The notes under the pieces were generated by a model that was given only the letters and a program-made list of their open reading frames with translations, had not been told where the DNA came from and searched no databases. A program made the position numbers and the translations under genes. 64,000 bases of DNA from Mesorhizobium sp. YIM 152430. Its GTDB lineage: Bacteria; Pseudomonadota; Alphaproteobacteria; Rhizobiales; Rhizobiaceae. Positions 1 to 64,000 of the stretch are shown here, piece by piece. The stretch lies in assembly GCF_029210365.1 (NCBI RefSeq), contig NZ_JARGES010000027.1, forward strand, positions 186,001 through 250,000, read 5' to 3'. Position 1 is the stretch's first letter, and each line of letters starts with the position of its first letter.

Positions 1-859
1 GATCGGCCTCGCTCGCCCAGTGCGCGCGACAATTGCGCTCGTAGGGGCCGAGATTCATGCCGGTCTTTTCCTGCCGCAGGTAATAGGAGGAATCGACGTC
101 GCGCAGCAGCGGCAGCTTGCGCCCGGCCTCCTTCGACCATGCGGCGAGTTCGGGGATTTCCTCGAACAGGATGTATTGATGGCTCATCACCATCATCGGC
201 ACGTCGCGGCCGAACATGCGGCCGACTTCGCCAGCGCGATAGCCGGCGGCGTTGACGACGAATTCGCAGGCGATCTCGCCTTTCGCCGTTTCGATCTTCC
301 ATAGGCCGTTCTCTCGGCGAACGCCGGTAACGGGGCAGAAACGGGCGATCTTCGCGCCCCTATCGCGCGCGCCTTTCGCCAATGCCTGCGTCAGTTGCGC
401 GGGATCGATGTCGCCGTCGTTGGGATCGTAGAGCGCGCCTTTCAGATCATGGGTTTCGAGGAAGGGATAGCGCGCCTTCAGTTCATCGAGCCCGAGAATG
501 TCGATCTCCATCCCCTGATGGCGGCCCATCGATTTGACGCGCGCGAATTCCTGCATCCTCTCCTTCGTGTGGGCGAGGCGCACCGAGCCGGTGACGTGGT
601 AGTTCATCGGATAGCCGACTTCCTCGGCCAGACCACGATAAAGCTGCGCCGAATAGCGCTGCATGTTCATCACCGACCAGGACGAGGAGAAGGTGGGAAC
701 GTTGCCGGCGGCGTGCCAGGTGGAGCCGGATGTGAGTTCGTTCTTCTCCAGAAGCACGCAGTCGGTCCAGCCGGCTTTCGCCAAATGAAAGAGCGCGGAA
801 ACGCCGACGGCGCCGCCGCCGATGATCACCACACGCGCCTGACCTGGCAATTCGCTCAT
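1..859 (-). CDS. FAD-dependent oxidoreductase, dimethylglycine/sarcosine dehydrogenase-like (partial)
   Basis: The gene reads leftward from ATG at 857-859 and runs off the left edge, so only the N-terminal ~286 residues are present. They begin MSELPGQARVVIIGGGAVGV, a Rossmann FAD motif (GGGAVG near residues 14-19), followed by the TSGSTWHAAG motif. In the dimethylglycine dehydrogenase family the His of this motif carries covalent FAD. A DAO fold fills the visible part. A C-terminal GcvT folate domain is expected beyond the edge, as in the paralogue at 7108-9627, but is not seen. It probably oxidises an N-methyl or related amine and passes the one-carbon unit to tetrahydrofolate; the substrate is not determined. 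It is divergent from the nitroreductase at 1035. Confidence 0.85.
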   Translation of the reverse strand, partial: MSELPGQARVVIIGGGAVGVSALFHLAKAGWTDCVLLEKNELTSGSTWHAAGNVPTFSSSWSVMNMQRYSAQLYRGLAEEVGYPMNYHVTGSVRLAHTKERMQEFARVKSMGRHQGMEIDILGLDELKARYPFLETHDLKGALYDPNDGDIDPAQLTQALAKGARDRGAKIARFCPVTGVRRENGLWKIETAKGEIACEFVVNAAGYRAGEVGRMFGRDVPMMVMSHQYILFEEIPELAAWSKEAGRKLPLLRDVDSSYYLRQEKTGMNLGPYERNCRAHWASEAD

Positions 860-1034
860 CGTCTCCCCCTTTTTGACGGAAGGGTGCAAGGGGCGGTGGA
901 AAAGGCAACAGCTTTCGTCATGCTGGCTCAAAGGATTTGCGCCCTGGCATGGCATGGCCTATGCGGGGCACGCAACCCCGGCGAACCGGGCGCGTCCGCG
1001 GTTGAGTCGCGCCCTGCAACGCAAGGAATCTCGG

Positions 1035-1745
1035 ATGCTGGCTCCGGACATGAAGACTTCCGTCATCGATGAATCCGCAATCGTCGACGAGGCGATCAAT
1101 TCGCGCAAATCGGTGCGTGCCTTTCTGCCGACGCCGGTCGACGAGCAGACGATCCGCGACATTCTCGAAATCGCCGCGCGCGCGCCGTCGGGAACGAACA
1201 TGCAGCCCTGGAAGGTCTATGTCGTAACCGGCGCGAAAAAGCAGGCCGTGACCGATGCGATCCTGAATTCGGGAATCCGGGCCGAAAAGATCGCCTGGGA
1301 CGAATACAAATATTATCCCGACCAGTTCTTCGAACCCTATCTGTCGCGGCGGCGCGCCGTCGGTTTCGCGCTCTACAGCCTGCTCGGGATCGGCAAGCGC
1401 GAGGTGGAGCGGATGCGTGCGCAGCACGACCGCAATTTCTCGTTCTTCGATGCGCCTGTCGGCATGATCTTTACCATCGACAGGCGGCTGAACATGGGGT
1501 CGTGGATCGACCACGGCATGTTCCTGCAATCGATCATGATCGCGGCGCGGGGCCGGGGACTGCATACCTGCCCGCAGGCAGCCTTCGCACCCTATCACCG
1601 CCAGATACGGCCGCTGCTCGACATTCCCGAAGAGGAAATCATCGTCTGCGGCATGGCGCTGGGGTTCGAGGACGAAACGAAGCCGGAAAATACGCTGCGG
1701 TCGGAGCGGGCGCCGTTGGAGGAGTTCGTTTCGTTCGTGCGGTGA
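1035..1745 (+). CDS. nitroreductase family FMN oxidoreductase
   Basis: A 236-residue protein of the nitroreductase fold, which uses FMN and NAD(P)H to reduce nitro groups, quinones or flavins. The motifs RKSVRAFLPTPV near the N-terminus (phosphate-binding Arg/Ser) and ARAPSGTNMQPW (FMN-site loop) are diagnostic. The C-terminal CGMALGFED segment matches the family end. ATG 1035 is chosen because AAGGA at 1023-1027 lies seven bases upstream; the longer open frame to 873 has no comparable site. It sits between two methylated-amine flavoprotein operons and converges on soxG, but a role in amine catabolism is only suggested by position. The physiological substrate is unknown. Confidence 0.85.
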   Translation: MLAPDMKTSVIDESAIVDEAINSRKSVRAFLPTPVDEQTIRDILEIAARAPSGTNMQPWKVYVVTGAKKQAVTDAILNSGIRAEKIAWDEYKYYPDQFFEPYLSRRRAVGFALYSLLGIGKREVERMRAQHDRNFSFFDAPVGMIFTIDRRLNMGSWIDHGMFLQSIMIAARGRGLHTCPQAAFAPYHRQIRPLLDIPEEEIIVCGMALGFEDETKPENTLRSERAPLEEFVSFVR

Positions 1746-1789
1746 GGGCTCCCGTTGAGAATTGGCGCTGTTCTGGACGAAAAAGCGAA

Positions 1790-2377
1790 TTATTCGACCG
1801 TATAGCCGAATTCTTCCGCGCTGGCGCAGATGAGGTGCCAGAAGGAGCGTGCGAAGGAGCGGTAGACATAGAGTTCGAAGCGGTCGGCACCGGTGCGCTG
1901 GAGCAGCGTGAAGACGTCGTGGTGCGCGGTGGATTTCGCTTGGCCGACGGGGAAGGCGTCGATCGCGAAATCGAGTGCGAAGAGCTTCGACAGCACCCGC
2001 TCCGCCTTTTCGCCTTCGATGGAGATGGCCGTGCGGCCATGCGACAGATCGCAGACCGTGCCCAGATCGGTGCCGATCTTCTCGCGCAGGGTTTCACCGA
2101 TGCCTTCGATCTGATCGACGACGAGCCAGCGGCCGGGGGCGAAGCCGAAGGCCGAGCGGTTTTCCTCCGCATGTCCCGTTCCCGGCGCTTGAGCGAGGCT
2201 GAAACCCGTCGCATCCCTGATCGCCGCGCGCATCGCATCCTCCCGGCCGGGCCATGCGGCGAGTTGGACGATGGAGCCGGGCCGGGTTTCGCAAAGCGTG
2301 ACGGCCGAGCCGCCGTCGCGGTCGCCATGGGCGCCCCGGCGATAGACGGGTTCGAGCGGCGAGACGATATCAGCCAT
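1790..2377 (-). CDS. soxG: sarcosine oxidase gamma subunit
   Basis: The smallest conserved non-zinc subunit of heterotetrameric sarcosine oxidase, 195 residues, the usual length for SoxG. It resembles the folate-binding GcvT fold. The recognisable core is the segment from GSIVQLAAWPGRE through the DLSHGRTAISIEG stretch to the C-terminal FELYVYRSFARSFWHLI block. It is the last gene of the leftward soxBDAG operon and its ATG overlaps the soxA stop by eight bases, which indicates translational coupling. The gamma subunit has no known catalytic centre and helps assemble the alpha/beta complex in the cytoplasm. It ends 44 bases from the convergent nitroreductase gene. Confidence 0.92.
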   Translation of the reverse strand: MADIVSPLEPVYRRGAHGDRDGGSAVTLCETRPGSIVQLAAWPGREDAMRAAIRDATGFSLAQAPGTGHAEENRSAFGFAPGRWLVVDQIEGIGETLREKIGTDLGTVCDLSHGRTAISIEGEKAERVLSKLFALDFAIDAFPVGQAKSTAHHDVFTLLQRTGADRFELYVYRSFARSFWHLICASAEEFGYTVE

Positions 2378-5318
2378 GCATACGGCTCCCTTCCGGATCG
2401 AAGAAGTGGTGGCTGACGATCTCGACCGGGCCGAATCGGTTGCGAACGGGGTCGGAAACGTAGGCGCGCTGGCCGTGACGGGCCTTGCCGCCCTTGACGA
2501 TGGCGAGTGCGATATATTTGCCGAGTGCTGGCGAGAAGCAGAAGGCGGTGATATGGCCTATGGACCCGCGCGGCTCTTCGCCGAGCCTTTCGACGATATG
2601 CGCGCCGCCGTTGAGTGGCCGGTCGTCGAGCGCGACGATGCCGACCAGCCTGATCCGGTCGGCGGCGAGGAGACCTTCGCGGTCGACCATCGCCGAGCCG
2701 ACATAGGGCTTCTTCTTCGACAGCATCCAGTCGAGATAAAGGTCGCGTGGGCTCGTGCGCCCGTCGATCTCTGCACCGGTGACATGGCCCTTTTCGATGC
2801 GCAGCGTGCCGAGCGCTTCGAGTCCGTAGGGGACGATCTCGAAGGTGCGGCCGGCCGCCATCAGCGCGTCCCAGACATGCTGGCCGTGGCCGGCGCCGCA
2901 ATAGACCTCGTAGGCGAGTTCGCCGGAGAAGGAGAGGCGGCAGATCGTGACGGGCGCGCCGCCGATTTCGCCCCTGACGATGCCCATGAAGGGAAGCGCG
3001 TCGTTGTCGACGCGGGTTCCATCGACGCAGGATTCGAGCACATGCCGCGCATTCGGCCCGGCGACGGCCGCGCCCGCCCATTGATCGGTGACCGATGTGA
3101 CGTGGACGCGCAGCTCCGGCCAGACGCAGTCGAGATAATATTCCAGATGCTGCATGACCTTGCCGGCATTGGCCGTGGTGGTGGTCATCAGGAAATCGTG
3201 CTCGCCGAGACGCCATGTCGTGCCGTCGTCGAAGGCGATGCCTTCCTCGCGCAGCATCAGGCCGTAGCGCGCCTTGTTGACGGGGAGCGTGGAGAACATG
3301 TTGGTGTAGACGCGGTCGAGGAATTCGGCCGCGTCCGGCCCCTGGACGGCGATCTTGCCGAGCGTCGACACGTCGACGATGCCGACGGTCTCGCGCACGG
3401 CCCTGGCCTCGCGCACATAAGCCTGCTCGACCGTTTCGCCGCCGGTGCCGTAGATCATCGGGCGATGCCAGAGCCCGGCGGCATACATCTTCGCACCACG
3501 GGCGACGTGCCAGTCATGCATCGGCGTCAGGCGTTCGGGCTTGAAATGCCCGTGACGGTCAGCCGCAAGCGCGCCGAGCGAGACGCCGGAGAAGGGCGGG
3601 CGGAACCGCGTCGTGCCGACTTGAGATATGGGCAGACCGCGCGCGGCGGCCATGATCGCAAGGCCGGGCACGTTGGACGACTTGCCCTGATCCGTCGCCA
3701 TGCCGAGCGTGGTGTAGCGCTTCAGATGCTCGACCGACCGGAAGCCCTCGCGATGCGCAAGGCGGATGTCGGAGGCGGTGACGTCGTGCTGGAGATCGAC
3801 GAACGCCTTGGCCGATTTCCTGCCAGAGGGACGGATTTCGAAGACCGGCGCAGGGTCGTATTCGATTTCGGGTTCGTTGACGGCGATGTCGTCGCCGAGC
3901 GCGGCGGCGGTGGAGAATGCGCCTGTGAAGGCGCCGGCGCCGGTCCAGCGCTGGGTAGGGGCAGGCGGCAGGAAGGCTTGCAGCGCCTCGTCCCATTGCG
4001 GCGCGTGGCCGGCCTGGCTGGCAAGGTGGATCGCCGGCGACCAGCCGCCCGAGACGGCGAGGCAATCGACGACGAAGGCGCGCGTGCCGCCTTCTCTTAT
4101 TTTGCCGTCGGCGAAGGGCTGGACCTCGATCTCGCGCAGGCGCCGTGCGCCGGACGTGTTAGTGACCGCGTAGCCGAGGAGAAGTTCGCCGCCGGCCTCG
4201 CGGGCGAGTTCGCGCGCCGCAACCGAGACGCCGGCGCGCACGTCGATGATGACGGCGATCTCGGCGCCGGCGTCCTTCAGCGAAAGGGCGGCTTCGTAGG
4301 CGGAATCGTTGTTGGCGAAGATTGCGATCCGTTCGCCCGGCAGGACGCCATATTCGGTGGCATAGCGGGCTGCCGCGGAGGCGAGCATGATGCCCGGCCG
4401 GTCGTTGCCCGGAAAGACGATCGGGCGCTCGAAGGCGCCGGTGGCCAGCACGACGTCCTTCGCGCGGATGGTCCAGTGGCGATGGCGCGGTTCGCCGATG
4501 GCGGCGTGAGCCTTGTGGTCGCAAACGCGTTCGAGCGCGCCGAGCGCGTTGTCGTCGTAATAGCCCCAGACGGTGGTTCGGGGCAGCAGGGTGACGTTGG
4601 GCAGGGCGGCAAGCTCGGCGAGCGTGGAGGCGACCCAGTCGTCGGCGGGGCGGCCGTCGATGGCGGCCGATTTCCAGCGCAGCGTGCCGCCGAGTTCCGG
4701 TTCCTGCTCGGCGAGGAAGACCTTTTTGCCATCGGCGGCGGCGTCCCTGGCGGCCGTCAGCCCTGCCGGACCGGAGCCGACGACGAGCACGTCGCAAAAG
4801 CCGTACATCTTCTCGTAGCGGTCGGTGTCGGGCTCATGGCCGGCGCGGCCGAGGCCGGCGGCGCGGCGGATGAAATGCTCGCAGAACATCCAGAAGCGCG
4901 TGCCCTTCAGCGGGCCGGCGACCGGGCCCATGAAGGTCTTGTAGTAGAAGCCGGCCGCAAAGAGGTTGCCGGCAAGGCCGTTCGCCGCGCCGATGTCGAA
5001 GGCGAGCGAGGGAAAGCGGTTCTGGCTTTCGACGGTGAGGCCGTCATAGAGCTCGATCTGCGTTGCCGGGACGTTGGGCTCGCGCAGATTGCCCTTGATC
5101 ACCGTGACGAGCGCGTTCGGCTCGTCGATGCCGGCGGAAAAGACGCCGCGCGGGCGATGATACTTGAACGAGCGGCCAATGAGCGAGATGCCGTTGGCGA
5201 GCAGGGCCGAGGCGAGCGTGTCGCCGGCATGGCCGGTCATCGCGGTGCCGTCGAAGGTGAAGCGCAGCGTCGTCGACCGATCGATGCGGCCGCCATTATG
5301 GGCGCGGCGCGGGCTCAT
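2370..5318 (-). CDS. soxA: sarcosine oxidase alpha subunit
   Basis: The 982-residue alpha subunit of cytoplasmic heterotetrameric sarcosine oxidase. The enzyme oxidatively demethylates sarcosine to glycine and hydrogen peroxide and, with tetrahydrofolate, yields 5,10-methylene-THF. The N-terminal ~100 residues form the Fer2-like domain (FDGTAMTGHAGDTLASALLA). Next comes a dinucleotide-binding domain that carries NAD+ in known enzymes (DVLVVGSGPAGLTAARDAAA near residue 176). The C-terminal ~380 residues are a GcvT aminomethyltransferase domain that binds folate. The start codon overlaps the soxD stop as ATGA and the stop overlaps soxG. Length and domain order match the family fully. Confidence 0.96.
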   Translation of the reverse strand: MSPRRAHNGGRIDRSTTLRFTFDGTAMTGHAGDTLASALLANGISLIGRSFKYHRPRGVFSAGIDEPNALVTVIKGNLREPNVPATQIELYDGLTVESQNRFPSLAFDIGAANGLAGNLFAAGFYYKTFMGPVAGPLKGTRFWMFCEHFIRRAAGLGRAGHEPDTDRYEKMYGFCDVLVVGSGPAGLTAARDAAADGKKVFLAEQEPELGGTLRWKSAAIDGRPADDWVASTLAELAALPNVTLLPRTTVWGYYDDNALGALERVCDHKAHAAIGEPRHRHWTIRAKDVVLATGAFERPIVFPGNDRPGIMLASAAARYATEYGVLPGERIAIFANNDSAYEAALSLKDAGAEIAVIIDVRAGVSVAARELAREAGGELLLGYAVTNTSGARRLREIEVQPFADGKIREGGTRAFVVDCLAVSGGWSPAIHLASQAGHAPQWDEALQAFLPPAPTQRWTGAGAFTGAFSTAAALGDDIAVNEPEIEYDPAPVFEIRPSGRKSAKAFVDLQHDVTASDIRLAHREGFRSVEHLKRYTTLGMATDQGKSSNVPGLAIMAAARGLPISQVGTTRFRPPFSGVSLGALAADRHGHFKPERLTPMHDWHVARGAKMYAAGLWHRPMIYGTGGETVEQAYVREARAVRETVGIVDVSTLGKIAVQGPDAAEFLDRVYTNMFSTLPVNKARYGLMLREEGIAFDDGTTWRLGEHDFLMTTTTANAGKVMQHLEYYLDCVWPELRVHVTSVTDQWAGAAVAGPNARHVLESCVDGTRVDNDALPFMGIVRGEIGGAPVTICRLSFSGELAYEVYCGAGHGQHVWDALMAAGRTFEIVPYGLEALGTLRIEKGHVTGAEIDGRTSPRDLYLDWMLSKKKPYVGSAMVDREGLLAADRIRLVGIVALDDRPLNGGAHIVERLGEEPRGSIGHITAFCFSPALGKYIALAIVKGGKARHGQRAYVSDPVRNRFGPVEIVSHHFFDPEGSRMHG

Positions 5319-5578
5319 TTCGCGGTCTCGCGGGCGAAGGCGACGGACTTGATCTCATGCGTGAGCGTCGAGCGGATAACGACGAGATGCGCGCGGCAGC
5401 CGCCGGAATGCTGCCAGAATTCGCGATGGTCGCCGGCCGTGTTCACGCGCTCATAGACATAGGCGTTCCACGCCGACTGGTCGTTCGACATCGGGTTCGG
5501 CCGCGTGCGGTTGGCATCGCCCTGATAGGTGAATTCGGACAGGTCGCGGGGGCCGCAATAGGGGCAGGCGATCAGCAT
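5315..5578 (-). CDS. soxD: sarcosine oxidase delta subunit (zinc-binding)
   Basis: An 87-residue protein beginning MLIACPYCGPRDLSEF. Cys5 and Cys8, with His57 and Cys61 in the WQHSGGCR motif, match the four zinc ligands known in the delta subunit. The subunit holds zinc and stabilises the alpha/beta/gamma/delta heterotetramer. It lies between soxB and soxA, the normal soxBDAG order, ten bases after the soxB stop and overlapping soxA by ATGA. Nothing is unusual. Confidence 0.95.
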   Translation of the reverse strand: MLIACPYCGPRDLSEFTYQGDANRTRPNPMSNDQSAWNAYVYERVNTAGDHREFWQHSGGCRAHLVVIRSTLTHEIKSVAFARETAK

Positions 5579-5588
5579 GGGCGCACTT

Positions 5589-6848
5589 TCAATGCCATTT
5601 GGGCGTGGCGCCCTGGCCTTTTTCGTCGATCAGGATGCCGCGGGCGAAGCGGTCGAGCGTGAAGGCGGCGTTGAGCGGGTGGGCTTCACCCCGCGCGATG
5701 GTGTGCGCGAAGCACCAGCCGGAGGCAGGCGTCGCCTTGAAGCCGCCATAGCACCAGCCGCAGTTCAGGAACATCCCGGGGAGGGGCCCCGGCGTGATGA
5801 TCGGCGAGCCGTCCATCGACATGTCCATGACGCCGCCCCATGAGCGCAGGAGCCGCACGCGCGCGAGGTTGGGGAACATGGCGAGAAGCTCGCTCATGAC
5901 TTCTTCCACCAGCGGCAGGTTTCCGCGCTGGGCGTAGGTGTTGTAGCCGTCGAGATCGCCGCCGAAGACGAGGCCGCCCTTGTCGGATTGCGAGACGTAG
6001 AGATGGCCGCCGCCGAAGGTGACGACCTGATTGATGAGGGGCTTGAGCGATTCGGAGACGAAGGCCTGGAGGACGTGGCTCTCGATCGGCAGATTGTCGA
6101 TGCCGGCGAGCTTCATGACGCGGCCGGTGGAGCCGGCGACGGCGACGGCGACCTTCTTGGCGCGGATTTCGCCGCGCGTGGTGGTGACGCCGACGACGCG
6201 CTCGCCCTCGCGCAGGAAGCCGGTGACCTCGCAATTCTCGAGGATGTCGACGCCGCGACGGTCGGCGCCGCGCGCATAGCCCCACGCGACGGCATCGTGG
6301 CGGGCGGTGCCGGCGCGCGGTTGCAGGAGCCCGCCGAGGACGGGGAAGCGCGCGGATGCCGACATGTCAAGGCCGGGCACCATGCGCGCGACTTCCTCGC
6401 GGCCGAGAAGGACGGCGTCGCCGCCTTCGTGGCGCATCGCGTTGCCGCGCCGCGCGTGCTCGTCCATCTGCGCCGGCGTGTGGGCGAGGTTGAGGACGCC
6501 GCGCTGCGAAAACATGACGTTGTAGTTGAGATCGTGGGAGAGGTTCTCCCACAGCTTCATCGAATGCTCGTAGAAGCGGATATTGTCCGGCAGGAGGTAG
6601 TTGGAGCGGACGATGGTGGTGTTGCGGCCGACATTGCCAGAGCCGAGATAGCCCTTTTCGAGCACCGCGACATTGGTGATGCCGTGCTCCTTGGCGAGGT
6701 AGTAGGCGGTCGACAGGCCGTGTCCGCCGCCGCCGATGACGATGACGTCATAGGAGGGGCGCGGGTCCGGCTTGCGCCAGGCCGGTTTCCAGTCCTCGTT
6801 TCCGGAAAGGGCGTTCCTCAGGAGGGAAAGGAACGAGTATTCGGCCAT
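5589..6848 (-). CDS. soxB: sarcosine oxidase beta subunit
   Basis: The 419-residue catalytic beta subunit, which carries non-covalent FAD and covalent FMN in characterised enzymes. The Rossmann motif YDVIVIGGGGHGLSTAYYLA starts at about residue 33. His184 in the TARHDAVAWG motif corresponds to the FMN-linked histidine (His173 in studied enzymes). The C-terminal NCGWCYGGFKATPASGWCFA block is strongly conserved. It is the first gene of the leftward soxBDAG operon and is divergent from the dimethylglycine-type flavoprotein at 7108 across 259 bases that must hold both promoters. Regulation by the nearby GlxA-type regulator is inferred, not shown. Confidence 0.96.
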   Translation of the reverse strand: MAEYSFLSLLRNALSGNEDWKPAWRKPDPRPSYDVIVIGGGGHGLSTAYYLAKEHGITNVAVLEKGYLGSGNVGRNTTIVRSNYLLPDNIRFYEHSMKLWENLSHDLNYNVMFSQRGVLNLAHTPAQMDEHARRGNAMRHEGGDAVLLGREEVARMVPGLDMSASARFPVLGGLLQPRAGTARHDAVAWGYARGADRRGVDILENCEVTGFLREGERVVGVTTTRGEIRAKKVAVAVAGSTGRVMKLAGIDNLPIESHVLQAFVSESLKPLINQVVTFGGGHLYVSQSDKGGLVFGGDLDGYNTYAQRGNLPLVEEVMSELLAMFPNLARVRLLRSWGGVMDMSMDGSPIITPGPLPGMFLNCGWCYGGFKATPASGWCFAHTIARGEAHPLNAAFTLDRFARGILIDEKGQGATPKWH

Positions 6849-7107
6849 GCGGGTCCCCGCTCAGGATGAAGCGTTGCGACTGGGGACGGTATAGATCACG
6901 CCCGCCGGCCAACGCAAATAAAGCGCCATCGGCTTTCGCTATGCCGACCTTTGGCAATTCGAGATCGCCTGCGTCGCGGGGCGTTTCCGCGATGTCGCAA
7001 ACAGGCCTGAAACCGGCTTTGGCGCCATCCTATTGTCCGCGAAATTCGATGCAGTCCGCACGATGAAAGATGCGCTGCCAATCACTTGTTCGGGGAGCAA
7101 TCGGGAC
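6849..7107. promoter_or_regulatory. divergent promoter region between soxBDAG and the DMGDH-like gene
   Basis: This 259-base non-coding interval separates two divergent amine-catabolism units and must contain promoters for both. I could not place a convincing -35/-10 pair on either strand. A ribosome binding site GGGGAG at 7092-7097 serves the rightward gene. AraC-type activator sites are expected here from the context but no clear repeated half-site was recognised. Confidence 0.4.
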
Positions 7108-9627
7108 ATGAAAGACAAAGCGCGTGCGGTCGTCATCGGCGGAGGCGTGGTCGGCGTCTCGACGCTCTACCATCTGGCGAAGAAGGGCTGGTCGGACGTC
7201 GTCCTGATCGAGCGCAAGGAATTGACCTCTGGCTCGACCTGGCACGCGGCGGGCCTCTTGCCGCTCTTCAACATGAGCTATTCGGTCGGCCAGATTCACC
7301 GCTATTCGGTGAAGTTCTATCAGGAGCTCCAGAAAGAGACCGGCATGAATGTCGGCTTCTCCCAGGTGACCAACATCCGCCTTGCCCGCACCAGGGACCG
7401 CTGGGACGAATACATGTATTACGCCGGCGTCGCCGAGACGCTGGGCATTCCCGTCAATGTGCTGACGCCCGAACAGGTCAAGGAAATCTGGCCGCTGTGC
7501 GAGACCGACGGGCTTCTCGGCGCGATCCAGCATCCCGACGACGGCTACATCCAGCCGGCCGATCTGACGCAGGCGCTGGCCAAGGGCGCGCGCGACCGCG
7601 GCGCCACGATCTACCGCAACACCACCGTTACGGCGATAGAGCAGACCTCCGACGGCAAGTGGCTGGTGAAGACCGACAAGGGCGACATCGAGGCCGAGCA
7701 CATCGTCTCGGCGACCGGAAATTTCGCGCGCAAGACGGGCGAAATGGTCGGGCTCAACGTGCCGGTCATTCCGGTCGAGCACCAATACATCGTAACCGAG
7801 CCGCATCCGGCGATCGTCGAGCGCAGGAAAAAGGGCTTGCCGGAAATGGGCGTGCTGCGCGAGAGCGACTCGTCCTGGTACATGCGCGAGGAAAATGGCG
7901 GGCTGCTGCTCGGGCCCTACGAGCACGGAGCTCCGGTCTGCTATGTCGACGGTCCGTCGGACGATTCCGAATACGAGCTCTTCCAGGAAGATCTCGAGCG
8001 GCTGATGCCGCATATCGAAACGGCGATTGCGCGCGTCCCGGCCTTTGGCGAAGTCGGTATCAAGAAGGTCTATAACGGCGCCATCGCCTACACGCCGGAC
8101 GGCTCGCCGATCATCGGCCCCGCGCCGGGCTTGAAGAATTTCTGGCTGAACGAGGGCCATTCCTTCGGCGTGACGGCGGCCGGCGGCGCCGGCTGGCAGT
8201 TGGCCGAATGGATTGTCGACGGCGAGCCGACCATCGACATGATGGGCGTCGATCCGCGCCGCTTCGGCCCCTACGCGACCGAGGGCTACCTGAAGGCGAA
8301 GAACGAGGAAGCCTATGCCAACGTCTTCACCATGCACTATCCCGACGAGGAGCGGGCGGCCGCCCGTCCGCTCAAGACGACGCCGGTCTATTCGCGGCTG
8401 AAGGAGATGGGCGCGGTGTTCGGCTCGGTCTATGGCTGGGAGCGCGCCAACTGGTTCGCGCCGGAAGGCTACGAGGTGCCGGCGGCGGAGCTTGGCGTCG
8501 GCGCGGACGTGCTGACCAGCCACAACCACGCGCCGGCGTTGGAAGACGGCCGGATCGTCGAGCGCTGGTCGTTCCGCCGATCCAACTATTTCGATCATGT
8601 CGGCGCCGAAGTGAAGAACGTTCACGAGAATGTCGGCGTGCTCGACATGTCGGCCTTCGCCAAGATGGAAGTGTCGGGGCCGGGCGCGCGCGCCTGGTTG
8701 GACTCGATCCTCGCCAACCGCATCCCCAAGAAGCGCGGCCGCATCGCGCTGACGCATCTTTTGACGAAGGCGGGCGGCGTGAAGAGCGAGTTCACGGTCT
8801 ATGAGTGGAAGCCGGGCCGGTTCTACCTCGTCTCGGCCGGCGCCTACGAGGCGCACGACCATGACGTCCTCGCCAAGCTGGCGCCGACCGATGGCTCGGT
8901 CGTTCTCCAGCCGATCACGCAGATGTATGGCGTGCTGGTGCTGGCCGGCCCGAAGAGCCGCGACGTCATGAAGAAGCTTACCCGCACCAGCCTGACGAAT
9001 GCCGACTTTCCATGGCTGTCGGGCAAGGAGATCGCGATCGGGACGGGAACGGCCCATGCGCTGCGCGTCAATTTCGTCGGTGAACTCGGCTGGGAACTGC
9101 ATCATCCGATCGAGCAGCAGAACGCGATCTTCGATGCGCTGATGGAGGCGGGCGCCGAATTCGGCATCAAGCCGTTCGGCATCCGGGCGATGACGGCGAT
9201 GGCCATCGAAAAGAGCTATCGCCTGATCCCGCGCGAGCTTTCGATCGAATATTCCGCCTGGGAAAGCGGGCTCGACCGTTTCGTCCATCCCGACAAGGGC
9301 GACTTCATCGGCCGCGACGCGCTGGTGAAGCTCAAGGAGACGGGCGCGAGCTGGAATTTTGTCACGATCGAAGTCCACGGCGTCACCGATGCAGACGCGC
9401 GCGGCAACGAGGCGATTCACAAGGATGGCACGCTTGTCGGCCGCGCGACTCATGGCGGCTATGGCTGGCGCATCGGCAAGAGCATCGCTCTGGCGATGGT
9501 AAAGCCGGAATTTGCCGGCGAGGGGACGGAACTGGAAATCCAGATCCTCGGCAAGAAGCACAAGGCGACGGTGATAGCCGAAAGCCCGTTCGACGCCGAA
9601 AACGCGGCGCTGCGCGCGGATGGGTGA
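7108..9627 (+). CDS. FAD-dependent oxidoreductase with GcvT domain (dimethylglycine/sarcosine dehydrogenase family)
   Basis: An 839-residue cytoplasmic flavoprotein with an N-terminal DAO/FAD domain (AVVIGGGVVGVSTLYHLA at residues 8-25), a central FAO domain and a C-terminal GcvT tetrahydrofolate domain (roughly residues 480-835). The motif TSGSTWHAAGLLPL contains the histidine that is flavinylated in dimethylglycine dehydrogenase. The architecture and length match dimethylglycine or sarcosine dehydrogenases, which pass the oxidised methyl group to THF. ATG 7108 is preferred because GGGGAG lies ten bases upstream; an upstream in-frame start at 7033 would add residues that do not look coding. 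It resembles the partial gene at 1-859. The exact substrate cannot be told from the sequence. Confidence 0.9.
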   Translation: MKDKARAVVIGGGVVGVSTLYHLAKKGWSDVVLIERKELTSGSTWHAAGLLPLFNMSYSVGQIHRYSVKFYQELQKETGMNVGFSQVTNIRLARTRDRWDEYMYYAGVAETLGIPVNVLTPEQVKEIWPLCETDGLLGAIQHPDDGYIQPADLTQALAKGARDRGATIYRNTTVTAIEQTSDGKWLVKTDKGDIEAEHIVSATGNFARKTGEMVGLNVPVIPVEHQYIVTEPHPAIVERRKKGLPEMGVLRESDSSWYMREENGGLLLGPYEHGAPVCYVDGPSDDSEYELFQEDLERLMPHIETAIARVPAFGEVGIKKVYNGAIAYTPDGSPIIGPAPGLKNFWLNEGHSFGVTAAGGAGWQLAEWIVDGEPTIDMMGVDPRRFGPYATEGYLKAKNEEAYANVFTMHYPDEERAAARPLKTTPVYSRLKEMGAVFGSVYGWERANWFAPEGYEVPAAELGVGADVLTSHNHAPALEDGRIVERWSFRRSNYFDHVGAEVKNVHENVGVLDMSAFAKMEVSGPGARAWLDSILANRIPKKRGRIALTHLLTKAGGVKSEFTVYEWKPGRFYLVSAGAYEAHDHDVLAKLAPTDGSVVLQPITQMYGVLVLAGPKSRDVMKKLTRTSLTNADFPWLSGKEIAIGTGTAHALRVNFVGELGWELHHPIEQQNAIFDALMEAGAEFGIKPFGIRAMTAMAIEKSYRLIPRELSIEYSAWESGLDRFVHPDKGDFIGRDALVKLKETGASWNFVTIEVHGVTDADARGNEAIHKDGTLVGRATHGGYGWRIGKSIALAMVKPEFAGEGTELEIQILGKKHKATVIAESPFDAENAALRADG

Positions 9628-9639
9628 AGGCCAGGTCTG

Positions 9640-9763
9640 GGCGTCATCCCGGCCGAAGTCCGAGCGTAGCGAGGTGGGAGCCGGGACCCACTCCGTGAAC
9701 TTGCAAGGTCACGGGATGGGTCCCGCATAGCCTTCGCTTCGCTTCGGCTTGCGGGATGACGCC
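9640..9763. repeat. nested palindromic intergenic repeat
   Basis: The outer arms GGCGTCATCCCG (from 9640) and CGGGATGACGCC (ending 9763) are exact inverted complements. Inside, 9683-9724 forms a second inverted repeat running from GGGACCCACTCCGTG to CACGGGATGGGTCCC with one mismatch. The element follows the flavoprotein gene and could fold into a long branched RNA hairpin. It resembles the mosaic palindromic repeats scattered between genes in rhizobial genomes. Copy number elsewhere cannot be judged from this window. Confidence 0.8.
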
Positions 9764-9814
9764 GATCTGAAACGACCACTCGCCCTGTATTCCGTAACGT
9801 CATCGTGAATGGAG

Positions 9815-9837
9815 AAGCCCGGCATGTCCGGGCTTTT
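9815..9837 (+). terminator. intrinsic terminator after the DMGDH-like gene
   Basis: AAGCCCGG and CCGGGCTT form an eight-pair GC-rich stem with loop CATGT, followed at once by TTCGCTTTG. It lies downstream of the palindromic repeat and upstream of the DUF1194 gene, so it would end transcription of the flavoprotein gene. The T tract is short, so moderate strength is likely. Confidence 0.6.
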
Positions 9838-9874
9838 CGCTTTGTGATCGGGGGATCGTGCGTATCCTCGTCAC

Positions 9875-10729
9875 ATGACCGTCACTGTTCGATCCATTCC
9901 TTCGATCACAGGCAGCGTCGCATTCGCGCTGGTGATGGCAAGCGCCCCGATCCAAAGCGCATTCGCCGAGCAGGAGATCGTCGACGTCCAGCTCGTGCTC
10001 GCTGCCGACGTCTCCCTGTCCATGTCCTATGAGGAACTGCGCATCCAGCGCGACGGCTACGTCGCGGCGCTGACCCATGAAAGCGTGATCCAGGCGATCA
10101 AGGACGGCGCCTACGGCAAGATCGCATTCGCCATGTTCGAGTGGGCGGGCAACGAATCGCACTATGTCGTCGTCCCGTGGACGATCATTGCCTCGCGCGA
10201 GGATGCCGAGGCGGTCGCGGCGCTGATCGCCCAGCAGCATACCAACAGCGCGCGCCGCACCTCGATTTCAGGGGCGCTGGACTTTGCCGGCGATCTTTTC
10301 GCCGAAAGCAACTATCGCGGCCTGCGCCGCGTTGTCGACATCTCCGGTGACGGCCCGAACAATCAGGGCGGCCCGGTCGTCGAGGCGCGCGACCGGCTGC
10401 TGGAGCAGGGGATCGTCATCAACGGCCTGCCCTTGATGACCGAGAGCGGCATGAGCACCGTTTTCGACGTGCCCGATCTCGATGAATACTACTCGTACTG
10501 CGTGACCGGCGGGCCGGGCTCCTTCGTCATCCCGGTCAATGAGTGGGATCAGTTTCCCGAGGCCGTGCGCCGCAAGCTGGTGCTGGAGCTTGCCGGGCCT
10601 TGGTCGCCGACATGGCGGGATTATGCCGCGCAGGCGCCGGTTGTCCGGGTGTCGAATGTCGAGGCGTATGATTGCCTGATCGGCGAGAAGCGGTGGATGA
10701 ATCGCAGTTGGAACTGGCCGAGTCCGTAG
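9875..10729 (+). CDS. DUF1194 family VWA-like secreted protein
   Basis: A 284-residue protein starting with a Sec signal peptide (hydrophobic core GSVAFALVMASAPIQ, cleavage probably after SAFA at about residue 31). The mature protein opens IVDVQLVLAADVSLSMS, containing a DxSxS metal-ion-dependent adhesion motif of the von Willebrand A fold. The VVDISGDGPNNQGG segment is characteristic of DUF1194. These proteins are probably periplasmic and their partner is unknown. No strong Shine-Dalgarno sequence precedes ATG 9875 (GGGGAT is 18 bases away). It stands alone between a terminator and a convergent regulator gene. Confidence 0.85.
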   Translation: MTVTVRSIPSITGSVAFALVMASAPIQSAFAEQEIVDVQLVLAADVSLSMSYEELRIQRDGYVAALTHESVIQAIKDGAYGKIAFAMFEWAGNESHYVVVPWTIIASREDAEAVAALIAQQHTNSARRTSISGALDFAGDLFAESNYRGLRRVVDISGDGPNNQGGPVVEARDRLLEQGIVINGLPLMTESGMSTVFDVPDLDEYYSYCVTGGPGSFVIPVNEWDQFPEAVRRKLVLELAGPWSPTWRDYAAQAPVVRVSNVEAYDCLIGEKRWMNRSWNWPSP

Positions 10730-10824
10730 CGGCATGGCCATTTTCGCGCCGGCTGGCCTGCAAGCGACAGCTTTCGACTCAGCCGACCCCGAAACTGACC
10801 ATGCCGCGCGTCGAGCGTCGACCG

Positions 10825-11823
10825 TTATGCCACGAGCAACTGCCGCCGTTCGCCGCGCTCCTGCTGCGGGGAACGGGCGTAGACTTCGCGGTAGCACTTC
10901 GAAAAATGCGAGGCGGAGACGAAGCCGCAGGCGACCGCGACTTCGACGACCGGCATGGCCGACTGGAGCAGGAGGTGGCGGGCGCGGTCGAGCCGGATTT
11001 CGAGATAGTAGCGCGCCGGCGAGCGGCCCATCTCCTGCCGGAACAGCCTTTCGATCTGGCGGCGTGAAAGGCCGACATGGTCGGCGATCTCGATCAGCGA
11101 CAGCGGCTCGGTCAAATTCGCCTCCATCAGTTCGATGATGGTCAGGACCTTGGAGTTCTGGACGCCCAGGCGGGCCCGCAGCGGCAGGCGCTGGCGATCC
11201 GTCGGGCTGCGCACGCGGTCGGTCAGGACCTGCTCGCAGACGCGGTTGACCAGATGCTCGTCGAAATCATCGCCGATCAGCTTCAGCATCATGTCGAGCG
11301 CGGCGGTGCCGCCGGCGCAGGTATAGATGTTCTGGTCGACCTCGAAGAGATCGGCGAACACGTTCGCTTTCGGGAAGGCTTCGGCAAATCCCGGCAGGTT
11401 CTCCCAGTGGATCGCGCAGCGGCGATTGGAAAGAAGCCCGGCGGCGGCGAGAACATGGGCCCCGGTGCAAAGTCCGCCGATTGCGACGCCGCGATTGTAT
11501 TCCTCGCGCAGCCAGGCGAACGTCGTCTTGTTGGAATAGGCTTCGATGTTGACGCCCGAGCAGACGATGACCATGGACGGACGGTCGCCGCCCGTCATCT
11601 TGCGCCGCTCGACCTCGAGCGAGGTATCGACCGCGCATTCGACCGAATTCGACGCCTTGACGGGCTTGCCGTCGAGGCTGGCCAGCCGCCACTCATAGGC
11701 AGCGTAACCGAGCATCCGGTTGGCCGCGCGCAACGGCTCGATGGCCGTCGCGAAGGCGATCAAGGTGAAGTCGGGAACCAGAAAGAAAACGATCGAACGC
11801 TTGACGGTATTTCGGGCGTTCAT
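10825..11823 (-). CDS. GlxA/GbdR-like AraC-family regulator with DJ-1/PfpI domain
   Basis: A 332-residue transcription factor. Residues ~10-180 form a class I amidotransferase-like (DJ-1/PfpI) sensor domain with the GGLCTGAHVLAAAGLL nucleophile-elbow region. Residues ~225-320 are an AraC DNA-binding domain with two helix-turn-helix units (LIEIADHVGLSRRQIERLF and VVEVAVACGFVSASHFSKCY). This architecture is shared with GbdR, which activates glycine betaine/dimethylglycine catabolism genes, including sarcosine oxidase, in pseudomonads. Two such flavoproteins and soxBDAG lie just upstream, so a GbdR-like role is a reasonable inference. ATG at 11823 is chosen over an upstream in-frame start because GAGG precedes it by about six bases. 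Confidence 0.88.
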   Translation of the reverse strand: MNARNTVKRSIVFFLVPDFTLIAFATAIEPLRAANRMLGYAAYEWRLASLDGKPVKASNSVECAVDTSLEVERRKMTGGDRPSMVIVCSGVNIEAYSNKTTFAWLREEYNRGVAIGGLCTGAHVLAAAGLLSNRRCAIHWENLPGFAEAFPKANVFADLFEVDQNIYTCAGGTAALDMMLKLIGDDFDEHLVNRVCEQVLTDRVRSPTDRQRLPLRARLGVQNSKVLTIIELMEANLTEPLSLIEIADHVGLSRRQIERLFRQEMGRSPARYYLEIRLDRARHLLLQSAMPVVEVAVACGFVSASHFSKCYREVYARSPQQERGERRQLLVA

Positions 11824-11897
11824 TCCACACCTCGCCGCAGGCCCGTGACGCAGGCCGTCCATGTCGCTTTCCGGCCAGCCTCAACAGGAAAACCGTT

Positions 11898-11931
11898 AGC
11901 TGTCAATGGAATGCGACAGCTTGGTGACAGC
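11898..11931. promoter_or_regulatory. candidate operator upstream of the GlxA/AraC gene
   Basis: AGCTGTC (11898-11904) and GACAGCT (11915-11921) are a perfect inverted repeat spaced by ten bases. A third GACAGC (11926-11931) repeats eleven bases downstream of the second. Repeats about one helical turn apart are usual for AraC-type sites. It lies about 75-108 bases upstream of the regulator start, which suits autoregulation. No binding data are implied. Confidence 0.4.
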
Positions 11932-11969
11932 AATTTGTTCGTGGGTTTCGGCGCAGCGGGCGCAACACG

Positions 11970-12000
11970 AAAAACCGTGCGGAACAGGCGTTCCGCACGG
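11970..12000 (-). terminator. intrinsic terminator of the 45-residue basic protein gene
   Basis: On the minus strand CCGTGCGGAAC and GTTCCGCACGG form a perfect eleven-pair stem with a four-base loop, followed by five T residues. It lies 22 bases beyond the stop of the leftward small gene at 12023-12160, in the correct orientation. Confidence 0.8.
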
Positions 12001-12022
12001 CATTATGTGTGGTGAAGCGTGA

Positions 12023-12160
12023 TCAGACGAAATGGCCGAGACGCGAGGCGTTCAGGGCGCCGGTCTGACCGGGCATGGTGCGGCCGAGCCGCTGCCGCTC
12101 GAGCGCGGTGGCGATGTTGGACGAGCGCTTCCGGGGGAAAAATCGGTTCAGGAACTTCAT
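12023..12160 (-). CDS. small basic DUF1127-like protein
   Basis: A 45-residue basic protein, MKFLNRFFPRKRSSNIATAL onward, rich in Arg/Lys at the N-terminus and ending ASRLGHFV. GGAG lies seven bases before the ATG and a strong intrinsic terminator follows the stop, so it looks like a real monocistronic mini-gene. Its length and Arg-rich helix fit the small DUF1127/YjiS-type proteins common in rhizobia, several of which affect RNA turnover or phosphate metabolism. The sequence match is only approximate. Two further DUF1127-type genes lie immediately upstream in the same direction. Confidence 0.6.
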   Translation of the reverse strand: MKFLNRFFPRKRSSNIATALERQRLGRTMPGQTGALNASRLGHFV

Positions 12161-12333
12161 GACACGTCTCCATTCGTTGATGACACGCGCAACGGCCTTC
12201 GCATCGTGGAGTGGGGTCGTTCGTCGTTGCCGCACATATAGGCACGCGCAACCGGTTTTTGCGCTGCAAAAGCGAAGTGCGACGATGCAAAAACGACATT
12301 CCTCATTTCCAGAAGAAGGTATTGCCTCCGTGC

Positions 12334-12534
12334 CTATCCAAGCCTGAGATTCGGGCAGGCGGGAAACCCCGCGCGCGCATTCTCCTCGAAGGCGTCGAAG
12401 AGGGACGGGCGCATCAGATCCGCCTGCATGTCGTGCGGCAGGTCGGAGAAGAACAGGAAGGCTTCCAGGCGCCGGCGGCGGGCACGGCGCACCGCCAGAT
12501 GATCGCGCAAACGCGACAGGAGCGAGCGGTTCAT
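12334..12534 (-). CDS. small Arg-rich DUF1127-type protein (second of a coupled pair)
   Basis: A 66-residue protein, MNRSLLSRLRDHLAVRRARR onward, with an Arg-rich N-terminal helix and an acidic, Phe-rich C-terminal half (FLFFSDLPHDMQADL). Its ATG overlaps the stop of the preceding small gene as ATGA, so the two are probably translated together. The sequence is a divergent DUF1127-type or unnamed rhizobial mini-protein. Its function is unknown. Confidence 0.6.
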   Translation of the reverse strand: MNRSLLSRLRDHLAVRRARRRRLEAFLFFSDLPHDMQADLMRPSLFDAFEENARAGFPACPNLRLG

Positions 12535-12713
12535 CGGAAGTTCCTCCCGTCCCAGAAACGGTCGACCTCGTTGCCGGAGGCGAAGCGGTCCGGCCAGCCG
12601 ATGTCGCGGCGCGTTTCGGGCGACAGGTTGCGCATCAGCGCTTCGCTGCGCTGGCGATGGTGGATGGCGCGCAGCCCGTCGACCAGATGCGAGAAGGCGG
12701 AGAGCGTGAACAT
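12531..12713 (-). CDS. DUF1127 domain small protein
   Basis: A 60-residue protein with the core LVDGLRAIHHRQRSEALMRNL followed by SPETRRDIGWPD. This is the usual DUF1127 pattern of an amphipathic Arg-rich helix followed by a 'RDIG' turn. It is the first gene of an overlapping pair and is divergent from the LysR gene at 12820, with about 106 bases between them. In Brucella and Agrobacterium relatives, LysR regulators of the VtlR/LsrB type control small DUF1127 genes; whether this LysR is that orthologue is not established here. Confidence 0.75.
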   Translation of the reverse strand: MFTLSAFSHLVDGLRAIHHRQRSEALMRNLSPETRRDIGWPDRFASGNEVDRFWDGRNFR

Positions 12714-12790
12714 GGCAAATCTCCTTTGGTTCGCTGGCTCTTCGATGGATTGACAATGCGCCCCTCCCGATATTCAATCAATCGAAATGA

Positions 12791-12805
12791 AATGATCCCA
12801 TCATT
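12791..12805. promoter_or_regulatory. candidate LysR operator in the divergent DUF1127/lysR promoter
   Basis: AATGA-TCCCA-TCATT is a short inverted repeat 15 bases before the LysR start. It has the dyad shape usual for LysR sites. A TTGACA hexamer on the plus strand around 12752 could be a -35 element, but no matching -10 was firmly placed. This is a weak prediction. Confidence 0.3.
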
Positions 12806-12819
12806 CAGGAATGTTGATC

Positions 12820-13716
12820 ATGAACGCCCCGCTCAACCACCCCATGCCGCTGCTCGATCTGGACGTGTTGCGCACCTTCGTCGCCATCGCCGAGACAGGC
12901 AGCTTCACCGCCGCGGCCAACGCGGTGTTCCGCACGCCGTCGGCGGTTTCGATGCAGATCAAGAAGCTGGAAGAAATTCTGGGGCGGTCGGTATTCTCGC
13001 GCGATGCAAGGTCCGTGACGCTGACCAATGACGGCGAGATGCTGATCGGCTATGCGCGGCGGCTGATCGCGCTCAACCGCGAGGCGGTGTCGAAATTCAT
13101 CATTCCCGACATTTCCGGCGTGGTGCGGCTCGGCTCGCCCGACGATTACGGCGAGCGCGTGCTGCCGCATGTGCTCAAGCGCTTCGCGCAGACGCATCCG
13201 GCGATCGCCGTCGACGTCGTCATCGACCAGTCGGGCAATCTGAAGCGTCGGATGGCCGATGGCGGGCTCGACATCACGCTCTTCACCGTCTGCCGTTCGA
13301 TTCCGGCGGAGGCCGAGGTTCTGCTGACCGAGCCGATCGTCTGGGGCGGCGCGAAGGGCGGCTGCGCCCATATGCGCGAGCCGCTGCCGCTGTCGATATG
13401 GGAAGAGGGGTGCGCGTGGCGCGCGGCGGCGCTGGAAGCGCTGGGCAGGGCGGGCCGCGAATACCGCATCGCCTATATGAGCGCACACACGGCGGGCCAG
13501 CGTTCGGCGATCCTGTCCGACCTGGCGGTGGCGCCGCTGCCCAAATCCTTCATTGGCGAGGAGATCGTGGCGCTCGGGCCGGAGGAAGGGCTGCCACTTC
13601 TGCCGACCTACAATCTGGCGATGATCGTCGCGCCGGACGCCTCGGCGCCGGTCAAGGCGGCGGCGGACCACATCCGCGCGACGTTCGAGAGTTTCCGCGA
13701 GACGGGGAAATTCTGA
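12820..13716 (+). CDS. LysR family transcriptional regulator
   Basis: A 298-residue regulator with an N-terminal winged helix (LDVLRTFVAIAETGSFTAAA through VSMQIKKLEEILGRSVFSRD, residues ~12-62) and a C-terminal periplasmic-binding-like effector domain. ATG 12820 is preferred over 12811 because AGGA at 12806-12809 gives a ten-base spacing; at 12811 there would be no room. It is divergent from two DUF1127-type small genes, which are its likely targets along with itself. The effector ligand is unknown. Confidence 0.88.
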   Translation: MNAPLNHPMPLLDLDVLRTFVAIAETGSFTAAANAVFRTPSAVSMQIKKLEEILGRSVFSRDARSVTLTNDGEMLIGYARRLIALNREAVSKFIIPDISGVVRLGSPDDYGERVLPHVLKRFAQTHPAIAVDVVIDQSGNLKRRMADGGLDITLFTVCRSIPAEAEVLLTEPIVWGGAKGGCAHMREPLPLSIWEEGCAWRAAALEALGRAGREYRIAYMSAHTAGQRSAILSDLAVAPLPKSFIGEEIVALGPEEGLPLLPTYNLAMIVAPDASAPVKAAADHIRATFESFRETGKF

Positions 13717-13741
13717 CACGTGTTTCTGGCGGCCGAAGCCT

Positions 13742-14200
13742 TCAAACCGCCAGCCGTGTCGTGTGCTTGATGCTTTTCAGCACCAGATTGGTGCGCACGT
13801 TCGCAATGCCCGGCAGCCGGAAGAGGAAACCTTCGAGGAAGGCGTTGTAGGCGTCGAGATCGGCGCAGAGGACGCGCAGGTGATAGTCGGCTTCGCCGGT
13901 GGTCGAGAAACAGTCGAGCACTTCGGGCCGGCGCTGGACTTCGGCGATGAAGGTGTCGACATGGCCTTGCTCGTGGCGGGTGAGCGTGACGTGAACCATG
14001 GCGTGGAACTTGAGGCCAGCTTTGCCAGGGTCGAGCACGGCGCGGTAATCGCTGATGATCCCGGAATCTTCCAGCGCGCGGACACGGCGCCAGCAGGCGG
14101 AGGCCGACATGCCGGTCTGGTCGGCAAGTTCCTGGTTGGAGATGCGGCCGTTTTCTTGCAGGATCGAAAGCAGGCGGCAGTCCTGTTCTTCCAGTTGCAT
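13742..14200 (-). CDS. Lrp/AsnC family regulator, divergent from indolepyruvate oxidoreductase
   Basis: A 152-residue Lrp-family protein with an N-terminal helix-turn-helix (ISNQELADQTGMSASACWRRV, residues ~20-40) and a C-terminal RAM amino-acid-sensing domain (VLDCFSTTGEADYHLRVLCAD). ATG 14200 gives the normal family length; starts at 14236 or 14296 would add an atypical N-terminus. It is divergent from the fused indolepyruvate:ferredoxin oxidoreductase gene 140 bases away, the usual arrangement for an Lrp-type local activator of an amino-acid catabolism gene. Control by an aromatic or branched-chain amino acid is inferred. Confidence 0.85.
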   Translation of the reverse strand: MQLEEQDCRLLSILQENGRISNQELADQTGMSASACWRRVRALEDSGIISDYRAVLDPGKAGLKFHAMVHVTLTRHEQGHVDTFIAEVQRRPEVLDCFSTTGEADYHLRVLCADLDAYNAFLEGFLFRLPGIANVRTNLVLKSIKHTTRLAV

Positions 14201-14340
14201 CGCAATATCCGAATGAATTGACCGAAAAAGAGCCATTGAGCGGTAGATGTTCGCGCATCTATGGCTTTTGGCCTCGAAAACGGCAAGCTCTTTCACCCGA
14301 TCGGGCGTATCCTGTCGCCAGCCACATCGGGAGATCAGCC

Positions 14341-17300
14341 ATGACTGCGCACGCGCCCATCCGCAAACTCGCCCGCTACCAGCTCAAGGATCGCTACGAG
14401 ATGGAGCGAGGCCGCGTCTTCATGACGGGCACACAGGCGCTGGTGCGGATCGCGCTCGATCAATCACGGAGGGATCGCGATGCCGGAAGGAAAACCGGTG
14501 GGTTCATTTCCGGCTATCGCGGCTCGCCGCTTGGGGGGCTCGATCTCGAATTGTGGCGGATCGGCAGGAAGCTGAAGGATGCCCGGATCGAATTCCTGCC
14601 GGCGGTGAACGAGGATCTGGCGGCAACGGCTGTGCTGGGATCGCAGCAGGTCGAGACCAACCCGAAGCGCGAAGTCGATGGCGTCTTCGGCATGTGGTAC
14701 GGCAAGGGGCCGGGCGTCGACCGTTCGGGCGATGCGCTGAAGCACGGCAATGCCTATGGCTCTTCGCCCCATGGCGGCGTGCTGGTGATCGCCGGCGACG
14801 ACCATGGCTGCGTCTCGTCCTCCATGCCGCACCAGTCGGACGTCGCCTTCATGGCGTGGTTCATGCCGACGCTGAACCCGGCGAGCGTGGCCGAATATCT
14901 GGAGTTCGGCGAATATGGCTACGCGCTGTCGCGCTATTCGGGCATGTGGGTCGGCTTCAAGGCGATTTCGGAGACGGTCGAATCGGGCGCCTCGTTCGAG
15001 CTGAAGGCGGACCGGCAGTTCCAGGCGCCGGACTTCACCCCGCCGCCCGGCGGGCTCCACTATCGCTGGCCGGACCTGCCCGGACCGCAGATCGAGGAGC
15101 GGATGGAGGCGAAGAAGCAGGCGGTGTTCGCCTTCGCCGAGGCCAATCCGATCGACAGGCACATCTATGAGGTGCGCGACGCCAGGTTCGGCATCGTGAC
15201 GACCGGCAAGGGCCATCTCGATTTGATGGAGGCGCTGCGGCTGCTCGGCATCGGGGAGGCAGAGTGCCGCGCGCTCGGTATCGACATCTACAAGGTCGGC
15301 ATGGTGTGGCCGCTGGCGCGCCGCGATGCGCTCGACTTCGTGCGCGGCAAGGAGGAAGTGCTCGTCATCGAGGAAAAGCGCGGCATCATCGAAAGCCAGT
15401 TCAAGGAATATTTCTACGACTGGCCGGGCGACAAGCCGAGGCGGATGGTCGGCAAGCGCGACGAGGCGGGCGAGCGGCTGGTGCCATGGACGGGCGAACT
15501 GTCGCCGCGCCAACTCGTGCCGATCGTCGCGAAGCGGCTCGACGGGATTTTTCCGGGACATGGATTTATGGAGCGGGCGCGGCGGATCGAGAATGCGCCG
15601 CGCATTTCGCTGGCTGTCGAAGGCGCGACGCGCACGCCCTATTTCTGCTCGGGCTGCCCGCACAATACCTCGACCAAGGTGCCGGATGGCTCGCAGGCGT
15701 TGGCCGGTATCGGCTGTCATTTCATGGCGTCCTGGATGGATCGCGAGACGAGTTCGCTGATCCAGATGGGCGGCGAGGGGGTGAACTGGGCGGCGTCCTC
15801 GCTCTTCACCGGCAAGGGCCATGTGTTCCAGAATCTGGGCGAGGGCACCTATTACCATTCAGGCTCGATGGCGATCCGGCAGGCGATCGCGGCGAAGGCC
15901 AACATCACCTACAAGATCCTGTTCAACGACGCGGTGGCGATGACCGGCGGCCAGCCGGTGGACGGGCCGATCTCGGTCCACGCAATCGCGGCCGAGGTGC
16001 GGGCGGAAGGCGTGGAGCGCATCGCGCTCGTCTCGGACGATCCCGACAAGTTCTCGATGCAGGACTTCCCCGCCGGAACAACGCTGCATCATCGCCGCGA
16101 AATGGACGCCGTGCAGCGCGAACTGCGTGACGTGAAGGGCGTGTCGGTGCTGATCTACGAACAGACCTGCGCGACCGAGAAGCGGCGGCGGCGCAAGCGC
16201 GGCACGATGGAAGACCCGAAGAGGTTCGTCGTCATCAACGAGCTCGTCTGCGAGGGCTGCGGCGACTGCTCGGTCGAATCGAACTGCCTGTCGGTCGAAC
16301 CGCTGGAAACGGAGTTCGGCACCAAGAGGCGCATCAACCAGTCGTCCTGCAACAAGGATTTCTCGTGCCTCAACGGTTTCTGCCCGAGCTTCGTGACCGT
16401 GGAGGGCGCGACGCGCAGGAAGAAGAGCGGCGTCGAGTTCGACCTGGCGGCGCTTGCCGCGGATATCCCGGCACCTGAAATCCCGGCGCTGGAAAAGCCC
16501 TTCGATCTGCTCATCACCGGCGTCGGCGGAACGGGCGTGGTGACGGTCGGGCAACTCGTCACCATGGCGGCGCATCTGGAGGCGAAGGGCGCGACCGTGC
16601 TCGACTTCACCGGCTTTGCGCAGAAATTCGGGCCGGTGCTGTCCTTCGTCAGGCTTGCGTCGAGCCCTCAGGCGATCCATCAGGTGCGGATCGACGGCGG
16701 AGCGGCCGACGCGCTGATCGGCTGCGACATCGTGGTCTCGTCGTCGCCGAAGGCATCCGCGACCTATCGCGCGGGCATGAAGGCGGCGGTGAACCTGGCG
16801 AAGATGCCGACCGGCGACATTGTGCGCAAGCGCGACGCAGATCTTGCCGTCGACCGGCGGCTGGAGGCGATTTCGGGGGTGGTGGGCGAGGGGGCGCTGA
16901 CGGCGGTCGACGCCAATGCGCTGTCGGAAAAGCTGATGGGCGACACCGTGTTCGCCAATGTCATGATGCTCGGTTTTGCCTGGCAACTCGGACTGGTGCC
17001 GGTTGGCCATGAGGCGTTGCGGCAGGCGATCGAACTCAACGGCGTCGCGATCGAGGAGAACCATCGCGCCTTTCTGATCGGCCGGCTGGCGGCAGCGAAG
17101 CCTGAAGCGATTGCCGGCCTGTTCAAGCCGAAGCCAGTTTCGGGCGAAACGCTGGACCAGATCGTCACGCGCCGCGAGGCGTTTTTGACCGACTATCAGG
17201 ACGCAGACTATGCGCGGCGCTACCGTGCGTTCGTCGACCGCGTGCAGGCGGCGGAGTCCGGTCTCGGCTCTCAAAAACTGACGGAAGCCGTGGCGCGTTC

Positions 17301-17769
17301 GCTGTTCAAGCTGATGGCCTACAAGGACGAATACGAAGTGGCGCGGCTGCATACGCAGACGGGGCTGAAGGAAAAGCTCGCGGCCGAATTCGAGGGCGAC
17401 TGGAAGTTCGTTCATCACCTCGCGCCGCCGATGATGGGCGGGGAGAAAGATGCACGGGGACGGCCCTTGAAGCGCACATTCGGGCCGTGGATCAGGAAGC
17501 CGTTCCATGTTCTGGCGCGCATGAAGCGCCTGCGTGGCACGCCGTTCGATCCCTTCGGCTACACCGCCGAGCGGCGCATGGAGCGGGATCTGATCGTCTG
17601 GTATGAGGCGAAGATCGAGGAGGCGCTGGCGCGGCTTTCCCCGCAGACTCAGGACGCGATTGCCGCCGCGATGGCCCTGCCGATGCAGATTCGCGGCTTC
17701 GGTCCGGTGAAGGACAAGGCGGTGGCGGAGGTTCGGCCGAAGCTGGATGGGGTGCTGGCGGGGCTTTGA
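14341..17769 (+). CDS. fused indolepyruvate ferredoxin oxidoreductase (alpha/beta/gamma domains)
   Basis: An 1142-residue 2-oxoacid:acceptor oxidoreductase of the aerobic alphaproteobacterial type, oxidatively decarboxylating arylpyruvates to aryl-acetyl-CoA. Domains in order are an N-terminal pyrimidine/TPP half, a TPP pyrophosphate region with GEGTYYHSGSMAIRQ and FNDAVAMTGGQPVDG (~residues 500-540), an iron-sulfur segment with CEGCGDCSVESNC and later Cys (~residues 638-685), and a C-terminal gamma domain beginning LLITGVGGTGVVTVGQL (~residue 722). GGGAGA precedes ATG 14341. Many homologues are annotated 'indolepyruvate ferredoxin oxidoreductase' and act in Phe/Tyr/Trp breakdown. The divergent Lrp gene fits amino-acid control. 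Confidence 0.9.
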   Translation: MTAHAPIRKLARYQLKDRYEMERGRVFMTGTQALVRIALDQSRRDRDAGRKTGGFISGYRGSPLGGLDLELWRIGRKLKDARIEFLPAVNEDLAATAVLGSQQVETNPKREVDGVFGMWYGKGPGVDRSGDALKHGNAYGSSPHGGVLVIAGDDHGCVSSSMPHQSDVAFMAWFMPTLNPASVAEYLEFGEYGYALSRYSGMWVGFKAISETVESGASFELKADRQFQAPDFTPPPGGLHYRWPDLPGPQIEERMEAKKQAVFAFAEANPIDRHIYEVRDARFGIVTTGKGHLDLMEALRLLGIGEAECRALGIDIYKVGMVWPLARRDALDFVRGKEEVLVIEEKRGIIESQFKEYFYDWPGDKPRRMVGKRDEAGERLVPWTGELSPRQLVPIVAKRLDGIFPGHGFMERARRIENAPRISLAVEGATRTPYFCSGCPHNTSTKVPDGSQALAGIGCHFMASWMDRETSSLIQMGGEGVNWAASSLFTGKGHVFQNLGEGTYYHSGSMAIRQAIAAKANITYKILFNDAVAMTGGQPVDGPISVHAIAAEVRAEGVERIALVSDDPDKFSMQDFPAGTTLHHRREMDAVQRELRDVKGVSVLIYEQTCATEKRRRRKRGTMEDPKRFVVINELVCEGCGDCSVESNCLSVEPLETEFGTKRRINQSSCNKDFSCLNGFCPSFVTVEGATRRKKSGVEFDLAALAADIPAPEIPALEKPFDLLITGVGGTGVVTVGQLVTMAAHLEAKGATVLDFTGFAQKFGPVLSFVRLASSPQAIHQVRIDGGAADALIGCDIVVSSSPKASATYRAGMKAAVNLAKMPTGDIVRKRDADLAVDRRLEAISGVVGEGALTAVDANALSEKLMGDTVFANVMMLGFAWQLGLVPVGHEALRQAIELNGVAIEENHRAFLIGRLAAAKPEAIAGLFKPKPVSGETLDQIVTRREAFLTDYQDADYARRYRAFVDRVQAAESGLGSQKLTEAVARSLFKLMAYKDEYEVARLHTQTGLKEKLAAEFEGDWKFVHHLAPPMMGGEKDARGRPLKRTFGPWIRKPFHVLARMKRLRGTPFDPFGYTAERRMERDLIVWYEAKIEEALARLSPQTQDAIAAAMALPMQIRGFGPVKDKAVAEVRPKLDGVLAGL

Positions 17770-17783
17770 TCGTGTGCGGCGTC

Positions 17784-17899
17784 GTGCGTCCTTCGAGGCT
17801 CGCCCGCCGAGATGTGTGCCTCCCATTTCAAGGTGTGCGAGCCTGCCGGCGGTAGAAGAGAAGAGCGCATTTGTGGCGGGCGAGCCTCGAAGGACGCAC
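17784..17899. repeat. large palindromic repeat upstream of nuoA
   Basis: The 25-base arms 17784-17808 and 17875-17899 are perfect inverted complements (outer ends GTGCGTCCTTCGAGGCTCGC and its complement), enclosing 66 bases. The arm sequence is of a type often repeated between genes in Rhizobiales genomes. It lies in the 328-base interval between the oxidoreductase stop and nuoA. It may act as a strong hairpin terminating or insulating upstream transcription, but it has no T tract. Confidence 0.85.
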
Positions 17900-18060
17900 C
17901 GCCATCCCGCGCATCCTCACGATTTGTGACTGGCCCCCAAGGTTAGGCTTGCGTCCTCCGGGTCGCTGCGCTAACCCTCGCCGCGTTGCAACAAGGCCCA
18001 TTGCCGATCCCGTTTCAGGCTGGCGAAAGTGTCGCGCTACTTCTCCTGGCGCCACCCCGC

Positions 18061-18066
18061 TATAAT
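18061..18066 (+). promoter_or_regulatory. candidate -10 element of the nuo operon
   Basis: A perfect TATAAT lies 31 bases before the nuoA ATG. The base run 17 bases upstream (TACTTC, 18038-18043) is a poor -35, so recognition by the vegetative sigma factor would depend on the extended region or an activator. The remainder of 17900-18097 shows no gene. Confidence 0.4.
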
Positions 18067-18097
18067 CAGGGATCGACGTTCAACGGGAAGTCGGTTC

Positions 18098-18463
18098 ATG
18101 AACGAAGTGCTCGCGTCCTATCTGCCCATCGTGATCTTCATGGGTGTGGCGCTGATCGTCGGTCTGGCGCTGATCGCGGCGCCGTTCCTCGTCGCCTATC
18201 GCAACCCGGACCCGGAAAAACTGTCGGCCTATGAGTGCGGCTTCAACGCCTTCGACGACGCGCGCATGAAGTTCGACATCCGCTTCTATCTCGTCGCCAT
18301 CCTGTTCATCATCTTCGATCTCGAAGTCGCCTTCCTCTTCCCCTGGGCGGTCTCGTTCGGCGAGATCGGGATGCTCGGCTTCTGGTCGATGATGATCTTC
18401 CTGGGCGTCCTGACGGTCGGCTTCATCTACGAATGGAAAAAGGGAGCGCTGGAATGGGATTGA
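18098..18463 (+). CDS. nuoA: NADH-quinone oxidoreductase subunit A
   Basis: A 121-residue inner-membrane subunit of proton-pumping complex I with three transmembrane helices. The [20 protein letters not shown] loop, with its conserved Cys near the quinone site, is diagnostic. GGGAA about ten bases upstream supports ATG 18098. It is the first of fourteen nuo genes in order and its end overlaps nuoB by ten bases. Confidence 0.96.
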
Positions 18464-19035
18464 TCGATAACTCCCAGACGCTCGTCGCGCCGCAGCCCAA
18501 GGGTCTCGTCGACCCGCGCACGGGCAATCCGATCGGCTCGGACGATCCGTTCTTCCTCAACGTCAAGGAAGAACTGGACGACAAGGGCTTTCTGGTCACC
18601 TCGTCAGAGGCGCTGATCACCTGGGCGCGCTCCGGCTCGCTGATGTTCATGACCTTCGGCCTGGCCTGCTGCGCCGTGGAGATGATCCACACCTCCATGC
18701 CGCGCTACGATTCGGAGCGGTTCGGCGTCGCGCCGCGCGCATCGCCGCGCCAGTCCGACATCATGATCGTCGCCGGCACGCTGACCAACAAGATGGCGCC
18801 CGCTTTGCGCAAGGTCTACGACCAGATGCCCGAACCGCGCTACGTCATCTCGATGGGATCGTGCGCCAATGGCGGCGGCTATTACCATTATTCCTATTCT
18901 GTGGTGCGCGGCTGCGACCGTATCGTGCCGGTCGACATCTACGTGCCGGGCTGCCCGCCTTCGGCCGAAGCGCTGCTCTACGGCATTCTTCTCCTGCAAA
19001 AGAAGATCCGCCGCACCGGCACGATCGAGCGCTAG
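18454..19035 (+). CDS. nuoB: NADH-quinone oxidoreductase subunit B
   Basis: A 193-residue peripheral-arm subunit that carries iron-sulfur cluster N2, the last electron carrier before quinone. The ligands are in GLACCAVEM (adjacent Cys pair), [11 protein letters not shown] and [15 protein letters not shown]. The start lies inside the nuoA end and nuoC follows nine bases after the stop. Length is normal for alphaproteobacteria. Confidence 0.97.
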
Positions 19036-19044
19036 GACAGACGA

Positions 19045-19647
19045 ATGAGCGAAGCTCTCAAAGACCTCGCCGCCTATATAACGGAGCGGCTGGATGCGCA
19101 GGTTCAGGACGCCATCGTCGCCTTCGGCGATCTGACGGTCCATGTCGAGCCCGCCGACCTGATCGATGTGCTCGAATTCCTGAAGAACGACGTGCAGTGC
19201 CGTTTCGTGTCGATCATCGACATCTGTGGCGCCGACTATCCAGCGCGCGAGAAACGCTTCGACGTCGTCTACCACCTGCTCTCGCCCTATACGAACCAGC
19301 GTATCCGCCTGAAGGTGAGAACCGACGAGGACAATCCGATCCCCTCGGCAACGGAGGTCTTCCCCGGCGCCGACTGGTTCGAGCGCGAGACCTACGATCT
19401 CTACGGCGTGCTGTTCACCGGCCACCCGGACCTGCGCCGCATCCTGACCGACTACGGTTTCGAGGGACATCCCTTGAGGAAGGACTTCCCGCTGACCGGC
19501 TTCGTCGAGGTTCGTTACGACGACGAGGTCAAGCGCGTGGTCTACGAGCCCGTCGAACTGAAGCAGGAATTCCGCAACTTCGACTTCCTCTCGCCGTGGG
19601 AAGGCACTGATTACGTGCTGCCGGGCGATGAGAAGGCGAAGCAGTGA
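19045..19647 (+). CDS. nuoC: NADH-quinone oxidoreductase subunit C
   Basis: A 200-residue peripheral-arm subunit, the 30-kDa type, separate from nuoD as in mitochondria and other alphaproteobacteria. The motif [24 protein letters not shown] (split around residue 120) and the [20 protein letters not shown] segment are diagnostic; it contacts NuoD and scaffolds the Q module. Normally nuoD follows directly, but here a four-helix-bundle gene with flanking repeats intervenes. Confidence 0.96.
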
Positions 19648-19648
19648 T

Positions 19649-20101
19649 GCGGCAGGTCGGCACTCGGCAATCGGCAGTCGGATGACAGACGAGAACGAAA
19701 TTCGCTCGTATCGAGATCTTCGGGTATGGAATGAGGCAATGGAACTGGCGGCAGACTGCTACCGAATGACGACATCCTTTCCTCGTGATGAAATGTTTGG
19801 GATGACCGCTCAGATTCGCCGAGCAGGAGCGTCGATTCCGGCCAACATCGCGGAAGGTTATGGACGCGATAGTACGGGCAACTATGTGCAATTTCTGAAG
19901 ACTGCGCAGGGGTCGCTGAAGGAACTGGAAACACACGTCTTGCTGGCTGCCAAGGTTGGTCTGGTGCCTCAGGAAAGATCAGCGCCCTTGCTTGAGCGAG
20001 CCGAAACCGTAGGAAAAATGTTGCGCGGATTGATGCGTTCGATCCGTCCGACCGGAGGTCAGGCTTAATGCGATTGCCGATTGCCGACTGCCGACTGCCG
20101 A
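19649..20101. mobile_element. IVS-like cassette: four-helix-bundle gene bracketed by inverted repeats
   Basis: The gene at 19682-20068 is bracketed by about 30-base imperfect inverted repeats. The left arm (~19649-19681) is built from CGGCANTCGG-type units and the right arm (~20069-20101) from CCGATTGCCGACTGCCG-type units; their complements match with only a few differences. The unit separates nuoC from nuoD, which are normally adjacent. Four-helix-bundle genes of this family are the cargo of intervening sequences in 23S rRNA of some bacteria, so a transposable or recombining hairpin cassette is plausible. No transposase is present. The exact edges are inferred. Confidence 0.5.
19682..20068 (+). 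CDS. four-helix-bundle protein (IVS/S23-type)
   Basis: A 128-residue protein, [20 protein letters not shown] onward. The [19 protein letters not shown] helix, the [20 protein letters not shown] segment, the [14 protein letters not shown] loop and the C-terminal [13 protein letters not shown] helix are the signature of the four-helix-bundle family first found in 23S rRNA intervening sequences. The molecular function is unknown; structures are homopentameric with a basic surface. Base composition is less GC-rich than the nuo genes around it (31 of 60 G/C in 19741-19800). It is co-directional with nuo and would be co-transcribed. Confidence 0.88.
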
Positions 20102-20114
20102 AGAGCAAACGCCG

Positions 20115-21305
20115 ATGACCGAGCATTCCGTCCGCAACTTCAACATCAATTTCGGACCGCAGCATCCGGCGGCGCATGGCGTTCTGCGCCTCGTGCTGGA
20201 ACTCGACGGCGAGGTCGTGGATCGTGTCGATCCGCATATCGGGCTGCTTCATCGCGGCACCGAAAAGCTGATCGAACACAAGACCTATCTCCAGGCCGTG
20301 CCCTATTTCGACCGGCTCGACTATTGCGCGCCGATGAACCAGGAGCACGCCTTCGCGCTGGCGGTCGAGCGGCTGCTCGGCATCGAGGTTCCGAAGCGCG
20401 GCCAGATCATCCGCGTGCTTTATTCCGAGATCGGCCGGGTGATGTCGCACATCTTGAATGTGACGACGCAGGCGCTCGACGTCGGCGCGCTGACGCCGCC
20501 GCTCTGGGGGTTCGAGGAACGCGAGAAGCTGTGCGTTTTCTACGAGCGCGCCTCGGGCAGCCGGATGCACGCGGCCTATTTCCGCCCCGGCGGCGTCCAT
20601 CAGGACCTGCCGGACCAGCTTGTCGAGGATATCGGCAAATGGATCGATCCGTTCCTGAAGATGATGGACGATCTCGACGATCTTCTGACCGGCAACCGCA
20701 TCTTCAAGCAGCGCAACGTCGATATCGGCGTGGTTTCGCTCGAGGATGCCTGGGCCTGGGGCTTTTCGGGCGTCATGGTGCGCGGGTCTGGCGCGGCATG
20801 GGATCTGCGCAAGTCGCAGCCCTATGAATGCTACGCCGAAATGGATTTCGACGTGCCCATCGGCAAGAACGGCGACTGTTTCGACCGCTATCTGATCCGC
20901 ATGGAAGAGATGCGCCAGTCGGCGAAGATCATCCGCCAGTGCGTCGATCTTCTGCTGGGTGCCGAGAAGGTCGGTCCCGTTTCGTCGACGGACGGCAAGA
21001 TCGTGCCGCCGAAGCGGCAGGCGATGAAGCGTTCGATGGAAGCGCTGATCCACCACTTCAAGCTCTACACCGAAGGCTACCGCGTGCCGGCCGGCGAGGT
21101 CTATGCCGCCGTCGAGGCGCCGAAGGGCGAGTTCGGCGTCTATCTCGTCGCCGACGGCACCAACAAGCCCTATCGTTGCAAGCTGCGCGCGCCCGGTTTC
21201 GCGCATCTTCAGGCGATGGATTTCCTCTGCCGCGGCCATCTCCTGGCCGACGTCTCCGCCGTTCTCGGCTCCCTCGACATCGTGTTTGGTGAGGTCGACC
21301 GCTAA
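20115..21305 (+). CDS. nuoD: NADH-quinone oxidoreductase subunit D
   Basis: A 396-residue peripheral-arm subunit, the 49-kDa type, which forms the quinone-binding cavity with Nuo[21 protein letters not shown] near the N-terminus contains the conserved His that contacts quinone, and [12 protein letters not shown] and the C-terminal DIVFGEVDR end are family hallmarks. It relates to the large subunit of [NiFe] hydrogenases but lacks metal ligands. nuoE starts directly after the stop. Confidence 0.97.
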
Positions 21306-22370
21306 ATGTCCGTACGCCGTCTCGCAGAACCAGAATTCCAGCCCGCCAGCTTCGCTTTCGCAGGCGAGAATGTGGCCTGGGCCGAACAGACCATCCGGAA
21401 ATACCCCGCCGGGCGTGAGCAGTCGGCGGTCATTCCGCTTTTGATGCGCGCGCAGGAGCAGGATGGATGGGTGACGCGGGCGGCGATCGAGCATGTCGCG
21501 CAAATGCTCGACATGCCGCTGATCCGCGTGCTCGAAGTCGCGACCTTCTACACGCAGTTTCAGTTGAAGCCGGTCGGCACCAAGGCGCACATTCAGGTCT
21601 GCGGCACGACGCCGTGCATGTTGCGCGGCTCCGAGGCGCTGATGGATGTGTGCCGCTCGAAGATCCATCACGACCAGTTCCATCTGAACGAGACCGGCAC
21701 GCTGTCCTGGGAAGAGGTCGAATGTCAGGGTGCGTGCGTCAACGCGCCGATGGTCATGATCTTCAAGGATGCCTATGAGGATCTGACGCCCGAGCGTCTG
21801 GCCGAGATCATCGACGAGTTCGACGCGGGTAGGGGCGATGCCGTTCCGACGGGGCCGCAGATCGACCGGGTCTTTTCCGCGCCCGAAAGCGGCCTGACCT
21901 CGCTGACCGACGAGAAGGCAGTGCTGAAGGCGAACCGCAAGGCGGAGCCGAAAAAGGCTGGCGGCGACCAGCCGGAAGTCGCCCCGTCCCAGGCCGCCAA
22001 GCCGAAGACCGCCGCGCCGGAGACCGATCCGTCGATCAAGTCGCCATCGCCGGTCAAGGCAGAACCGGCCGCCGAGAAGGCTGCGAGCGTCGAGGCGCCG
22101 AAAGAGGACGAGGCCGCCGCCGATCTGGCGGAGCCCTCCGTCGAGGGCGAGGTGACGGCACGCGAGCATCCCCACAAGAAGGACGGGACGCCCGCCGACT
22201 ATCGCGCGCCGGAAGACATGGAGGGCGGGCCGATCGGCCCCGCCGGCCGGCGCCGGAAGTCCGAAAAGGCGGCCGAGCGGGGCAAGCCCTCGCCCGAAGG
22301 CACGGCCGAGGTGAAGAAGCCCGCGCGCGCGAAGAAGCCGAAAACCGACGATGAAGGCGGAGCGAAGTGA
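21306..22370 (+). CDS. nuoE: NADH-quinone oxidoreductase subunit E with long C-terminal extension
   Basis: A 354-residue protein whose first ~165 residues are the thioredoxin-like 24-kDa subunit carrying [2Fe-2S] cluster N1a. The ligands lie in [10 protein letters not shown] and [11 protein letters not shown]. The normal subunit ends near residue 170-200. The remaining ~150 residues are low complexity, rich in Ala, Glu, Lys and Pro, and probably disordered (for example [20 protein letters not shown]). Such tails occur in Rhizobiales NuoE. The stop overlaps nuoF as TGATG. Confidence 0.95.
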
Positions 22371-23677
22371 TGCTTCAGGACAAGGACCGCATCTTCACCA
22401 ACATCTATGGCCGCTTCGACCAGTCGCTGAAAGGCGCGATGGCGCGCGGCCATTGGGACGGCACGGCCGGGCTCATCGCCAAGGGGCGTGACTGGATCGT
22501 CCAGGAGATGAAGGATTCGGGCCTGCGCGGACGTGGCGGCGCCGGTTTCCCGACCGGATTGAAATGGTCGTTCATGCCGAAGGCGGCATCGGACGAGCGT
22601 CCGCACTATCTCGTCGTCAATGCCGACGAATCCGAACCGGGCACCTGCAAGGACCGCGAAATCCTGCGCCACGATCCGCACACGCTGGTCGAGGGCTGCC
22701 TGATCGCCGGTTTCGCGATGGGCGCGCATACGGCCTATATCTATGTGCGCGGCGAGTTCATTCGCGAGCGCGAGGCGCTTCAGCGCGCCATCGACGAAGC
22801 CTATGATGCCGGGTTGCTGGGCAAGAACAACAAGAACGGCTGGGATTTCGACGTTTTCGTTCATCACGGCGCGGGCGCCTATATTTGCGGCGAGGAAACG
22901 GCGCTGCTGGAAAGCCTCGAAGGCAAGAAGGGCCAGCCGCGCCTGAAGCCGCCATTCCCGGCCAATGTCGGCCTCTATGGCTGCCCGACGACGGTCAACA
23001 ATGTCGAATCGATCGCGGTCGCGCCGACGATCCTGCGCCGTGGCGCGGGCTGGTTCGCGGGCTTCGGCCGTCCGAACAATGTCGGCACCAAGCTTTTCTG
23101 CGTCTCCGGCCACGTCAACACGCCCTGCACGGTCGAAGAAGAGATGTCGATCCCGTTCCGCGAATTGATCGACCGCCATTGCGGCGGCATTCGCGGCGGC
23201 TGGGACAATCTGCTGGCTGTGATTCCAGGCGGCTCGTCGGTCCCGCTGGTGCCGGCCGAGCAGATCATCGACACGCCGATGGATTTCGATTCCCTGCGCG
23301 ACCTGAAGTCGGGCCTCGGCACGGCGGCGGTCATCGTGATGGACAAGTCGACCGACATCGTGAAGGCGATCGCGCGGCTCTCCTATTTCTACAAGCATGA
23401 AAGCTGCGGCCAGTGTACGCCGTGCCGCGAGGGCACCGGCTGGATGTGGCGCGTGATGGAGCGTCTGGTGCGCGGCGAGGCGCAGAAGCGCGAGATCGAC
23501 ATGCTGCTCGACGTGACCAAGCAGGTGGAAGGCCACACGATCTGCGCGCTGGGCGACGCGGCCGCGTGGCCGATCCAGGGTCTGATCCGGCACTTCCGAC
23601 CCGAGATCGAGCGCCGTATCGACGAATTCACGCGCAACAGCCACCGCGCCGCGCCGGCGCTGGTCGCTGCGGAGTAG
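22370..23677 (+). CDS. nuoF: NADH-quinone oxidoreductase subunit F
   Basis: A 435-residue NADH-oxidising subunit that holds FMN and [4Fe-4S] cluster N3. [18 protein letters not shown] binds FMN, and [18 protein letters not shown] lies in the NADH/FMN site. [17 protein letters not shown] with the later [13 protein letters not shown] supplies the four cluster cysteines. ATG 22370 overlaps the nuoE stop; an in-frame GTG three bases earlier is less likely. A foreign-looking gene follows nine bases after the stop. Confidence 0.97.
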
Positions 23678-23686
23678 GAGGACGAA

Positions 23687-24346
23687 ATGAACGTCTTGCT
23701 CACTAAAACCGCCACAGTATTAATACTGTTAAGCACCATGAACAATGTATCTGCCCAAGATATTGATCAAGGTACAATTGGATTGGATGCATTAATCCGA
23801 GCCGTTGTTAATGATGTGACATCTGCTGCAAATGCGCCTTCGAATCTGATAGGCGGAGGGGGGCAAGCCGTATTTGATCTTGGCGAAACGCATCTCGAAC
23901 TTCAATTCACGCTTAGCCGGGATGCGGGTGGTAAGCTGGAAGCGAATTTTCTGGGTTTTGGTGGGGCAGGGGGCGTCAACATTAGTGACCAGAAAACTCA
24001 GAAGATCAGCATAAAGCTGATTCCATCGACGTCGGGTACGGAAGGTATTCAGTTTTCCTCCTTTGATCCTGCCAAACCAACGGTGCTGTTGGACTCTGCT
24101 AGTTTCGCTCGGCTGAACGAGCTAGGTGCTGCAAGTCCAATCCGCTTGGGAGTACCAACTGCCATCAATGCGGAAGCTTTGGGTATCGCAAACGAGGGCG
24201 TGGTGCTGAATGCAGATACCTACCGAGCTTGGCTCGACGTTATAGAACAAGCAAATCCCCAAGCGGACCTGGCTGAATTCGCAACCACGCCGCTTCAGGT
24301 AGAGTTGCCAAGCCAAACTCTTGATGTATCACCACGCCAGCAATAG
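23687..24346 (+). CDS. secreted protein with Trypco2-like region, inserted in the nuo operon
   Basis: A 219-residue protein with a Sec signal peptide (MNVLLTKTATVLILLSTMNN, cleavage probably after VSA at ~residue 23). Residues ~28-112 read as an N-terminal helix (IGLDALIRAVVNDV), a strand pair AVFDLGETHLELQFTLSRDA, a Gly-rich loop and a final strand QKISIKLIPS. That order resembles the Trypco2 domain of bacterial conflict systems (helix, 'F-LG-VELEL-V-R-A', 'T-KV-L-L-P'). The assignment is by eye. The C-terminal ~105 residues match nothing I recognise. Codons are AT-rich (23 of 60 G/C in 23761-23820), unlike the nuo genes, so recent acquisition is likely. A GGAGG ribosome site precedes it. 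Confidence 0.6.
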   Translation: MNVLLTKTATVLILLSTMNNVSAQDIDQGTIGLDALIRAVVNDVTSAANAPSNLIGGGGQAVFDLGETHLELQFTLSRDAGGKLEANFLGFGGAGGVNISDQKTQKISIKLIPSTSGTEGIQFSSFDPAKPTVLLDSASFARLNELGAASPIRLGVPTAINAEALGIANEGVVLNADTYRAWLDVIEQANPQADLAEFATTPLQVELPSQTLDVSPRQQ

Positions 24347-24380
24347 CGCCGACCGTATACCTTTTAGGTTTGACAGGACA

Positions 24381-25058
24381 ATGGCCGAAAAGAACCCGTC
24401 GGAGGACTTCGCCAAGTTGGGCCAATCGGTTGCGACCGATCCGTTCGCCGGCATGGCGAACCTGATGGCGCATCCCGTTGCCGGCATGGCGGCGGCATCC
24501 GCCATCGGCTTCGGCATGGCCAGCCACGCCTTCGGCCTCTGGATGGGGGCGATGGCCGGTGCGACGGAGGTTTCCCGGCGCATGTTGGCGGAGACCGAAG
24601 CGGAAGAAAAGACCGCGCCGGGACCGCGCCTGAAGCTGGTTTCGGTCAATGCGGCCGAGGAGGTGGCAAGCCTGGCGCGAACCGTCGAGGCCGATGTCGA
24701 GAAGATTGCGCTCGACGCGACGGTCGTATCGGCAAAGGCGGCCGAGGCACTGCTCGACGATGTGAAGAAGGGGACCGAAAGCGCGATGCGCGCGCCGGCG
24801 CGGAAGGCAAAGCCTGCTCGGCCGGACAATCTGAAGGCGATTTCGGGCGTCGGCCCGAAGCTGGAGCAGGTGCTGAACGGGTTCGGCATCTGGACCTATG
24901 GCCAGGTCGCGGCGCTGGTGGATGCGGAGATCGCGTGGCTGGACGAGCAATTGGGTTTTGGCGGCCGAATCGACCGTGACGGTTGGGTGGAGCAAGCGAA
25001 GAGCCTTGCATCCGGGCCCAACTCCGGTTCAAAGGGTGCGGGCCGCAAGCGGTCCTGA
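24381..25058 (+). CDS. complex I operon-associated helix-hairpin-helix protein
   Basis: A 225-residue protein found at this place in many Rhizobiales nuo operons, often labelled 'NADH-ubiquinone dehydrogenase'. The N-terminal part has a Gly/Ala/Met-rich segment ([20 protein letters not shown]) that could sit in or on the membrane and resembles phasin-type regions. The C-terminal ~70 residues form a helix-hairpin-helix-like unit, [20 protein letters not shown] onward, ending [14 protein letters not shown]. It is not one of the fourteen core subunits; an assembly or accessory role in complex I is inferred from conservation of position. ATG 24381 follows AGGA closely. Confidence 0.75.
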
Positions 25059-25120
25059 AATGTCCCGGCCGACAAGGACGGAACGGATGGGCGGCTGATG
25101 CCGCCGGGGTTAGAGGCAAG

Positions 25121-27202
25121 ATGGCGAAGCTCAAGGTAGACGGCAAAGAGATCGAGGTTCCCGATCACTACACGCTGCTTCAGGCGGCGGAGGAAGCGGG
25201 CGCGGAAGTGCCGCGCTTCTGTTTCCACGAACGCCTGTCGATCGCCGGCAATTGCCGCATGTGCCTCGTCGAGGTGAAGGGTGGACCGCCCAAGCCGGCT
25301 GCCTCCTGCGCCATGGGCGTGCGCGACCTTCGCCCCGGCCCGAACGGCGAGGCGCCCGAAATCTTCACCAACACGCCGATGGTGCGCAAGGCGCGCGAAG
25401 GCGTGATGGAATTCCTGCTCATCAACCACCCGCTCGACTGCCCGATCTGCGACCAGGGCGGCGAATGCGATTTGCAGGATCAGGCGATGGCCTTCGGCGT
25501 CGACGCATCGCGCTATCACGAGAACAAGCGCGCGGTCGAAGACAAGTATATCGGTCCGCTGGTCAAGACGATCATGACGCGCTGCATCCACTGCACGCGC
25601 TGCGTGAGGTTCACGACGGAAGTGGCTGGAATCTCGGAGCTCGGCCTGATCGGCCGCGGCGAGGACGCCGAGATCACAACCTATCTCGAAAACGCCATGA
25701 CGTCCGAATTGCAGGGCAACGTCATCGACCTTTGCCCGGTCGGCGCGCTGACCTCCAGACCCTATGCCTTCCAGGCCCGTCCGTGGGAACTCTCGAAGAC
25801 CGAATCGATCGATGTGATGGACGCGGTCGGCTCGGCCATCCGCGTCGACACGCGCGGCCGCGAGGTCATGCGGATCATGCCGCGCGTCAACGAGCAGGTG
25901 AACGAGGAGTGGATCTCCGACAAGACCCGCTTCATCTGGGACGGCCTCAGGACGCAGCGCCTCGACCGCCCCTATGTGCGCCGCAACGGCAAGCTGACGG
26001 CGGCAAGCTGGGGCGAAGCCTTCGGCGCCATCAAGGATGCCGTGGCCAAGACCTCGGGCGACCGGATCGGCGCGATTGCGGGCGACCTTGCGACCGTCGA
26101 GGAAATGTATGCGCTGAAGGGCCTGATGACGGCGCTCGGCTCGGCCCATATCGACTGCCGCCAGGATGGCGCCAAGCTCGATCCGGCCAATGGACGCGCG
26201 AGCTACGTCTTCAACCCGACCATCGAGGGCATCGAGGATGCCGATGCGCTTTTGATCATCGGCGCCAATCCGCGCTTCGAGGCTTCCGTTCTCAATGCCC
26301 GCATCCGCAAGCGCTGGCGCATGGGCAACTTCCCGATCGGCGTCGTCGGCGACATCGGCGATTTGCGCTACGATGCCGAGCGCATCGGCGGCGGCGCAGA
26401 GACGCTGCGCGAACTGGTCGCCGGCAAGCTCGACTTCGCCAAGGTGCTGAAAGACGCGGCCCGTCCGATGGTCATCGTCGGCCAGGGCGCGCTCGCGCGC
26501 GCCGACGGCGCGGCGGTGCTGGCGCTGGCCGCGGAACTGGCGGCATCCGTCGGCGCGGCAAGCGCCGAGTGGAACGGTTTTGCCGTGCTTCACAATGCGG
26601 CCGCGCGCGTCGGCGGTCTCGATCTCGGCTTCGTGCCGGGCGAGGGCGGCAAGGATCTGGCCTCCATGATGGGCGCGCTCGACGTGGCGTTCCTGCTCGG
26701 AGCGGACGAGTTCGACATGGCGGGCCTCGGCTCGGCCTTCACCGTCTATATCGGCAGCCATGGCGACGCCGGCGCGCACCGCGCCGACGTGATCCTGCCG
26801 GGCGCGACCTATACGGAAAAGTCGGGCACCTACGTCAACACGGAAGGCCGGGTTCAGATGGCGAACCGCGCCGGCTTCGCGCCGGGCGACGCGCGCGAGG
26901 ACTGGGCGATCCTGCGCGCGCTGTCGCACGTGCTCGGTCACAAGCTGCCTTACGATTCGCTGCCGCAGCTTCGCGCCGCGCTTTATGCGGAGTATCCGCA
27001 TTTCGCCGCCATCGACGAGATCGCGGCGGGCGACGTGGCGGACATTGCGGCGTTGAAGAGCGGCAAGGCCGATTTCGACAAGGCGGCTTTCGTGTCGCCG
27101 ATCAAGGATTTCTACCTGACCAACCCGATCGCGCGTGCCTCCGCCGTGATGGCCGAGTGCTCCGCGCTCGCGCGGGACGGTTTCAGGCAGGCAGCCGAAT
27201 AG
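25121..27202 (+). CDS. nuoG: NADH-quinone oxidoreductase subunit G
   Basis: The 693-residue 75-kDa-type subunit carrying three iron-sulfur clusters of the N module. The N-terminal Fer2 domain has [39 protein letters not shown] and [12 protein letters not shown] supply the [4Fe-4S] ligands. The C-terminal two thirds is a degenerate molybdopterin oxidoreductase domain without cofactor. ATG 25121 is selected by AGAGG just upstream and by alignment of the first strand ([16 protein letters not shown]). Length matches alphaproteobacterial NuoG. Confidence 0.96.
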
Positions 27203-27211
27203 GGCAGGGCA

Positions 27212-28261
27212 ATGGACACTTTTTTCTCCACCTATGTCGGACCCGGCCTGCTGATTCTGCTGCAATCGGTCGTGCTGATCGTCACGCTGCTGATCCTCGT
27301 CGCCTATCTTCTTTATGCCGACCGCAAGATCTGGGCGGCGGTGCAGTTGCGTCGCGGACCGAACGTCGTCGGCCCGTGGGGGCTGTTGCAGGCGTTCGCC
27401 GATCTGTTGAAGTTCGTCTTCAAGGAGCCGGTCATTCCGTCCGGCGCCAACAAGGGCGTGTTCCTGCTCGCCCCGCTGGTGACGGCGGTGCTGGCGATCT
27501 CCGCCTGGGCGGTGATCCCGGTCGCCAATGGCTGGGCCATCGCCGACGTCAATGTCGGCATCCTGTTCGTCTTCGCCATCGCATCGCTCGAAGTCTACGG
27601 TGTGCTGATGGGCGGTTGGGCCTCCAATTCGAAATATCCGTTCCTCGGCGCGCTGCGCTCGGCGGCGCAGATGGTATCCTACGAAGTTTCCATTGGCTTC
27701 GTCATCGTCACCGTCCTGCTTCTCGTCGGCTCTCTCAACCTGACCCAAATCGTTCTGGCGCAGCAGACGGGCGTCGGCACCATGCTCGGCCTGCCGGGAT
27801 CGTTCCTCGACTGGCACTGGCTGGTGCTGTTCCCGATGTTCGTGATCTTCTTCATCTCGGCGCTGGCCGAGACGAACCGGCCGCCCTTCGATCTGGTGGA
27901 AGCCGAATCGGAACTCGTTGCCGGTCACATGATCGAATATTCGTCGACGCCTTTCCTGCTCTTCTTCCTCGGCGAATATGTCGCGATCGTCCTGATGTGC
28001 GCGCTGACCACCATCCTGTTCCTCGGTGGATGGCTGCCGCCCTTCGACTTCGCGCCCTTCACCTGGGTTCCGGGCGTCATCTGGTTCCTGATCAAGGTCT
28101 GCTTCGTCTTCTTCATGTTCGCCATGGTGAAGGCGTTCGTGCCGCGCTACCGGTACGACCAGTTGATGCGCCTCGGCTGGAAGGTGTTCCTGCCGATCTC
28201 GCTCTTCATGGTGGTCGCGACCGCGAGTTTCCTCAAGCTGTGGGAAGCGATGGCGGCATGA
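27212..28261 (+). CDS. nuoH: NADH-quinone oxidoreductase subunit H
   Basis: A 349-residue membrane subunit with eight predicted helices that links the membrane arm to the Q site. The cytoplasmic loops [20 protein letters not shown] and [20 protein letters not shown] are invariant family signatures, with acidic residues proposed to line the quinone channel. Its stop overlaps the next small gene as ATGA. Confidence 0.97.
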
Positions 28262-28449
28262 GCATCGCGCTGATCGGAGGCCTGGTGGGATTGGGGATCG
28301 CGCTCGTCGATCTCGCCTTCCTGCGGCTTCTGGCCACGCGCGTCGATCTCGCCGAGACGAAGACCGCACTCAATGTTGCCGGGTTCACCCAGTTGGTGCT
28401 GCTCCCGGTCATCGGCTACTTCGTAGCCCCGTACGTGTTCGGAGACTGA
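28258..28449 (+). CDS. small two-helix membrane protein between nuoH and nuoI
   Basis: A 63-residue protein, [20 protein letters not shown] onward, with two hydrophobic helices (residues ~3-24 and ~42-60) joined by a short charged loop ([10 protein letters not shown]). It starts within the nuoH stop (ATGA) and ends two bases before nuoI, so it is translationally embedded in the complex I operon. I do not recognise a named family. A membrane-arm accessory or assembly role is plausible from position only. Confidence 0.7.
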
Positions 28450-28451
28450 AG

Positions 28452-28943
28452 ATGTCAGCTCTTGCCCAGGCCGCGAAATCGCTGCTCCTCCTGGAGTTCG
28501 TGCGCGCCTTTTTCCTGTCGATGCGCCAGTTCTTCGCCCCCAAGGGCACGCTGAACTATCCGTTCGAGAAGGGCCCGACCAGCGCGCGCTTTCGCGGCGA
28601 ACATGCGCTGCGCCGCTATCCCAACGGCGAGGAGCGCTGCATAGCCTGCAAATTGTGCGAGGCGATCTGCCCCGCGCAGGCCATCACCATCGAAGCCGGT
28701 CCGCGCCGCAATGACGGCACGCGCCGCACCGTGCGCTACGACATCGACATGGTGAAGTGCATCTATTGCGGCTTTTGCCAGGAAGCCTGCCCGGTCGACG
28801 CCATCGTCGAGGGGCCGAATTTCGAGTTCGCGACGGAGACCCGCGAGGAACTCTATTACGACAAGGACAAGCTGCTGGCGAATGGCGACCGGTGGGAGCG
28901 CGAACTGGCGCGCAACATCGCGATCGACTCGCCCTATCGCTGA
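28452..28943 (+). CDS. nuoI: NADH-quinone oxidoreductase subunit I
   Basis: A 163-residue peripheral subunit with two [4Fe-4S] clusters (N6a, N6b). The ligands are in [17 protein letters not shown] and [17 protein letters not shown]. It bridges NuoG and NuoB. The N-terminal amphipathic helix ([19 protein letters not shown]) is typical of the TYKY-type subunit. Confidence 0.97.
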
Positions 28944-28956
28944 GGCTTGGAGAGTG

Positions 28957-28977
28957 GACGGAAGCACGCCTTCCGTC
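28957..28977. other. hairpin in the nuoI-nuoJ spacer
   Basis: GACGGAAG and CTTCCGTC form a perfect eight-pair stem with a five-base loop, 13 bases after the nuoI stop. No T tract follows. A second perfect dyad GGGACCGGTCCC lies at 29021-29032. The 116-base spacer is the widest true gap in the nuo operon, so processing or partial attenuation between nuoI and nuoJ is possible. Confidence 0.5.
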
Positions 28978-29059
28978 TAAGAGACACGCGGCTTCGGGCG
29001 CAGGCCGAACGCCAATGGCGGGGACCGGTCCCGGCCATCGATGAAATCCGGGGGAACCC

Positions 29060-29680
29060 ATGCTGACAGGACTAGAGGCGATCTTCTTCTACGTGTTCGC
29101 CTTCATAATGGTGGGCGCGGCATTCATGGTGATTGCATCGCGCAATCCCGTGCATTCCGTGCTCTATCTGATCCTGACCTTCTTCAACGCGGCCGGGCTG
29201 TTCCTTTTGACCGGGGCCGAGTTCCTGGCGATGATCCTGCTCATCGTCTATGTCGGCGCCGTGGCGGTCCTGTTCCTGTTCGTCGTCATGATGCTCGACG
29301 TCGACTTCGCCAGTTTGAAGCGCGGCGCGCTGCACTATGCGCCGATCGGCGGCCTGGTCGGGCTGATCCTGGCGGCAGAACTGATCATCGTCGCCGGCGG
29401 CTATGCGTTTGCGCCCGAGATCGGCGCTGAGATCGCGCAGCCCATTCCCGACCCCGCGACGCGCCACAACACGGCTGCGCTCGGCGACATTCTCTATACG
29501 GACTACATCTACTTCTTCCAGATCGCCGGGCTGATCCTGCTCGTCGCCATGATCGGCGCGATCGTGCTGACGCTGCACCACAAGCCGGGCGTCAAGCGGC
29601 AGGACATCGCCACGCAGGTCCGGCGCACGCCCGAGACCGCGATCGAGGTCAAGAAGGTCGAATCGGGCAGGGGGCTCTGA
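29060..29680 (+). CDS. nuoJ: NADH-quinone oxidoreductase subunit J
   Basis: A 206-residue membrane subunit with five predicted helices, equivalent to mitochondrial ND6. The segment [37 protein letters not shown] (two adjacent helices) is the conserved core, including the pi-bulge region of helix 3. The C-terminal ~35 residues are a charged cytoplasmic tail. GGGGGAA precedes the ATG. The stop overlaps nuoK as TGATG. Confidence 0.95.
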
Positions 29681-29988
29681 TGGAAATCGGCATCGCGCAT
29701 TATCTGACCGTCTCGGCGCTGCTCTTCACGCTCGGCGTCTTCGGCATCTTCCTGAACCGCAAGAACGTCATCGTCATCCTGATGTCGGTCGAGCTGATCC
29801 TGCTCGCCGTCAACATCAATTTCGTGGCCTTCTCCGCGGCGCTGGGCGACATGGTCGGCCAGGTGTTCGCGCTGTTAATCCTGACCGTGGCCGCTGCCGA
29901 AGCCGCCATCGGTCTTGCAATTCTCGTCGTCTTCTTCCGCAACCGCGGCTCGATCGCGGTCGAAGACGTCAATCTGATGAAGGGCTGA
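29680..29988 (+). CDS. nuoK: NADH-quinone oxidoreductase subunit K
   Basis: A 102-residue membrane subunit with three helices (ND4L type). Two membrane-embedded glutamates important in proton transfer appear in [18 protein letters not shown] and [16 protein letters not shown]. The length is the normal size of the family. It overlaps nuoJ and is seven bases from nuoL. Confidence 0.97.
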
Positions 29989-29995
29989 GGGGCTC

Positions 29996-31981
29996 ATGTA
30001 TCACGCCATCGTCTTTCTTCCGCTTCTCGGTTTCCTGATCGCGGGCCTCGGCGGCCGCGCGATCGGCGCCAAGGCGTCGGAATATGTGACGTCCGGTTTC
30101 CTGGTGATCTCGGCGGTTCTGTCCTGGGTCGCCTTCTTCCAGGTCGCGCTCGGCGACACGGAAAGCTTCACCGTGCCGGTGCTGCGCTTCATCCAGTCCG
30201 GCTCGCTCGACGCGGCCTGGGCGCTGCGGATCGACACGCTGACGGCGGTGATGCTCGTCGTCGTGAACACGGTGTCGGCCCTCGTCCACATCTATTCGAT
30301 CGGCTACATGCACCACGACCCGCATCGGCCGCGCTTCTTCGCCTATCTGTCGCTCTTCACCTTCGCCATGTTGATGCTGGTGACGTCGGACAACCTCGTC
30401 CAGATGTTCTTCGGCTGGGAGGGCGTGGGCCTCGCCTCCTATCTCCTGATCGGCTTCTGGTACAAGAAGCCGTCGGCGAATGCGGCCGCGATCAAGGCAT
30501 TCGTCGTCAACCGCGTCGGCGACTTCGGCTTCGCGCTCGGCATTTTCGGCGTCTTCGTCCTGTTTGGCTCGGTCAATTTCGACACCATCTTCGCGACGGC
30601 CGCGACGATGGCGCCGGCCGAAGGCGCGGAAGCGGGCGAGGCGGTCTGGAGCTTCCTCGGCTTCGGTCTCGACCAGACCGCTGCCGTCACTGTCATCTGC
30701 CTGCTGCTCTTCATGGGCGCGATGGGCAAGTCGGCGCAGGTGCCGCTGCACACCTGGCTGCCGGACGCGATGGAAGGCCCGACGCCGGTCTCCGCGCTGA
30801 TCCATGCGGCGACGATGGTCACCGCCGGCGTCTTCATGCTGGCGCGTCTGTCGCCGATCTTCGAACTGAGCCACACGGCGCTGCTCGTCGTCACCTTCAT
30901 CGGCGCGATCACGGCCTTCTTTGCGGCGACCGTCGGTCTGGTGCAGAACGACATCAAGCGCGTCATCGCCTATTCGACCTGTTCGCAGCTCGGCTACATG
31001 TTCGTGGCGATCGGCACCGGCTTTTACGCCGCCGCGATCTTCCACCTCTTCACGCACGCCTTCTTCAAGGCGCTTCTGTTCCTCGGCTCGGGTTCGGTCA
31101 TCCATGCCGTCTCGGACGAGCAGGACATGCGCCGCATGGGCGGTCTGCGCCGTCTCATCCCCCGTACCTACTGGATGATGATCATCGGCACCATCGCGCT
31201 GACGGGCGTCGGCATTCCCGCCACCATGATCGGCACCGCCGGCTTCTTCTCCAAGGATGCAATCGTCGAGGGCGCGTTTGCCGCGCACAACGCATTCGCC
31301 GGCCCGGCCTTCGCACTGCTCGTCATCGCCGCGGTCTTCACCAGCTTCTATTCCTGGCGGCTGATCTTCATGACCTTCCACGGCAAGCCGCGCGCGACCG
31401 CCGATGTCATGCATCATGTGCATGAATCGCCGCCGGTCATGCTGGTGCCGCTCTACATTCTCGCAGTCGGCGCGCTGTTCGCGGGCGTTCTCTTCTACGG
31501 CTCCTTCGTCGGCGATGATTACGACGCCTTCTGGAAGGGCGCGATCTTCATGGCGGAGGAAAACCACATCCTGCACGAGTTCCATGAAGTTCCGTTCTGG
31601 GTGAAGGCGTCGCCCTTCCTCGCCATGGTCATCGGCTTCCTGACGGCCTACGAGTTCTATATCCGCTCGCCCGAAAAGCCGCGCGAACTCGCTGCCCGCC
31701 ATCACGGCCTCTACCAGTTCCTGTTGAACAAGTGGTATTTCGACGAGCTTTACGACTTCCTGTTCGTGCGCCCGGCCATGCGCCTCGGCCGCTTTCTCTG
31801 GAAGACCGGCGACGGCAAGGTGATCGACGGTCTCGGCCCTGACGGCATTTCGGCGCGGGTTCAGGATGTGACGGCGCGCGTCGTCAAGCTGCAGACCGGC
31901 TACCTCTACCATTACGCCTTCGCCATGATGATTGGCATCGCCGCGCTCGTGACGTGGATGATGCTCGGGAGCTCCTTCTGA
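29996..31981 (+). CDS. nuoL: NADH-quinone oxidoreductase subunit L
   Basis: A 661-residue distal antiporter-like proton-pumping subunit (ND5 type) with about sixteen helices. [29 protein letters not shown] carries the conserved Glu of the pump and [25 protein letters not shown] the conserved Lys/His path. The C-terminal long lateral helix region follows ~residue 530. Its stop overlaps nuoM as TGATG. Confidence 0.97.
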
Positions 31982-33510
31982 TGACCGACTGGCCCATTCT
32001 TTCCACGGTCACCTTCCTGCCGCTGGTCGGCGCGTTCCTGATTCTTCTGATCCGGGACGAGGGGAATTCCGCGCGGCGCAACATCCGCAACGTCGCCCTT
32101 TTGACGACGGTCTTCACCTTCCTCCTGTCGATCTTCATCTGGACCGGCTTCGACAATGCCGATCCCGGCTTCCAGATGGTCGAGAAGGTGGAATGGCTGG
32201 ATTCGGGCATTTCCTACCATCTGGGCGTCGACGGCATTTCGATGCTGTTCGTCATCCTGACGACGTTCCTGATGCCGATCTGCATCCTGGCTTCGTGGCA
32301 GGCGATCGAGAAGCGCATCAAGGAATACATGATCGCGTTTCTGATCCTGGAAACGCTGATGATCGGTGTCTTTTGCGCGCTCGATCTCGTTCTCTTCTAC
32401 GTCTTCTTCGAGGCCGTGCTGATCCCGATGTTCATCATCATCGGCGTGTGGGGCGGCAAGCGGCGGGTCTACGCCTCGTTCAAGTTCTTCCTCTACACGC
32501 TGCTCGGCTCGGTCCTGATGATGCTCGCCATCATGGCGATGTTCTGGGAAGCGGGAACGACCGACATCCCGACGCTGATGACGCACGACTTCCCCGTCGG
32601 GATGCAGCAATGGCTGTGGCTCGCCTTCTTCGCCTCGTTCGCGGTGAAGATGCCGATGTGGCCCGTCCATACCTGGTTGCCTGATGCCCATGTCGAGGCG
32701 CCGACCGCCGGGTCGGTGATCCTCGCCGCCGTTCTCCTGAAAATGGGTGGCTACGGCTTTCTGCGCTTCTCGCTGCCGATGTTCACCGACGCGTCGATCT
32801 ATTTCCAGCCGCTGATCTTCTGGCTGTCGGCGATCGCGATCGTCTACACCTCGCTCGTCGCGCTGATGCAGGAGGACATCAAGAAGCTGATCGCCTATTC
32901 GTCGGTCGCCCATATGGGCTATGTGACGATGGGCATCTTCGCGATGAACCCGGAAGGCATCCAGGGCGGCATCTTCCAGATGCTCTCCCACGGCCTCGTT
33001 TCGGGTGCGCTGTTCCTGTGCGTCGGCGTCGTCTATGACCGGATGCACACGCGCGAGATTTCCGCCTATGGCGGCCTCGTCAACAACATGCCGAAATATG
33101 CCGTCGTCTTCCTGATCCTGACCATGGCGAATGTCGGCCTGCCGGGCACTTCCGGTTTCGTCGGCGAGTTCCTGACGCTGCTCGGCGTCTTCCAGGTCAA
33201 TACGCTGGTGGCGCTCGTAGCGACGCTCGGCGTCATTCTGTCGGCGGCCTATGCGCTCTGGCTCTATCGCCGCGTCATCTACGGTGCGCTGACCAAGGAG
33301 AGTCTCAAGGGGATGCTCGACCTGTCGGGACGCGAGAAGGCGATCATCTATCCGCTGGTCGCGCTCGTCATCCTCTTCGGCGTCTATCCGGCTCCGATCT
33401 TCGACGTGACGGCGGCTTCGGTGGATGCACTCGTCAACAATGTGAACCTGTCTATCCAGGCGGCCGAGGCCGCGGCATCGACGGGTTTCCAGACCGCAGC
33501 GCAGCAGTAA
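31981..33510 (+). CDS. nuoM: NADH-quinone oxidoreductase subunit M
   Basis: A 509-residue antiporter-like subunit (ND4 type) with fourteen helices. [20 protein letters not shown] contains the pump glutamate, and [20 protein letters not shown] the proton path. ATG 31981 is chosen because it overlaps the nuoL stop; the in-frame upstream start at 31954 lies within nuoL. Confidence 0.97.
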
Positions 33511-33525
33511 GGCGCGGAAAAGACC

Positions 33526-34962
33526 ATGACCCTAGACCTGTCCCAGAGCCTCGCCCTCGTCACGCCGGAGATCATCATGGCGGTCGCCGCCATGGCTCTC
33601 CTGATGATCGGCGTCTTTTCGGGGCCGCGCGCCAACATGACCGTGACGGGCCTCGCCGTCGCAGTGCTGATCGGCGTCGGCGCATGGATGCTGCTCTTTT
33701 CGGACTATGGCCAAGGCTTCGCCGGCGCGTTCGTCGCCGATCCGTTCTCCCGCTTCATGAAGGTGCTGACGATCATCGGCGCGGTGGTGACGCTCGTCAT
33801 GTCGGTCGGCTTCGCCAAGGCGGAGAAGTTCGACAAGTTCGAATATCCGGTCCTGATCATGCTGGCGACGCTCGGCATGATGGTCATGGTGTCGGCCAAC
33901 GACATGCTGACGCTCTATATGGGCCTCGAATTGCAGTCGCTGGCGCTCTACGTCGTCGCCGCCTTCAATCGCGACAATGTGCGCTCGACCGAGGCGGGCC
34001 TGAAATATTTCGTCCTTGGCGCGCTGTCCTCGGGAATGCTGCTCTACGGCATCTCGCTGGTCTACGGCTACACGGGCAATACCGGCTTCAACGAGATCGC
34101 AGCAGTTCTGGCAGGCGGCGAACGCTCGCTCGGGCTCGTCTTCGGGCTGGTCTTCGTCCTCGCCGGCCTCGCGTTCAAGATCTCGGCCGTGCCGTTCCAC
34201 ATGTGGACGCCGGACGTCTATGAGGGCGCACCGACGCCGGTGACGGCCTTCTTCGCCGCCGCGCCGAAGATCGCCGCCATGGCGCTTCTGGTCCGCGTGA
34301 CGGTCGGCGCATTCCAGCCGGTCGCGCCGGACTGGCAGCAGATCATCGTTTTCATCGCGATCGCCTCGATGGCGCTCGGCGCCTTCGCCGCGATCGGCCA
34401 GCGCAACATCAAGCGCCTGATGGCCTATTCCTCGATCGCGCATATGGGCTTCGCGCTTGTCGGCCTTGCGGCCAACAGCGAGGCCGGTGTGCGCGGCGTC
34501 GCGATCTACATGCTGATCTATCTGGCGATGACGCTCGGAACCTTCGCCTTCATTCTCGCCATGCGCCGCAAGGACGGGCATGTCGAGCAGATCGACGAAC
34601 TGGCGGGCCTTTCCTCGACCAATCCGGTCATGGCGACGGTCCTGACGATCCTGATGTTCTCGCTCGCCGGCATTCCGCCGCTCGCCGGTTTCTGGGGCAA
34701 ATGGTACGTCTTCCTCGCCGCGATCGAAGCGCAGCTCTATCCGCTTGCGATCATCGGCGTCATCGCCTCGGTCGTCGGCGCCTATTACTATCTGCGGATC
34801 ATCAAGCTGATGTGGTTCGACGAGCCGGCCGGCGGCTTCGTGCCGATGGCGGGCGAACTGCGTCTCGTTCTCGGCGCATCGGGTGCGTTCGTTCTCTTCT
34901 ATGTGCTGATCGGCGGCCCGATCGGCTCGATGGCCGAGGCCGCCGCGCGCAGCTTCTTCTGA
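33526..34962 (+). CDS. nuoN: NADH-quinone oxidoreductase subunit N
   Basis: A 478-residue antiporter-like subunit (ND2 type) with fourteen helices, the last of the fourteen nuo genes. [21 protein letters not shown] holds the conserved Glu, and [20 protein letters not shown] and [19 protein letters not shown] are family hallmarks. birA starts five bases after the stop, so the operon probably continues into it. Confidence 0.97.
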
Positions 34963-34966
34963 CCGG

Positions 34967-35809
34967 ATGGCGTTCGCTCTCGCGCCTTCGGCCGTCGCTG
35001 CCGGTTACGGTCTGGAAGTCTTCGACACGGTCGGGTCAACCAATGCCGAGGCACTGGAACGGGCCAAGGCCGGGGGGCAGGGGCGGACATGGTTCGTCTC
35101 CGACCACCAGCTTGCAGGGCGCGGCCGGCGCGGTCGACCTTGGCAGACACAACGCGGGAACCTTGCCGCCTCGCTGCTGCTGACGCCCGATGTGCCACTC
35201 GGAAAGGCCGCAGCGCTTGGTTTCGTCGCCGGGCTTGCGCTTTCGGACGCGCTGGAGGCGGTAGTGCCGCAGGCGCGAATCGACATCGACGTCAATGGAG
35301 GATCGACCGCGGGCAGGGGGCGCTTCGAGCTCAAATGGCCGAACGACGTTCTCGCGCATGGCGCCAAGCTTTCGGGTATCCTGCTCGAATCGGCCATGCT
35401 GGACGCCGAGCGCTTTGCGCTGGTGGTTGGCATCGGCGTCAATGTCGTGACCTTTCCGCAGGACGTGCCCTATCCGGCGACATCGCTGAAGGAACTCGGC
35501 GCGGACTGTAACGCCGAAACCCTGTTTCTGGCGCTGTCGGATGCGTGGATCGACAATGAGCGTTTGTGGCGCGATGGACGCGGCCTCGACGCAATCAGGA
35601 ACAAATGGCTCGCCAGGGCGGCGGGCCTCGGATCGGAAGTGGCGGTGCGCGCGGACGGACGCGTCGTGCGCGGCCGCTTCGAGACGATCGATGAGGAATG
35701 CCGGTTCGTCATCCGGGAAAATGACGGAAACATAATCAGGATCGCGGCCGGTGACGTTCATTTCGGCGCCGTCGCATCCGCAAGCCTGGACGGGAAAGCT
35801 GGAGATTGA
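34967..35809 (+). CDS. birA: biotin--[acetyl-CoA-carboxylase] ligase, monofunctional
   Basis: A 280-residue biotin-protein ligase that activates biotin with ATP and attaches it to carboxyl carrier lysines. SDHQLAGRGRRGRPWQ is the biotinyl-AMP loop (GRGRRGR) and LKWPNDVLAHGAKLSGILLE the catalytic core with KWPND. There is no N-terminal helix-turn-helix, so unlike the E. coli protein it cannot act as a repressor. Position right after nuoN is typical of Rhizobiales. The stop overlaps rnj as TGATG. Confidence 0.94.
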   Translation: MAFALAPSAVAAGYGLEVFDTVGSTNAEALERAKAGGQGRTWFVSDHQLAGRGRRGRPWQTQRGNLAASLLLTPDVPLGKAAALGFVAGLALSDALEAVVPQARIDIDVNGGSTAGRGRFELKWPNDVLAHGAKLSGILLESAMLDAERFALVVGIGVNVVTFPQDVPYPATSLKELGADCNAETLFLALSDAWIDNERLWRDGRGLDAIRNKWLARAAGLGSEVAVRADGRVVRGRFETIDEECRFVIRENDGNIIRIAAGDVHFGAVASASLDGKAGD

Positions 35810-37479
35810 TGGCCACGGACGATAGGAACGAGCTCGTTTTCTGCCCACTTGGCGGGGTCGGTGAAATCGGGATGAACTTCGCGCTCTACGGTTTCGGGCC
35901 GGCGGCGAAGCGCGAATGGATCGTAGTGGATGTCGGCGTGACCTTTCCCGACCCGACGCTGCCGGGCGTCGACCTCGTGCTGCCGGACACGCGCTTCATC
36001 GAAGGCGAGATCGACCGGCTGCGCGGCATCGTCATCACGCACGCGCATGAGGATCACTACGGCGCGCTGCTCGACAAATGGCCCAAACTGAAGGCCCCGG
36101 TCTGGATGACGCCGTTTTCCGCCGGGATGCTGGAAGCCAAGCGCATATCGGACAATGTGCGGGTCAAGCCGCCGGTCAACGTCTACAAGGCCGGCGAGAG
36201 GTTCAAGGTCGGCCCGTTCGAGATCGAGGCGATTGCGGTCACGCATTCGATCCCCGAACCGGTGTCGCTGGCGATCCGCACGCCGCTTGGCACCGTCGTC
36301 CATACGGGTGACTGGAAGCTCGATCCGGCGCCGAACCTGCCGCCGATGACCGACGAGAACCGCTTCCGACAGATCGGCGAAGAGGGCGTGACGGCGCTGA
36401 TCTGCGATTCCACCAACGCCATGCGCGAGGGCGAGTCGCCCTCCGAGCAGGCGGTCAGCGCCGGCATTCGCGGCGTCATCGAGAAGTCCGTGGGCCGCGT
36501 GGCGATCACCACCTTCTCGTCGAATGTCGGGCGCATTCGGTCGATCGCCGAGGCGGCGCGCGACACGGGTCGCCAGGTGCTCGTCCTCGGTCGCTCGCTG
36601 AAGCGCGTCATCGATGTGGCCGGCGAACTCGGCTATCTCGACGGCCTGCCGCCCTTCCTCCAGGAAGAGGATTACGGCTACATCCCGCGCGAGAATGTCG
36701 TCGTGCTCTGTACCGGCAGCCAGGGCGAGCCGCGCGCCGCCCTCGCCAAGCTCGCGCGCGACGAGATGAAACATGTCGCGCTGACGGCGGGAGATACGGT
36801 GATCTTCTCCTCGCGCGTCATTCCCGGCAACGAGAAGGCGATCCTCGAAATCAAGAACCAACTCATCGAGCAGGGCATCAAGATCATCGAGGACGGCGAT
36901 GCGCTGGTCCATGTCTCGGGCCATCCGCGCCGCAGCGAGCTTTTGAAGATGTATTCCTGGATCAAGCCGCGCATTCTCGTGCCGGTCCATGGCGAGGCCG
37001 CGCATCTGGTGGCCCAGGGTTCGCTCGGCGCCGGCGCCGGCATTCCCGAGGTCGCGCAGGTGCGCAATGGCGACATGATCCGCCTGGCGCCCGGCGCGGC
37101 CGAAATCGTCGGAACGGTGCCGTTCGGTCGCCTGATGAAGGATGGCCGCATCATCGGAACCGAACAGGAAGTCGGCGTGCGCGACCGGCGCAAGCTGGCC
37201 TTTGCCGGTCATGTCGTCCTCAACGTCGTTCTCGATGACCGCTACGAGATGGCCGGCGAGCCCGACATCGTTGCCATCGGCGTCGCCGAGAGCGATGCGA
37301 AGGGCGAACTGCTGGAGGACATCATGCTGGATGCGGCCATAAGCGCTGTCGAAAGCATTCCCCGCCAGCGCCGCAAGGATCTCGACATGGTGTCCGAGGC
37401 GGCGCGCCGCGCGGTGCGTTCGGCCGCCAACGACGCGTGGGGGAAGAAGCCGATCGTGACGGTGTTTGTGACGCGCTGA
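35809..37479 (+). CDS. rnj: ribonuclease J
   Basis: A 556-residue metallo-beta-lactamase/beta-CASP ribonuclease with 5'-3' exo- and endonuclease activity in mRNA decay and rRNA maturation. The zinc motif THAHEDHYGALL (HxHxDH, residues ~79-84), VHTGDWKLDP and the beta-CASP motif VHVSGHPRRSELLKM are present. ATG 35809 overlaps the birA stop and has GGAGA upstream; an in-frame TTG three bases earlier is less likely. The C-terminal dimerisation region is present in full. Confidence 0.95.
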   Translation: MATDDRNELVFCPLGGVGEIGMNFALYGFGPAAKREWIVVDVGVTFPDPTLPGVDLVLPDTRFIEGEIDRLRGIVITHAHEDHYGALLDKWPKLKAPVWMTPFSAGMLEAKRISDNVRVKPPVNVYKAGERFKVGPFEIEAIAVTHSIPEPVSLAIRTPLGTVVHTGDWKLDPAPNLPPMTDENRFRQIGEEGVTALICDSTNAMREGESPSEQAVSAGIRGVIEKSVGRVAITTFSSNVGRIRSIAEAARDTGRQVLVLGRSLKRVIDVAGELGYLDGLPPFLQEEDYGYIPRENVVVLCTGSQGEPRAALAKLARDEMKHVALTAGDTVIFSSRVIPGNEKAILEIKNQLIEQGIKIIEDGDALVHVSGHPRRSELLKMYSWIKPRILVPVHGEAAHLVAQGSLGAGAGIPEVAQVRNGDMIRLAPGAAEIVGTVPFGRLMKDGRIIGTEQEVGVRDRRKLAFAGHVVLNVVLDDRYEMAGEPDIVAIGVAESDAKGELLEDIMLDAAISAVESIPRQRRKDLDMVSEAARRAVRSAANDAWGKKPIVTVFVTR

Positions 37480-37486
37480 GGCGCGC

Positions 37487-37585
37487 GGTGAATGGTGAAT
37501 AGTGAATGGTGAATGGAAGCCAGCGGCGTGCTTGACACCGCTATGGTTCCCTTCCAGTTCGACCATTCACCATTCACCATTCACC
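37487..37585. repeat. heptanucleotide tandem repeats in inverted orientation
   Basis: Four tandem copies of a GTGAATG-type heptamer (37487-37516, one copy with G to A) face three copies of the complementary CATTCAC heptamer (37563-37585). Together they can form a stem of over 20 pairs with a 46-base loop in the 119-base space between rnj and mce. Its structure is analogous to the repeat arms around 19682-20068 but the sequence differs. Confidence 0.85.
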
Positions 37586-37598
37586 AAGGGGAGAGCCG

Positions 37599-38003
37599 AT
37601 GCTTGGACGCCTGAACCACGTAGCCCTCGCCGTGCCGGACCTTGCCGCCGCGACGGCGCTTTATCGCGACACGCTCGGCGGCAAAGTGTCGGAACCGCAG
37701 GCGCTGCCCGAGCATGGCGTGACGGTGGTCTTCGTCGATGTCGGCAACACCAAGATCGAGCTTCTGGAGCCGTTGGGCAAGGGCTCGAGCATTCGCACCT
37801 TTCTCGACAAGAACCCGGTCGGCGGGATGCACCACGTTTGCTACGAGGTGGAGGACATCATCGCCGCGCGCGACCGGATGAAGGCGTCGGGTGCGCGGGT
37901 GCTCGGCGACGGCGAGCCGAAGATCGGCGCACACGGCAAACCTGTCATCTTCCTGCATCCCAAGGATTTCATGGGAACGCTGGTCGAACTCGAACAGGTC
38001 TGA
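37599..38003 (+). CDS. mce: methylmalonyl-CoA epimerase
   Basis: A 134-residue vicinal-oxygen-chelate protein that epimerises (2S)- and (2R)-methylmalonyl-CoA in propionate metabolism. Metal ligands are recognisable in RLNHVALAVPD (His7), GMHHVCYEVED and the C-terminal GTLVELEQV glutamate. Length is exact for the family. GGGGAGAG precedes the ATG. Location after rnj is conserved in related genomes. Confidence 0.93.
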   Translation: MLGRLNHVALAVPDLAAATALYRDTLGGKVSEPQALPEHGVTVVFVDVGNTKIELLEPLGKGSSIRTFLDKNPVGGMHHVCYEVEDIIAARDRMKASGARVLGDGEPKIGAHGKPVIFLHPKDFMGTLVELEQV

Positions 38004-38112
38004 CGACAAGATCGCGACCAAGCGACACGTTTGCGCAAGGGCGCATTTCCGGTAGGGGAGCGTCACTGAAGATCACGGGCGAGCGGACCGGTGATCCGCA
38101 TGAGGACGACGC

Positions 38113-38379
38113 ATGAACTGGATTTCGGCTTTCGCGGTCTATTTCATCATCTGGTGGACGGTTCTGTTCGCGATGCTGCCCCTGGGCGTGCGCACACAGG
38201 ACGAAGACGGCGACGTCACGCTCGGCACGACGTCGAGCGCACCGGCGGGCTCGCATATGCGCAAGGCCGTCATCCGCACGACGGTCGTATCGGCGATCAT
38301 CTATGGCGGATTCTATCTCGCGACGTCGGTCTATGGCTGGAGCTTCGACGACATTCCGCGCATCGGCCCCGGCAGCTGA
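38113..38379 (+). CDS. DUF1467 family membrane protein
   Basis: An 88-residue protein with two transmembrane helices (residues ~4-25, ISAFAVYFIIWWTVLFAMLP, and ~52-74). The IIWWTVLFAMLPLGVRTQDE signature defines DUF1467, a family limited to alphaproteobacteria and of unknown function. It sits between mce and proS as in many Rhizobiales. ATG 38113 has no strong ribosome site in view. Confidence 0.9.
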   Translation: MNWISAFAVYFIIWWTVLFAMLPLGVRTQDEDGDVTLGTTSSAPAGSHMRKAVIRTTVVSAIIYGGFYLATSVYGWSFDDIPRIGPGS

Positions 38380-38387
38380 TATCCCGA

Positions 38388-38591
38388 TTAATTTTTGTGC
38401 TCAAAAAAAATGCAAGGCACGAGGCCTTGCAAATTTGAACGCGTCCGATCCATTCCAGTTACAGGCGGCAGCGGGTTAATCGCGCCAGGATCGCATCCTC
38501 CCAAGACTTTGACCGCGTCGGAAAGCGAAATAATTTGCTCGCCTTCTCTGTTATGGGGGGAGCCTAGACCAATCGTCGCACCGATGTCACC
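38388..38591 (-). other. 68-codon minus-strand open frame, possible gene remnant
   Basis: Reading leftward from 38591 to a TAA at 38388-38390, the frame encodes a protein-like string containing GDIGATIGLGSPHNREGEQI and SLSDAVKVLGGCDPGAINPL. There is no ATG, GTG or TTG near its beginning, and a TAA sits immediately upstream, so it could only be the tail of a broken gene. It matches nothing I know. The opposite strand is also open over 66 codons, so chance is a serious alternative. Confidence 0.25.
38403..38431 (-). terminator. orphan minus-strand intrinsic terminator
   Basis: TGCAAGGC and GCCTTGCA form a perfect eight-pair stem (38411-38418, 38424-38431) with a five-base loop. On the minus strand it is followed by eight consecutive T residues, a good intrinsic terminator. 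No annotated minus-strand gene lies upstream (38432-38774). On the plus strand only AAATTTG follows, so it could be a weak bidirectional end for the DUF1467 gene. Confidence 0.55.
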
Positions 38592-38774
38592 TTAAATCTC
38601 GCTCTGTAAGCCTTCATTTTGTGCTGCAATGCACAATATTCCGGCAGGGGCGGGCGGCGTCGCGCCGCATCATGCGCCGGGTTTTCAAGGGGCCTTGAAA
38701 TGGCTATGAAGCGCGGGCAATCGCGGCCCTAAAAGCCGTTGATTCCGCGCCCTCTCTTCTCATGGACGTCCTTG

Positions 38775-40103
38775 ATGCGTTTGTCGCAGTACTTTCTCCC
38801 CATCCTCAAGGAAAACCCCCGCGAGGCCGAAATCGTCTCGCATCGGCTGATGCTGCGTGCCGGCATGATCCGCCAGCAGGGGCAGGGCTCGTTCTCCTGG
38901 CTGCCGCTGGGCAAGCGTGTCCTTGAAAAGGTCAACACGATCATTCGCGAGGAGCAGGACCGGGCCGGCGCGCACGAGATCCTGATGCCGACCATCCAGT
39001 CCGCCGAACTCTGGCGCGAAAGCGGCCGCTACGACGACTACGGCAAGGAGATGCTGCGCATCAAGGATCGCCAGAACCGCGACCTTCTCTACGGCCCGAC
39101 CAACGAGGAGATGGTGACGGAAATCTTCCGCTCCTACGTCAAGTCCTACAAGGACCTGCCGCTCAATCTCTACCATATCCAGTGGAAATTCCGCGACGAG
39201 GTGCGCCCGCGCTTCGGCGTCATGCGCAGCAGAGAGTTCCTGATGAAGGACGCCTATTCGTTCGACATCGATTATGAGGCCGCGAAGGCGGCCTATAATC
39301 GCATGTTCGTCTCCTATCTGCGCACCTTCACGCGCGTCGGCATGAAGGCGATCCCGATGCGTGCCGATACCGGCCCGATCGGCGGAGACCTGTCCCACGA
39401 ATTCATCATCCTGGCCGAAACGGGTGAGAGCCAGGTCTTCTGCGACAAGGCGTATCTCGACCTTGCGGTGCCGGGCGCGGACACCGATTTCCGCGACGAT
39501 GCGGCGATGGCCGCGATTGTGCAGGAATGGACGACGCCCTATGCGGCAACCGAGGAGATGCACGACGAGAGCGCGTGGAGTGCCGTCGGCGAGGGCGACA
39601 AGCTTGCCGCGCGCGGCATCGAGGTCGGCCACATCTTCCACTTCGGCGAAAAATATTCGAAACCCATGGGCGCCAAGGTGCAGGGGCCGGACGGCAAGGA
39701 GCATTTCGTTTCCATGGGCTCCTACGGCATCGGCCCGTCGCGCCTTGTCGCCGGCATCATCGAGGCGAGCCATGACGAGAACGGCATCATCTGGCCGGAA
39801 GCCGTCGCGCCCTTCGACGTCGGGCTGATCAACATGAAGTCGGGTGACGTGTCCTGCGATGCGGCCTGCGAGCGGCTCTACGCCGAACTTGGCGCGTCCG
39901 GCCGCGACGTGCTCTATGACGACACGGACAGCCGCGCCGGCGGCAAGTTCGCCACCGCCGACCTGATCGGCCTGCCCTGGCAGGTGATCGTCGGGCCGCG
40001 CGGCGTCGCCGCCAACGAGGCCGAGATCAAGAACCGCAAGACCGGCGAGCGCCGCACCGTCTCACTCGATGCGGTCGTGCGCGAACTGGGGGCGTCCGCA
40101 TGA
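38775..40103 (+). CDS. proS: prolyl-tRNA synthetase, short alphaproteobacterial type
   Basis: A 442-residue class II aminoacyl-tRNA synthetase that charges tRNA-Pro. It begins [20 protein letters not shown]; the catalytic motifs [20 protein letters not shown] with LMKDAYSFD (motif 2) and [16 protein letters not shown] (motif 3) are present, and the anticodon-binding domain fills the C-terminal ~100 residues. The insertion editing domain of the ~570-residue E. coli-type enzyme is absent, as is usual in alphaproteobacteria. The stop overlaps the next gene as ATGA. Confidence 0.96.
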
Positions 40104-41380
40104 GCGAAGCGGTGTCGAAGAAGGGCGCGGGACCGTTTTCGGCCTTCGAGCGCATGGTCGCGTGGCGCTATCTGCGCTCGAAGCGGAAAGAGACCGTCAT
40201 CTCCGTCATCTCGATGATTTCCTTCATCGGCATCATGCTGGGAGTGGCGACGCTGATCATCGTCATGGCGGTGATGAACGGTTTCCGCGCCGAACTGCTG
40301 GACCGCATTCTCGGCATCAACGGCCACCTCGTCGTGCAGCCCATCGAAACCGGGCTCGACGACTATGAGGAGATCGCAGCCCGCTTCAACGGCATCGCCG
40401 GGGTGCGCTATGCGATCCCGCATGTCGACGGGCAGGTGCTGGCCTCGGGCCGCCGCACCGCCGGAACCGGCGCCCTGGTCCGCGGCGTTCGCGCCGAGGA
40501 TCTTGCAAAGATGGAGAGCGTCTCCGGCAACATCGTCAATGGCTCGCTCGAAAACTATGCCGGCGATCAGGGCGTGGCGATCGGCACGCGCATGGCCGAG
40601 GCGCTCGGCATAACCGTCGGCGATCCGATCACCTTCGCATCGGCCGATGGCGACGTGACGCCGTTCGGTACGACGCCGCGCGTCAAGTCCTATCCGGTGA
40701 TTGCGATCTTCCAGCTCGGCATGTCGGAATATGATGCTTCCGTCGTGTTCATGCCGATCGAGGAAGCGCAGCTCTTCTTCAATTCGGACGGTGTCGCGCA
40801 ATCGATCGAGGTATTCGTCGACAACCCGGACGCGGTGGACCAGTTGCGCCCCGCCATCGAGGATGCGGCGATGCGGCCGGTCTTCCTCACCGACTGGCGC
40901 CAGCGCAACCAGACCTTCTTTTCCGCGCTTCAGGTCGAGCGCAACGTGATGTTCATGATCCTGACGCTGATCGTGCTCGTCGCGGCGCTCAACATCATCT
41001 CGGGCCTTTTCATGCTGGTGAAGGACAAGGGCCGCGACATCGCGATCCTGCGCACGATGGGCGCGACGAGCGGCGCGGTGATGCGCATCTTCTTCATGAC
41101 GGGCGCGGCGATCGGCGTGGTCGGGACGATCGCCGGCGTCGTTCTCGGCGTGGTCGTCTGCCTCAACGTCGAATCGATCCGCCAGTTCTTCTCCTGGCTG
41201 TCGGGAACGACGATCTTCAACCCCGAACTCTATTTCCTGAGTCAGTTGCCGGCGCGCATGGACATCGCCGAGACGGTTTCCGTCGTCCTGATGGCGCTGG
41301 CCCTGTCGTTTCTGGCGACGCTCTTTCCCGCATGGCGGGCCGCCAAGCTCGATCCCGTCGATGCGCTGAGGTACGAATGA
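40100..41380 (+). CDS. lolC: lipoprotein-releasing ABC transporter permease LolC/E
   Basis: A 426-residue inner-membrane permease that with LolD extracts outer-membrane lipoproteins from the inner membrane. One N-terminal helix ([21 protein letters not shown]), a large periplasmic MacB-like domain and three C-terminal FtsX-type helices are visible. Only one permease gene is present, so it probably forms a homodimer (LolF-like) rather than a LolC/LolE heterodimer. It overlaps both proS and lolD, which suggests tight co-translation. Confidence 0.92.
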
Positions 41381-42069
41381 TGGCGGCAAAGACCGTATTG
41401 CAGCTCAAGGGTGTCGAGCGCTTCTACGAGGACGCGGCGGGCAAGCTCGTCATCCTGAAGGGGGCGGACTTTACCATCAGCCAGGGCGAGATGGTGGCGC
41501 TCGTCGCGCCTTCTGGCGCCGGCAAATCGACCCTGCTCCATACGGCCGGCCTCCTCGAACGGCCCAATGCCGGCGATGTCGTGCTGAACGGCCAGGAGTG
41601 CGGGCAGTTGTCGGACGACGACCGCACGGCGATCCGCCGCAACGAGATCGGCTTCGTCTATCAGTTCCATCATCTCCTGCCCGAATTCTCGGCGCTTGAG
41701 AACATCATGATGCCGCAACTCGTCCGCGGCCTGAAATCGAAGGAAGCTTCGGAGCGTGCGGTCCAGCTTCTCGACTACATGAAGATCGGACATCGCGGAT
41801 CGCATCGTCCGGCCGAACTTTCGGGCGGCGAGCAGCAGCGCGTCGCGATCGCCCGTGCGGTGGCCAACGCGCCGCGGCTTTTGCTCGCCGACGAGCCGAC
41901 CGGCAATCTCGATCCTGCCACGGCCGGCTATGTTTTCGACGCCCTGGAGGCGCTCGTGCGCCAGTCGGGGCTGTCGGCGCTGATCGCCACGCACAATCAC
42001 GATCTCGCCGCCCGCATGGACCGCCGCGTCACGCTGGCAGAGGGAAAGGTCGTCGAAGTCATTTCCTGA
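41380..42069 (+). CDS. lolD: lipoprotein-releasing system ATP-binding protein LolD
   Basis: A 229-residue ABC ATPase that powers lipoprotein release. Walker [10 protein letters not shown], the signature [16 protein letters not shown] and Walker [13 protein letters not shown] are intact, with the H-loop in ATHNHD. The start overlaps the permease stop (ATGATGA); the in-frame ATG three bases earlier is equally possible, but GAGG spacing slightly favours 41380. Confidence 0.94.
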
Positions 42070-42170
42070 TCCTTGCCAGCAAAAATTGTGCATCGCGCGG
42101 GAACGATCCCCGCGCCACGCCATTTGTCCCCTGAAGGGACGGCGCCTCGGCGCCAGCGGGACATAAGAAA

Positions 42171-42311
42171 ATGGCAGGCAGGTTTATTTCCACCGCGCTG
42201 ATTGGCGCGCTCGTGGCAGGATCGTTTTACTTCTTCGGCGATGTGCAGGCGGACCCGCAGGCAAGGCTGGCGCTGATCAATCCGCCGGTTTCGGCAAGTT
42301 CGACCAATTGA
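42171..42311 (+). CDS. small single-helix exported or membrane protein
   Basis: A 46-residue protein beginning MAGRFISTALIGALVAGSFY with one hydrophobic helix (residues ~5-22) and a short polar tail ending SASSTN. Two small hairpins precede it (GTCCC-N5-GGGAC at 42126-42140 and GGCGCC-TC-GGCGCC at 42141-42154). No strong ribosome site is seen. It lies 101 bases after lolD in the same direction and ends four bases from the convergent maiA. Function unknown; it could be a chance frame. Confidence 0.45.
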   Translation: MAGRFISTALIGALVAGSFYFFGDVQADPQARLALINPPVSASSTN

Positions 42312-42315
42312 CGAC

Positions 42316-42966
42316 CTATTCGGCGTCGGGCTGCCTGGCCGGCGCCGCGTCGGCGAAGGCCGGCAATTCCATGCAGGCATCTCGGATGCACGCAATCGTC
42401 GGGTAGGGCGTCATGTCGACATTGAACCGCGCATTGTTCGCAACCTGCGCCACAAGGCAGATATCGGCGAGGCCGGGCGCGTCGCCATGGCAAAAGCGGC
42501 CGGTATGGGGGCTTTTCGCCAGCATCTCTTCGAGCGGCGCGAACGTCTCGTTCACCCAATGACGAAACCAGTCGGCGACGCCCGAATCATCCGCGCCATA
42601 GCGCGTCCTCAGAGCGTTGAGAACGCGAAGATTGTTGACCGGATGAATCTCGCACGCGATCATCTGCGAAATCGCCCGGACGCGCGCCCGGCCGGGCGCA
42701 TCGGCGGGCAGGAGCGCGGGTTCGCGGATCGCCTCGTCGAGGAACTCGCAGATTGCAAGCGACTGGGTGACGACCGTTCCGTCGGTCCAGACGAGCGCGG
42801 GAACGAGACCTTGCGGATTGACCGCAAGGAAGGCCGCGTCGCGATGTTCGCCGTGTCTCAAATGGTGCGCCACATAGTCATAGGCGACGCCCTTGAGATT
42901 GAGCGCGATCCGCACGCGATAGGAGGTCGACGAGCGGAAATAATTGTGCAGGACGACGCGGCTCAT
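42316..42966 (-). CDS. maiA: maleylacetoacetate isomerase (zeta-class GST)
   Basis: A 216-residue glutathione-dependent isomerase that converts maleylacetoacetate (or maleylpyruvate) to the fumaryl form in homogentisate or gentisate degradation. The zeta-class motif YFRSSTSYRVRIALNLKG (SSxxYRVRIAL, with the catalytic Ser) and NPQGLVPALVW are clear. The ATG overlaps the stop of the upstream MarR gene as ATGA. It is the last gene of a leftward operon that starts at deoC. No other homogentisate gene is in the window. Confidence 0.9.
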   Translation of the reverse strand: MSRVVLHNYFRSSTSYRVRIALNLKGVAYDYVAHHLRHGEHRDAAFLAVNPQGLVPALVWTDGTVVTQSLAICEFLDEAIREPALLPADAPGRARVRAISQMIACEIHPVNNLRVLNALRTRYGADDSGVADWFRHWVNETFAPLEEMLAKSPHTGRFCHGDAPGLADICLVAQVANNARFNVDMTPYPTIACIRDACMELPAFADAAPARQPDAE

Positions 42967-43433
42967 GTGTCGTCCTTCATCGCCGCCAGTTCGTTCAGCA
43001 TGTCGATCAGATGCTCCGTCTTCTCGCGGCCGTAGCGGGCTTCGAGAACCGAGTAGATCGCAATGCTTTGCGGGGTCACGTCGCGGATCAGGTCGAACCC
43101 GGCCTGGTTGAGGCTGAGAAGCGTGCGCCGCGCATCCGCGTGGTCGCGCTCGCGCCGGATGATGCCGCGCTCTTCCAGCGACTTGATGATGCGGGTGAGG
43201 CTGGGCGCCAGCACGCACGCCCGCTCCGCCACCTCGGTCGCATCGAGCGGGCTCGTTTCGCCGAGAATGCGGATGACGCGCCATTGCTGCTCGGTCAGGT
43301 CATGGACGGCCAGCAGCGGGCGAAAGCGCACCATGACGGCTTCGCGCGCGCGCAAGAGCGAGAGTGGCAGCGAGCGTGACGTATCGCGCGGCAAAAGCGT
43401 GTCTTCCAGGACATCGTTTTCCGTTTCGCCCAT
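42963..43433 (-). CDS. MarR family regulator, HpaR-like
   Basis: A 156-residue winged-helix repressor. The N-terminal SLPLSLLRAREAVMVRFRPL and LTEQQWRVIRILGE segments match HpaR, the regulator of homoprotocatechuate degradation operons. The recognition helix is in APSLTRIIKSLEERG. ATG 43433 is preferred over the in-frame ATG at 43460 because GGGGGA lies six bases upstream and the longer form would overlap the preceding gene. It probably responds to an aromatic acid and controls maiA and itself. Confidence 0.82.
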   Translation of the reverse strand: MGETENDVLEDTLLPRDTSRSLPLSLLRAREAVMVRFRPLLAVHDLTEQQWRVIRILGETSPLDATEVAERACVLAPSLTRIIKSLEERGIIRRERDHADARRTLLSLNQAGFDLIRDVTPQSIAIYSVLEARYGREKTEHLIDMLNELAAMKDDT

Positions 43434-43449
43434 CGCTCGTCCCCCGGTT

Positions 43450-45813
43450 TCAGTCGCCATATGGAACCCAGACGTTCTTCACCTCGACCGCGCGCGGCAA
43501 CAGAAGATCGTGCGGCTGGGCCATCCAGTCGACGGTCTTGCCGTTCGACGTCCAGATGCGTTTCAGATTGCCGACGGATTCGGCTTCCGCCGTGCGGCAG
43601 GCGTCCTTGTCGGCGACCACCCACAGGCCATCGACATCGTCATGCATGGCGAGAACCTTGGCGAGGTCGCGGGCCGGGCCGGTGACGATGTTGACCGCGC
43701 CGGCCGGCAGGTCGGAGGTTTCCATGACCTGGTAGAGATCCGTCGCGACGAGCGCGTGGCGGGCGGACGGCACGGCGACGACGCTGTTGCCCATGGCCAG
43801 TGCCGGCGCGATCAGCGAGATCAGGCCCAGGAGCGGATGGTCGTCGGACGCGACGACGCCGATGACGCCGACCGGCTCGTGCAGGGCCAGCGTGACCGCG
43901 CGGGCAGGGGGCTGGTGGACGCGGCCCTCATACTTGTCGGCAAGTCCCGCAAGCGCGAAGAGACGCTCGACCGACAGATCGACCTCGGCGCGCGATGCAC
44001 GGGCGGACGCGCCGGTCAGATCCGCGATGCGGGCGGCGAATGCGTCGGCGCGGGCGTCGAGGTTCTCGGCGAAGAAATAGAGCACCTGCGCGCGGTTGTA
44101 GCCGGTGGCGGATGCCCAGCCCTTCGCGGCATGGGCGGCGGAGACGGCGTCGCGGACGTCCTTGCGGCTGCCGACGCCGACTTCGCCGGCAAGACGGCCC
44201 TTGGCGCCGGTGACCGGCATCGAATAGCCGCCGTCGGGGCGAACCTGCTTGCCGCCGATATAGAGTTTCGCGGTCCGGTCGATGCCGGCCGCATCGGAGG
44301 CGGCGGTGGGTTCGACGGCCTTGGCCGGCGCGAGATCGGCCGATTTTGCCATGGGCGCGGCAAGATATTCCGCCATGCCCTCGCGTCCGCCTTCGCGGCC
44401 GAAACCGCTTTCGCGGTAGCCGCCGAAACCGCAGGCGGCGTCGAACATGTTGGTGCCGTTGATCCAGACGACGCCGGCCTTGAGCTTGGGCGCCGCGTCG
44501 AGCGCGAGATTGATGTTCTCGCTCCAGACCGAGGCGGCCAGGCCGTAGCGCGTGTTGTTGGCGATCGAAACCGCTTCGTCGGTGGTGCGGAAGGTCATCG
44601 CGGCGAGAACCGGGCCGAACACCTCTTCCTGCGCCAGAACGTTGGCCGGTGCGAGATTGGTCGCGAGAACCGGCAGATGGTAATGGCCCTCGGTCGGAAC
44701 CGCGCAGTCCGGCTGCCAGCAGATCGCGCCCTCGTCAGCGCCCTGTGCGACGAGCCTGCGCACGCGCTCCAGTTGCGTCCTGTCGACCAGCGGGCCGATA
44801 TCGGTGTTCTTGTCGAGCGGATCGCCGAGGCGAAGCTTGGTCATCCGCGCTTTCACCTTCTCGACGAAGCGCTCGGCGATACCTTCCTGGACGAGAAGGC
44901 GGGAGCCGGCGCAGCAGACCTGGCCCTGGTTGAACCAGATGCCGTCGACGAGGCCTTCGACGGCGGAATCGAGATCGGCATCCTCGAAGACGATGAAGGC
45001 CGACTTGCCGCCGAGTTCGAGCGACAGCTTCTTGCCCGTTCCGGCGGTCGCCTTGCGGATGATCTTGCCGACTTCGGACGAGCCGGTGAAGGCGATCTTG
45101 TCGATGTCGGCGTGATCGACGATGGCGGCGCCGGCTTCCGGCCCGCCCTGGACGATGTTGACCACACCCCTAGGCAGGCCGACGCGGGCGCAGATTTCGG
45201 CGAAGAGGATAGCGGTGAGCGGCGTGAACTCTGCCGGCTTCAGGACCACCGTGCAGCCGGCGGCAAGCGCCGGTGCGATCTTCCAGGCGAGCATCAGGAG
45301 GGGGAAGTTCCAGGGGATGATCTGGCCCGCGACACCCACGGCCTTGTCGCCCGGAAATTCCTTGTCGAGCGCCTGTGCCCAGCCGGCATGATGGATGAAG
45401 TGGCGGATCGCCAGCGGCACGTCGATGTCGCGGCTCTCGCGGATCGGCTTGCCGTTGTCGAGCGATTCCAGCACGGCGAAAAGCCGCGCATTGCGCTGCA
45501 TGGCGCGGCCGATGGCATATAGATGGCGTGCGCGCTCATAGCCCGAAAGCGCCTGCCATTTCGGCAGCGCCTTGCGGGCGGCCGAGACGGCGGCGTCGAT
45601 GTCGGCAGCGCCCGCCTCGCCGAGGGTGGCGAGCAGCTTGCCCGAAGCGGGCTCGCGGGTCTCGAAGGTCTTGCTTGCGCCTGGTCTCGTCCATTCGCCG
45701 TTGATGAACAGAGAAGCGGCAAAATCGCGCGCGGCCAGCCAGCGGTCGGCTTCCGAGCGGGATTCGGGGGCGGGGCCATATTCCATGGCGTCGTAGCGTT
45801 CCAGAATGTTCAC
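43450..45813 (-). CDS. ALDH16-like aldehyde dehydrogenase with C-terminal pseudo-domain
   Basis: A 787-residue protein. Residues ~30-485 are a complete aldehyde dehydrogenase: NAD site IPWNFPLLMLAWKIAPALAA, LELGGKSAFIV with catalytic Glu266, and FNQGQVCCAGSR with catalytic Cys (300 by motif). Residues ~515-787 repeat the NAD-binding half (HEPVGVIGVVASDDHPLLGL) but lack a second Cys motif. This one-and-a-half arrangement is that of the ALDH16 family. It follows deoC by 24 bases; oxidation of the acetaldehyde made by DeoC to acetate is a likely role. Confidence 0.88.
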   Translation of the reverse strand: MNILERYDAMEYGPAPESRSEADRWLAARDFAASLFINGEWTRPGASKTFETREPASGKLLATLGEAGAADIDAAVSAARKALPKWQALSGYERARHLYAIGRAMQRNARLFAVLESLDNGKPIRESRDIDVPLAIRHFIHHAGWAQALDKEFPGDKAVGVAGQIIPWNFPLLMLAWKIAPALAAGCTVVLKPAEFTPLTAILFAEICARVGLPRGVVNIVQGGPEAGAAIVDHADIDKIAFTGSSEVGKIIRKATAGTGKKLSLELGGKSAFIVFEDADLDSAVEGLVDGIWFNQGQVCCAGSRLLVQEGIAERFVEKVKARMTKLRLGDPLDKNTDIGPLVDRTQLERVRRLVAQGADEGAICWQPDCAVPTEGHYHLPVLATNLAPANVLAQEEVFGPVLAAMTFRTTDEAVSIANNTRYGLAASVWSENINLALDAAPKLKAGVVWINGTNMFDAACGFGGYRESGFGREGGREGMAEYLAAPMAKSADLAPAKAVEPTAASDAAGIDRTAKLYIGGKQVRPDGGYSMPVTGAKGRLAGEVGVGSRKDVRDAVSAAHAAKGWASATGYNRAQVLYFFAENLDARADAFAARIADLTGASARASRAEVDLSVERLFALAGLADKYEGRVHQPPARAVTLALHEPVGVIGVVASDDHPLLGLISLIAPALAMGNSVVAVPSARHALVATDLYQVMETSDLPAGAVNIVTGPARDLAKVLAMHDDVDGLWVVADKDACRTAEAESVGNLKRIWTSNGKTVDWMAQPHDLLLPRAVEVKNVWVPYGD

Positions 45814-45837
45814 GTCTGTCGGTTCCGGTTTGGGCCG

Positions 45838-46854
45838 TCAGGCCATGGCGTGACGGTGGGCGGCCGAATAGCGGCCGGTCAGATGATGTTCGAGCTGGCG
45901 CTCGATGTCGGTCAGAAGGCTGGATGCGCCGAAGCGGAACAGATCCGGCTCCAGCCAGCGCCGGCCGAGCTCCTCGCGCATCAGGACGAGCCAGTCGAGC
46001 GAAGCCTTTGCGGTGGAGATGCCGCCGGCCGGCTTGAAGCCGATGAAGAGCCCGGTGCGCTCGAAATATTCGCGGATGGCGCGGACCATGACGAGGCCGA
46101 CGGGGAGCGTGGCGTTGACGCTTTCCTTGCCGGTCGAGGTCTTGATGAAGTCGGCGCCGGCCATCATCGCCACCATCGAGGCGAGCATGACGTTGCGCAG
46201 CGTCGCAAGGTCGCCGGTGCCGAGAATGACTTTCAGATGCGCCTCGCCGCAGGCTTCGCGGAAGGCCGCGATCTCGTCGTAGAGTTCCTGCCAGCGGGCG
46301 CCGAAGACGAGGCCGCGCGGGATGACGATGTCGATCTCGCCGGCGCCGTCGGCGACCGAGGCGCGGACTTCGGCAAGCCGGGTCTCAAGTGGGGCAAGGC
46401 CATGCGGGAAGGCGGTCGATACGGCCGCGACATGGATGCCGCTGCCCTCGAGGGCTTCGACGGCCGTCGCGACGAAGGGGTGGTAGACGCAGACCGCGGC
46501 CGGTCGGATCGCACGTCCGGTCAGGCCGAGACCGGCGACGAGATCGCCGCGCAACGGGTTGAGCGCCTTGGCGCAAAGCCGCTTCACGCGATCGGGCGTG
46601 TCGTCGCTCGACAGCGTCGTCAAATCCATCAGCGAGATGGATCGGAGCAGCCACGCTGCCTGATTGTCGGCCTTGATCGAGCGGCGCTTCGTCAGCGTCT
46701 GGACGCGACGTTCCAGCGCGCTCCTGTTGACGTGGCGCATCGCCTCCAGCCAGCCGAGATCGAGCGGCTGGCCTGGATTGCGCTTTAGCCCGTCACTGGC
46801 TGCGCCGGCAGTGGGAAGATGGTGCAGGGTGGCGGCCTGGAGTTTTGCCGTCAT
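45838..46854 (-). CDS. deoC: deoxyribose-phosphate aldolase
   Basis: A 338-residue class I aldolase that splits 2-deoxyribose-5-phosphate to glyceraldehyde-3-phosphate and acetaldehyde in deoxynucleoside catabolism. The Schiff-base lysine is in GADFIKTSTGKESVNATL, and DLTTLSSDDTPDRVKRLCAKA and GFKPAGGIST are conserved. The ~45 N-terminal residues are an extension common in the longer bacterial form. ATG 46854 is the first start giving the family N-terminus; the frame stays open to 47280 without a coding look. It is the first gene of the leftward deoC-aldh-hpaR-like-maiA operon and is divergent from the TRAP operon. Confidence 0.92.
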   Translation of the reverse strand: MTAKLQAATLHHLPTAGAASDGLKRNPGQPLDLGWLEAMRHVNRSALERRVQTLTKRRSIKADNQAAWLLRSISLMDLTTLSSDDTPDRVKRLCAKALNPLRGDLVAGLGLTGRAIRPAAVCVYHPFVATAVEALEGSGIHVAAVSTAFPHGLAPLETRLAEVRASVADGAGEIDIVIPRGLVFGARWQELYDEIAAFREACGEAHLKVILGTGDLATLRNVMLASMVAMMAGADFIKTSTGKESVNATLPVGLVMVRAIREYFERTGLFIGFKPAGGISTAKASLDWLVLMREELGRRWLEPDLFRFGASSLLTDIERQLEHHLTGRYSAAHRHAMA

Positions 46855-46960
46855 CGTTCTTTTGTTCCAGTTCGTCTTGTCCGCACGATATCGCATGAAA
46901 CCGGGCCAAGTGGAATGCTGGACGGCAAATCGCGGCCCCAGATTGTTTTGAAGCATAATA

Positions 46961-46974
46961 GTTTGGGGGCAAAC
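46961..46974. promoter_or_regulatory. candidate MarR operator between deoC and dctP
   Basis: GTTTG-GGGG-CAAAC is a dyad with the same arms and four-base spacer as GTTTG-ATAT-CAAAC at 51775-51788. It lies 107 bases from both the deoC and dctP starts in the divergent intergenic region (46855-47080), which must hold both promoters. Confidence 0.4.
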
Positions 46975-47080
46975 AAGACGGTTGCCAGCGGTGTCGACCT
47001 CGTTATAGGCTTTGGTCTCGCCAAGGCCGGATGGGAGGAACTCCCGGCCGCGGCGCGAGCCAACGGGAGGAGGAACCCCA

Positions 47081-48112
47081 ATGTCGAAGAAGTTGCTTGC
47101 CGCACCGCTCGTCGCTGCCAGCCTTGCAGCGCTGATGTCCAACTCCGCACTGGCGCAGGACGCGCCCGTCGAACTGCGTTTCGCCCATTGGCTGCCGCCG
47201 CAGCACCCCCTGCACACGATGGGCATGACCGAATGGATCGAATCCATCGAGGAGGCGTCCGGCGGCTCGATCACGATCACGATCTATCCGGCGCAGCAAC
47301 TCGGGCAGGCAGGCGATCACTACGACATGGCGCGCGACGGCATCGCCGACATCTCTTTCGTGAATCCGGGCTATCAGCCGGGCCGCTTCCCGATCATCGC
47401 GGCCGGCGAATTGCCGTTCCTCGCGTCGAACGCGACCGGAGGGTCGGCTGCGCTGGACGCCTGGTATCGCGAATATTCCGAACAGGAAATGGCCGACGTG
47501 AAAGCCTGCCTCGTTCACTTCCATTCGCCCGGCACCTTTCATTCGCGCGAGCCGATCAGGGTGCCCGAGGACGTGCGCGGACTGAATGTTCGCCCGGCTC
47601 ATGCGACCATGGCGGCCTTCGTCTCGGCGCTCGGCGGCCAGAACTTCCAGGTCTCGGCGCCCGAAGCGCGCGACGCACTGGAACGTGGCGTCGCCGACGT
47701 GATCTCCTTCCCGTGGAATTCGATCCTGATCTTCGGCATCGAGGGCGTGGCGACCAACCATCTCGACCTTCCGCTTTATGCGACGACCTTTGCCTGGACG
47801 ATCAACAAGGCGCGCTACGAAGGATTGTCGGACGCGCAGCGGCAGGTCATCGACGATCACTGCACCACCGAATGGGCCGAAAGGGTTGCAACCGGCTGGG
47901 CCGGCGACGAGGATTCGGGCCGCGAGACGCTGATCGCCATGGAGGGTCACGAGGCCTACGTCCCGACCGACGAGGAGGTCTCGCTTTGGCGCGAGGCCGC
48001 GGCTCCCTTGAAAGACAACTGGACGCAGGCCGTCACCGGCGCCGGACATGATGCCGACGCGGTCTTCCAGGGGCTTGTCGACGCACTCGAAGAGCGCGAC
48101 GCTGCGTATTGA
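47081..48112 (+). CDS. dctP: TRAP transporter periplasmic substrate-binding protein (DctP family)
   Basis: A 343-residue protein with a Sec signal peptide (LLAAPLVAASLAALMSNSALA, cleavage near residue 25). The mature part ELRFAHWLPPQHPLHTMGMT and GRFPIIAAGELPFLA are typical of DctP binding proteins; the carboxylate-binding Arg is probably in PEDVRGLNVRPAHA. It collects an organic acid in the periplasm for the DctQM permease encoded next. The ribosome site GGGAGGAGG is strong. Ligand unknown. Confidence 0.92.
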   Translation: MSKKLLAAPLVAASLAALMSNSALAQDAPVELRFAHWLPPQHPLHTMGMTEWIESIEEASGGSITITIYPAQQLGQAGDHYDMARDGIADISFVNPGYQPGRFPIIAAGELPFLASNATGGSAALDAWYREYSEQEMADVKACLVHFHSPGTFHSREPIRVPEDVRGLNVRPAHATMAAFVSALGGQNFQVSAPEARDALERGVADVISFPWNSILIFGIEGVATNHLDLPLYATTFAWTINKARYEGLSDAQRQVIDDHCTTEWAERVATGWAGDEDSGRETLIAMEGHEAYVPTDEEVSLWREAAAPLKDNWTQAVTGAGHDADAVFQGLVDALEERDAAY

Positions 48113-48185
48113 CGACGTATTGTCGCTCGATCGATTCCGTTGATGCGGGATCGGTCGATGCGCTCGGCTGGAGGAGACGGCGCCG

Positions 48186-48689
48186 ATGATCAGGGGTGAA
48201 GCGGCGCTTCGGCGCATGGTTAGACTCGTCGACGGGGCGGCGGCCGTCTTCCTGGCGGTCATCACCATCCTTACCTTCGCCGCAGTGATCATGCGCTACG
48301 TCTTGCAGATGCCGTTTCCCGGCTCGTTCGATGTCAGCCGGCTGCTGCTCGGTGTGGCGATCTTCTGGGGCATCGCCGCAGCCGCTTACCGCAAGGACCA
48401 CATCCAGGTGGATCTGTTCTGGCAGATCCTGCCGCCGGCGGGCCGGCGCGTTCTCGACGTCTTTTCCGACATCGTGTTCGCGATCTTCATGGCGGCGATG
48501 GCCTGGATGCTGTTCTGGCAGGTCGACCGGGTGCGTCTGTCGCGCCAGACCACCTTCGAACTGGCAATCCCGATCTGGCCCTTCTATGGTATCGCCTGGC
48601 TGGGCATCGGGCTTTGCGTGCTCGTACTCGTCGCCCGCATCCTGCGCGGCTTCGTCACCCCTCTCGGCGATCCGGCTGAAAATTCATGA
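48186..48689 (+). CDS. dctQ: TRAP transporter small permease (DctQ)
   Basis: A 167-residue inner-membrane protein with four helices, the small TRAP subunit. The core RRMVRLVDGAAAVFLAVITI, the charged loop AAYRKDHIQVDLFWQILPPA and the last helix pair follow the family pattern. It docks with DctM to form the sodium-coupled permease. Its stop overlaps the dctM start. Confidence 0.92.
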   Translation: MIRGEAALRRMVRLVDGAAAVFLAVITILTFAAVIMRYVLQMPFPGSFDVSRLLLGVAIFWGIAAAAYRKDHIQVDLFWQILPPAGRRVLDVFSDIVFAIFMAAMAWMLFWQVDRVRLSRQTTFELAIPIWPFYGIAWLGIGLCVLVLVARILRGFVTPLGDPAENS

Positions 48690-49990
48690 TGACCACCGAT
48701 TTCGTCGCAGTCGGCGGCTTCGTCGCCCTGTTCGCTCTTCTGATCCTGCGCGTTCCCATCGGCGTTGCGATGGGGGTGATCGGCGTCGGCGGCTTCGGCC
48801 TGCTTGCGGCCTGGGACCCGGCGCTGAATCTTCTGGCGATCTCGCCGATCCGCACGGTGACCGACTATTCGCTCGGCCTGATACCGATGTTCATCCTCAT
48901 GGGAGCGGTGGCTTCGGCCTCGGGCATGAGCGGCGAACTCTACCGCGCCGCCAACGCGTTTCTCGGCCACCGCAAGGGCGGACTGGCGATGGCGACTATC
49001 ACCGCCTGCGGCGGCTTTTCGGCAATCTGCGGCTCTTCGGTGGCGACGGCCGCCACCATGGCGAAGGTCGCGTTGCCGGAGATGAAGCGCTATGGGTATC
49101 CCGACACGCTAGCGACCGGATCGATCGCCGCCGGCGGCACGCTCGGCATTCTCATCCCGCCATCCATCGTGCTCGCGATCTACGGCGTCATGACGGAGCA
49201 GGATATCGGCCAGCTCTTCATCGCCGGCCTCGTTCCCGGCATCCTGGCCATGGTGATGTATCTGATCACGGTGCAGCTCTATATCCGGTTTCGCGGCATC
49301 GAGATCCCGGTCCAGGAGCGGATCGGCTGGGGTGAGCGGCTTGGGGCGCTGCGCGGCGTGTGGGCGATCGTCCTTCTCTTCGTCTTCATTATCGGCGGCA
49401 TCTATGGCGGCATCTTCACGCCCTCGGAAGCCGCGGGAATGGGGGCTGCCGGCGCCATCGTGATTTCCATGGTCCGCCGCAGGCTGCCGCTGAAGCGGCT
49501 GTTCGCGTGTCTTCTGGAAAGCATCCAGGTGACGGCGGGCATTTTCATGATCCTGATCGGCGCGATCCTGTTCGGCTATTTCCTCACGATCACGCAGACG
49601 CCGCAGAAGGTGACGAACTTCCTGCTCGGCCTCGAACTTGGCGCCTATCCGACCCTGCTCCTGATCCTTCTTTTCATGATCGCACTCGGCTGCATCCTCG
49701 ACGCGATGGCGATGATCATCCTGATGATTCCGATCCTGTTTCCGGTCGCCATGGCGCTCGGCTTCGATCCGATCTGGTTCGGCGTCGTCATCGTGATGAC
49801 GGTGGAACTGGGCATGATCACGCCGCCGATCGGCATGAACGTCTTCGTCATCAACTCGCTGGCGCGCGATGTGCCGTTGCAGAAGATCTATGCCGGCGTC
49901 ATGCCGTTCGTGATGACGGACGTGGTCAGGCTGGGCCTGATCATCCTGTTCCCCGCCATCGTGCTCTTCCTGCCGCAGACGATGCGGTAG
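48686..49990 (+). CDS. dctM: TRAP transporter large permease (DctM)
   Basis: A 434-residue inner-membrane protein with about twelve helices that carries out sodium-driven uptake of the substrate delivered by DctP. Conserved features are IGVAMGVIGVGGFG, FSAICGSSVATAATMAKVALP and ELGMITPPIGMNVFVINSLA. It overlaps dctQ and ends the rightward operon, 18 bases from the convergent ThDP enzyme gene. Confidence 0.94.
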   Translation: MMTTDFVAVGGFVALFALLILRVPIGVAMGVIGVGGFGLLAAWDPALNLLAISPIRTVTDYSLGLIPMFILMGAVASASGMSGELYRAANAFLGHRKGGLAMATITACGGFSAICGSSVATAATMAKVALPEMKRYGYPDTLATGSIAAGGTLGILIPPSIVLAIYGVMTEQDIGQLFIAGLVPGILAMVMYLITVQLYIRFRGIEIPVQERIGWGERLGALRGVWAIVLLFVFIIGGIYGGIFTPSEAAGMGAAGAIVISMVRRRLPLKRLFACLLESIQVTAGIFMILIGAILFGYFLTITQTPQKVTNFLLGLELGAYPTLLLILLFMIALGCILDAMAMIILMIPILFPVAMALGFDPIWFGVVIVMTVELGMITPPIGMNVFVINSLARDVPLQKIYAGVMPFVMTDVVRLGLIILFPAIVLFLPQTMR

Positions 49991-50008
49991 GTGCCACGCG
50001 CGGGACCG

Positions 50009-51733
50009 CTACCCGATCGCGACCTCGACGAGGGCGAGCTGGCGCTTTTCCTCGATATGCCGGATCGCCTTCTTCAGCGCGCGGGGCAGGTCGTCTGCGC
50101 TCGTCACCTTCACGGCATAGGCGCGGCTTGCCTCGGCGACCTTGGTGAAGTCGGGCGAGGGGTCGAGCGAAGTCAGTGGCATCCGGTTGGCCCTGGCCGC
50201 ATAGCCGTGGGGGTAAAGCCCGGTCACCGAATGGCGCACCGCGCCCCATTCGGAATTGTTGAGGATGACGACGAGGATCGGCAGGGCGAGCGCCTCGGCG
50301 ATCTGGTGGCAGGCGACCGGATTGGAAAACACATAGGAGCCGTCGCCCATCGTCGCCACGACGAGCTTCGAGCGGTCGGCAAGCTGCATTCCCATGGCGC
50401 AGGGAAACGACCAGCCGAGCCCGCCCGCATGTGGCTCCTGATGCCAGGAATTGTGCCTGTCGAGCGCCATCGGATCGAGCGGACAGCCAAGTTCGGAGAG
50501 GACAGTCGCGTTCTTGCCCGAGATCGCATCGGACAGGCATTTCGACACATAAGCCTTCGACATCGGCTCGCTCGAAGCGGCGGCCTGCGCGACCCTGGCG
50601 CGAATTTGCGGAACCCGTTCGGACAGAAGCGTCTGGCGCTTCATTCTCGCGCCGACGTGCCGGTTCATCATCGGCCGCATCGCGGCGGCGAGCGCGAGAA
50701 GACCGTCCTCGTTCGGGCAGGCGATCGTCACGTCGGAACGGAAATTGCGCACCGGCGTCCGGGCGAAGAGCGGGTCGGGACCCATATGGACGAACTTTGC
50801 ATCGGGCGACGGCTTGTGCGTGTCCGGCCACCACGGGGCAAGCGCGTCGAGCACCAGTACGACATCGGCCTCGCCCAGCCAGGGCATCGGATCGGCGCCG
50901 ACATGGCACGGATGATCGGTCGCGATGGCAGTCGCCACCGCCCACCATTGGCAGACCGGAATCGACCAGTCCGAGGCGAGTTGGGACAACGCCGCGAAAC
51001 CCGCTTCGCTGCCGGCGCCGCGCTGGGCCACGATCAGCGGATTGCGCGCTTCGGCCAGCATCTTTGCGGCCTGACCGATCAGCGCCATGTCCGGCGCCGT
51101 GCGTGTGGGCTGGATGGAAGGCGGGGCTTCCAGGCTGTCGGCTTCCACATCCTCGCACAAAACTTCGCGCGGCAGGCTCAGATAGACGGGGCCCTTCGGC
51201 GTCGAATTGGCGATGGCGTGGGCACGGTCGAGAAGCGGGCCGATCTGCTCGGGATAGCGAAGTTCATAATCCCATTTCGACGCTTCGCGCACCAGCGCCG
51301 TCTGATCGCGCATTTCCTGACCCCAGCCGATCGGAACGGTCCGGGCGCCGAAGCGGCCTTCCTCGGTGACGGGGGTGCGACCCGACATCATCAGGATGGG
51401 CACCTGATCGACGGCTGCATTGATCGCGCCGATGGAACCGTTCGCCAGCCCGACATTCGTATGAAGGATCACGGCCTGCGCCTTGCCGGTCGCGAAATAA
51501 TAGCCGTGCGCCATGCCCATCGCTGCGTGCTCGTGCGGCATTACGATGGCTTGGGGAAGCGGAATATCTTTGGCGGACGCTTCGGCAAGACCCTCGATGA
51601 TGGGCGGAAAGTCGGTTCCCGAATTGCAGAACACATAGTCGACGCCGAGCGCCTTCAGGCGCGTGAAGAGCGCTGCGCCGGCCGTCATCGTCTTGCTACC
51701 GACGGTCTTCTTTCCGGCGAGACTCTTCAGCAT
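50009..51733 (-). CDS. thiamine diphosphate-dependent enzyme (acetolactate synthase-like)
   Basis: A 574-residue cytosolic enzyme of the acetolactate synthase/benzoylformate decarboxylase superfamily. The N-terminal Pyr domain has the cofactor-activating Glu68 in MPHEHAAMGMAHGYYF, the middle domain spans ~200-330, and the C-terminal PP domain carries the ThDP motif GDGSYVFSNP with LNNSEWG. It lacks obvious FAD-binding hallmarks. GGGAGG five bases before ATG 51733 fixes the start. It probably decarboxylates or carboligates a 2-oxoacid; a link to the ligand of the adjacent TRAP transporter is inferred from neighbourhood and a shared operator-like dyad. Confidence 0.85.
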   Translation of the reverse strand: MLKSLAGKKTVGSKTMTAGAALFTRLKALGVDYVFCNSGTDFPPIIEGLAEASAKDIPLPQAIVMPHEHAAMGMAHGYYFATGKAQAVILHTNVGLANGSIGAINAAVDQVPILMMSGRTPVTEEGRFGARTVPIGWGQEMRDQTALVREASKWDYELRYPEQIGPLLDRAHAIANSTPKGPVYLSLPREVLCEDVEADSLEAPPSIQPTRTAPDMALIGQAAKMLAEARNPLIVAQRGAGSEAGFAALSQLASDWSIPVCQWWAVATAIATDHPCHVGADPMPWLGEADVVLVLDALAPWWPDTHKPSPDAKFVHMGPDPLFARTPVRNFRSDVTIACPNEDGLLALAAAMRPMMNRHVGARMKRQTLLSERVPQIRARVAQAAASSEPMSKAYVSKCLSDAISGKNATVLSELGCPLDPMALDRHNSWHQEPHAGGLGWSFPCAMGMQLADRSKLVVATMGDGSYVFSNPVACHQIAEALALPILVVILNNSEWGAVRHSVTGLYPHGYAARANRMPLTSLDPSPDFTKVAEASRAYAVKVTSADDLPRALKKAIRHIEEKRQLALVEVAIG

Positions 51734-51765
51734 CGATACCTCCCTCGATCGACGCGGATTGCGCG

Positions 51766-51788
51766 ATCAAACTAGTTTGATATCAAAC
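51766..51788. promoter_or_regulatory. overlapping palindromes, candidate MarR operator for the ThDP enzyme gene
   Basis: Two perfect palindromes overlap: ATCAAACTAGTTTGAT (51766-51781) and GTTTGATATCAAAC (51775-51788). They lie 33-55 bases before the ThDP enzyme start and 29 bases beyond the stop of the MarR gene. Length, symmetry and AT content fit a MarR dimer site, with room for two dimers. Confidence 0.6.
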
Positions 51789-51816
51789 AATCTTTCGGGA
51801 GACGACGCAAGCGCGC

Positions 51817-52296
51817 TTACTCGATCTCGACTGCGATCCGCCGCAGAAGGTTAAGCAGTTCCGCCTTCCTGTCGCCGACGATCTGGTCGAGGCGCCGGTC
51901 GTGCTCGGCGGCATGGCGCGACAGATCCGTCAATCGCGCGGCGCCAGCGGCGGTCGCGAAAAGTGCATAGCTGCGCCGGTCGCGGGCGATGGGCTGCTTT
52001 TCGACGAAACCGTCGCGGATCATGTCGCGCAGGAGCGGCGTCAGGGTCGACTTGTCGCGGCCGGAGGCACGCGAGAGCGTCATCGGCGTGATGCCGGGAT
52101 TGTCCTTGATCAGGCTGAGAAGTGCAAACCAGCCCGGCCGCAGATCGCTTTGTCCCGTCTTGCGCTGGAAGGCGCGGAACGAGGCGTTCTGGGCAAGCCG
52201 CAGATGAAAGCCGATATAATCGTCGAGCTTCCCAAGCACGATCTCTCCGCCTTGCGAGGCCTCGATCTCGCTGCGAAGCGGCTTTGCCTGATTCAT
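51817..52296 (-). CDS. MarR family transcriptional regulator
   Basis: A 159-residue winged-helix regulator. The wing and recognition helix are in ITPMTLSRASGRDKSTLTPLLRDMIRDG (two halves around Lys-Ser-Thr), followed by VEKQPIARDRRSYALFATAAG. ATG 52296 is chosen because GGGGA lies eight bases upstream; the longer frame to 52506 would cover a non-coding region divergent from dusA. It is immediately upstream of the ThDP enzyme, with two palindromes between them, so that gene is the likely target. Confidence 0.88.
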   Translation of the reverse strand: MNQAKPLRSEIEASQGGEIVLGKLDDYIGFHLRLAQNASFRAFQRKTGQSDLRPGWFALLSLIKDNPGITPMTLSRASGRDKSTLTPLLRDMIRDGFVEKQPIARDRRSYALFATAAGAARLTDLSRHAAEHDRRLDQIVGDRKAELLNLLRRIAVEIE

Positions 52297-52499
52297 GAAT
52301 GCGTTCCCCTTGAACCGTTTGTCGATCTTACCGCGTGTTGGGCTGCGCGCAAATCGTGCGCTCGAACACAACCATGAGAGGCAGGGGAAGGAACCGATCA
52401 CGGCAAAAGGGAGAACGTCGAAGCTACCCTGCCGGACACCCCGCGACCTATCCATTCGAGCGCCGATCGGGTAAACCGCCGTGCAAAGGATGAACGTCG

Positions 52500-53501
52500 T
52501 TGACAAGCCAGCTCTATAACAAATCAGTCTTCGCCATCGCCCCGATGATGGACTGGACGGATCGCCACTGCCGGTATTTTCACCGGCAGATGACCGTTCG
52601 CGCGCTTCTCTACACCGAGATGGTGGTGGCCGATGCGGTGATTCATGGCAATCGCGATCGCCTCTTGGGTTTTGCGCCGGAGGAACATCCGGTGGCCTTG
52701 CAACTGGGGGGCAGCGACCCGGACAAACTCGCCAGGGCGGCGGAGATTGCGGCCCAATGGGGCTATGACGAGATCAATCTGAATGTGGGGTGCCCGTCCG
52801 ACCGCGTGCAAAGCGGCACGTTCGGCGCCTGCCTGATGCGCACTCCCGATCTCGTGGCCGAATGCGTCGCGGCGATGAAAGCCTCGGTGTCGGTTCCGGT
52901 CACGGTGAAGTGCCGGATCGGCGTCGATGAACAGGACCCGGAGATCGCCCTCGACGAGCTCGCGGACAAGGTTCTCGCGGCCGGAGCCGACGCGCTTTGG
53001 GTCCATGCGCGCAAAGCCTGGCTGCAAGGGCTGAGCCCGAAGGAGAACCGCGACATCCCGCCGCTCGACTACGACCGCGTCTACCGGCTGAAGGCGCGGC
53101 TCGGCGACGTTTTCGTGGGCATCAATGGCGGCGTCGCCGATCTCGACGAAAGCCTGCGCCATCTGGAGGCGACGGACGGGATCATGATGGGCCGCGCGGC
53201 CTATCACAATCCGGGTCTCCTGGCCGAAATCGACCGGCGCATCTTCGGCGTCGATGCAGACCCGATCGAATGGCACGAACTGATCGACCGGATGGCGGAT
53301 TACTGCGCCGCCCACATCTTCGAAGGTGGGCGGCTGACGCATGTCACGCGGCACATGGTCGGGCTGTTCCATGGAATGCCAGGAGCGCGTCGCTTCCGCC
53401 AGATCCTGTCGACCGATGCCACCAAGCCTGGCGCAGGGCCAGAGGTGCTACGCGCCGCCTTTGCCGAAATCCGCCTGGACCAGTGCCGCGACGCGGCCTG
53501 A
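52500..53501 (+). CDS. dusA: tRNA dihydrouridine synthase A (TTG start)
   Basis: A 333-residue FMN-dependent TIM-barrel enzyme that reduces uridines in the D-loop of tRNA. The FMN site FAIAPMMDWTDRHCRYF and the catalytic Cys in NLNVGCPSDRVQSGTFGACL are diagnostic of DusA. The start is TTG 52500 with AAGGA nine bases upstream. The next in-frame ATG (Met15 or Met16, MMDWTD) would delete the first beta strand and the FMN site edge, so the rare start is preferred. Confidence 0.92.
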   Translation: MTSQLYNKSVFAIAPMMDWTDRHCRYFHRQMTVRALLYTEMVVADAVIHGNRDRLLGFAPEEHPVALQLGGSDPDKLARAAEIAAQWGYDEINLNVGCPSDRVQSGTFGACLMRTPDLVAECVAAMKASVSVPVTVKCRIGVDEQDPEIALDELADKVLAAGADALWVHARKAWLQGLSPKENRDIPPLDYDRVYRLKARLGDVFVGINGGVADLDESLRHLEATDGIMMGRAAYHNPGLLAEIDRRIFGVDADPIEWHELIDRMADYCAAHIFEGGRLTHVTRHMVGLFHGMPGARRFRQILSTDATKPGAGPEVLRAAFAEIRLDQCRDAA

Positions 53502-53565
53502 GCCGGTTTACTTTCCGCCCCCTTCAAGGTAGCGCACGGACGCAACGAATTGCGGGGGAATGCTC

Positions 53566-54399
53566 ATGTCCGGTCTTGATCTGCCGTGGAGCGAGCTTGC
53601 GGTCTTCGCCGCCGCCATCGCCGCCTCCGGCGTCGTCGCGGGGCTGATGGCCGGTATTTTCGGCATCGGCGGCGGCGCAGTGCTCGTGCCGGTCTTCTAT
53701 CAGGTCTTCGGCCTGCTCGGCGTCGACGAGGTTGTACGGATGCATCTGGCCGTCGGCTCGTCGCTGGCGATCATCATCCCGACCTCGATTCGCTCTTTCA
53801 CCGGCCACAAGGCGCGCGGCGCGGTGGATATGGATCTCTTGAAGAGTTTTCTCATTCCGGTTCCGATCGGCGTCGTGCTGGCGTCCATCACCGCCGCCTA
53901 CATATCGAGCGAGGGGCTGCGCGTCATCTTCGCCGTTCTGATGCTGCTCGTCGCGGTGCGGCTCCTGTTCAACCGGGAATCCTGGAAGCTCAAGGGCGAT
54001 CTGCCGGGAACTGGCGGGCGCACGGTGGCAGGCGTCGTCATCGGCTATTTCTCGACGCTCATGGGCATCGGTGGCGGCGTCATGAACAACACCTTCATGA
54101 CGATCTACGGCCGGCCGATGCACCAGGCCGTCGCCACCTCGTCCGGCGTCGGCGTCCTGATCGCGATCCCCGGCACGATCGGCTATATCTGGGCCGGCTG
54201 GGGCCATCCCGACCTGCCCATCGCCTCGACCGGTTTCATCAACTGGGTCGCCGTCGCGCTGATCATCCCGATCGCGCTGATCGTGACGCCCTATGGCGTC
54301 CGGATCGCCCATGCCTTGAAGAAACGCCAGCTCGAAGTCGCCTTCGGGCTGTTCTGCATCTTCATCTCGGCGCGGTTCTTTTGGAGCCTGGCCGCCTGA
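53566..54399 (+). CDS. sulfite exporter TauE/SafE (TSUP) family permease
   Basis: A 277-residue inner-membrane protein with eight helices. The duplicated family motifs GLMAGIFGIGGGAVLVPVF (residues ~26-45) and YFSTLMGIGGGVMNNTFMTI (~165-184) are clear. TSUP permeases move organosulfur compounds, sulfite or organic anions; the substrate is not identifiable. ATG 53566 follows GGGGGAA at six bases, while ATG 53560 would overlap that site. Confidence 0.9.
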   Translation: MSGLDLPWSELAVFAAAIAASGVVAGLMAGIFGIGGGAVLVPVFYQVFGLLGVDEVVRMHLAVGSSLAIIIPTSIRSFTGHKARGAVDMDLLKSFLIPVPIGVVLASITAAYISSEGLRVIFAVLMLLVAVRLLFNRESWKLKGDLPGTGGRTVAGVVIGYFSTLMGIGGGVMNNTFMTIYGRPMHQAVATSSGVGVLIAIPGTIGYIWAGWGHPDLPIASTGFINWVAVALIIPIALIVTPYGVRIAHALKKRQLEVAFGLFCIFISARFFWSLAA

Positions 54400-54402
54400 T
54401 CC

Positions 54403-55107
54403 TCAGTCACGCAGGATGAGCCGCTCGCCGCGCATGTCGAAGCCGGACAGCGAGCCGATGAAATTCATGCCGAGAAGCGTGCGGTCGAGCTGACCTTCGC
54501 CAACGACGAGCGCGGGCAGGCGGGTGCGCGAAATCTCGCCGATGCGGATTTCATCGAGCGTGATGCGTGCCGCCTGTGCCTGGCCGTTTGCGGTCATGAC
54601 GGGCACCGTGTAGCTGAGCGCGTCGGGATCGAGACCGATCCGGCGGGCGTCGGCGGAACTCAAAACGGTCGTCGTCGCGCCGGTATCGACGACCGTGTTG
54701 ACGCTCGTGCCGTTGATCGAGGCCCGAATCTCGAAATGACCGTTCGCCATCCGCTCGATCATGACCGCCGCGCGACCGTCATCGCCGATCAGCGAGAGCG
54801 GGCTGCCGGGAATGAGTCCGGCGGTCAGGCGGCTGCCGACATCCTGCAATTCGTAGCGGTACTGGTAGCCGACCATCAGCGTCATGATGATGACGAGCCA
54901 GATGGCGAACGTGCGCGCCATCGGCCCGAAGCGCTGGCCGGAGCCGAGCAGGCCGACGGCGACGACGGCTCCGAGAAGCCCCAGATAGAGCGTGCGCGCG
55001 AAGCTGTCCCCGTCGAGACCGAAGAGCGTGCCGCTGTCGCCCGTCGCGATCAGCGCGACGAGGCCGAGCGCCATGATGGCGATAATGATCCAGAACAGGC
55101 GTCCCAT
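54403..55107 (-). CDS. TIGR02281-type retropepsin-like aspartic protease, membrane-anchored
   Basis: A 234-residue protein with three hydrophobic helices in the first ~80 residues and a periplasmic retropepsin-like domain. The catalytic motif VVDTGATTTVLS (DTG) appears once, and the ALVVGEGQLDRTLLGMNFIG end matches the TIGR02281 clan AA family. Retropepsins act as dimers with one DTG per chain. The ATG overlaps the DUF1289 stop by one base. The substrate is unknown. Confidence 0.9.
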   Translation of the reverse strand: MGRLFWIIIAIMALGLVALIATGDSGTLFGLDGDSFARTLYLGLLGAVVAVGLLGSGQRFGPMARTFAIWLVIIMTLMVGYQYRYELQDVGSRLTAGLIPGSPLSLIGDDGRAAVMIERMANGHFEIRASINGTSVNTVVDTGATTTVLSSADARRIGLDPDALSYTVPVMTANGQAQAARITLDEIRIGEISRTRLPALVVGEGQLDRTLLGMNFIGSLSGFDMRGERLILRD

Positions 55108-55346
55108 CACTCAATCCTGCCCAGATCACGTTCGCGCGCCATGCGGGCACGTCGGGTTTCGCGGCGGGGGCGGCGCTCCATCGTCTCGAGCCGCGCGGGC
55201 AGTTCGGCCATCGTCTCGCGCCGCGCCTGCGTCGACATCGTCATCCACGCGCCGATTTCCTCACGCGTGCGCCCGCAGCCGAAACAGTAGCCCGTCGTCA
55301 TGTCGATCGAACAGACGAGAATGCAGGGCGATTCGATCGGCGTCAT
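55107..55346 (-). CDS. DUF1289 family protein
   Basis: A 79-residue protein with the motif SPCILVCSIDMTTGYCFGCGRTREEI, four cysteines in a C-x3-C...C-x2-C pattern that may bind metal. The C-terminal half is Arg-rich. MTPIES at 55346 is chosen over Met codons at 55367 and 55370 because AAGGA lies seven bases upstream. It forms an operon with the retropepsin-like gene and is divergent from cobT. Function unknown. Confidence 0.88.
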   Translation of the reverse strand: MTPIESPCILVCSIDMTTGYCFGCGRTREEIGAWMTMSTQARRETMAELPARLETMERRPRRETRRARMARERDLGRIE

Positions 55347-55474
55347 GAAATGTTCCTTGCCATCCATCACAGATGGGCCAAATGGCGGGACCGTGCAAGA
55401 CGAGCGGCGGCATCCGCCATTGTGATACCGACGCGACTTGGATAAGCGCTAGGGCACAGTTTGAGGAGCATTCG

Positions 55475-56464
55475 ATGACCAGCGGCCTGCCTTTCGACGA
55501 CTATCGCGACCTTTTGCACCGCCTGCCCGAAGCCGACAGGACGGCGCGGCGCGATGCGGAAGCGCGTCTGCGGCTGCTCGAAGACCAGGGGGTTCCGCTG
55601 GGCCGCATGGGCGAAATGGCCGTCTGGCTGGCCGGATGGCAGGGCCGCAGTCAGCCGCAGATTTCGCGGCCGATGGTGACGCTCTTCGCCGGCACCCATG
55701 GCATCGCGAAACATGGCATCAGCACGCGGCAGGCGAGCGAGACGCAGGCCATGGTCGAGTTCTGCGCGGCGGGGGGCGCGGCGATCAACCAGATCTGCGC
55801 GGCGAACGATTTCGGCCTGAAGGTCTTCGACCTTGCGCTACATCTGCCGGTCGAGGACATCTCGGAAGGTCCGGCCTTCGACGAGCGCGGCTGCGCGGTG
55901 ACAATGGCCTTCGGCATGGAGGCGATCGCCGGTGGCGCGGACCTGATCTGCATCGGCAGCCTCGGCGTCGGCGGCGAAACGGTCGCGGCGGCTCTCCTGA
56001 TGGCCCTGCACGGTAAGGCCGCGCTCGACTGGATCGAGCCGGTGGGCGAACCTGATCTGACCGAAAGGCGCATCCGCCTGATCGACAGGGCCGTCGAACT
56101 CCATGGCGGCCATGTGAAGGATCCGCTGGAAGCACTGCGCCGCCTCGGCGGGCGCGAGATCGCCGCGATCGCAGGCGCGATCCTCGCGGCGCGGATGGAA
56201 CGCATTCCCGTGGTGCTCGACGGGATCGTGTCGCTGGCGTCGGCGGCGGTGCTTCACGGCGTGCGGCCGGACGCGATCGACCACTGCCTGCTCGGTCACG
56301 CCACGACCAATCGCGGCCAGCGCCATGCGGCACAGGCGCTCGCCCTGAAGCCGATCCTCGATCTCGAAATGGGCGAAGGCGAGGGGATCGGCGCGGCGAT
56401 GGGGGCGTTGGTGCTGAAGAATGCGGCCCAGACATTCGGCTCGATGACGATACGGCAGAACTGA
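55475..56464 (+). CDS. cobT: nicotinate-nucleotide--dimethylbenzimidazole phosphoribosyltransferase
   Basis: A 329-residue enzyme of cobalamin lower-ligand assembly that transfers phosphoribose from nicotinate mononucleotide to 5,6-dimethylbenzimidazole. The motifs LFAGTHGIAKHGIS, FCAAGGAAINQICAAN and the GEGEGIGAAMGAL catalytic-glutamate end are typical. ATG 55475 follows GAGGA. The 128-base divergent spacer to the DUF1289 gene shows no recognisable cobalamin riboswitch. cobS, usually adjacent, is not in the window. Confidence 0.94.
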   Translation: MTSGLPFDDYRDLLHRLPEADRTARRDAEARLRLLEDQGVPLGRMGEMAVWLAGWQGRSQPQISRPMVTLFAGTHGIAKHGISTRQASETQAMVEFCAAGGAAINQICAANDFGLKVFDLALHLPVEDISEGPAFDERGCAVTMAFGMEAIAGGADLICIGSLGVGGETVAAALLMALHGKAALDWIEPVGEPDLTERRIRLIDRAVELHGGHVKDPLEALRRLGGREIAAIAGAILAARMERIPVVLDGIVSLASAAVLHGVRPDAIDHCLLGHATTNRGQRHAAQALALKPILDLEMGEGEGIGAAMGALVLKNAAQTFGSMTIRQN

Positions 56465-56465
56465 T

Positions 56466-57989
56466 CTAGCGGCGGCCCGCTGCCGCCCTCTGACGCGTCG
56501 GAAGCGCCGGCAGAGCTTCCATGACGCGGGCCGGCGGCAGGATGGCGATGGCTTCGGTGCCCTCGCGCAGCTTGGAGCGAAGCTGGAACTCGCCGCCATG
56601 AAGTTCGAGCAGGCCCTGGACGATGGGCAGGCCGAGGCCGGTCCCCTGTTCCGCGCTCTTGATGGCAATCGAGCCCTGACCGAAGGCCGACAGAACGATG
56701 GGAATTTCCTCGGCCGGAATGCCGGGGCCGTTGTCCTTGACCGAGACATACTGCCCGCCGCCGGCCGTCCAGCCGACGCGCACCCGCACTTCCGAGCCGT
56801 TCGGTGCAAATTTCACTGCGTTCGAGATCAGATTGAGCGTGATCTGGCGTAGCGAGCGTTCGTCGGCGAGAAGACGCGGCAGGGTCGGTTCGAACTGCTG
56901 GACGAGGCGGATCGACTTCTTGTGCGCCTTCAGTTCCATCAGATGACAGCACTCCTCGACGACGCCGATCAGCGACAGCGGCTCCTCGTTGAGCTGGTAG
57001 CGACCGGCCTCGATGCGCGACAGGTCGAGTATCTCGTTGATGAGGTTGAGAAGATGCTGGCCCGACGCGTTGATGTCGCGCGAATAGTCGCGGTAGGTCT
57101 CGTTGTGCATCGGCCCGAGAACCTCGTTGCCCATGACCTCCGAGAATCCGAGGATCGCGTTGAGCGGCGTGCGCAATTCGTGGCTCATCGTGGCAAGGAA
57201 GCGCGACTTGGCAAGGTTGGCCTCCTCGGCGCGTCGGCGGGCCTCGTCCGACATCGACTTCGCCGTCTCGAGTTCGCCGATCAGGCCGTCCTTTTCCGCC
57301 TGATAGGAAAGAAGCATGACGGCCGAACGGTTCATGTGGCGGGCGACGAAGGTGAAGAAGCCGAGCGAGATGGCGAGCAACGCCACCATGATCGATTCGA
57401 CCGGCATCGCCATATTGACGGTCAGATAAGCGAAGACGGCGACTGGCAGCGCGAAGGTCAGGAACAGCGCGCCGCGCAGCGTGTGCGATATCAGCGCTGT
57501 GGAGGCGATGGCGAGCAGCAGGATGACCGTCTTCAGGACAGTGAACTGGTCGAGTTGGCATTCGGCGCATTCGATGGTGGCCAGATATGCCCAGCCGAGA
57601 CCGGAAACGAAATGACCGAGCAGGAAGGAACGCTTGACGCCGACCGCGTCGAGTTCGTTGATATCGGCACGGTCGACCCGGCGCGCGATCAGCGCGAGGC
57701 CGAGATAGCAGGCGACCGTGATGATCGCCCAGATGACGATCTGCGGCCCGGTGCCGGCAAACACGCCGCCCGCCATGACGACCAGCACCATCAGCGGGAT
57801 CGCCGCCGCGGTGTTGATCATCGCGCGGGCGTGAAGCTTCAGGAGTTCGCGCTCGAAAACCGGGTTGCCCTCGCGCTGGGAGAGGCGTTCGCGCGTGCGC
57901 CGCACTGCCTTGGCGACATCGGTGTTGCGATGCGCCTTCCTGCGGTCCACGATGTTCTTGTCGGCAAGTTGCGTGCCTGAAAACGCCAT
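56466..57989 (-). CDS. six-helix membrane sensor histidine kinase, PdhS/DivJ-like
   Basis: A 507-residue kinase. Six hydrophobic helices span residues ~57-215, followed by a coiled linker and a HisKA domain with His270 in ATMSHELRTPLNAILGFSEV. The HATPase domain has LNLISNAVKFAPNG (N box), DNGPGIP (G1) and GTGLGLPIVQGL (G2). The helix ILGFSEVMGNEVLGPM is characteristic of the alphaproteobacterial PdhS/DivJ group that phosphorylates the cell-cycle regulator DivK, but specific orthology is not certain. No partner response regulator is adjacent. Confidence 0.88.
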   Translation of the reverse strand: MAFSGTQLADKNIVDRRKAHRNTDVAKAVRRTRERLSQREGNPVFERELLKLHARAMINTAAAIPLMVLVVMAGGVFAGTGPQIVIWAIITVACYLGLALIARRVDRADINELDAVGVKRSFLLGHFVSGLGWAYLATIECAECQLDQFTVLKTVILLLAIASTALISHTLRGALFLTFALPVAVFAYLTVNMAMPVESIMVALLAISLGFFTFVARHMNRSAVMLLSYQAEKDGLIGELETAKSMSDEARRRAEEANLAKSRFLATMSHELRTPLNAILGFSEVMGNEVLGPMHNETYRDYSRDINASGQHLLNLINEILDLSRIEAGRYQLNEEPLSLIGVVEECCHLMELKAHKKSIRLVQQFEPTLPRLLADERSLRQITLNLISNAVKFAPNGSEVRVRVGWTAGGGQYVSVKDNGPGIPAEEIPIVLSAFGQGSIAIKSAEQGTGLGLPIVQGLLELHGGEFQLRSKLREGTEAIAILPPARVMEALPALPTRQRAAAGRR

Positions 57990-58060
57990 ACGAGATATCA
58001 GTCAATGCGCGCCAATGATCGCCGCGAAGTCTAGACAAAGAAGATTAAGAGACCCTTCGC

Positions 58061-58684
58061 TTGCCCGTTTTCCCATTCCGCAAGGTCACTTCTGGCCAAC
58101 GTCGCATCGCCGGCCGCGAAAAGTTGCGGCCGCTGGGCCTGCGTGATTTTACGCTGACGGCGGGCATGTTCCTGATTCTCGGTGCGCTTGCGGTCCATTT
58201 CGAGGGCCGTGCGGCTCATGAAATCGGCGGCAATGCGCGCGTTGCCGATGGCGACAGTCTGGAGATTGCCGGCCAACGCATACGGCTGATCGGGATCGAC
58301 GCGCCAGAACTCGATCAGGTCTGCCACAAGGATGGATCCGACTACGCCTGCGGGCGGCAGGCGCGCGCGGCACTTTCCGAACTGATCGCGGCACGGACGG
58401 TTGCGTGCAGCACCCGGCGCAAGGATCGCTACGGCCGATATTTGTCGACCTGCGCGGCAGGGGATCGAAACCTCAATCTTGCAATGGTGGAGATGGGCTG
58501 GGCGGTTGCATCGGGCGACTATCATGAAGCCGAATCGCGTGCGCGGGCGGCCGGACGGGGAATTTGGGCCGGCGAATTCGACCGGCCGGGCGACTGGCGT
58601 GCCCGGCGCGGCATGATCGGCGATGATGGCGGGCTGTTCGATGCGGTTCTCGACCGGCTTCGGCTGCTGCTTGACCGATCATGA
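58061..58684 (+). CDS. thermonuclease-family (SNase-like) protein with N-terminal membrane anchor
   Basis: A 207-residue protein. Residues ~30-48 form one hydrophobic helix (LTAGMFLILGALAVHFEG), then an SNase-like OB fold: VADGDSLEIAGQRIRLIGID, APELDQVC and KDRYGRYLSTC. Catalytic Arg/Glu positions are partly recognisable (RLIGIDAPE and YGRY). The start is uncertain: TTG 58061 gives a basic cytoplasmic segment before the helix, ATG 58166 leaves the helix as a signal-like N-terminus. It is divergent from the histidine kinase. Extracytoplasmic nucleic-acid cleavage is the family role. Confidence 0.8.
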   Translation: MPVFPFRKVTSGQRRIAGREKLRPLGLRDFTLTAGMFLILGALAVHFEGRAAHEIGGNARVADGDSLEIAGQRIRLIGIDAPELDQVCHKDGSDYACGRQARAALSELIAARTVACSTRRKDRYGRYLSTCAAGDRNLNLAMVEMGWAVASGDYHEAESRARAAGRGIWAGEFDRPGDWRARRGMIGDDGGLFDAVLDRLRLLLDRS

Positions 58685-58750
58685 ACGGGAGCGGCTTTGC
58701 GGAAGCCCGCCAGTCGGTTTAGACAGGAACTCGATCAGGGAGAGAAAAGA

Positions 58751-59362
58751 ATGAAACTTTACGATGGCGGCCGTGCTCCGAACCCGCGCCGGGTCCGCAT
58801 TTTCTTGGCCGAGAAGGGCATCGACGTGCCGCTGGAGCCGGTCGACATGGCTGCGATGGGCCACAAGTCCGAGGCGGTGACGACGCGCAATCCGTTGCAG
58901 CGCCTGCCGGTGCTCGAACTCGACGACGGCACCATCCTCGCCGAATCGGTCGCCATCTGCCGCTATTTCGAGGAGCTTCATCCCGAGCCTCCGCTGTTCG
59001 GCACCGGCCCGCTCGGCCGTGCGCAGGTCGAGATGTGGCAGCGGCGCATGGAACTGCATTTCCTGTCCGCCGTCGCCCAAGCCTTTCGGCATATCCACCC
59101 GGCGATGAAGGAATGGGAAGTGCCGCAGATCCCCGAATGGGGCGAGGCGAACAAGCCGAAGGCGATCGAATATCTCCACATGCTAGACCGGCATCTTGCC
59201 GACAGCCGCTTCATCGCGGGCGAGAACTACACGATCGCGGACATCACCGGTCTCGTCGGCGTCGAGTTCATGAAGCCGGCACGGCTCGAAGTGCCGGCCG
59301 AACTTCAAAACGTGAAGCGCTGGTTCGCGGAGGTTTCCGCGCGGCCGAGCGCCAGGGCCTGA
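58751..59362 (+). CDS. glutathione S-transferase family protein
   Basis: A 203-residue cytosolic GST. The N-terminal thioredoxin-like domain has MKLYDGGRAPNPRRVRIFLA and QRLPVLELDDGTILAESVAI (cis-Pro and glutathione-binding Glu-Ser); the helical C-terminal domain has FIAGENYTIADITGLV. The substrate is unknown. The stop TGA at 59360-59362 overlaps the presumed CTG start of the following UDG-family gene. Confidence 0.9.
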   Translation: MKLYDGGRAPNPRRVRIFLAEKGIDVPLEPVDMAAMGHKSEAVTTRNPLQRLPVLELDDGTILAESVAICRYFEELHPEPPLFGTGPLGRAQVEMWQRRMELHFLSAVAQAFRHIHPAMKEWEVPQIPEWGEANKPKAIEYLHMLDRHLADSRFIAGENYTIADITGLVGVEFMKPARLEVPAELQNVKRWFAEVSARPSARA

Positions 59363-59988
59363 TCCTGGGCGAAGCGGAAGATCTGGCCCGGCGCATCCGG
59401 CTTTGCCGGATTTGCCGGGATGCACCGCTCAAGACGCCGCTGCCGCACGAGCCGCGCCCGGTCGTCGTCGCGTCCTCGACCGCGCGCGTGCTGATCGCGG
59501 GGCAGGCGCCCGGCACGCGTGTCCATGCGACGGGGCTGCCCTTCAACGATCGCTCGGGCGACCGGCTGCGCGACTGGATGGGCGTTTCGCGCGAGGAATT
59601 CTACGATCCGGCCCTCTTCGCTATCGCGCCGATGGGCTTTTGCTTTCCGGGCCAGGACGCCAAGGGTAGCGACCTGCCGCCGCGCCGCGAATGCGCCCCT
59701 GCCTGGCGGGCACCGCTGATGGCGACCATGCCGCAGATCGAGTTCGTTCTGGCGATCGGGCTATACGCGCAACGCTGGCATCTTGGCCCCGAGTTCGGCC
59801 GCTCGCTGACGCAGAACGTCGAGAGCTGGCGCGTGATCTTCCTGCGCAACACGATCCCGCGCATGATCCCGCTGCCGCATCCCTCATGGCGCAATACGGG
59901 TTGGCTGAAACGGCATCCATTCTTCGAAACAGAATTGCTTCCCGTCCTCCGGCGTGAAATCCGATTGTCGATGCCGACCAAGGATTAG
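59359..59988 (+). CDS. uracil-DNA glycosylase family protein with apparent CTG start
   Basis: A 209-residue UDG-superfamily protein. IRLCRICRDAP has the Cys pair of iron-sulfur-type members; LIAGQAPGTRVHATGLPFND is the active-site loop; MGFCFPGQDA, LPPRRECAPAW and PLPHPSWRN complete the family pattern. Conserved sequence begins at about 59365, yet no ATG, GTG or TTG occurs in frame between 59278 and the conserved block. The CTG at 59359 overlaps the GST stop as CTGA, by analogy to ATGA couplings elsewhere, so it is proposed as the start. Reinitiation after GST translation is the likely mechanism. Confidence 0.75.
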   Translation: MILGEAEDLARRIRLCRICRDAPLKTPLPHEPRPVVVASSTARVLIAGQAPGTRVHATGLPFNDRSGDRLRDWMGVSREEFYDPALFAIAPMGFCFPGQDAKGSDLPPRRECAPAWRAPLMATMPQIEFVLAIGLYAQRWHLGPEFGRSLTQNVESWRVIFLRNTIPRMIPLPHPSWRNTGWLKRHPFFETELLPVLRREIRLSMPTKD

Positions 59989-60087
59989 GACAGTTTTGCT
60001 TCGGTGGGTGGGAATGGCCCGCGTTCATGCTTGGCTATCGCGGAAAACTTCGCCATTTTAGCATGAGATTTCTCACCGGAGCCTCAA

Positions 60088-60585
60088 ATGGATCGCCTCG
60101 ACCGCAAGATCCTGCGTTTGTTGCAGGAAGATTCCACGCTTGCCGTGGCCGACGTCGCCAAGAAGGTGGGGCTGTCGACGACGCCGTGCTGGCGCCGCAT
60201 CCAGAAACTCGAGGAAGAAGGCGTCATCCGCAAGCGCGTGGCGCTGCTCGATCCGGTCAAGATCAATGCGCGGGTGACGGTGTTCGTGTCGATCCGCACC
60301 AACTCGCACAGCCATGAGTGGCTGCGACGCTTTTCCGAGGTCATCCAGGAATTTCCCGAGGTCATCGAGTTCTACCGGATGAGCGGCGACATCGACTATC
60401 TCCTGCGCGTCGTCGTGCCGGACATCGCCGCCTATGACGCCTTCTACAAGCGCCTGATCGCCAAGATCGAGATTCGCGACGTGTCCTCGTCCTTCGCCAT
60501 GGAGCAGATCAAGTACACGACGGAAATGCCGCTCGACTACATGGTGCTGGACAAGGAAAGTGGTTCGTCCAGCAACGTGGCCTGA
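60088..60585 (+). CDS. Lrp/AsnC family transcriptional regulator
   Basis: A 165-residue regulator with an N-terminal helix-turn-helix (LAVADVAKKVGLSTTPCWRRI, two helices around Gly) and a C-terminal RAM domain (EFYRMSGDIDYLLRVVVPDI). GGAG precedes ATG 60088. It converges end to end with the beta-hydroxyacid dehydrogenase gene (no gap). Its target amino acid and genes are unknown. Confidence 0.9.
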   Translation: MDRLDRKILRLLQEDSTLAVADVAKKVGLSTTPCWRRIQKLEEEGVIRKRVALLDPVKINARVTVFVSIRTNSHSHEWLRRFSEVIQEFPEVIEFYRMSGDIDYLLRVVVPDIAAYDAFYKRLIAKIEIRDVSSSFAMEQIKYTTEMPLDYMVLDKESGSSSNVA

Positions 60586-61452
60586 CTATTTCAAGCGCGA
60601 GATAAGCGACGACGTGTCCCAGCGCTTGCCGCCCTTACCCTGCACGTCCTTGTAGAACTGGTCGATCAGTGCGGTGATGGGAAGCTGCGCGCCATTGCGG
60701 TCTGCTTCCTCGAGGCAGATGCCGAGATCCTTGCGCATCCAGTCGACGGCGAAGCCGAAGTCGAACTTGCCGTCGCGCATCGTTTTCCAGCGGTTCTCCA
60801 TCTGCCACGAGCCCGCAGCGCCCTTGGAAATGACGTCGACGACCTTTTCGATGTCGAGCCCGGCGCGCTGGCCGAAGGCGATGCCTTCCGACAGGCCCTG
60901 GACGAGGCCGGCGATGCAGATCTGGTTGATCATCTTGGTGAGCTGCCCCGCGCCGACCGGCCCCATCAGCCCGACCATGCGCGCATAGGCGTCGATGACG
61001 GGCTTCGCCTTGTCGTAAGTCGCCTGGTCGCCGCCGCACATGACGGTGAGGACGCCGTTCTCGGCCCCTGCCTGTCCGCCCGAAACGGGCGCGTCGATGA
61101 AGCCGATGCCCTTTTCGCCCGCCAGCGCCGCCAATTCGCGCGCGGCTTCGGCCGAGGCGGTCGTGTTGTCGATGAAGATCGATCCCGAAGCCATTGACGA
61201 GAACGCGCCATTTTCGCCGAGCGTGATCGAGCGCAAATCGTCGTCATTGCCGACGCAGGAGAAAACGAAATCGGCGCCCCTGGCGGCTTCGGCGGGCGTC
61301 GCGGCGGACTTGCCGGAGAACTCGGCGGCCCATTTCTCGGCCTTTGCGGCGGTGCGGTTGTAGACCGTGACGTCGTGGCCGCCCTTGGTCTTGAGATAGC
61401 CCGCCATCGGGTATCCCATCACGCCCAAACCCAGAAATGCGACCTTCGCCAT
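60586..61452 (-). CDS. NAD(P)-dependent beta-hydroxyacid dehydrogenase (3-hydroxyisobutyrate dehydrogenase family)
   Basis: A 288-residue oxidoreductase. The nucleotide motif VAFLGLGVMGYPMAGYL starts at residue 3, FIDAPVSGGQAGAENG is the substrate-binding loop and GAGQLTKMINQI carries the catalytic Lys. The family includes 3-hydroxyisobutyrate, tartronate semialdehyde and succinic semialdehyde reductases, and the exact substrate cannot be separated here. It lies next to mobB but 24 bases apart with no evident functional tie. Confidence 0.88.
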   Translation of the reverse strand: MAKVAFLGLGVMGYPMAGYLKTKGGHDVTVYNRTAAKAEKWAAEFSGKSAATPAEAARGADFVFSCVGNDDDLRSITLGENGAFSSMASGSIFIDNTTASAEAARELAALAGEKGIGFIDAPVSGGQAGAENGVLTVMCGGDQATYDKAKPVIDAYARMVGLMGPVGAGQLTKMINQICIAGLVQGLSEGIAFGQRAGLDIEKVVDVISKGAAGSWQMENRWKTMRDGKFDFGFAVDWMRKDLGICLEEADRNGAQLPITALIDQFYKDVQGKGGKRWDTSSLISRLK

Positions 61453-61476
61453 CGTGCTCTCCTCCTGTGTCGTCGA

Positions 61477-61980
61477 TCAAAGTCCCAGTCGGGACGTAAC
61501 GAAATCTGCCATTGCCGCTATGTCATCGATCGGGAAGACGGGCAAGGTTTCGCCCGGCAATGCGTGATCGCTGGCGACCGCGACGATGTTGGGATCGTCC
61601 ATCGAAAGCGGACGGGTGTCCTTCGCTTCGCGCCGGCGCGTCTCGATCTTGAGGTGCCCCTCGCGCTTGTAACCCTCGACGATGACGAGATCGCAGGGCG
61701 ACAGACGGGCGAGAACGTCGTCGAGCGACGGTTCGCTCTCGCCGCGCAACTCGTGCATCAGCGCCCATCGATTGCCCGAAACGATCGCGACCTCGCCGGC
61801 TCCGGCCGCGCGGTGGCGGAAGGAGTCGGTGCCGGGCTGGTCGATATCGAAGGCGTGGTGCGCGTGCTTGACCGTCGAAACCCTCACACCACGCGCGACG
61901 AACTCGGCGACGAGCCGCTCGGTCAACGTCGTCTTGCCGGAATTCTTCCAGCCGGTGATGCCGATGATGCGCTGGGTCAT
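61477..61980 (-). CDS. mobB: molybdopterin-guanine dinucleotide biosynthesis protein B
   Basis: A 167-residue P-loop GTPase that assists MobA in attaching GMP to molybdopterin. The Walker A ITGWKNSGKTTLTERLVAEF starts at residue 8, and CDLVIVEGYKREGHLKIE is the conserved MobB block. Its ATG overlaps the stop of the upstream mobA remnant as ATGA. mobB itself appears intact although mobA is not. Confidence 0.93.
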   Translation of the reverse strand: MTQRIIGITGWKNSGKTTLTERLVAEFVARGVRVSTVKHAHHAFDIDQPGTDSFRHRAAGAGEVAIVSGNRWALMHELRGESEPSLDDVLARLSPCDLVIVEGYKREGHLKIETRRREAKDTRPLSMDDPNIVAVASDHALPGETLPVFPIDDIAAMADFVTSRLGL

Positions 61981-62144
61981 GAAAGTCGCTTCGCGAGGTT
62001 CAGCGGGAAGAATGGCGTGTCGACGGTAACGCTGGCAAGCGTGTTGGAATGGATCGCCAACTCGTCGACCTGGCTCGCGATGCGCGAGATCGCCCTGTCA
62101 ATGATTGCGCGGCCGCCGGCAAGGCCGATGCCCGTCATGCTCAT
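61977..62144 (-). pseudogene. mobA: collapsed mobA remnant (internal deletions)
   Basis: A 55-codon in-frame remnant. It begins MSMTGIGLAGGRA, matching the MobA N-terminus but stopping before the essential RMGG-DK nucleotide loop. It continues IIDRAISRIASQVDELAIHS, matching a later helix, and ends VTVDTPFFPLNLAKRL, matching the 'VA-DTPFLP' motif. Intervening parts and the C-terminal third are missing, against ~200 residues in a working MobA. Start and stop both keep ATGA overlaps with the MFS gene and mobB. It cannot be a catalytic guanylyltransferase. Confidence 0.75.
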
Positions 62145-63355
62145 CGCGCCAGCTCGCCTTTGCGCGCGGCGACATTGAGGACGTAGAGCGACGCGACGAT
62201 GCCAAGGCAGGACGATGCCAGCATGATCCAGAGTAGCGGCGCCGGTCCCGTTTCCGGTCCGAGAAGGGCGCCTGCGAGCATGGAAAGCCCCGCGCCGCCG
62301 CCGATCTGCAATGCGCCGCCGAGCCCCGAGGCCGACCCGGCGATATGCGGGCGAACGCTGACGATTCCGGCCATGGCGTTCGGCAGCGTCATGCCATTGC
62401 CGAGTCCGACGAACATCACCGGAACGAAAAGCGACGCCGGCGAGACGTATCCGGCGAAATAGAGGATCAGCGGCACGGACATGCCCGTTGCCGCGACGAT
62501 GTTGCCGGTCAGGAGCATCGTGTTGATGCCGAGGCGGCTCGACAGCCGCCCGGACAGGAAATTGCCGACCATGTAGCCGACCGAGACGAAACCGAAATAA
62601 AAGCCGTATTGCGAGGGCGACAGGCCGAAGATTTCGCTTGCGACATACGGACCCCCGCCGAGGAATGCGAAGAATGTGCCCGACGTGAAGGCCGCCGTCA
62701 GCGTGTAGCCCCAGAAGCGTTCCGACTTGATCAGTTCGGGATAGGAACGCACCTGTGCGAACAGCGATGAGGACGGGCGCAGATTGGTCTCGCCGAGATC
62801 GATCCAGATGATTGCGAACGCCGTCACGCCGAATGCGAGGGTCAGGAGAAAGGTCGACTGCCAGCCATAGAGTTCGTCGAGGAAACCGCCGATGACCGGT
62901 CCGATCATCGGGACCAGCGTCATGCCCATGGTGACATAGCCGATCTTGCTCGCCGCCTGGTCGGGACCGACCGTATCGCGGATGATCGCACGCGACAGAA
63001 CCATTCCGGCGGCCGAGAACGCTTGCAGGATGCGGCAGAACAGCAGGATCTCGATGGTCGGCGCGAAGATTGCGGCAAGCGTGCCGACAAGAAACACGGC
63101 AAAACAGATGAGCAGCACGGGGCGGCGCCCGAAGCGGTCCGATGCGGGGCCGATCAAGAGCTGAAGCACCGCCGTGGCGACGAGATAGAGCGCGACCGCG
63201 AGCTGCACCACGGAATAATCGGCATCGAAATGCCGGGCCATCGCGGGCAGGGAGGGCAGGAATACGTTCATCGCCAGCGCGCTCGACGCCGTCGCCATCA
63301 CCAGCGTGAAGATGTGCGGTGGCGTCGCGGCGCGGTGGGCGAGGGGCATCGTCAT
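62141..63355 (-). CDS. Bcr/CflA-type MFS multidrug efflux transporter
   Basis: A 404-residue inner-membrane antiporter with twelve helices. MNVFLPSLPAMARHFDAD, the A motif GPASDRFGRRPVLL and SRAIIRDTVGPDQAASKIGY are typical of the Bcr/CflA drug:H+ antiporter family. It probably exports a drug-like compound, but specificity is unknown. Its stop overlaps the mobA remnant start, so the MFS gene, the remnant and mobB may form one transcript. Confidence 0.9.
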   Translation of the reverse strand: MTMPLAHRAATPPHIFTLVMATASSALAMNVFLPSLPAMARHFDADYSVVQLAVALYLVATAVLQLLIGPASDRFGRRPVLLICFAVFLVGTLAAIFAPTIEILLFCRILQAFSAAGMVLSRAIIRDTVGPDQAASKIGYVTMGMTLVPMIGPVIGGFLDELYGWQSTFLLTLAFGVTAFAIIWIDLGETNLRPSSSLFAQVRSYPELIKSERFWGYTLTAAFTSGTFFAFLGGGPYVASEIFGLSPSQYGFYFGFVSVGYMVGNFLSGRLSSRLGINTMLLTGNIVAATGMSVPLILYFAGYVSPASLFVPVMFVGLGNGMTLPNAMAGIVSVRPHIAGSASGLGGALQIGGGAGLSMLAGALLGPETGPAPLLWIMLASSCLGIVASLYVLNVAARKGELAR

Positions 63356-63421
63356 CGGGTCGAAATGAACACGTTAATCATGGCGTGTGCATAGGCCGCA
63401 TCCGGTTTCGCTTCAAGCGCT

Positions 63422-64000
63422 TCAAACGCCATCGGGTGCCATTGCGGGGGACGTCGTGTCGGTAACGGGCTGCGTCTTGCCGGCATGGCGCTCGCGGTAG
63501 AGCGTGTAGAGCCCGGATGCGACGACGATGGCCGCGCCGAGGAGCATGGCAAAATCGGGGACTTCACCGAAGACGAGCAAGCCGAGCAGCAGCGCCCAGA
63601 TCAGGGCCGTGTAGCGGAAGGGCGCGACGAAGGAAATGTCGCCCGCACGCATCGCCATGATGATGAACTGGTAGCCGACGATCAGAAGGATGGCGGCACC
63701 GAGCAGCATCGACGTGCTGGTCACCGTTAGTTCGGTCCAGCCGCCGTAGGGCACGACGAGGAATCCCCCGACGACGGTGACGAAGAGCGCGGTGGCGAAC
63801 GAAACGGCGAGGGACGGGATGTCCTCGGGAATGCGCCGGGTCACGAGGTCGCGAAGGGCGCAGAAGGCGACGCAGAGCAGTGCCAGGAGCGAATAGGAAT
63901 TGAAGCCCTCGAAGCCGGGCCGCACGATGATCATGACGCCCGCGAAACCGGCGAGAATGGCCGTCCAGCGCCGCCAGCCCACCGGCTCGTGGAGAAAAAG
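63422..64000 (-). CDS. EamA/DMT family transporter (partial)
   Basis: The C-terminal ~192 residues of a drug/metabolite transporter, cut by the right edge. The visible part begins LFLHEPVGWRRWTAILAGFA, the end of the first EamA repeat, followed by a complete second repeat with five helices (SYLLALLCVAFCA-like helix, MLLGAAILLIVGYQFIIMAM, FRYTALIWALLLGLLVFGEV). A short polar tail follows. Substrate unknown. The N-terminal half lies outside the window. Confidence 0.88.
   Translation of the reverse strand, partial: LFLHEPVGWRRWTAILAGFAGVMIIVRPGFEGFNSYSLLALLCVAFCALRDLVTRRIPEDIPSLAVSFATALFVTVVGGFLVVPYGGWTELTVTSTSMLLGAAILLIVGYQFIIMAMRAGDISFVAPFRYTALIWALLLGLLVFGEVPDFAMLLGAAIVVASGLYTLYRERHAGKTQPVTDTTSPAMAPDGV

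Follow-up and report, generated by a model that had tools for sequence, protein, structure and literature searches.

The window, by which we mean the whole stretch of 64,000 nucleotides analysed here, carries a gene for a Trypco2-domain protein of 219 amino acids inside the complex I (nuo) operon. The gene occupies positions 23687-24346 of the forward strand, as do its own parts and its neighbours nuoF, nuoG and the gene between them, and its open reading frame runs over 219 codons from an ATG start to a TAG stop, in agreement with the sequence-only reading of this DNA. The GGAGG ribosome site pointed out there is present as AGGAGG at 23676-23681, where it extends across the stop codon of nuoF. 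The ATG lies 9 bp past this stop codon and five bases past the AGGAGG. From the 9-bp gap, the gene would be co-transcribed with the nuo genes and expressed from the nuo promoter. Directly upstream, nuoF (22367-23677) is 98-99% identical to its counterpart in three congeners and 96% in the fourth. The gene had been placed between nuoF and nuoG; this location is right, but the interval also holds a gene for a helix-hairpin-helix (HHH) protein at 24381-25058, ahead of nuoG (25121-27202, from the ORF list and alignment). The HHH Pfam matches of this protein stayed under the cut-off in hmmscan.

The Trypco2 domain spans residues 31-113 (23777-24025). In hmmscan the protein matched the Pfam Trypco2 model (PF19631) over the full profile (1-78 of 78) with an E-value of 3e-9 and 37.4 bits against a cut-off of 24.2, and this was its sole Pfam family at E-values up to 1. 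The same region scored 38.5 bits against a second profile, for which 13 rows of relatives were used. The assignment of residues 28-112 or so to Trypco2, originally made by eye, is therefore borne out by the profile. We know of no tested function of Trypco2. A search of the whole genome at E-values up to 1 gave a single Trypco2 match, the window gene itself.

The C-terminal region, residues 114-219 (24026-24343), contains no recognised domain, and residues 115-219 had no Pfam match up to an E-value of 10. We considered this tail as a second Trypco2 copy and ruled it out, since it scored -2.1 bits against the Trypco2 profile. Three matches to the tail with E-values of 0.002-0.004 among 327 genomes of the order were read by eye and taken as chance; two lay in alcohol-dehydrogenase-like proteins of related genomes and one in an unrelated protein. 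The tail had been described as unlike anything recognisable, and neither Pfam nor the order genomes yielded a credible relative. The real function of the protein may reside in this unrelated half.

The comparison with four same-genus genomes (alignment to L046-L049, ORF starts, length and G+C) delimits an inserted segment of 703 bp at 23678-24380. The distance from the nuoF stop to the next ATG is 11-12 bp in all four congeners, compared with 703 bp here. The left flank of the insertion aligns closely in all four, and on the right flank the HHH protein is 88, 86, 78 and 56% identical. The two junctions share only the 5-bp strings AGGAC and CGAAA, which may be chance, and the window contains no tRNA genes.

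The composition of the Trypco2 gene is foreign as well. Its G+C content is 49.8% and its GC3 is 0.46, whereas the GC3 of the 49 other window ORFs kept by our script (at least 150 aa, a few of them probably not genes) ranges from 0.63 to 0.89. Among 660-bp stretches taken in 10-base steps along the window, the one with the least G+C overlaps the gene, and none clear of it fell under 56.4%. The earlier count of 23 G or C among the 60 bases at 23761-23820, given as a sign of AT-rich codons, is exact. Since a four-helix-bundle gene between nuoC and nuoD also has a low GC3 (0.54, in a shorter gene), the Trypco2 gene is not the sole compositional oddity in the operon. Taken together, the empty site in four of four congeners and the composition support the view, already put forward from the sequence, that the gene was acquired. 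The acquisition is a recent one, and the insertion behind nuoF is precise.

We looked for relatives of the window protein. None was found in the genome-contig collection or among viral contigs (IMG/VR), in a search that reaches close relatives only, and none among plasmids or phages. PDB sequences, NCBIfam, PHROGs and PADLOC gave no match. Among 101 genomes (its own and relatives) the only real match was in its own genome; two others gave matches with an E-value of about 0.005, one of them with a stop. Trypco2 matches exceeding the cut-off came from 6 of the 397 order-level genomes searched, 4 of 385 at class level and 12 of 398 at phylum level; these samples overlap, and each includes the window genome. 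Some weaker matches lay near or below the cut-off as proteins.

We compared the nuo loci of 44 genomes, namely the gene's own, the 39 of 40 sampled family genomes in which nuoF was matched and four of the genus. The Trypco2 gene was present in the window genome only, at one of 44 nuo loci and, by tblastn, at one of 34 nuoF loci. Gaps longer than 200 bp were absent from nuoA-B, B-C, G-H, J-K, K-L, L-M and M-N and occurred in 5 of 43 genomes each for H-I and I-J and, of 44, in 22 for C-D, 17 for D-E, 18 for E-F and 31 for F-G (G029, G034 and G043 lack some of these values, and the L-M and M-N values of G038, whose contig ends there, are meaningless). We classed the content of gaps of at least 200 bp by the three longest forward ORFs in each. 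The C-D gap exceeded 400 bp in 21 of 44 genomes. There, nine genomes have a gene resembling the window's four-helix-bundle gene (19628-20068), G043 has a similar one with internal stops (by eye), and eleven have a protein that by eye looks like the GFA family, of which the one we tested matched PF04828 with an E-value of 4.9e-14. The D-E gap holds an FkbM-type methyltransferase in the congener G004 (E-value 4e-6), in G008 a protein of similar appearance, in G007, G017, G018 and G033 small proteins with a leader, and in G031 a Uma2 protein (tested). In F-G we found a DUF3291 protein in G008 and a pentapeptide-repeat protein in G032, both tested.

Two further genes of this stretch deserve a remark of their own. 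The window's four-helix-bundle gene (23S rRNA-intervening-sequence protein, PF05635) has a counterpart of 52% identity at the same place in one congener and is absent from the other three. The HHH protein is common in the family, where 26 of 44 genomes have it between nuoF and nuoG, with variable length and sequence; in some genomes an HHH-related segment stands in or after nuoE instead. More generally, varied single accessory genes are seen in nuoC-nuoG (19645-25120 of the window and loci L087-L129), while most other nuo gaps are tight.

Many relatives carry other accessory genes in this stretch of the operon, so it looks like a site where arriving genes are tolerated, and the Trypco2 gene is likely expressed by hitchhiking on the nuo operon. 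The gene might instead have been recruited to complex I, for instance to serve its assembly or quality control while being produced along with it. Its position and ribosome site do place it in the nuo messenger. However, it is absent from all four congeners and from every other nuo locus compared, unrelated genes sit in the same stretch elsewhere, and NuoE, NuoF and NuoG are cytoplasmic while the window protein is probably exported. We therefore hold recruitment to be very improbable. Beyond the coupling to complex I expression that had been proposed, a functional tie is not supported; with varied accessory genes in nuoC-nuoG and Trypco2 in the window genome only, a tie specific to complex I is unlikely.

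Residues 1-24 of the protein (23687-23758) read as a probable signal peptide. The segments MNVLLTK, TATVLILLSTM and NNVSA are followed by Q, with a predicted cleavage between VSA and QD, and the leader contains the most hydrophobic 10-mer of the protein. When the protein was shuffled, 1228 of 10000 shuffles had an N-terminus at least as hydrophobic; the hydropathy is not exceptional, but a signal peptide, which we read as a Sec leader, is likely. Other Trypco2 proteins have comparable N-termini by eye. They are leader-like in the proteins of L063, L064, L065 and a plasmid of Tunicatimonas, and lipobox-like in those of L066 and L067. With the window protein this makes seven probably exported Trypco2 proteins, five of which (L064, L065, L066, L067 and the Tunicatimonas protein) have two Trypco2 stretches each. 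The N-terminus of the window protein and the clearer leaders of these relatives suggest that it is exported.

A canonical cytoplasmic Trypco2 with an N-terminus that is hydrophobic by chance would also fit the shuffles. In its favour, nine strong class and phylum matches (L050, L051 and L053-L059) lack a leader by eye, and single-domain scores tie the window protein no more to exported than to leaderless forms. It reached 11.9 bits at best, with L064; the Tunicatimonas protein gave 9.8, the leaderless proteins of L069 and Vibrio reached 9.8 and 9.0, and the exported ones of L063, L067 and L066 gave 2.1, 2.1 and -1.2. We had regarded the window protein as closest to the exported tandem type but gave this up: the whole-protein E-value of 8.5e-7 with L064 sums two domains, and the single-domain lead is small, which is why we word our explanation without a common exported branch. 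Against a cytoplasmic location, 30 residues precede the domain and a cleavage-like site lies at residue 24, much as in the leader-bearing relatives, whereas in most leaderless Trypco2 proteins the domain starts no more than about ten residues in (L058 is unclear). We consider the cytoplasmic alternative distinctly unlikely.

Products with Trypco1 or Trypco2 are described, in the available part of PMC7159879, as frequent and mutually exclusive gene neighbours of the trypsin-like peptidases of VMAP systems. Such a neighbourhood suggests that Trypco2 could bind a protease, and we found it for probably exported forms too. One pair is that of L064, from the same order as the window: only a few bases behind the Trypco2 gene begins a gene whose 512-residue product matches Trypsin_2 (E-value 3.8e-10). 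At L065 the following gene encodes a 416-residue protein (Trypsin_2, E-value 1.1e-20); the genome belongs to the window's class, but this assignment is weak, the contig being 8.7 kb long and the genome 79% complete. The third pair, found via the L064 protein (E-value 2e-14), is on NZ_CP120686.1, a 9.5-kb plasmid of Tunicatimonas pelagia (Bacteroidota), where a serine protease gene (Trypsin_2, E-value 4.2e-13) follows the Trypco2 gene. Although their hosts are distant, the L064 and plasmid tandem Trypco2 proteins are clearly related (E-value 5e-24). By eye, all three partner proteases have the His, Asp and Ser motifs and a leader-like N-terminus, which the plasmid protease has only from an earlier start. 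There, an in-frame ATG at 6510, 108 bp before the annotated 6618, adds a signal-peptide-like N-terminus (L077 6510-8084), and the annotated start is probably too late. Trypsin_2 genes also adjoin Trypco2 at the leaderless loci L068 and L069; the L069 match is barely above the cut-off, and the L068 protease, from the start we chose, has no leader by hydropathy.

A probably exported protease thus adjoins three of the seven probably exported Trypco2 genes, and since such proteins occur elsewhere, export is not unique to the window gene. With the five partner proteases as tblastn queries, no protease was found beside the Trypco2 gene in the window, L063, L066 or L067; such a search misses some distant proteases (that of L064 did not find that of L065), and the absence at L063, L066 and L067 is weak. 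Wider searches with these pairs were equally blank, whether of genome contigs with the L064 Trypco2 or of plasmids with the L065 Trypco2 and the L065 and L064 proteases. A viral-contig scan with P0002 found nothing, and among plasmids P0002 matched its own record only.

The 64-kb window has no trypsin-like gene by tblastn with the five partner proteases at E-values up to 0.1. Elsewhere in the genome there are three Trypsin_2 matches, all outside the window and at the same three places in a Trypsin search, compared with 3, 3, 3 and 4 in the four congeners. At the thresholds used, the genome therefore has no extra trypsin-like gene relative to its congeners. The open frames of the three resident matches are 525-596 residues long, which we take to fit HtrA/DegP proteins. 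Since no dedicated partner protease lies nearby, any protease that the window protein targets would be either a resident trypsin-like one of HtrA/DegP size or a foreign one.

The missing partner also fits a leftover of an exported Trypco2-protease pair, in which the protease was lost or never arrived, the second copy was replaced by an unrelated tail and little function would remain. The window gene has one Trypco2 copy and no protease, whereas two stretches are present in five of the seven probably exported proteins and an adjoining protease in three. Such a leftover is harder to reconcile with a frame that is intact over 219 codons behind a good ribosome site, and other intact orphans exist, in a prophage (L063) and between integron-like repeats (L079). 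We judge this explanation to be unlikely.

Trypco2 genes do occur without a trypsin-like neighbour. The leader-bearing Trypco2 gene of L063 (9418-9876) comes shortly before the gene for a terminase small subunit (PHROG E-value 1.9e-32); genes for the terminase large subunit and a head-tail adaptor come next, which identifies a prophage. Searches with this Trypco2 protein matched two plasmid records. In Vibrio sp. HDW18 (NZ_CP049914.1) a leaderless Trypco2 gene (L079 4989-5429) lies between copies of a 63-nt repeat, 14 of them at spacings of 385-1492 bases. The repeats resemble integron attC sites of Vibrio, and their array an integron cassette array; Rfam showed nothing in L079 or L001. On a plasmid of Nostoc sp. 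C057 the Trypco2 gene stands between genes for an alpha/beta hydrolase and a CHAT-domain protein.

Alternatively, the gene could be an accessory gene of phage or defence type, whose exported Trypco2 product acts at the envelope against other phages and which spreads as single-gene cargo. Several observations point this way: the place of the L063 gene beside the terminase genes, the Tunicatimonas pair, which comes one gene after a gene annotated as super-infection exclusion protein B, and the partner proteases, all three of which hit RT-Protease_XI and LmuA in PADLOC, in the protease portion of these models, with E-values down to 2e-18. The family is also known from VMAP conflict systems, according to the part of PMC7159879 that was available. 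However, the window protein has no relative among phages, plasmids or IMG/VR contigs and the L063 protein none among phages or IMG/VR contigs, PADLOC had no match for the window protein or the four other Trypco2 proteins tried, and the ORF list and Pfam gave no mobile gene among the nuo neighbours. On balance, a role of this kind seems improbable.

Our preferred explanation, held tentatively and at somewhat less than an even chance, is that the gene is an acquired, probably exported orphan Trypco2 behind nuoF, whose product binds a trypsin-fold protease in the cell envelope. It draws on the leader, the neighbourhood and the insertion. In this view the species gained the gene by an exact insertion behind nuoF, its product would be translated from the nuo messenger and secreted by Sec, and the Trypco2 domain would bind the trypsin-fold (chymotrypsin-like) domain of a protease in the envelope, where it might act as an adaptor or as a brake. 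The resident HtrA/DegP-size proteases or a foreign protease would be the targets. A bolder extension, which we regard as speculative and rather doubtful, is that Trypco2 and a trypsin-like protease form a conflict module of the envelope that passes from one distant bacterium to another as two genes together, with exported orphans such as the window gene and the prophage copy acting in trans on the modules of other cells or elements or on resident HtrA-type proteases.

Probably exported Trypco2 proteins, with a protease that is likewise probably exported next to three of them, would locate the module to the cell envelope. These leader-bearing pairs, three so far, are the most interesting extension of the finding and would offer small two-gene systems in which the link between Trypco2 and its protease could be tested directly. 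The repeated uptake of single accessory genes by nuoC-nuoG in this family bears on how promoterless cargo may gain steady expression.

Among known systems, the closest is the Trypco2 (trypsin-co-occurring domain 2, PF19631) of the VMAP systems, as far as these are set out in the available part of PMC7159879, and the likeness consists in the full-length profile match above the cut-off. The window protein differs from it in its probable signal peptide, its tail of about 105 residues, the lack of an adjacent protease and its place in a respiratory operon. VMAP, the MoxR ATPase and vWA, the neighbours in the VMAP ternary system, are not among its immediate neighbours, which are nuo genes and the HHH gene. 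Within the open literature, the available text of PMC7159879 and PMC10907252 makes no mention of exported Trypco2 forms. With the tandem pairs of L064, L065 and NZ_CP120686.1 the window gene shares a putative N-terminal export signal (by eye) followed by Trypco2; those have two copies and a protease, against a single copy and no protease here, and the sequence similarity is weak. The orphans of L063 and Vibrio sp. HDW18 resemble it in having a single Trypco2 with no protease seen beside it and, for L063, a probable leader. They differ in setting, since the former lies in a prophage and the latter is leaderless and flanked by attC-like repeats. The window gene is thus an acquired, probably exported orphan form of an already known domain, with a novel tail and in a respiratory operon.
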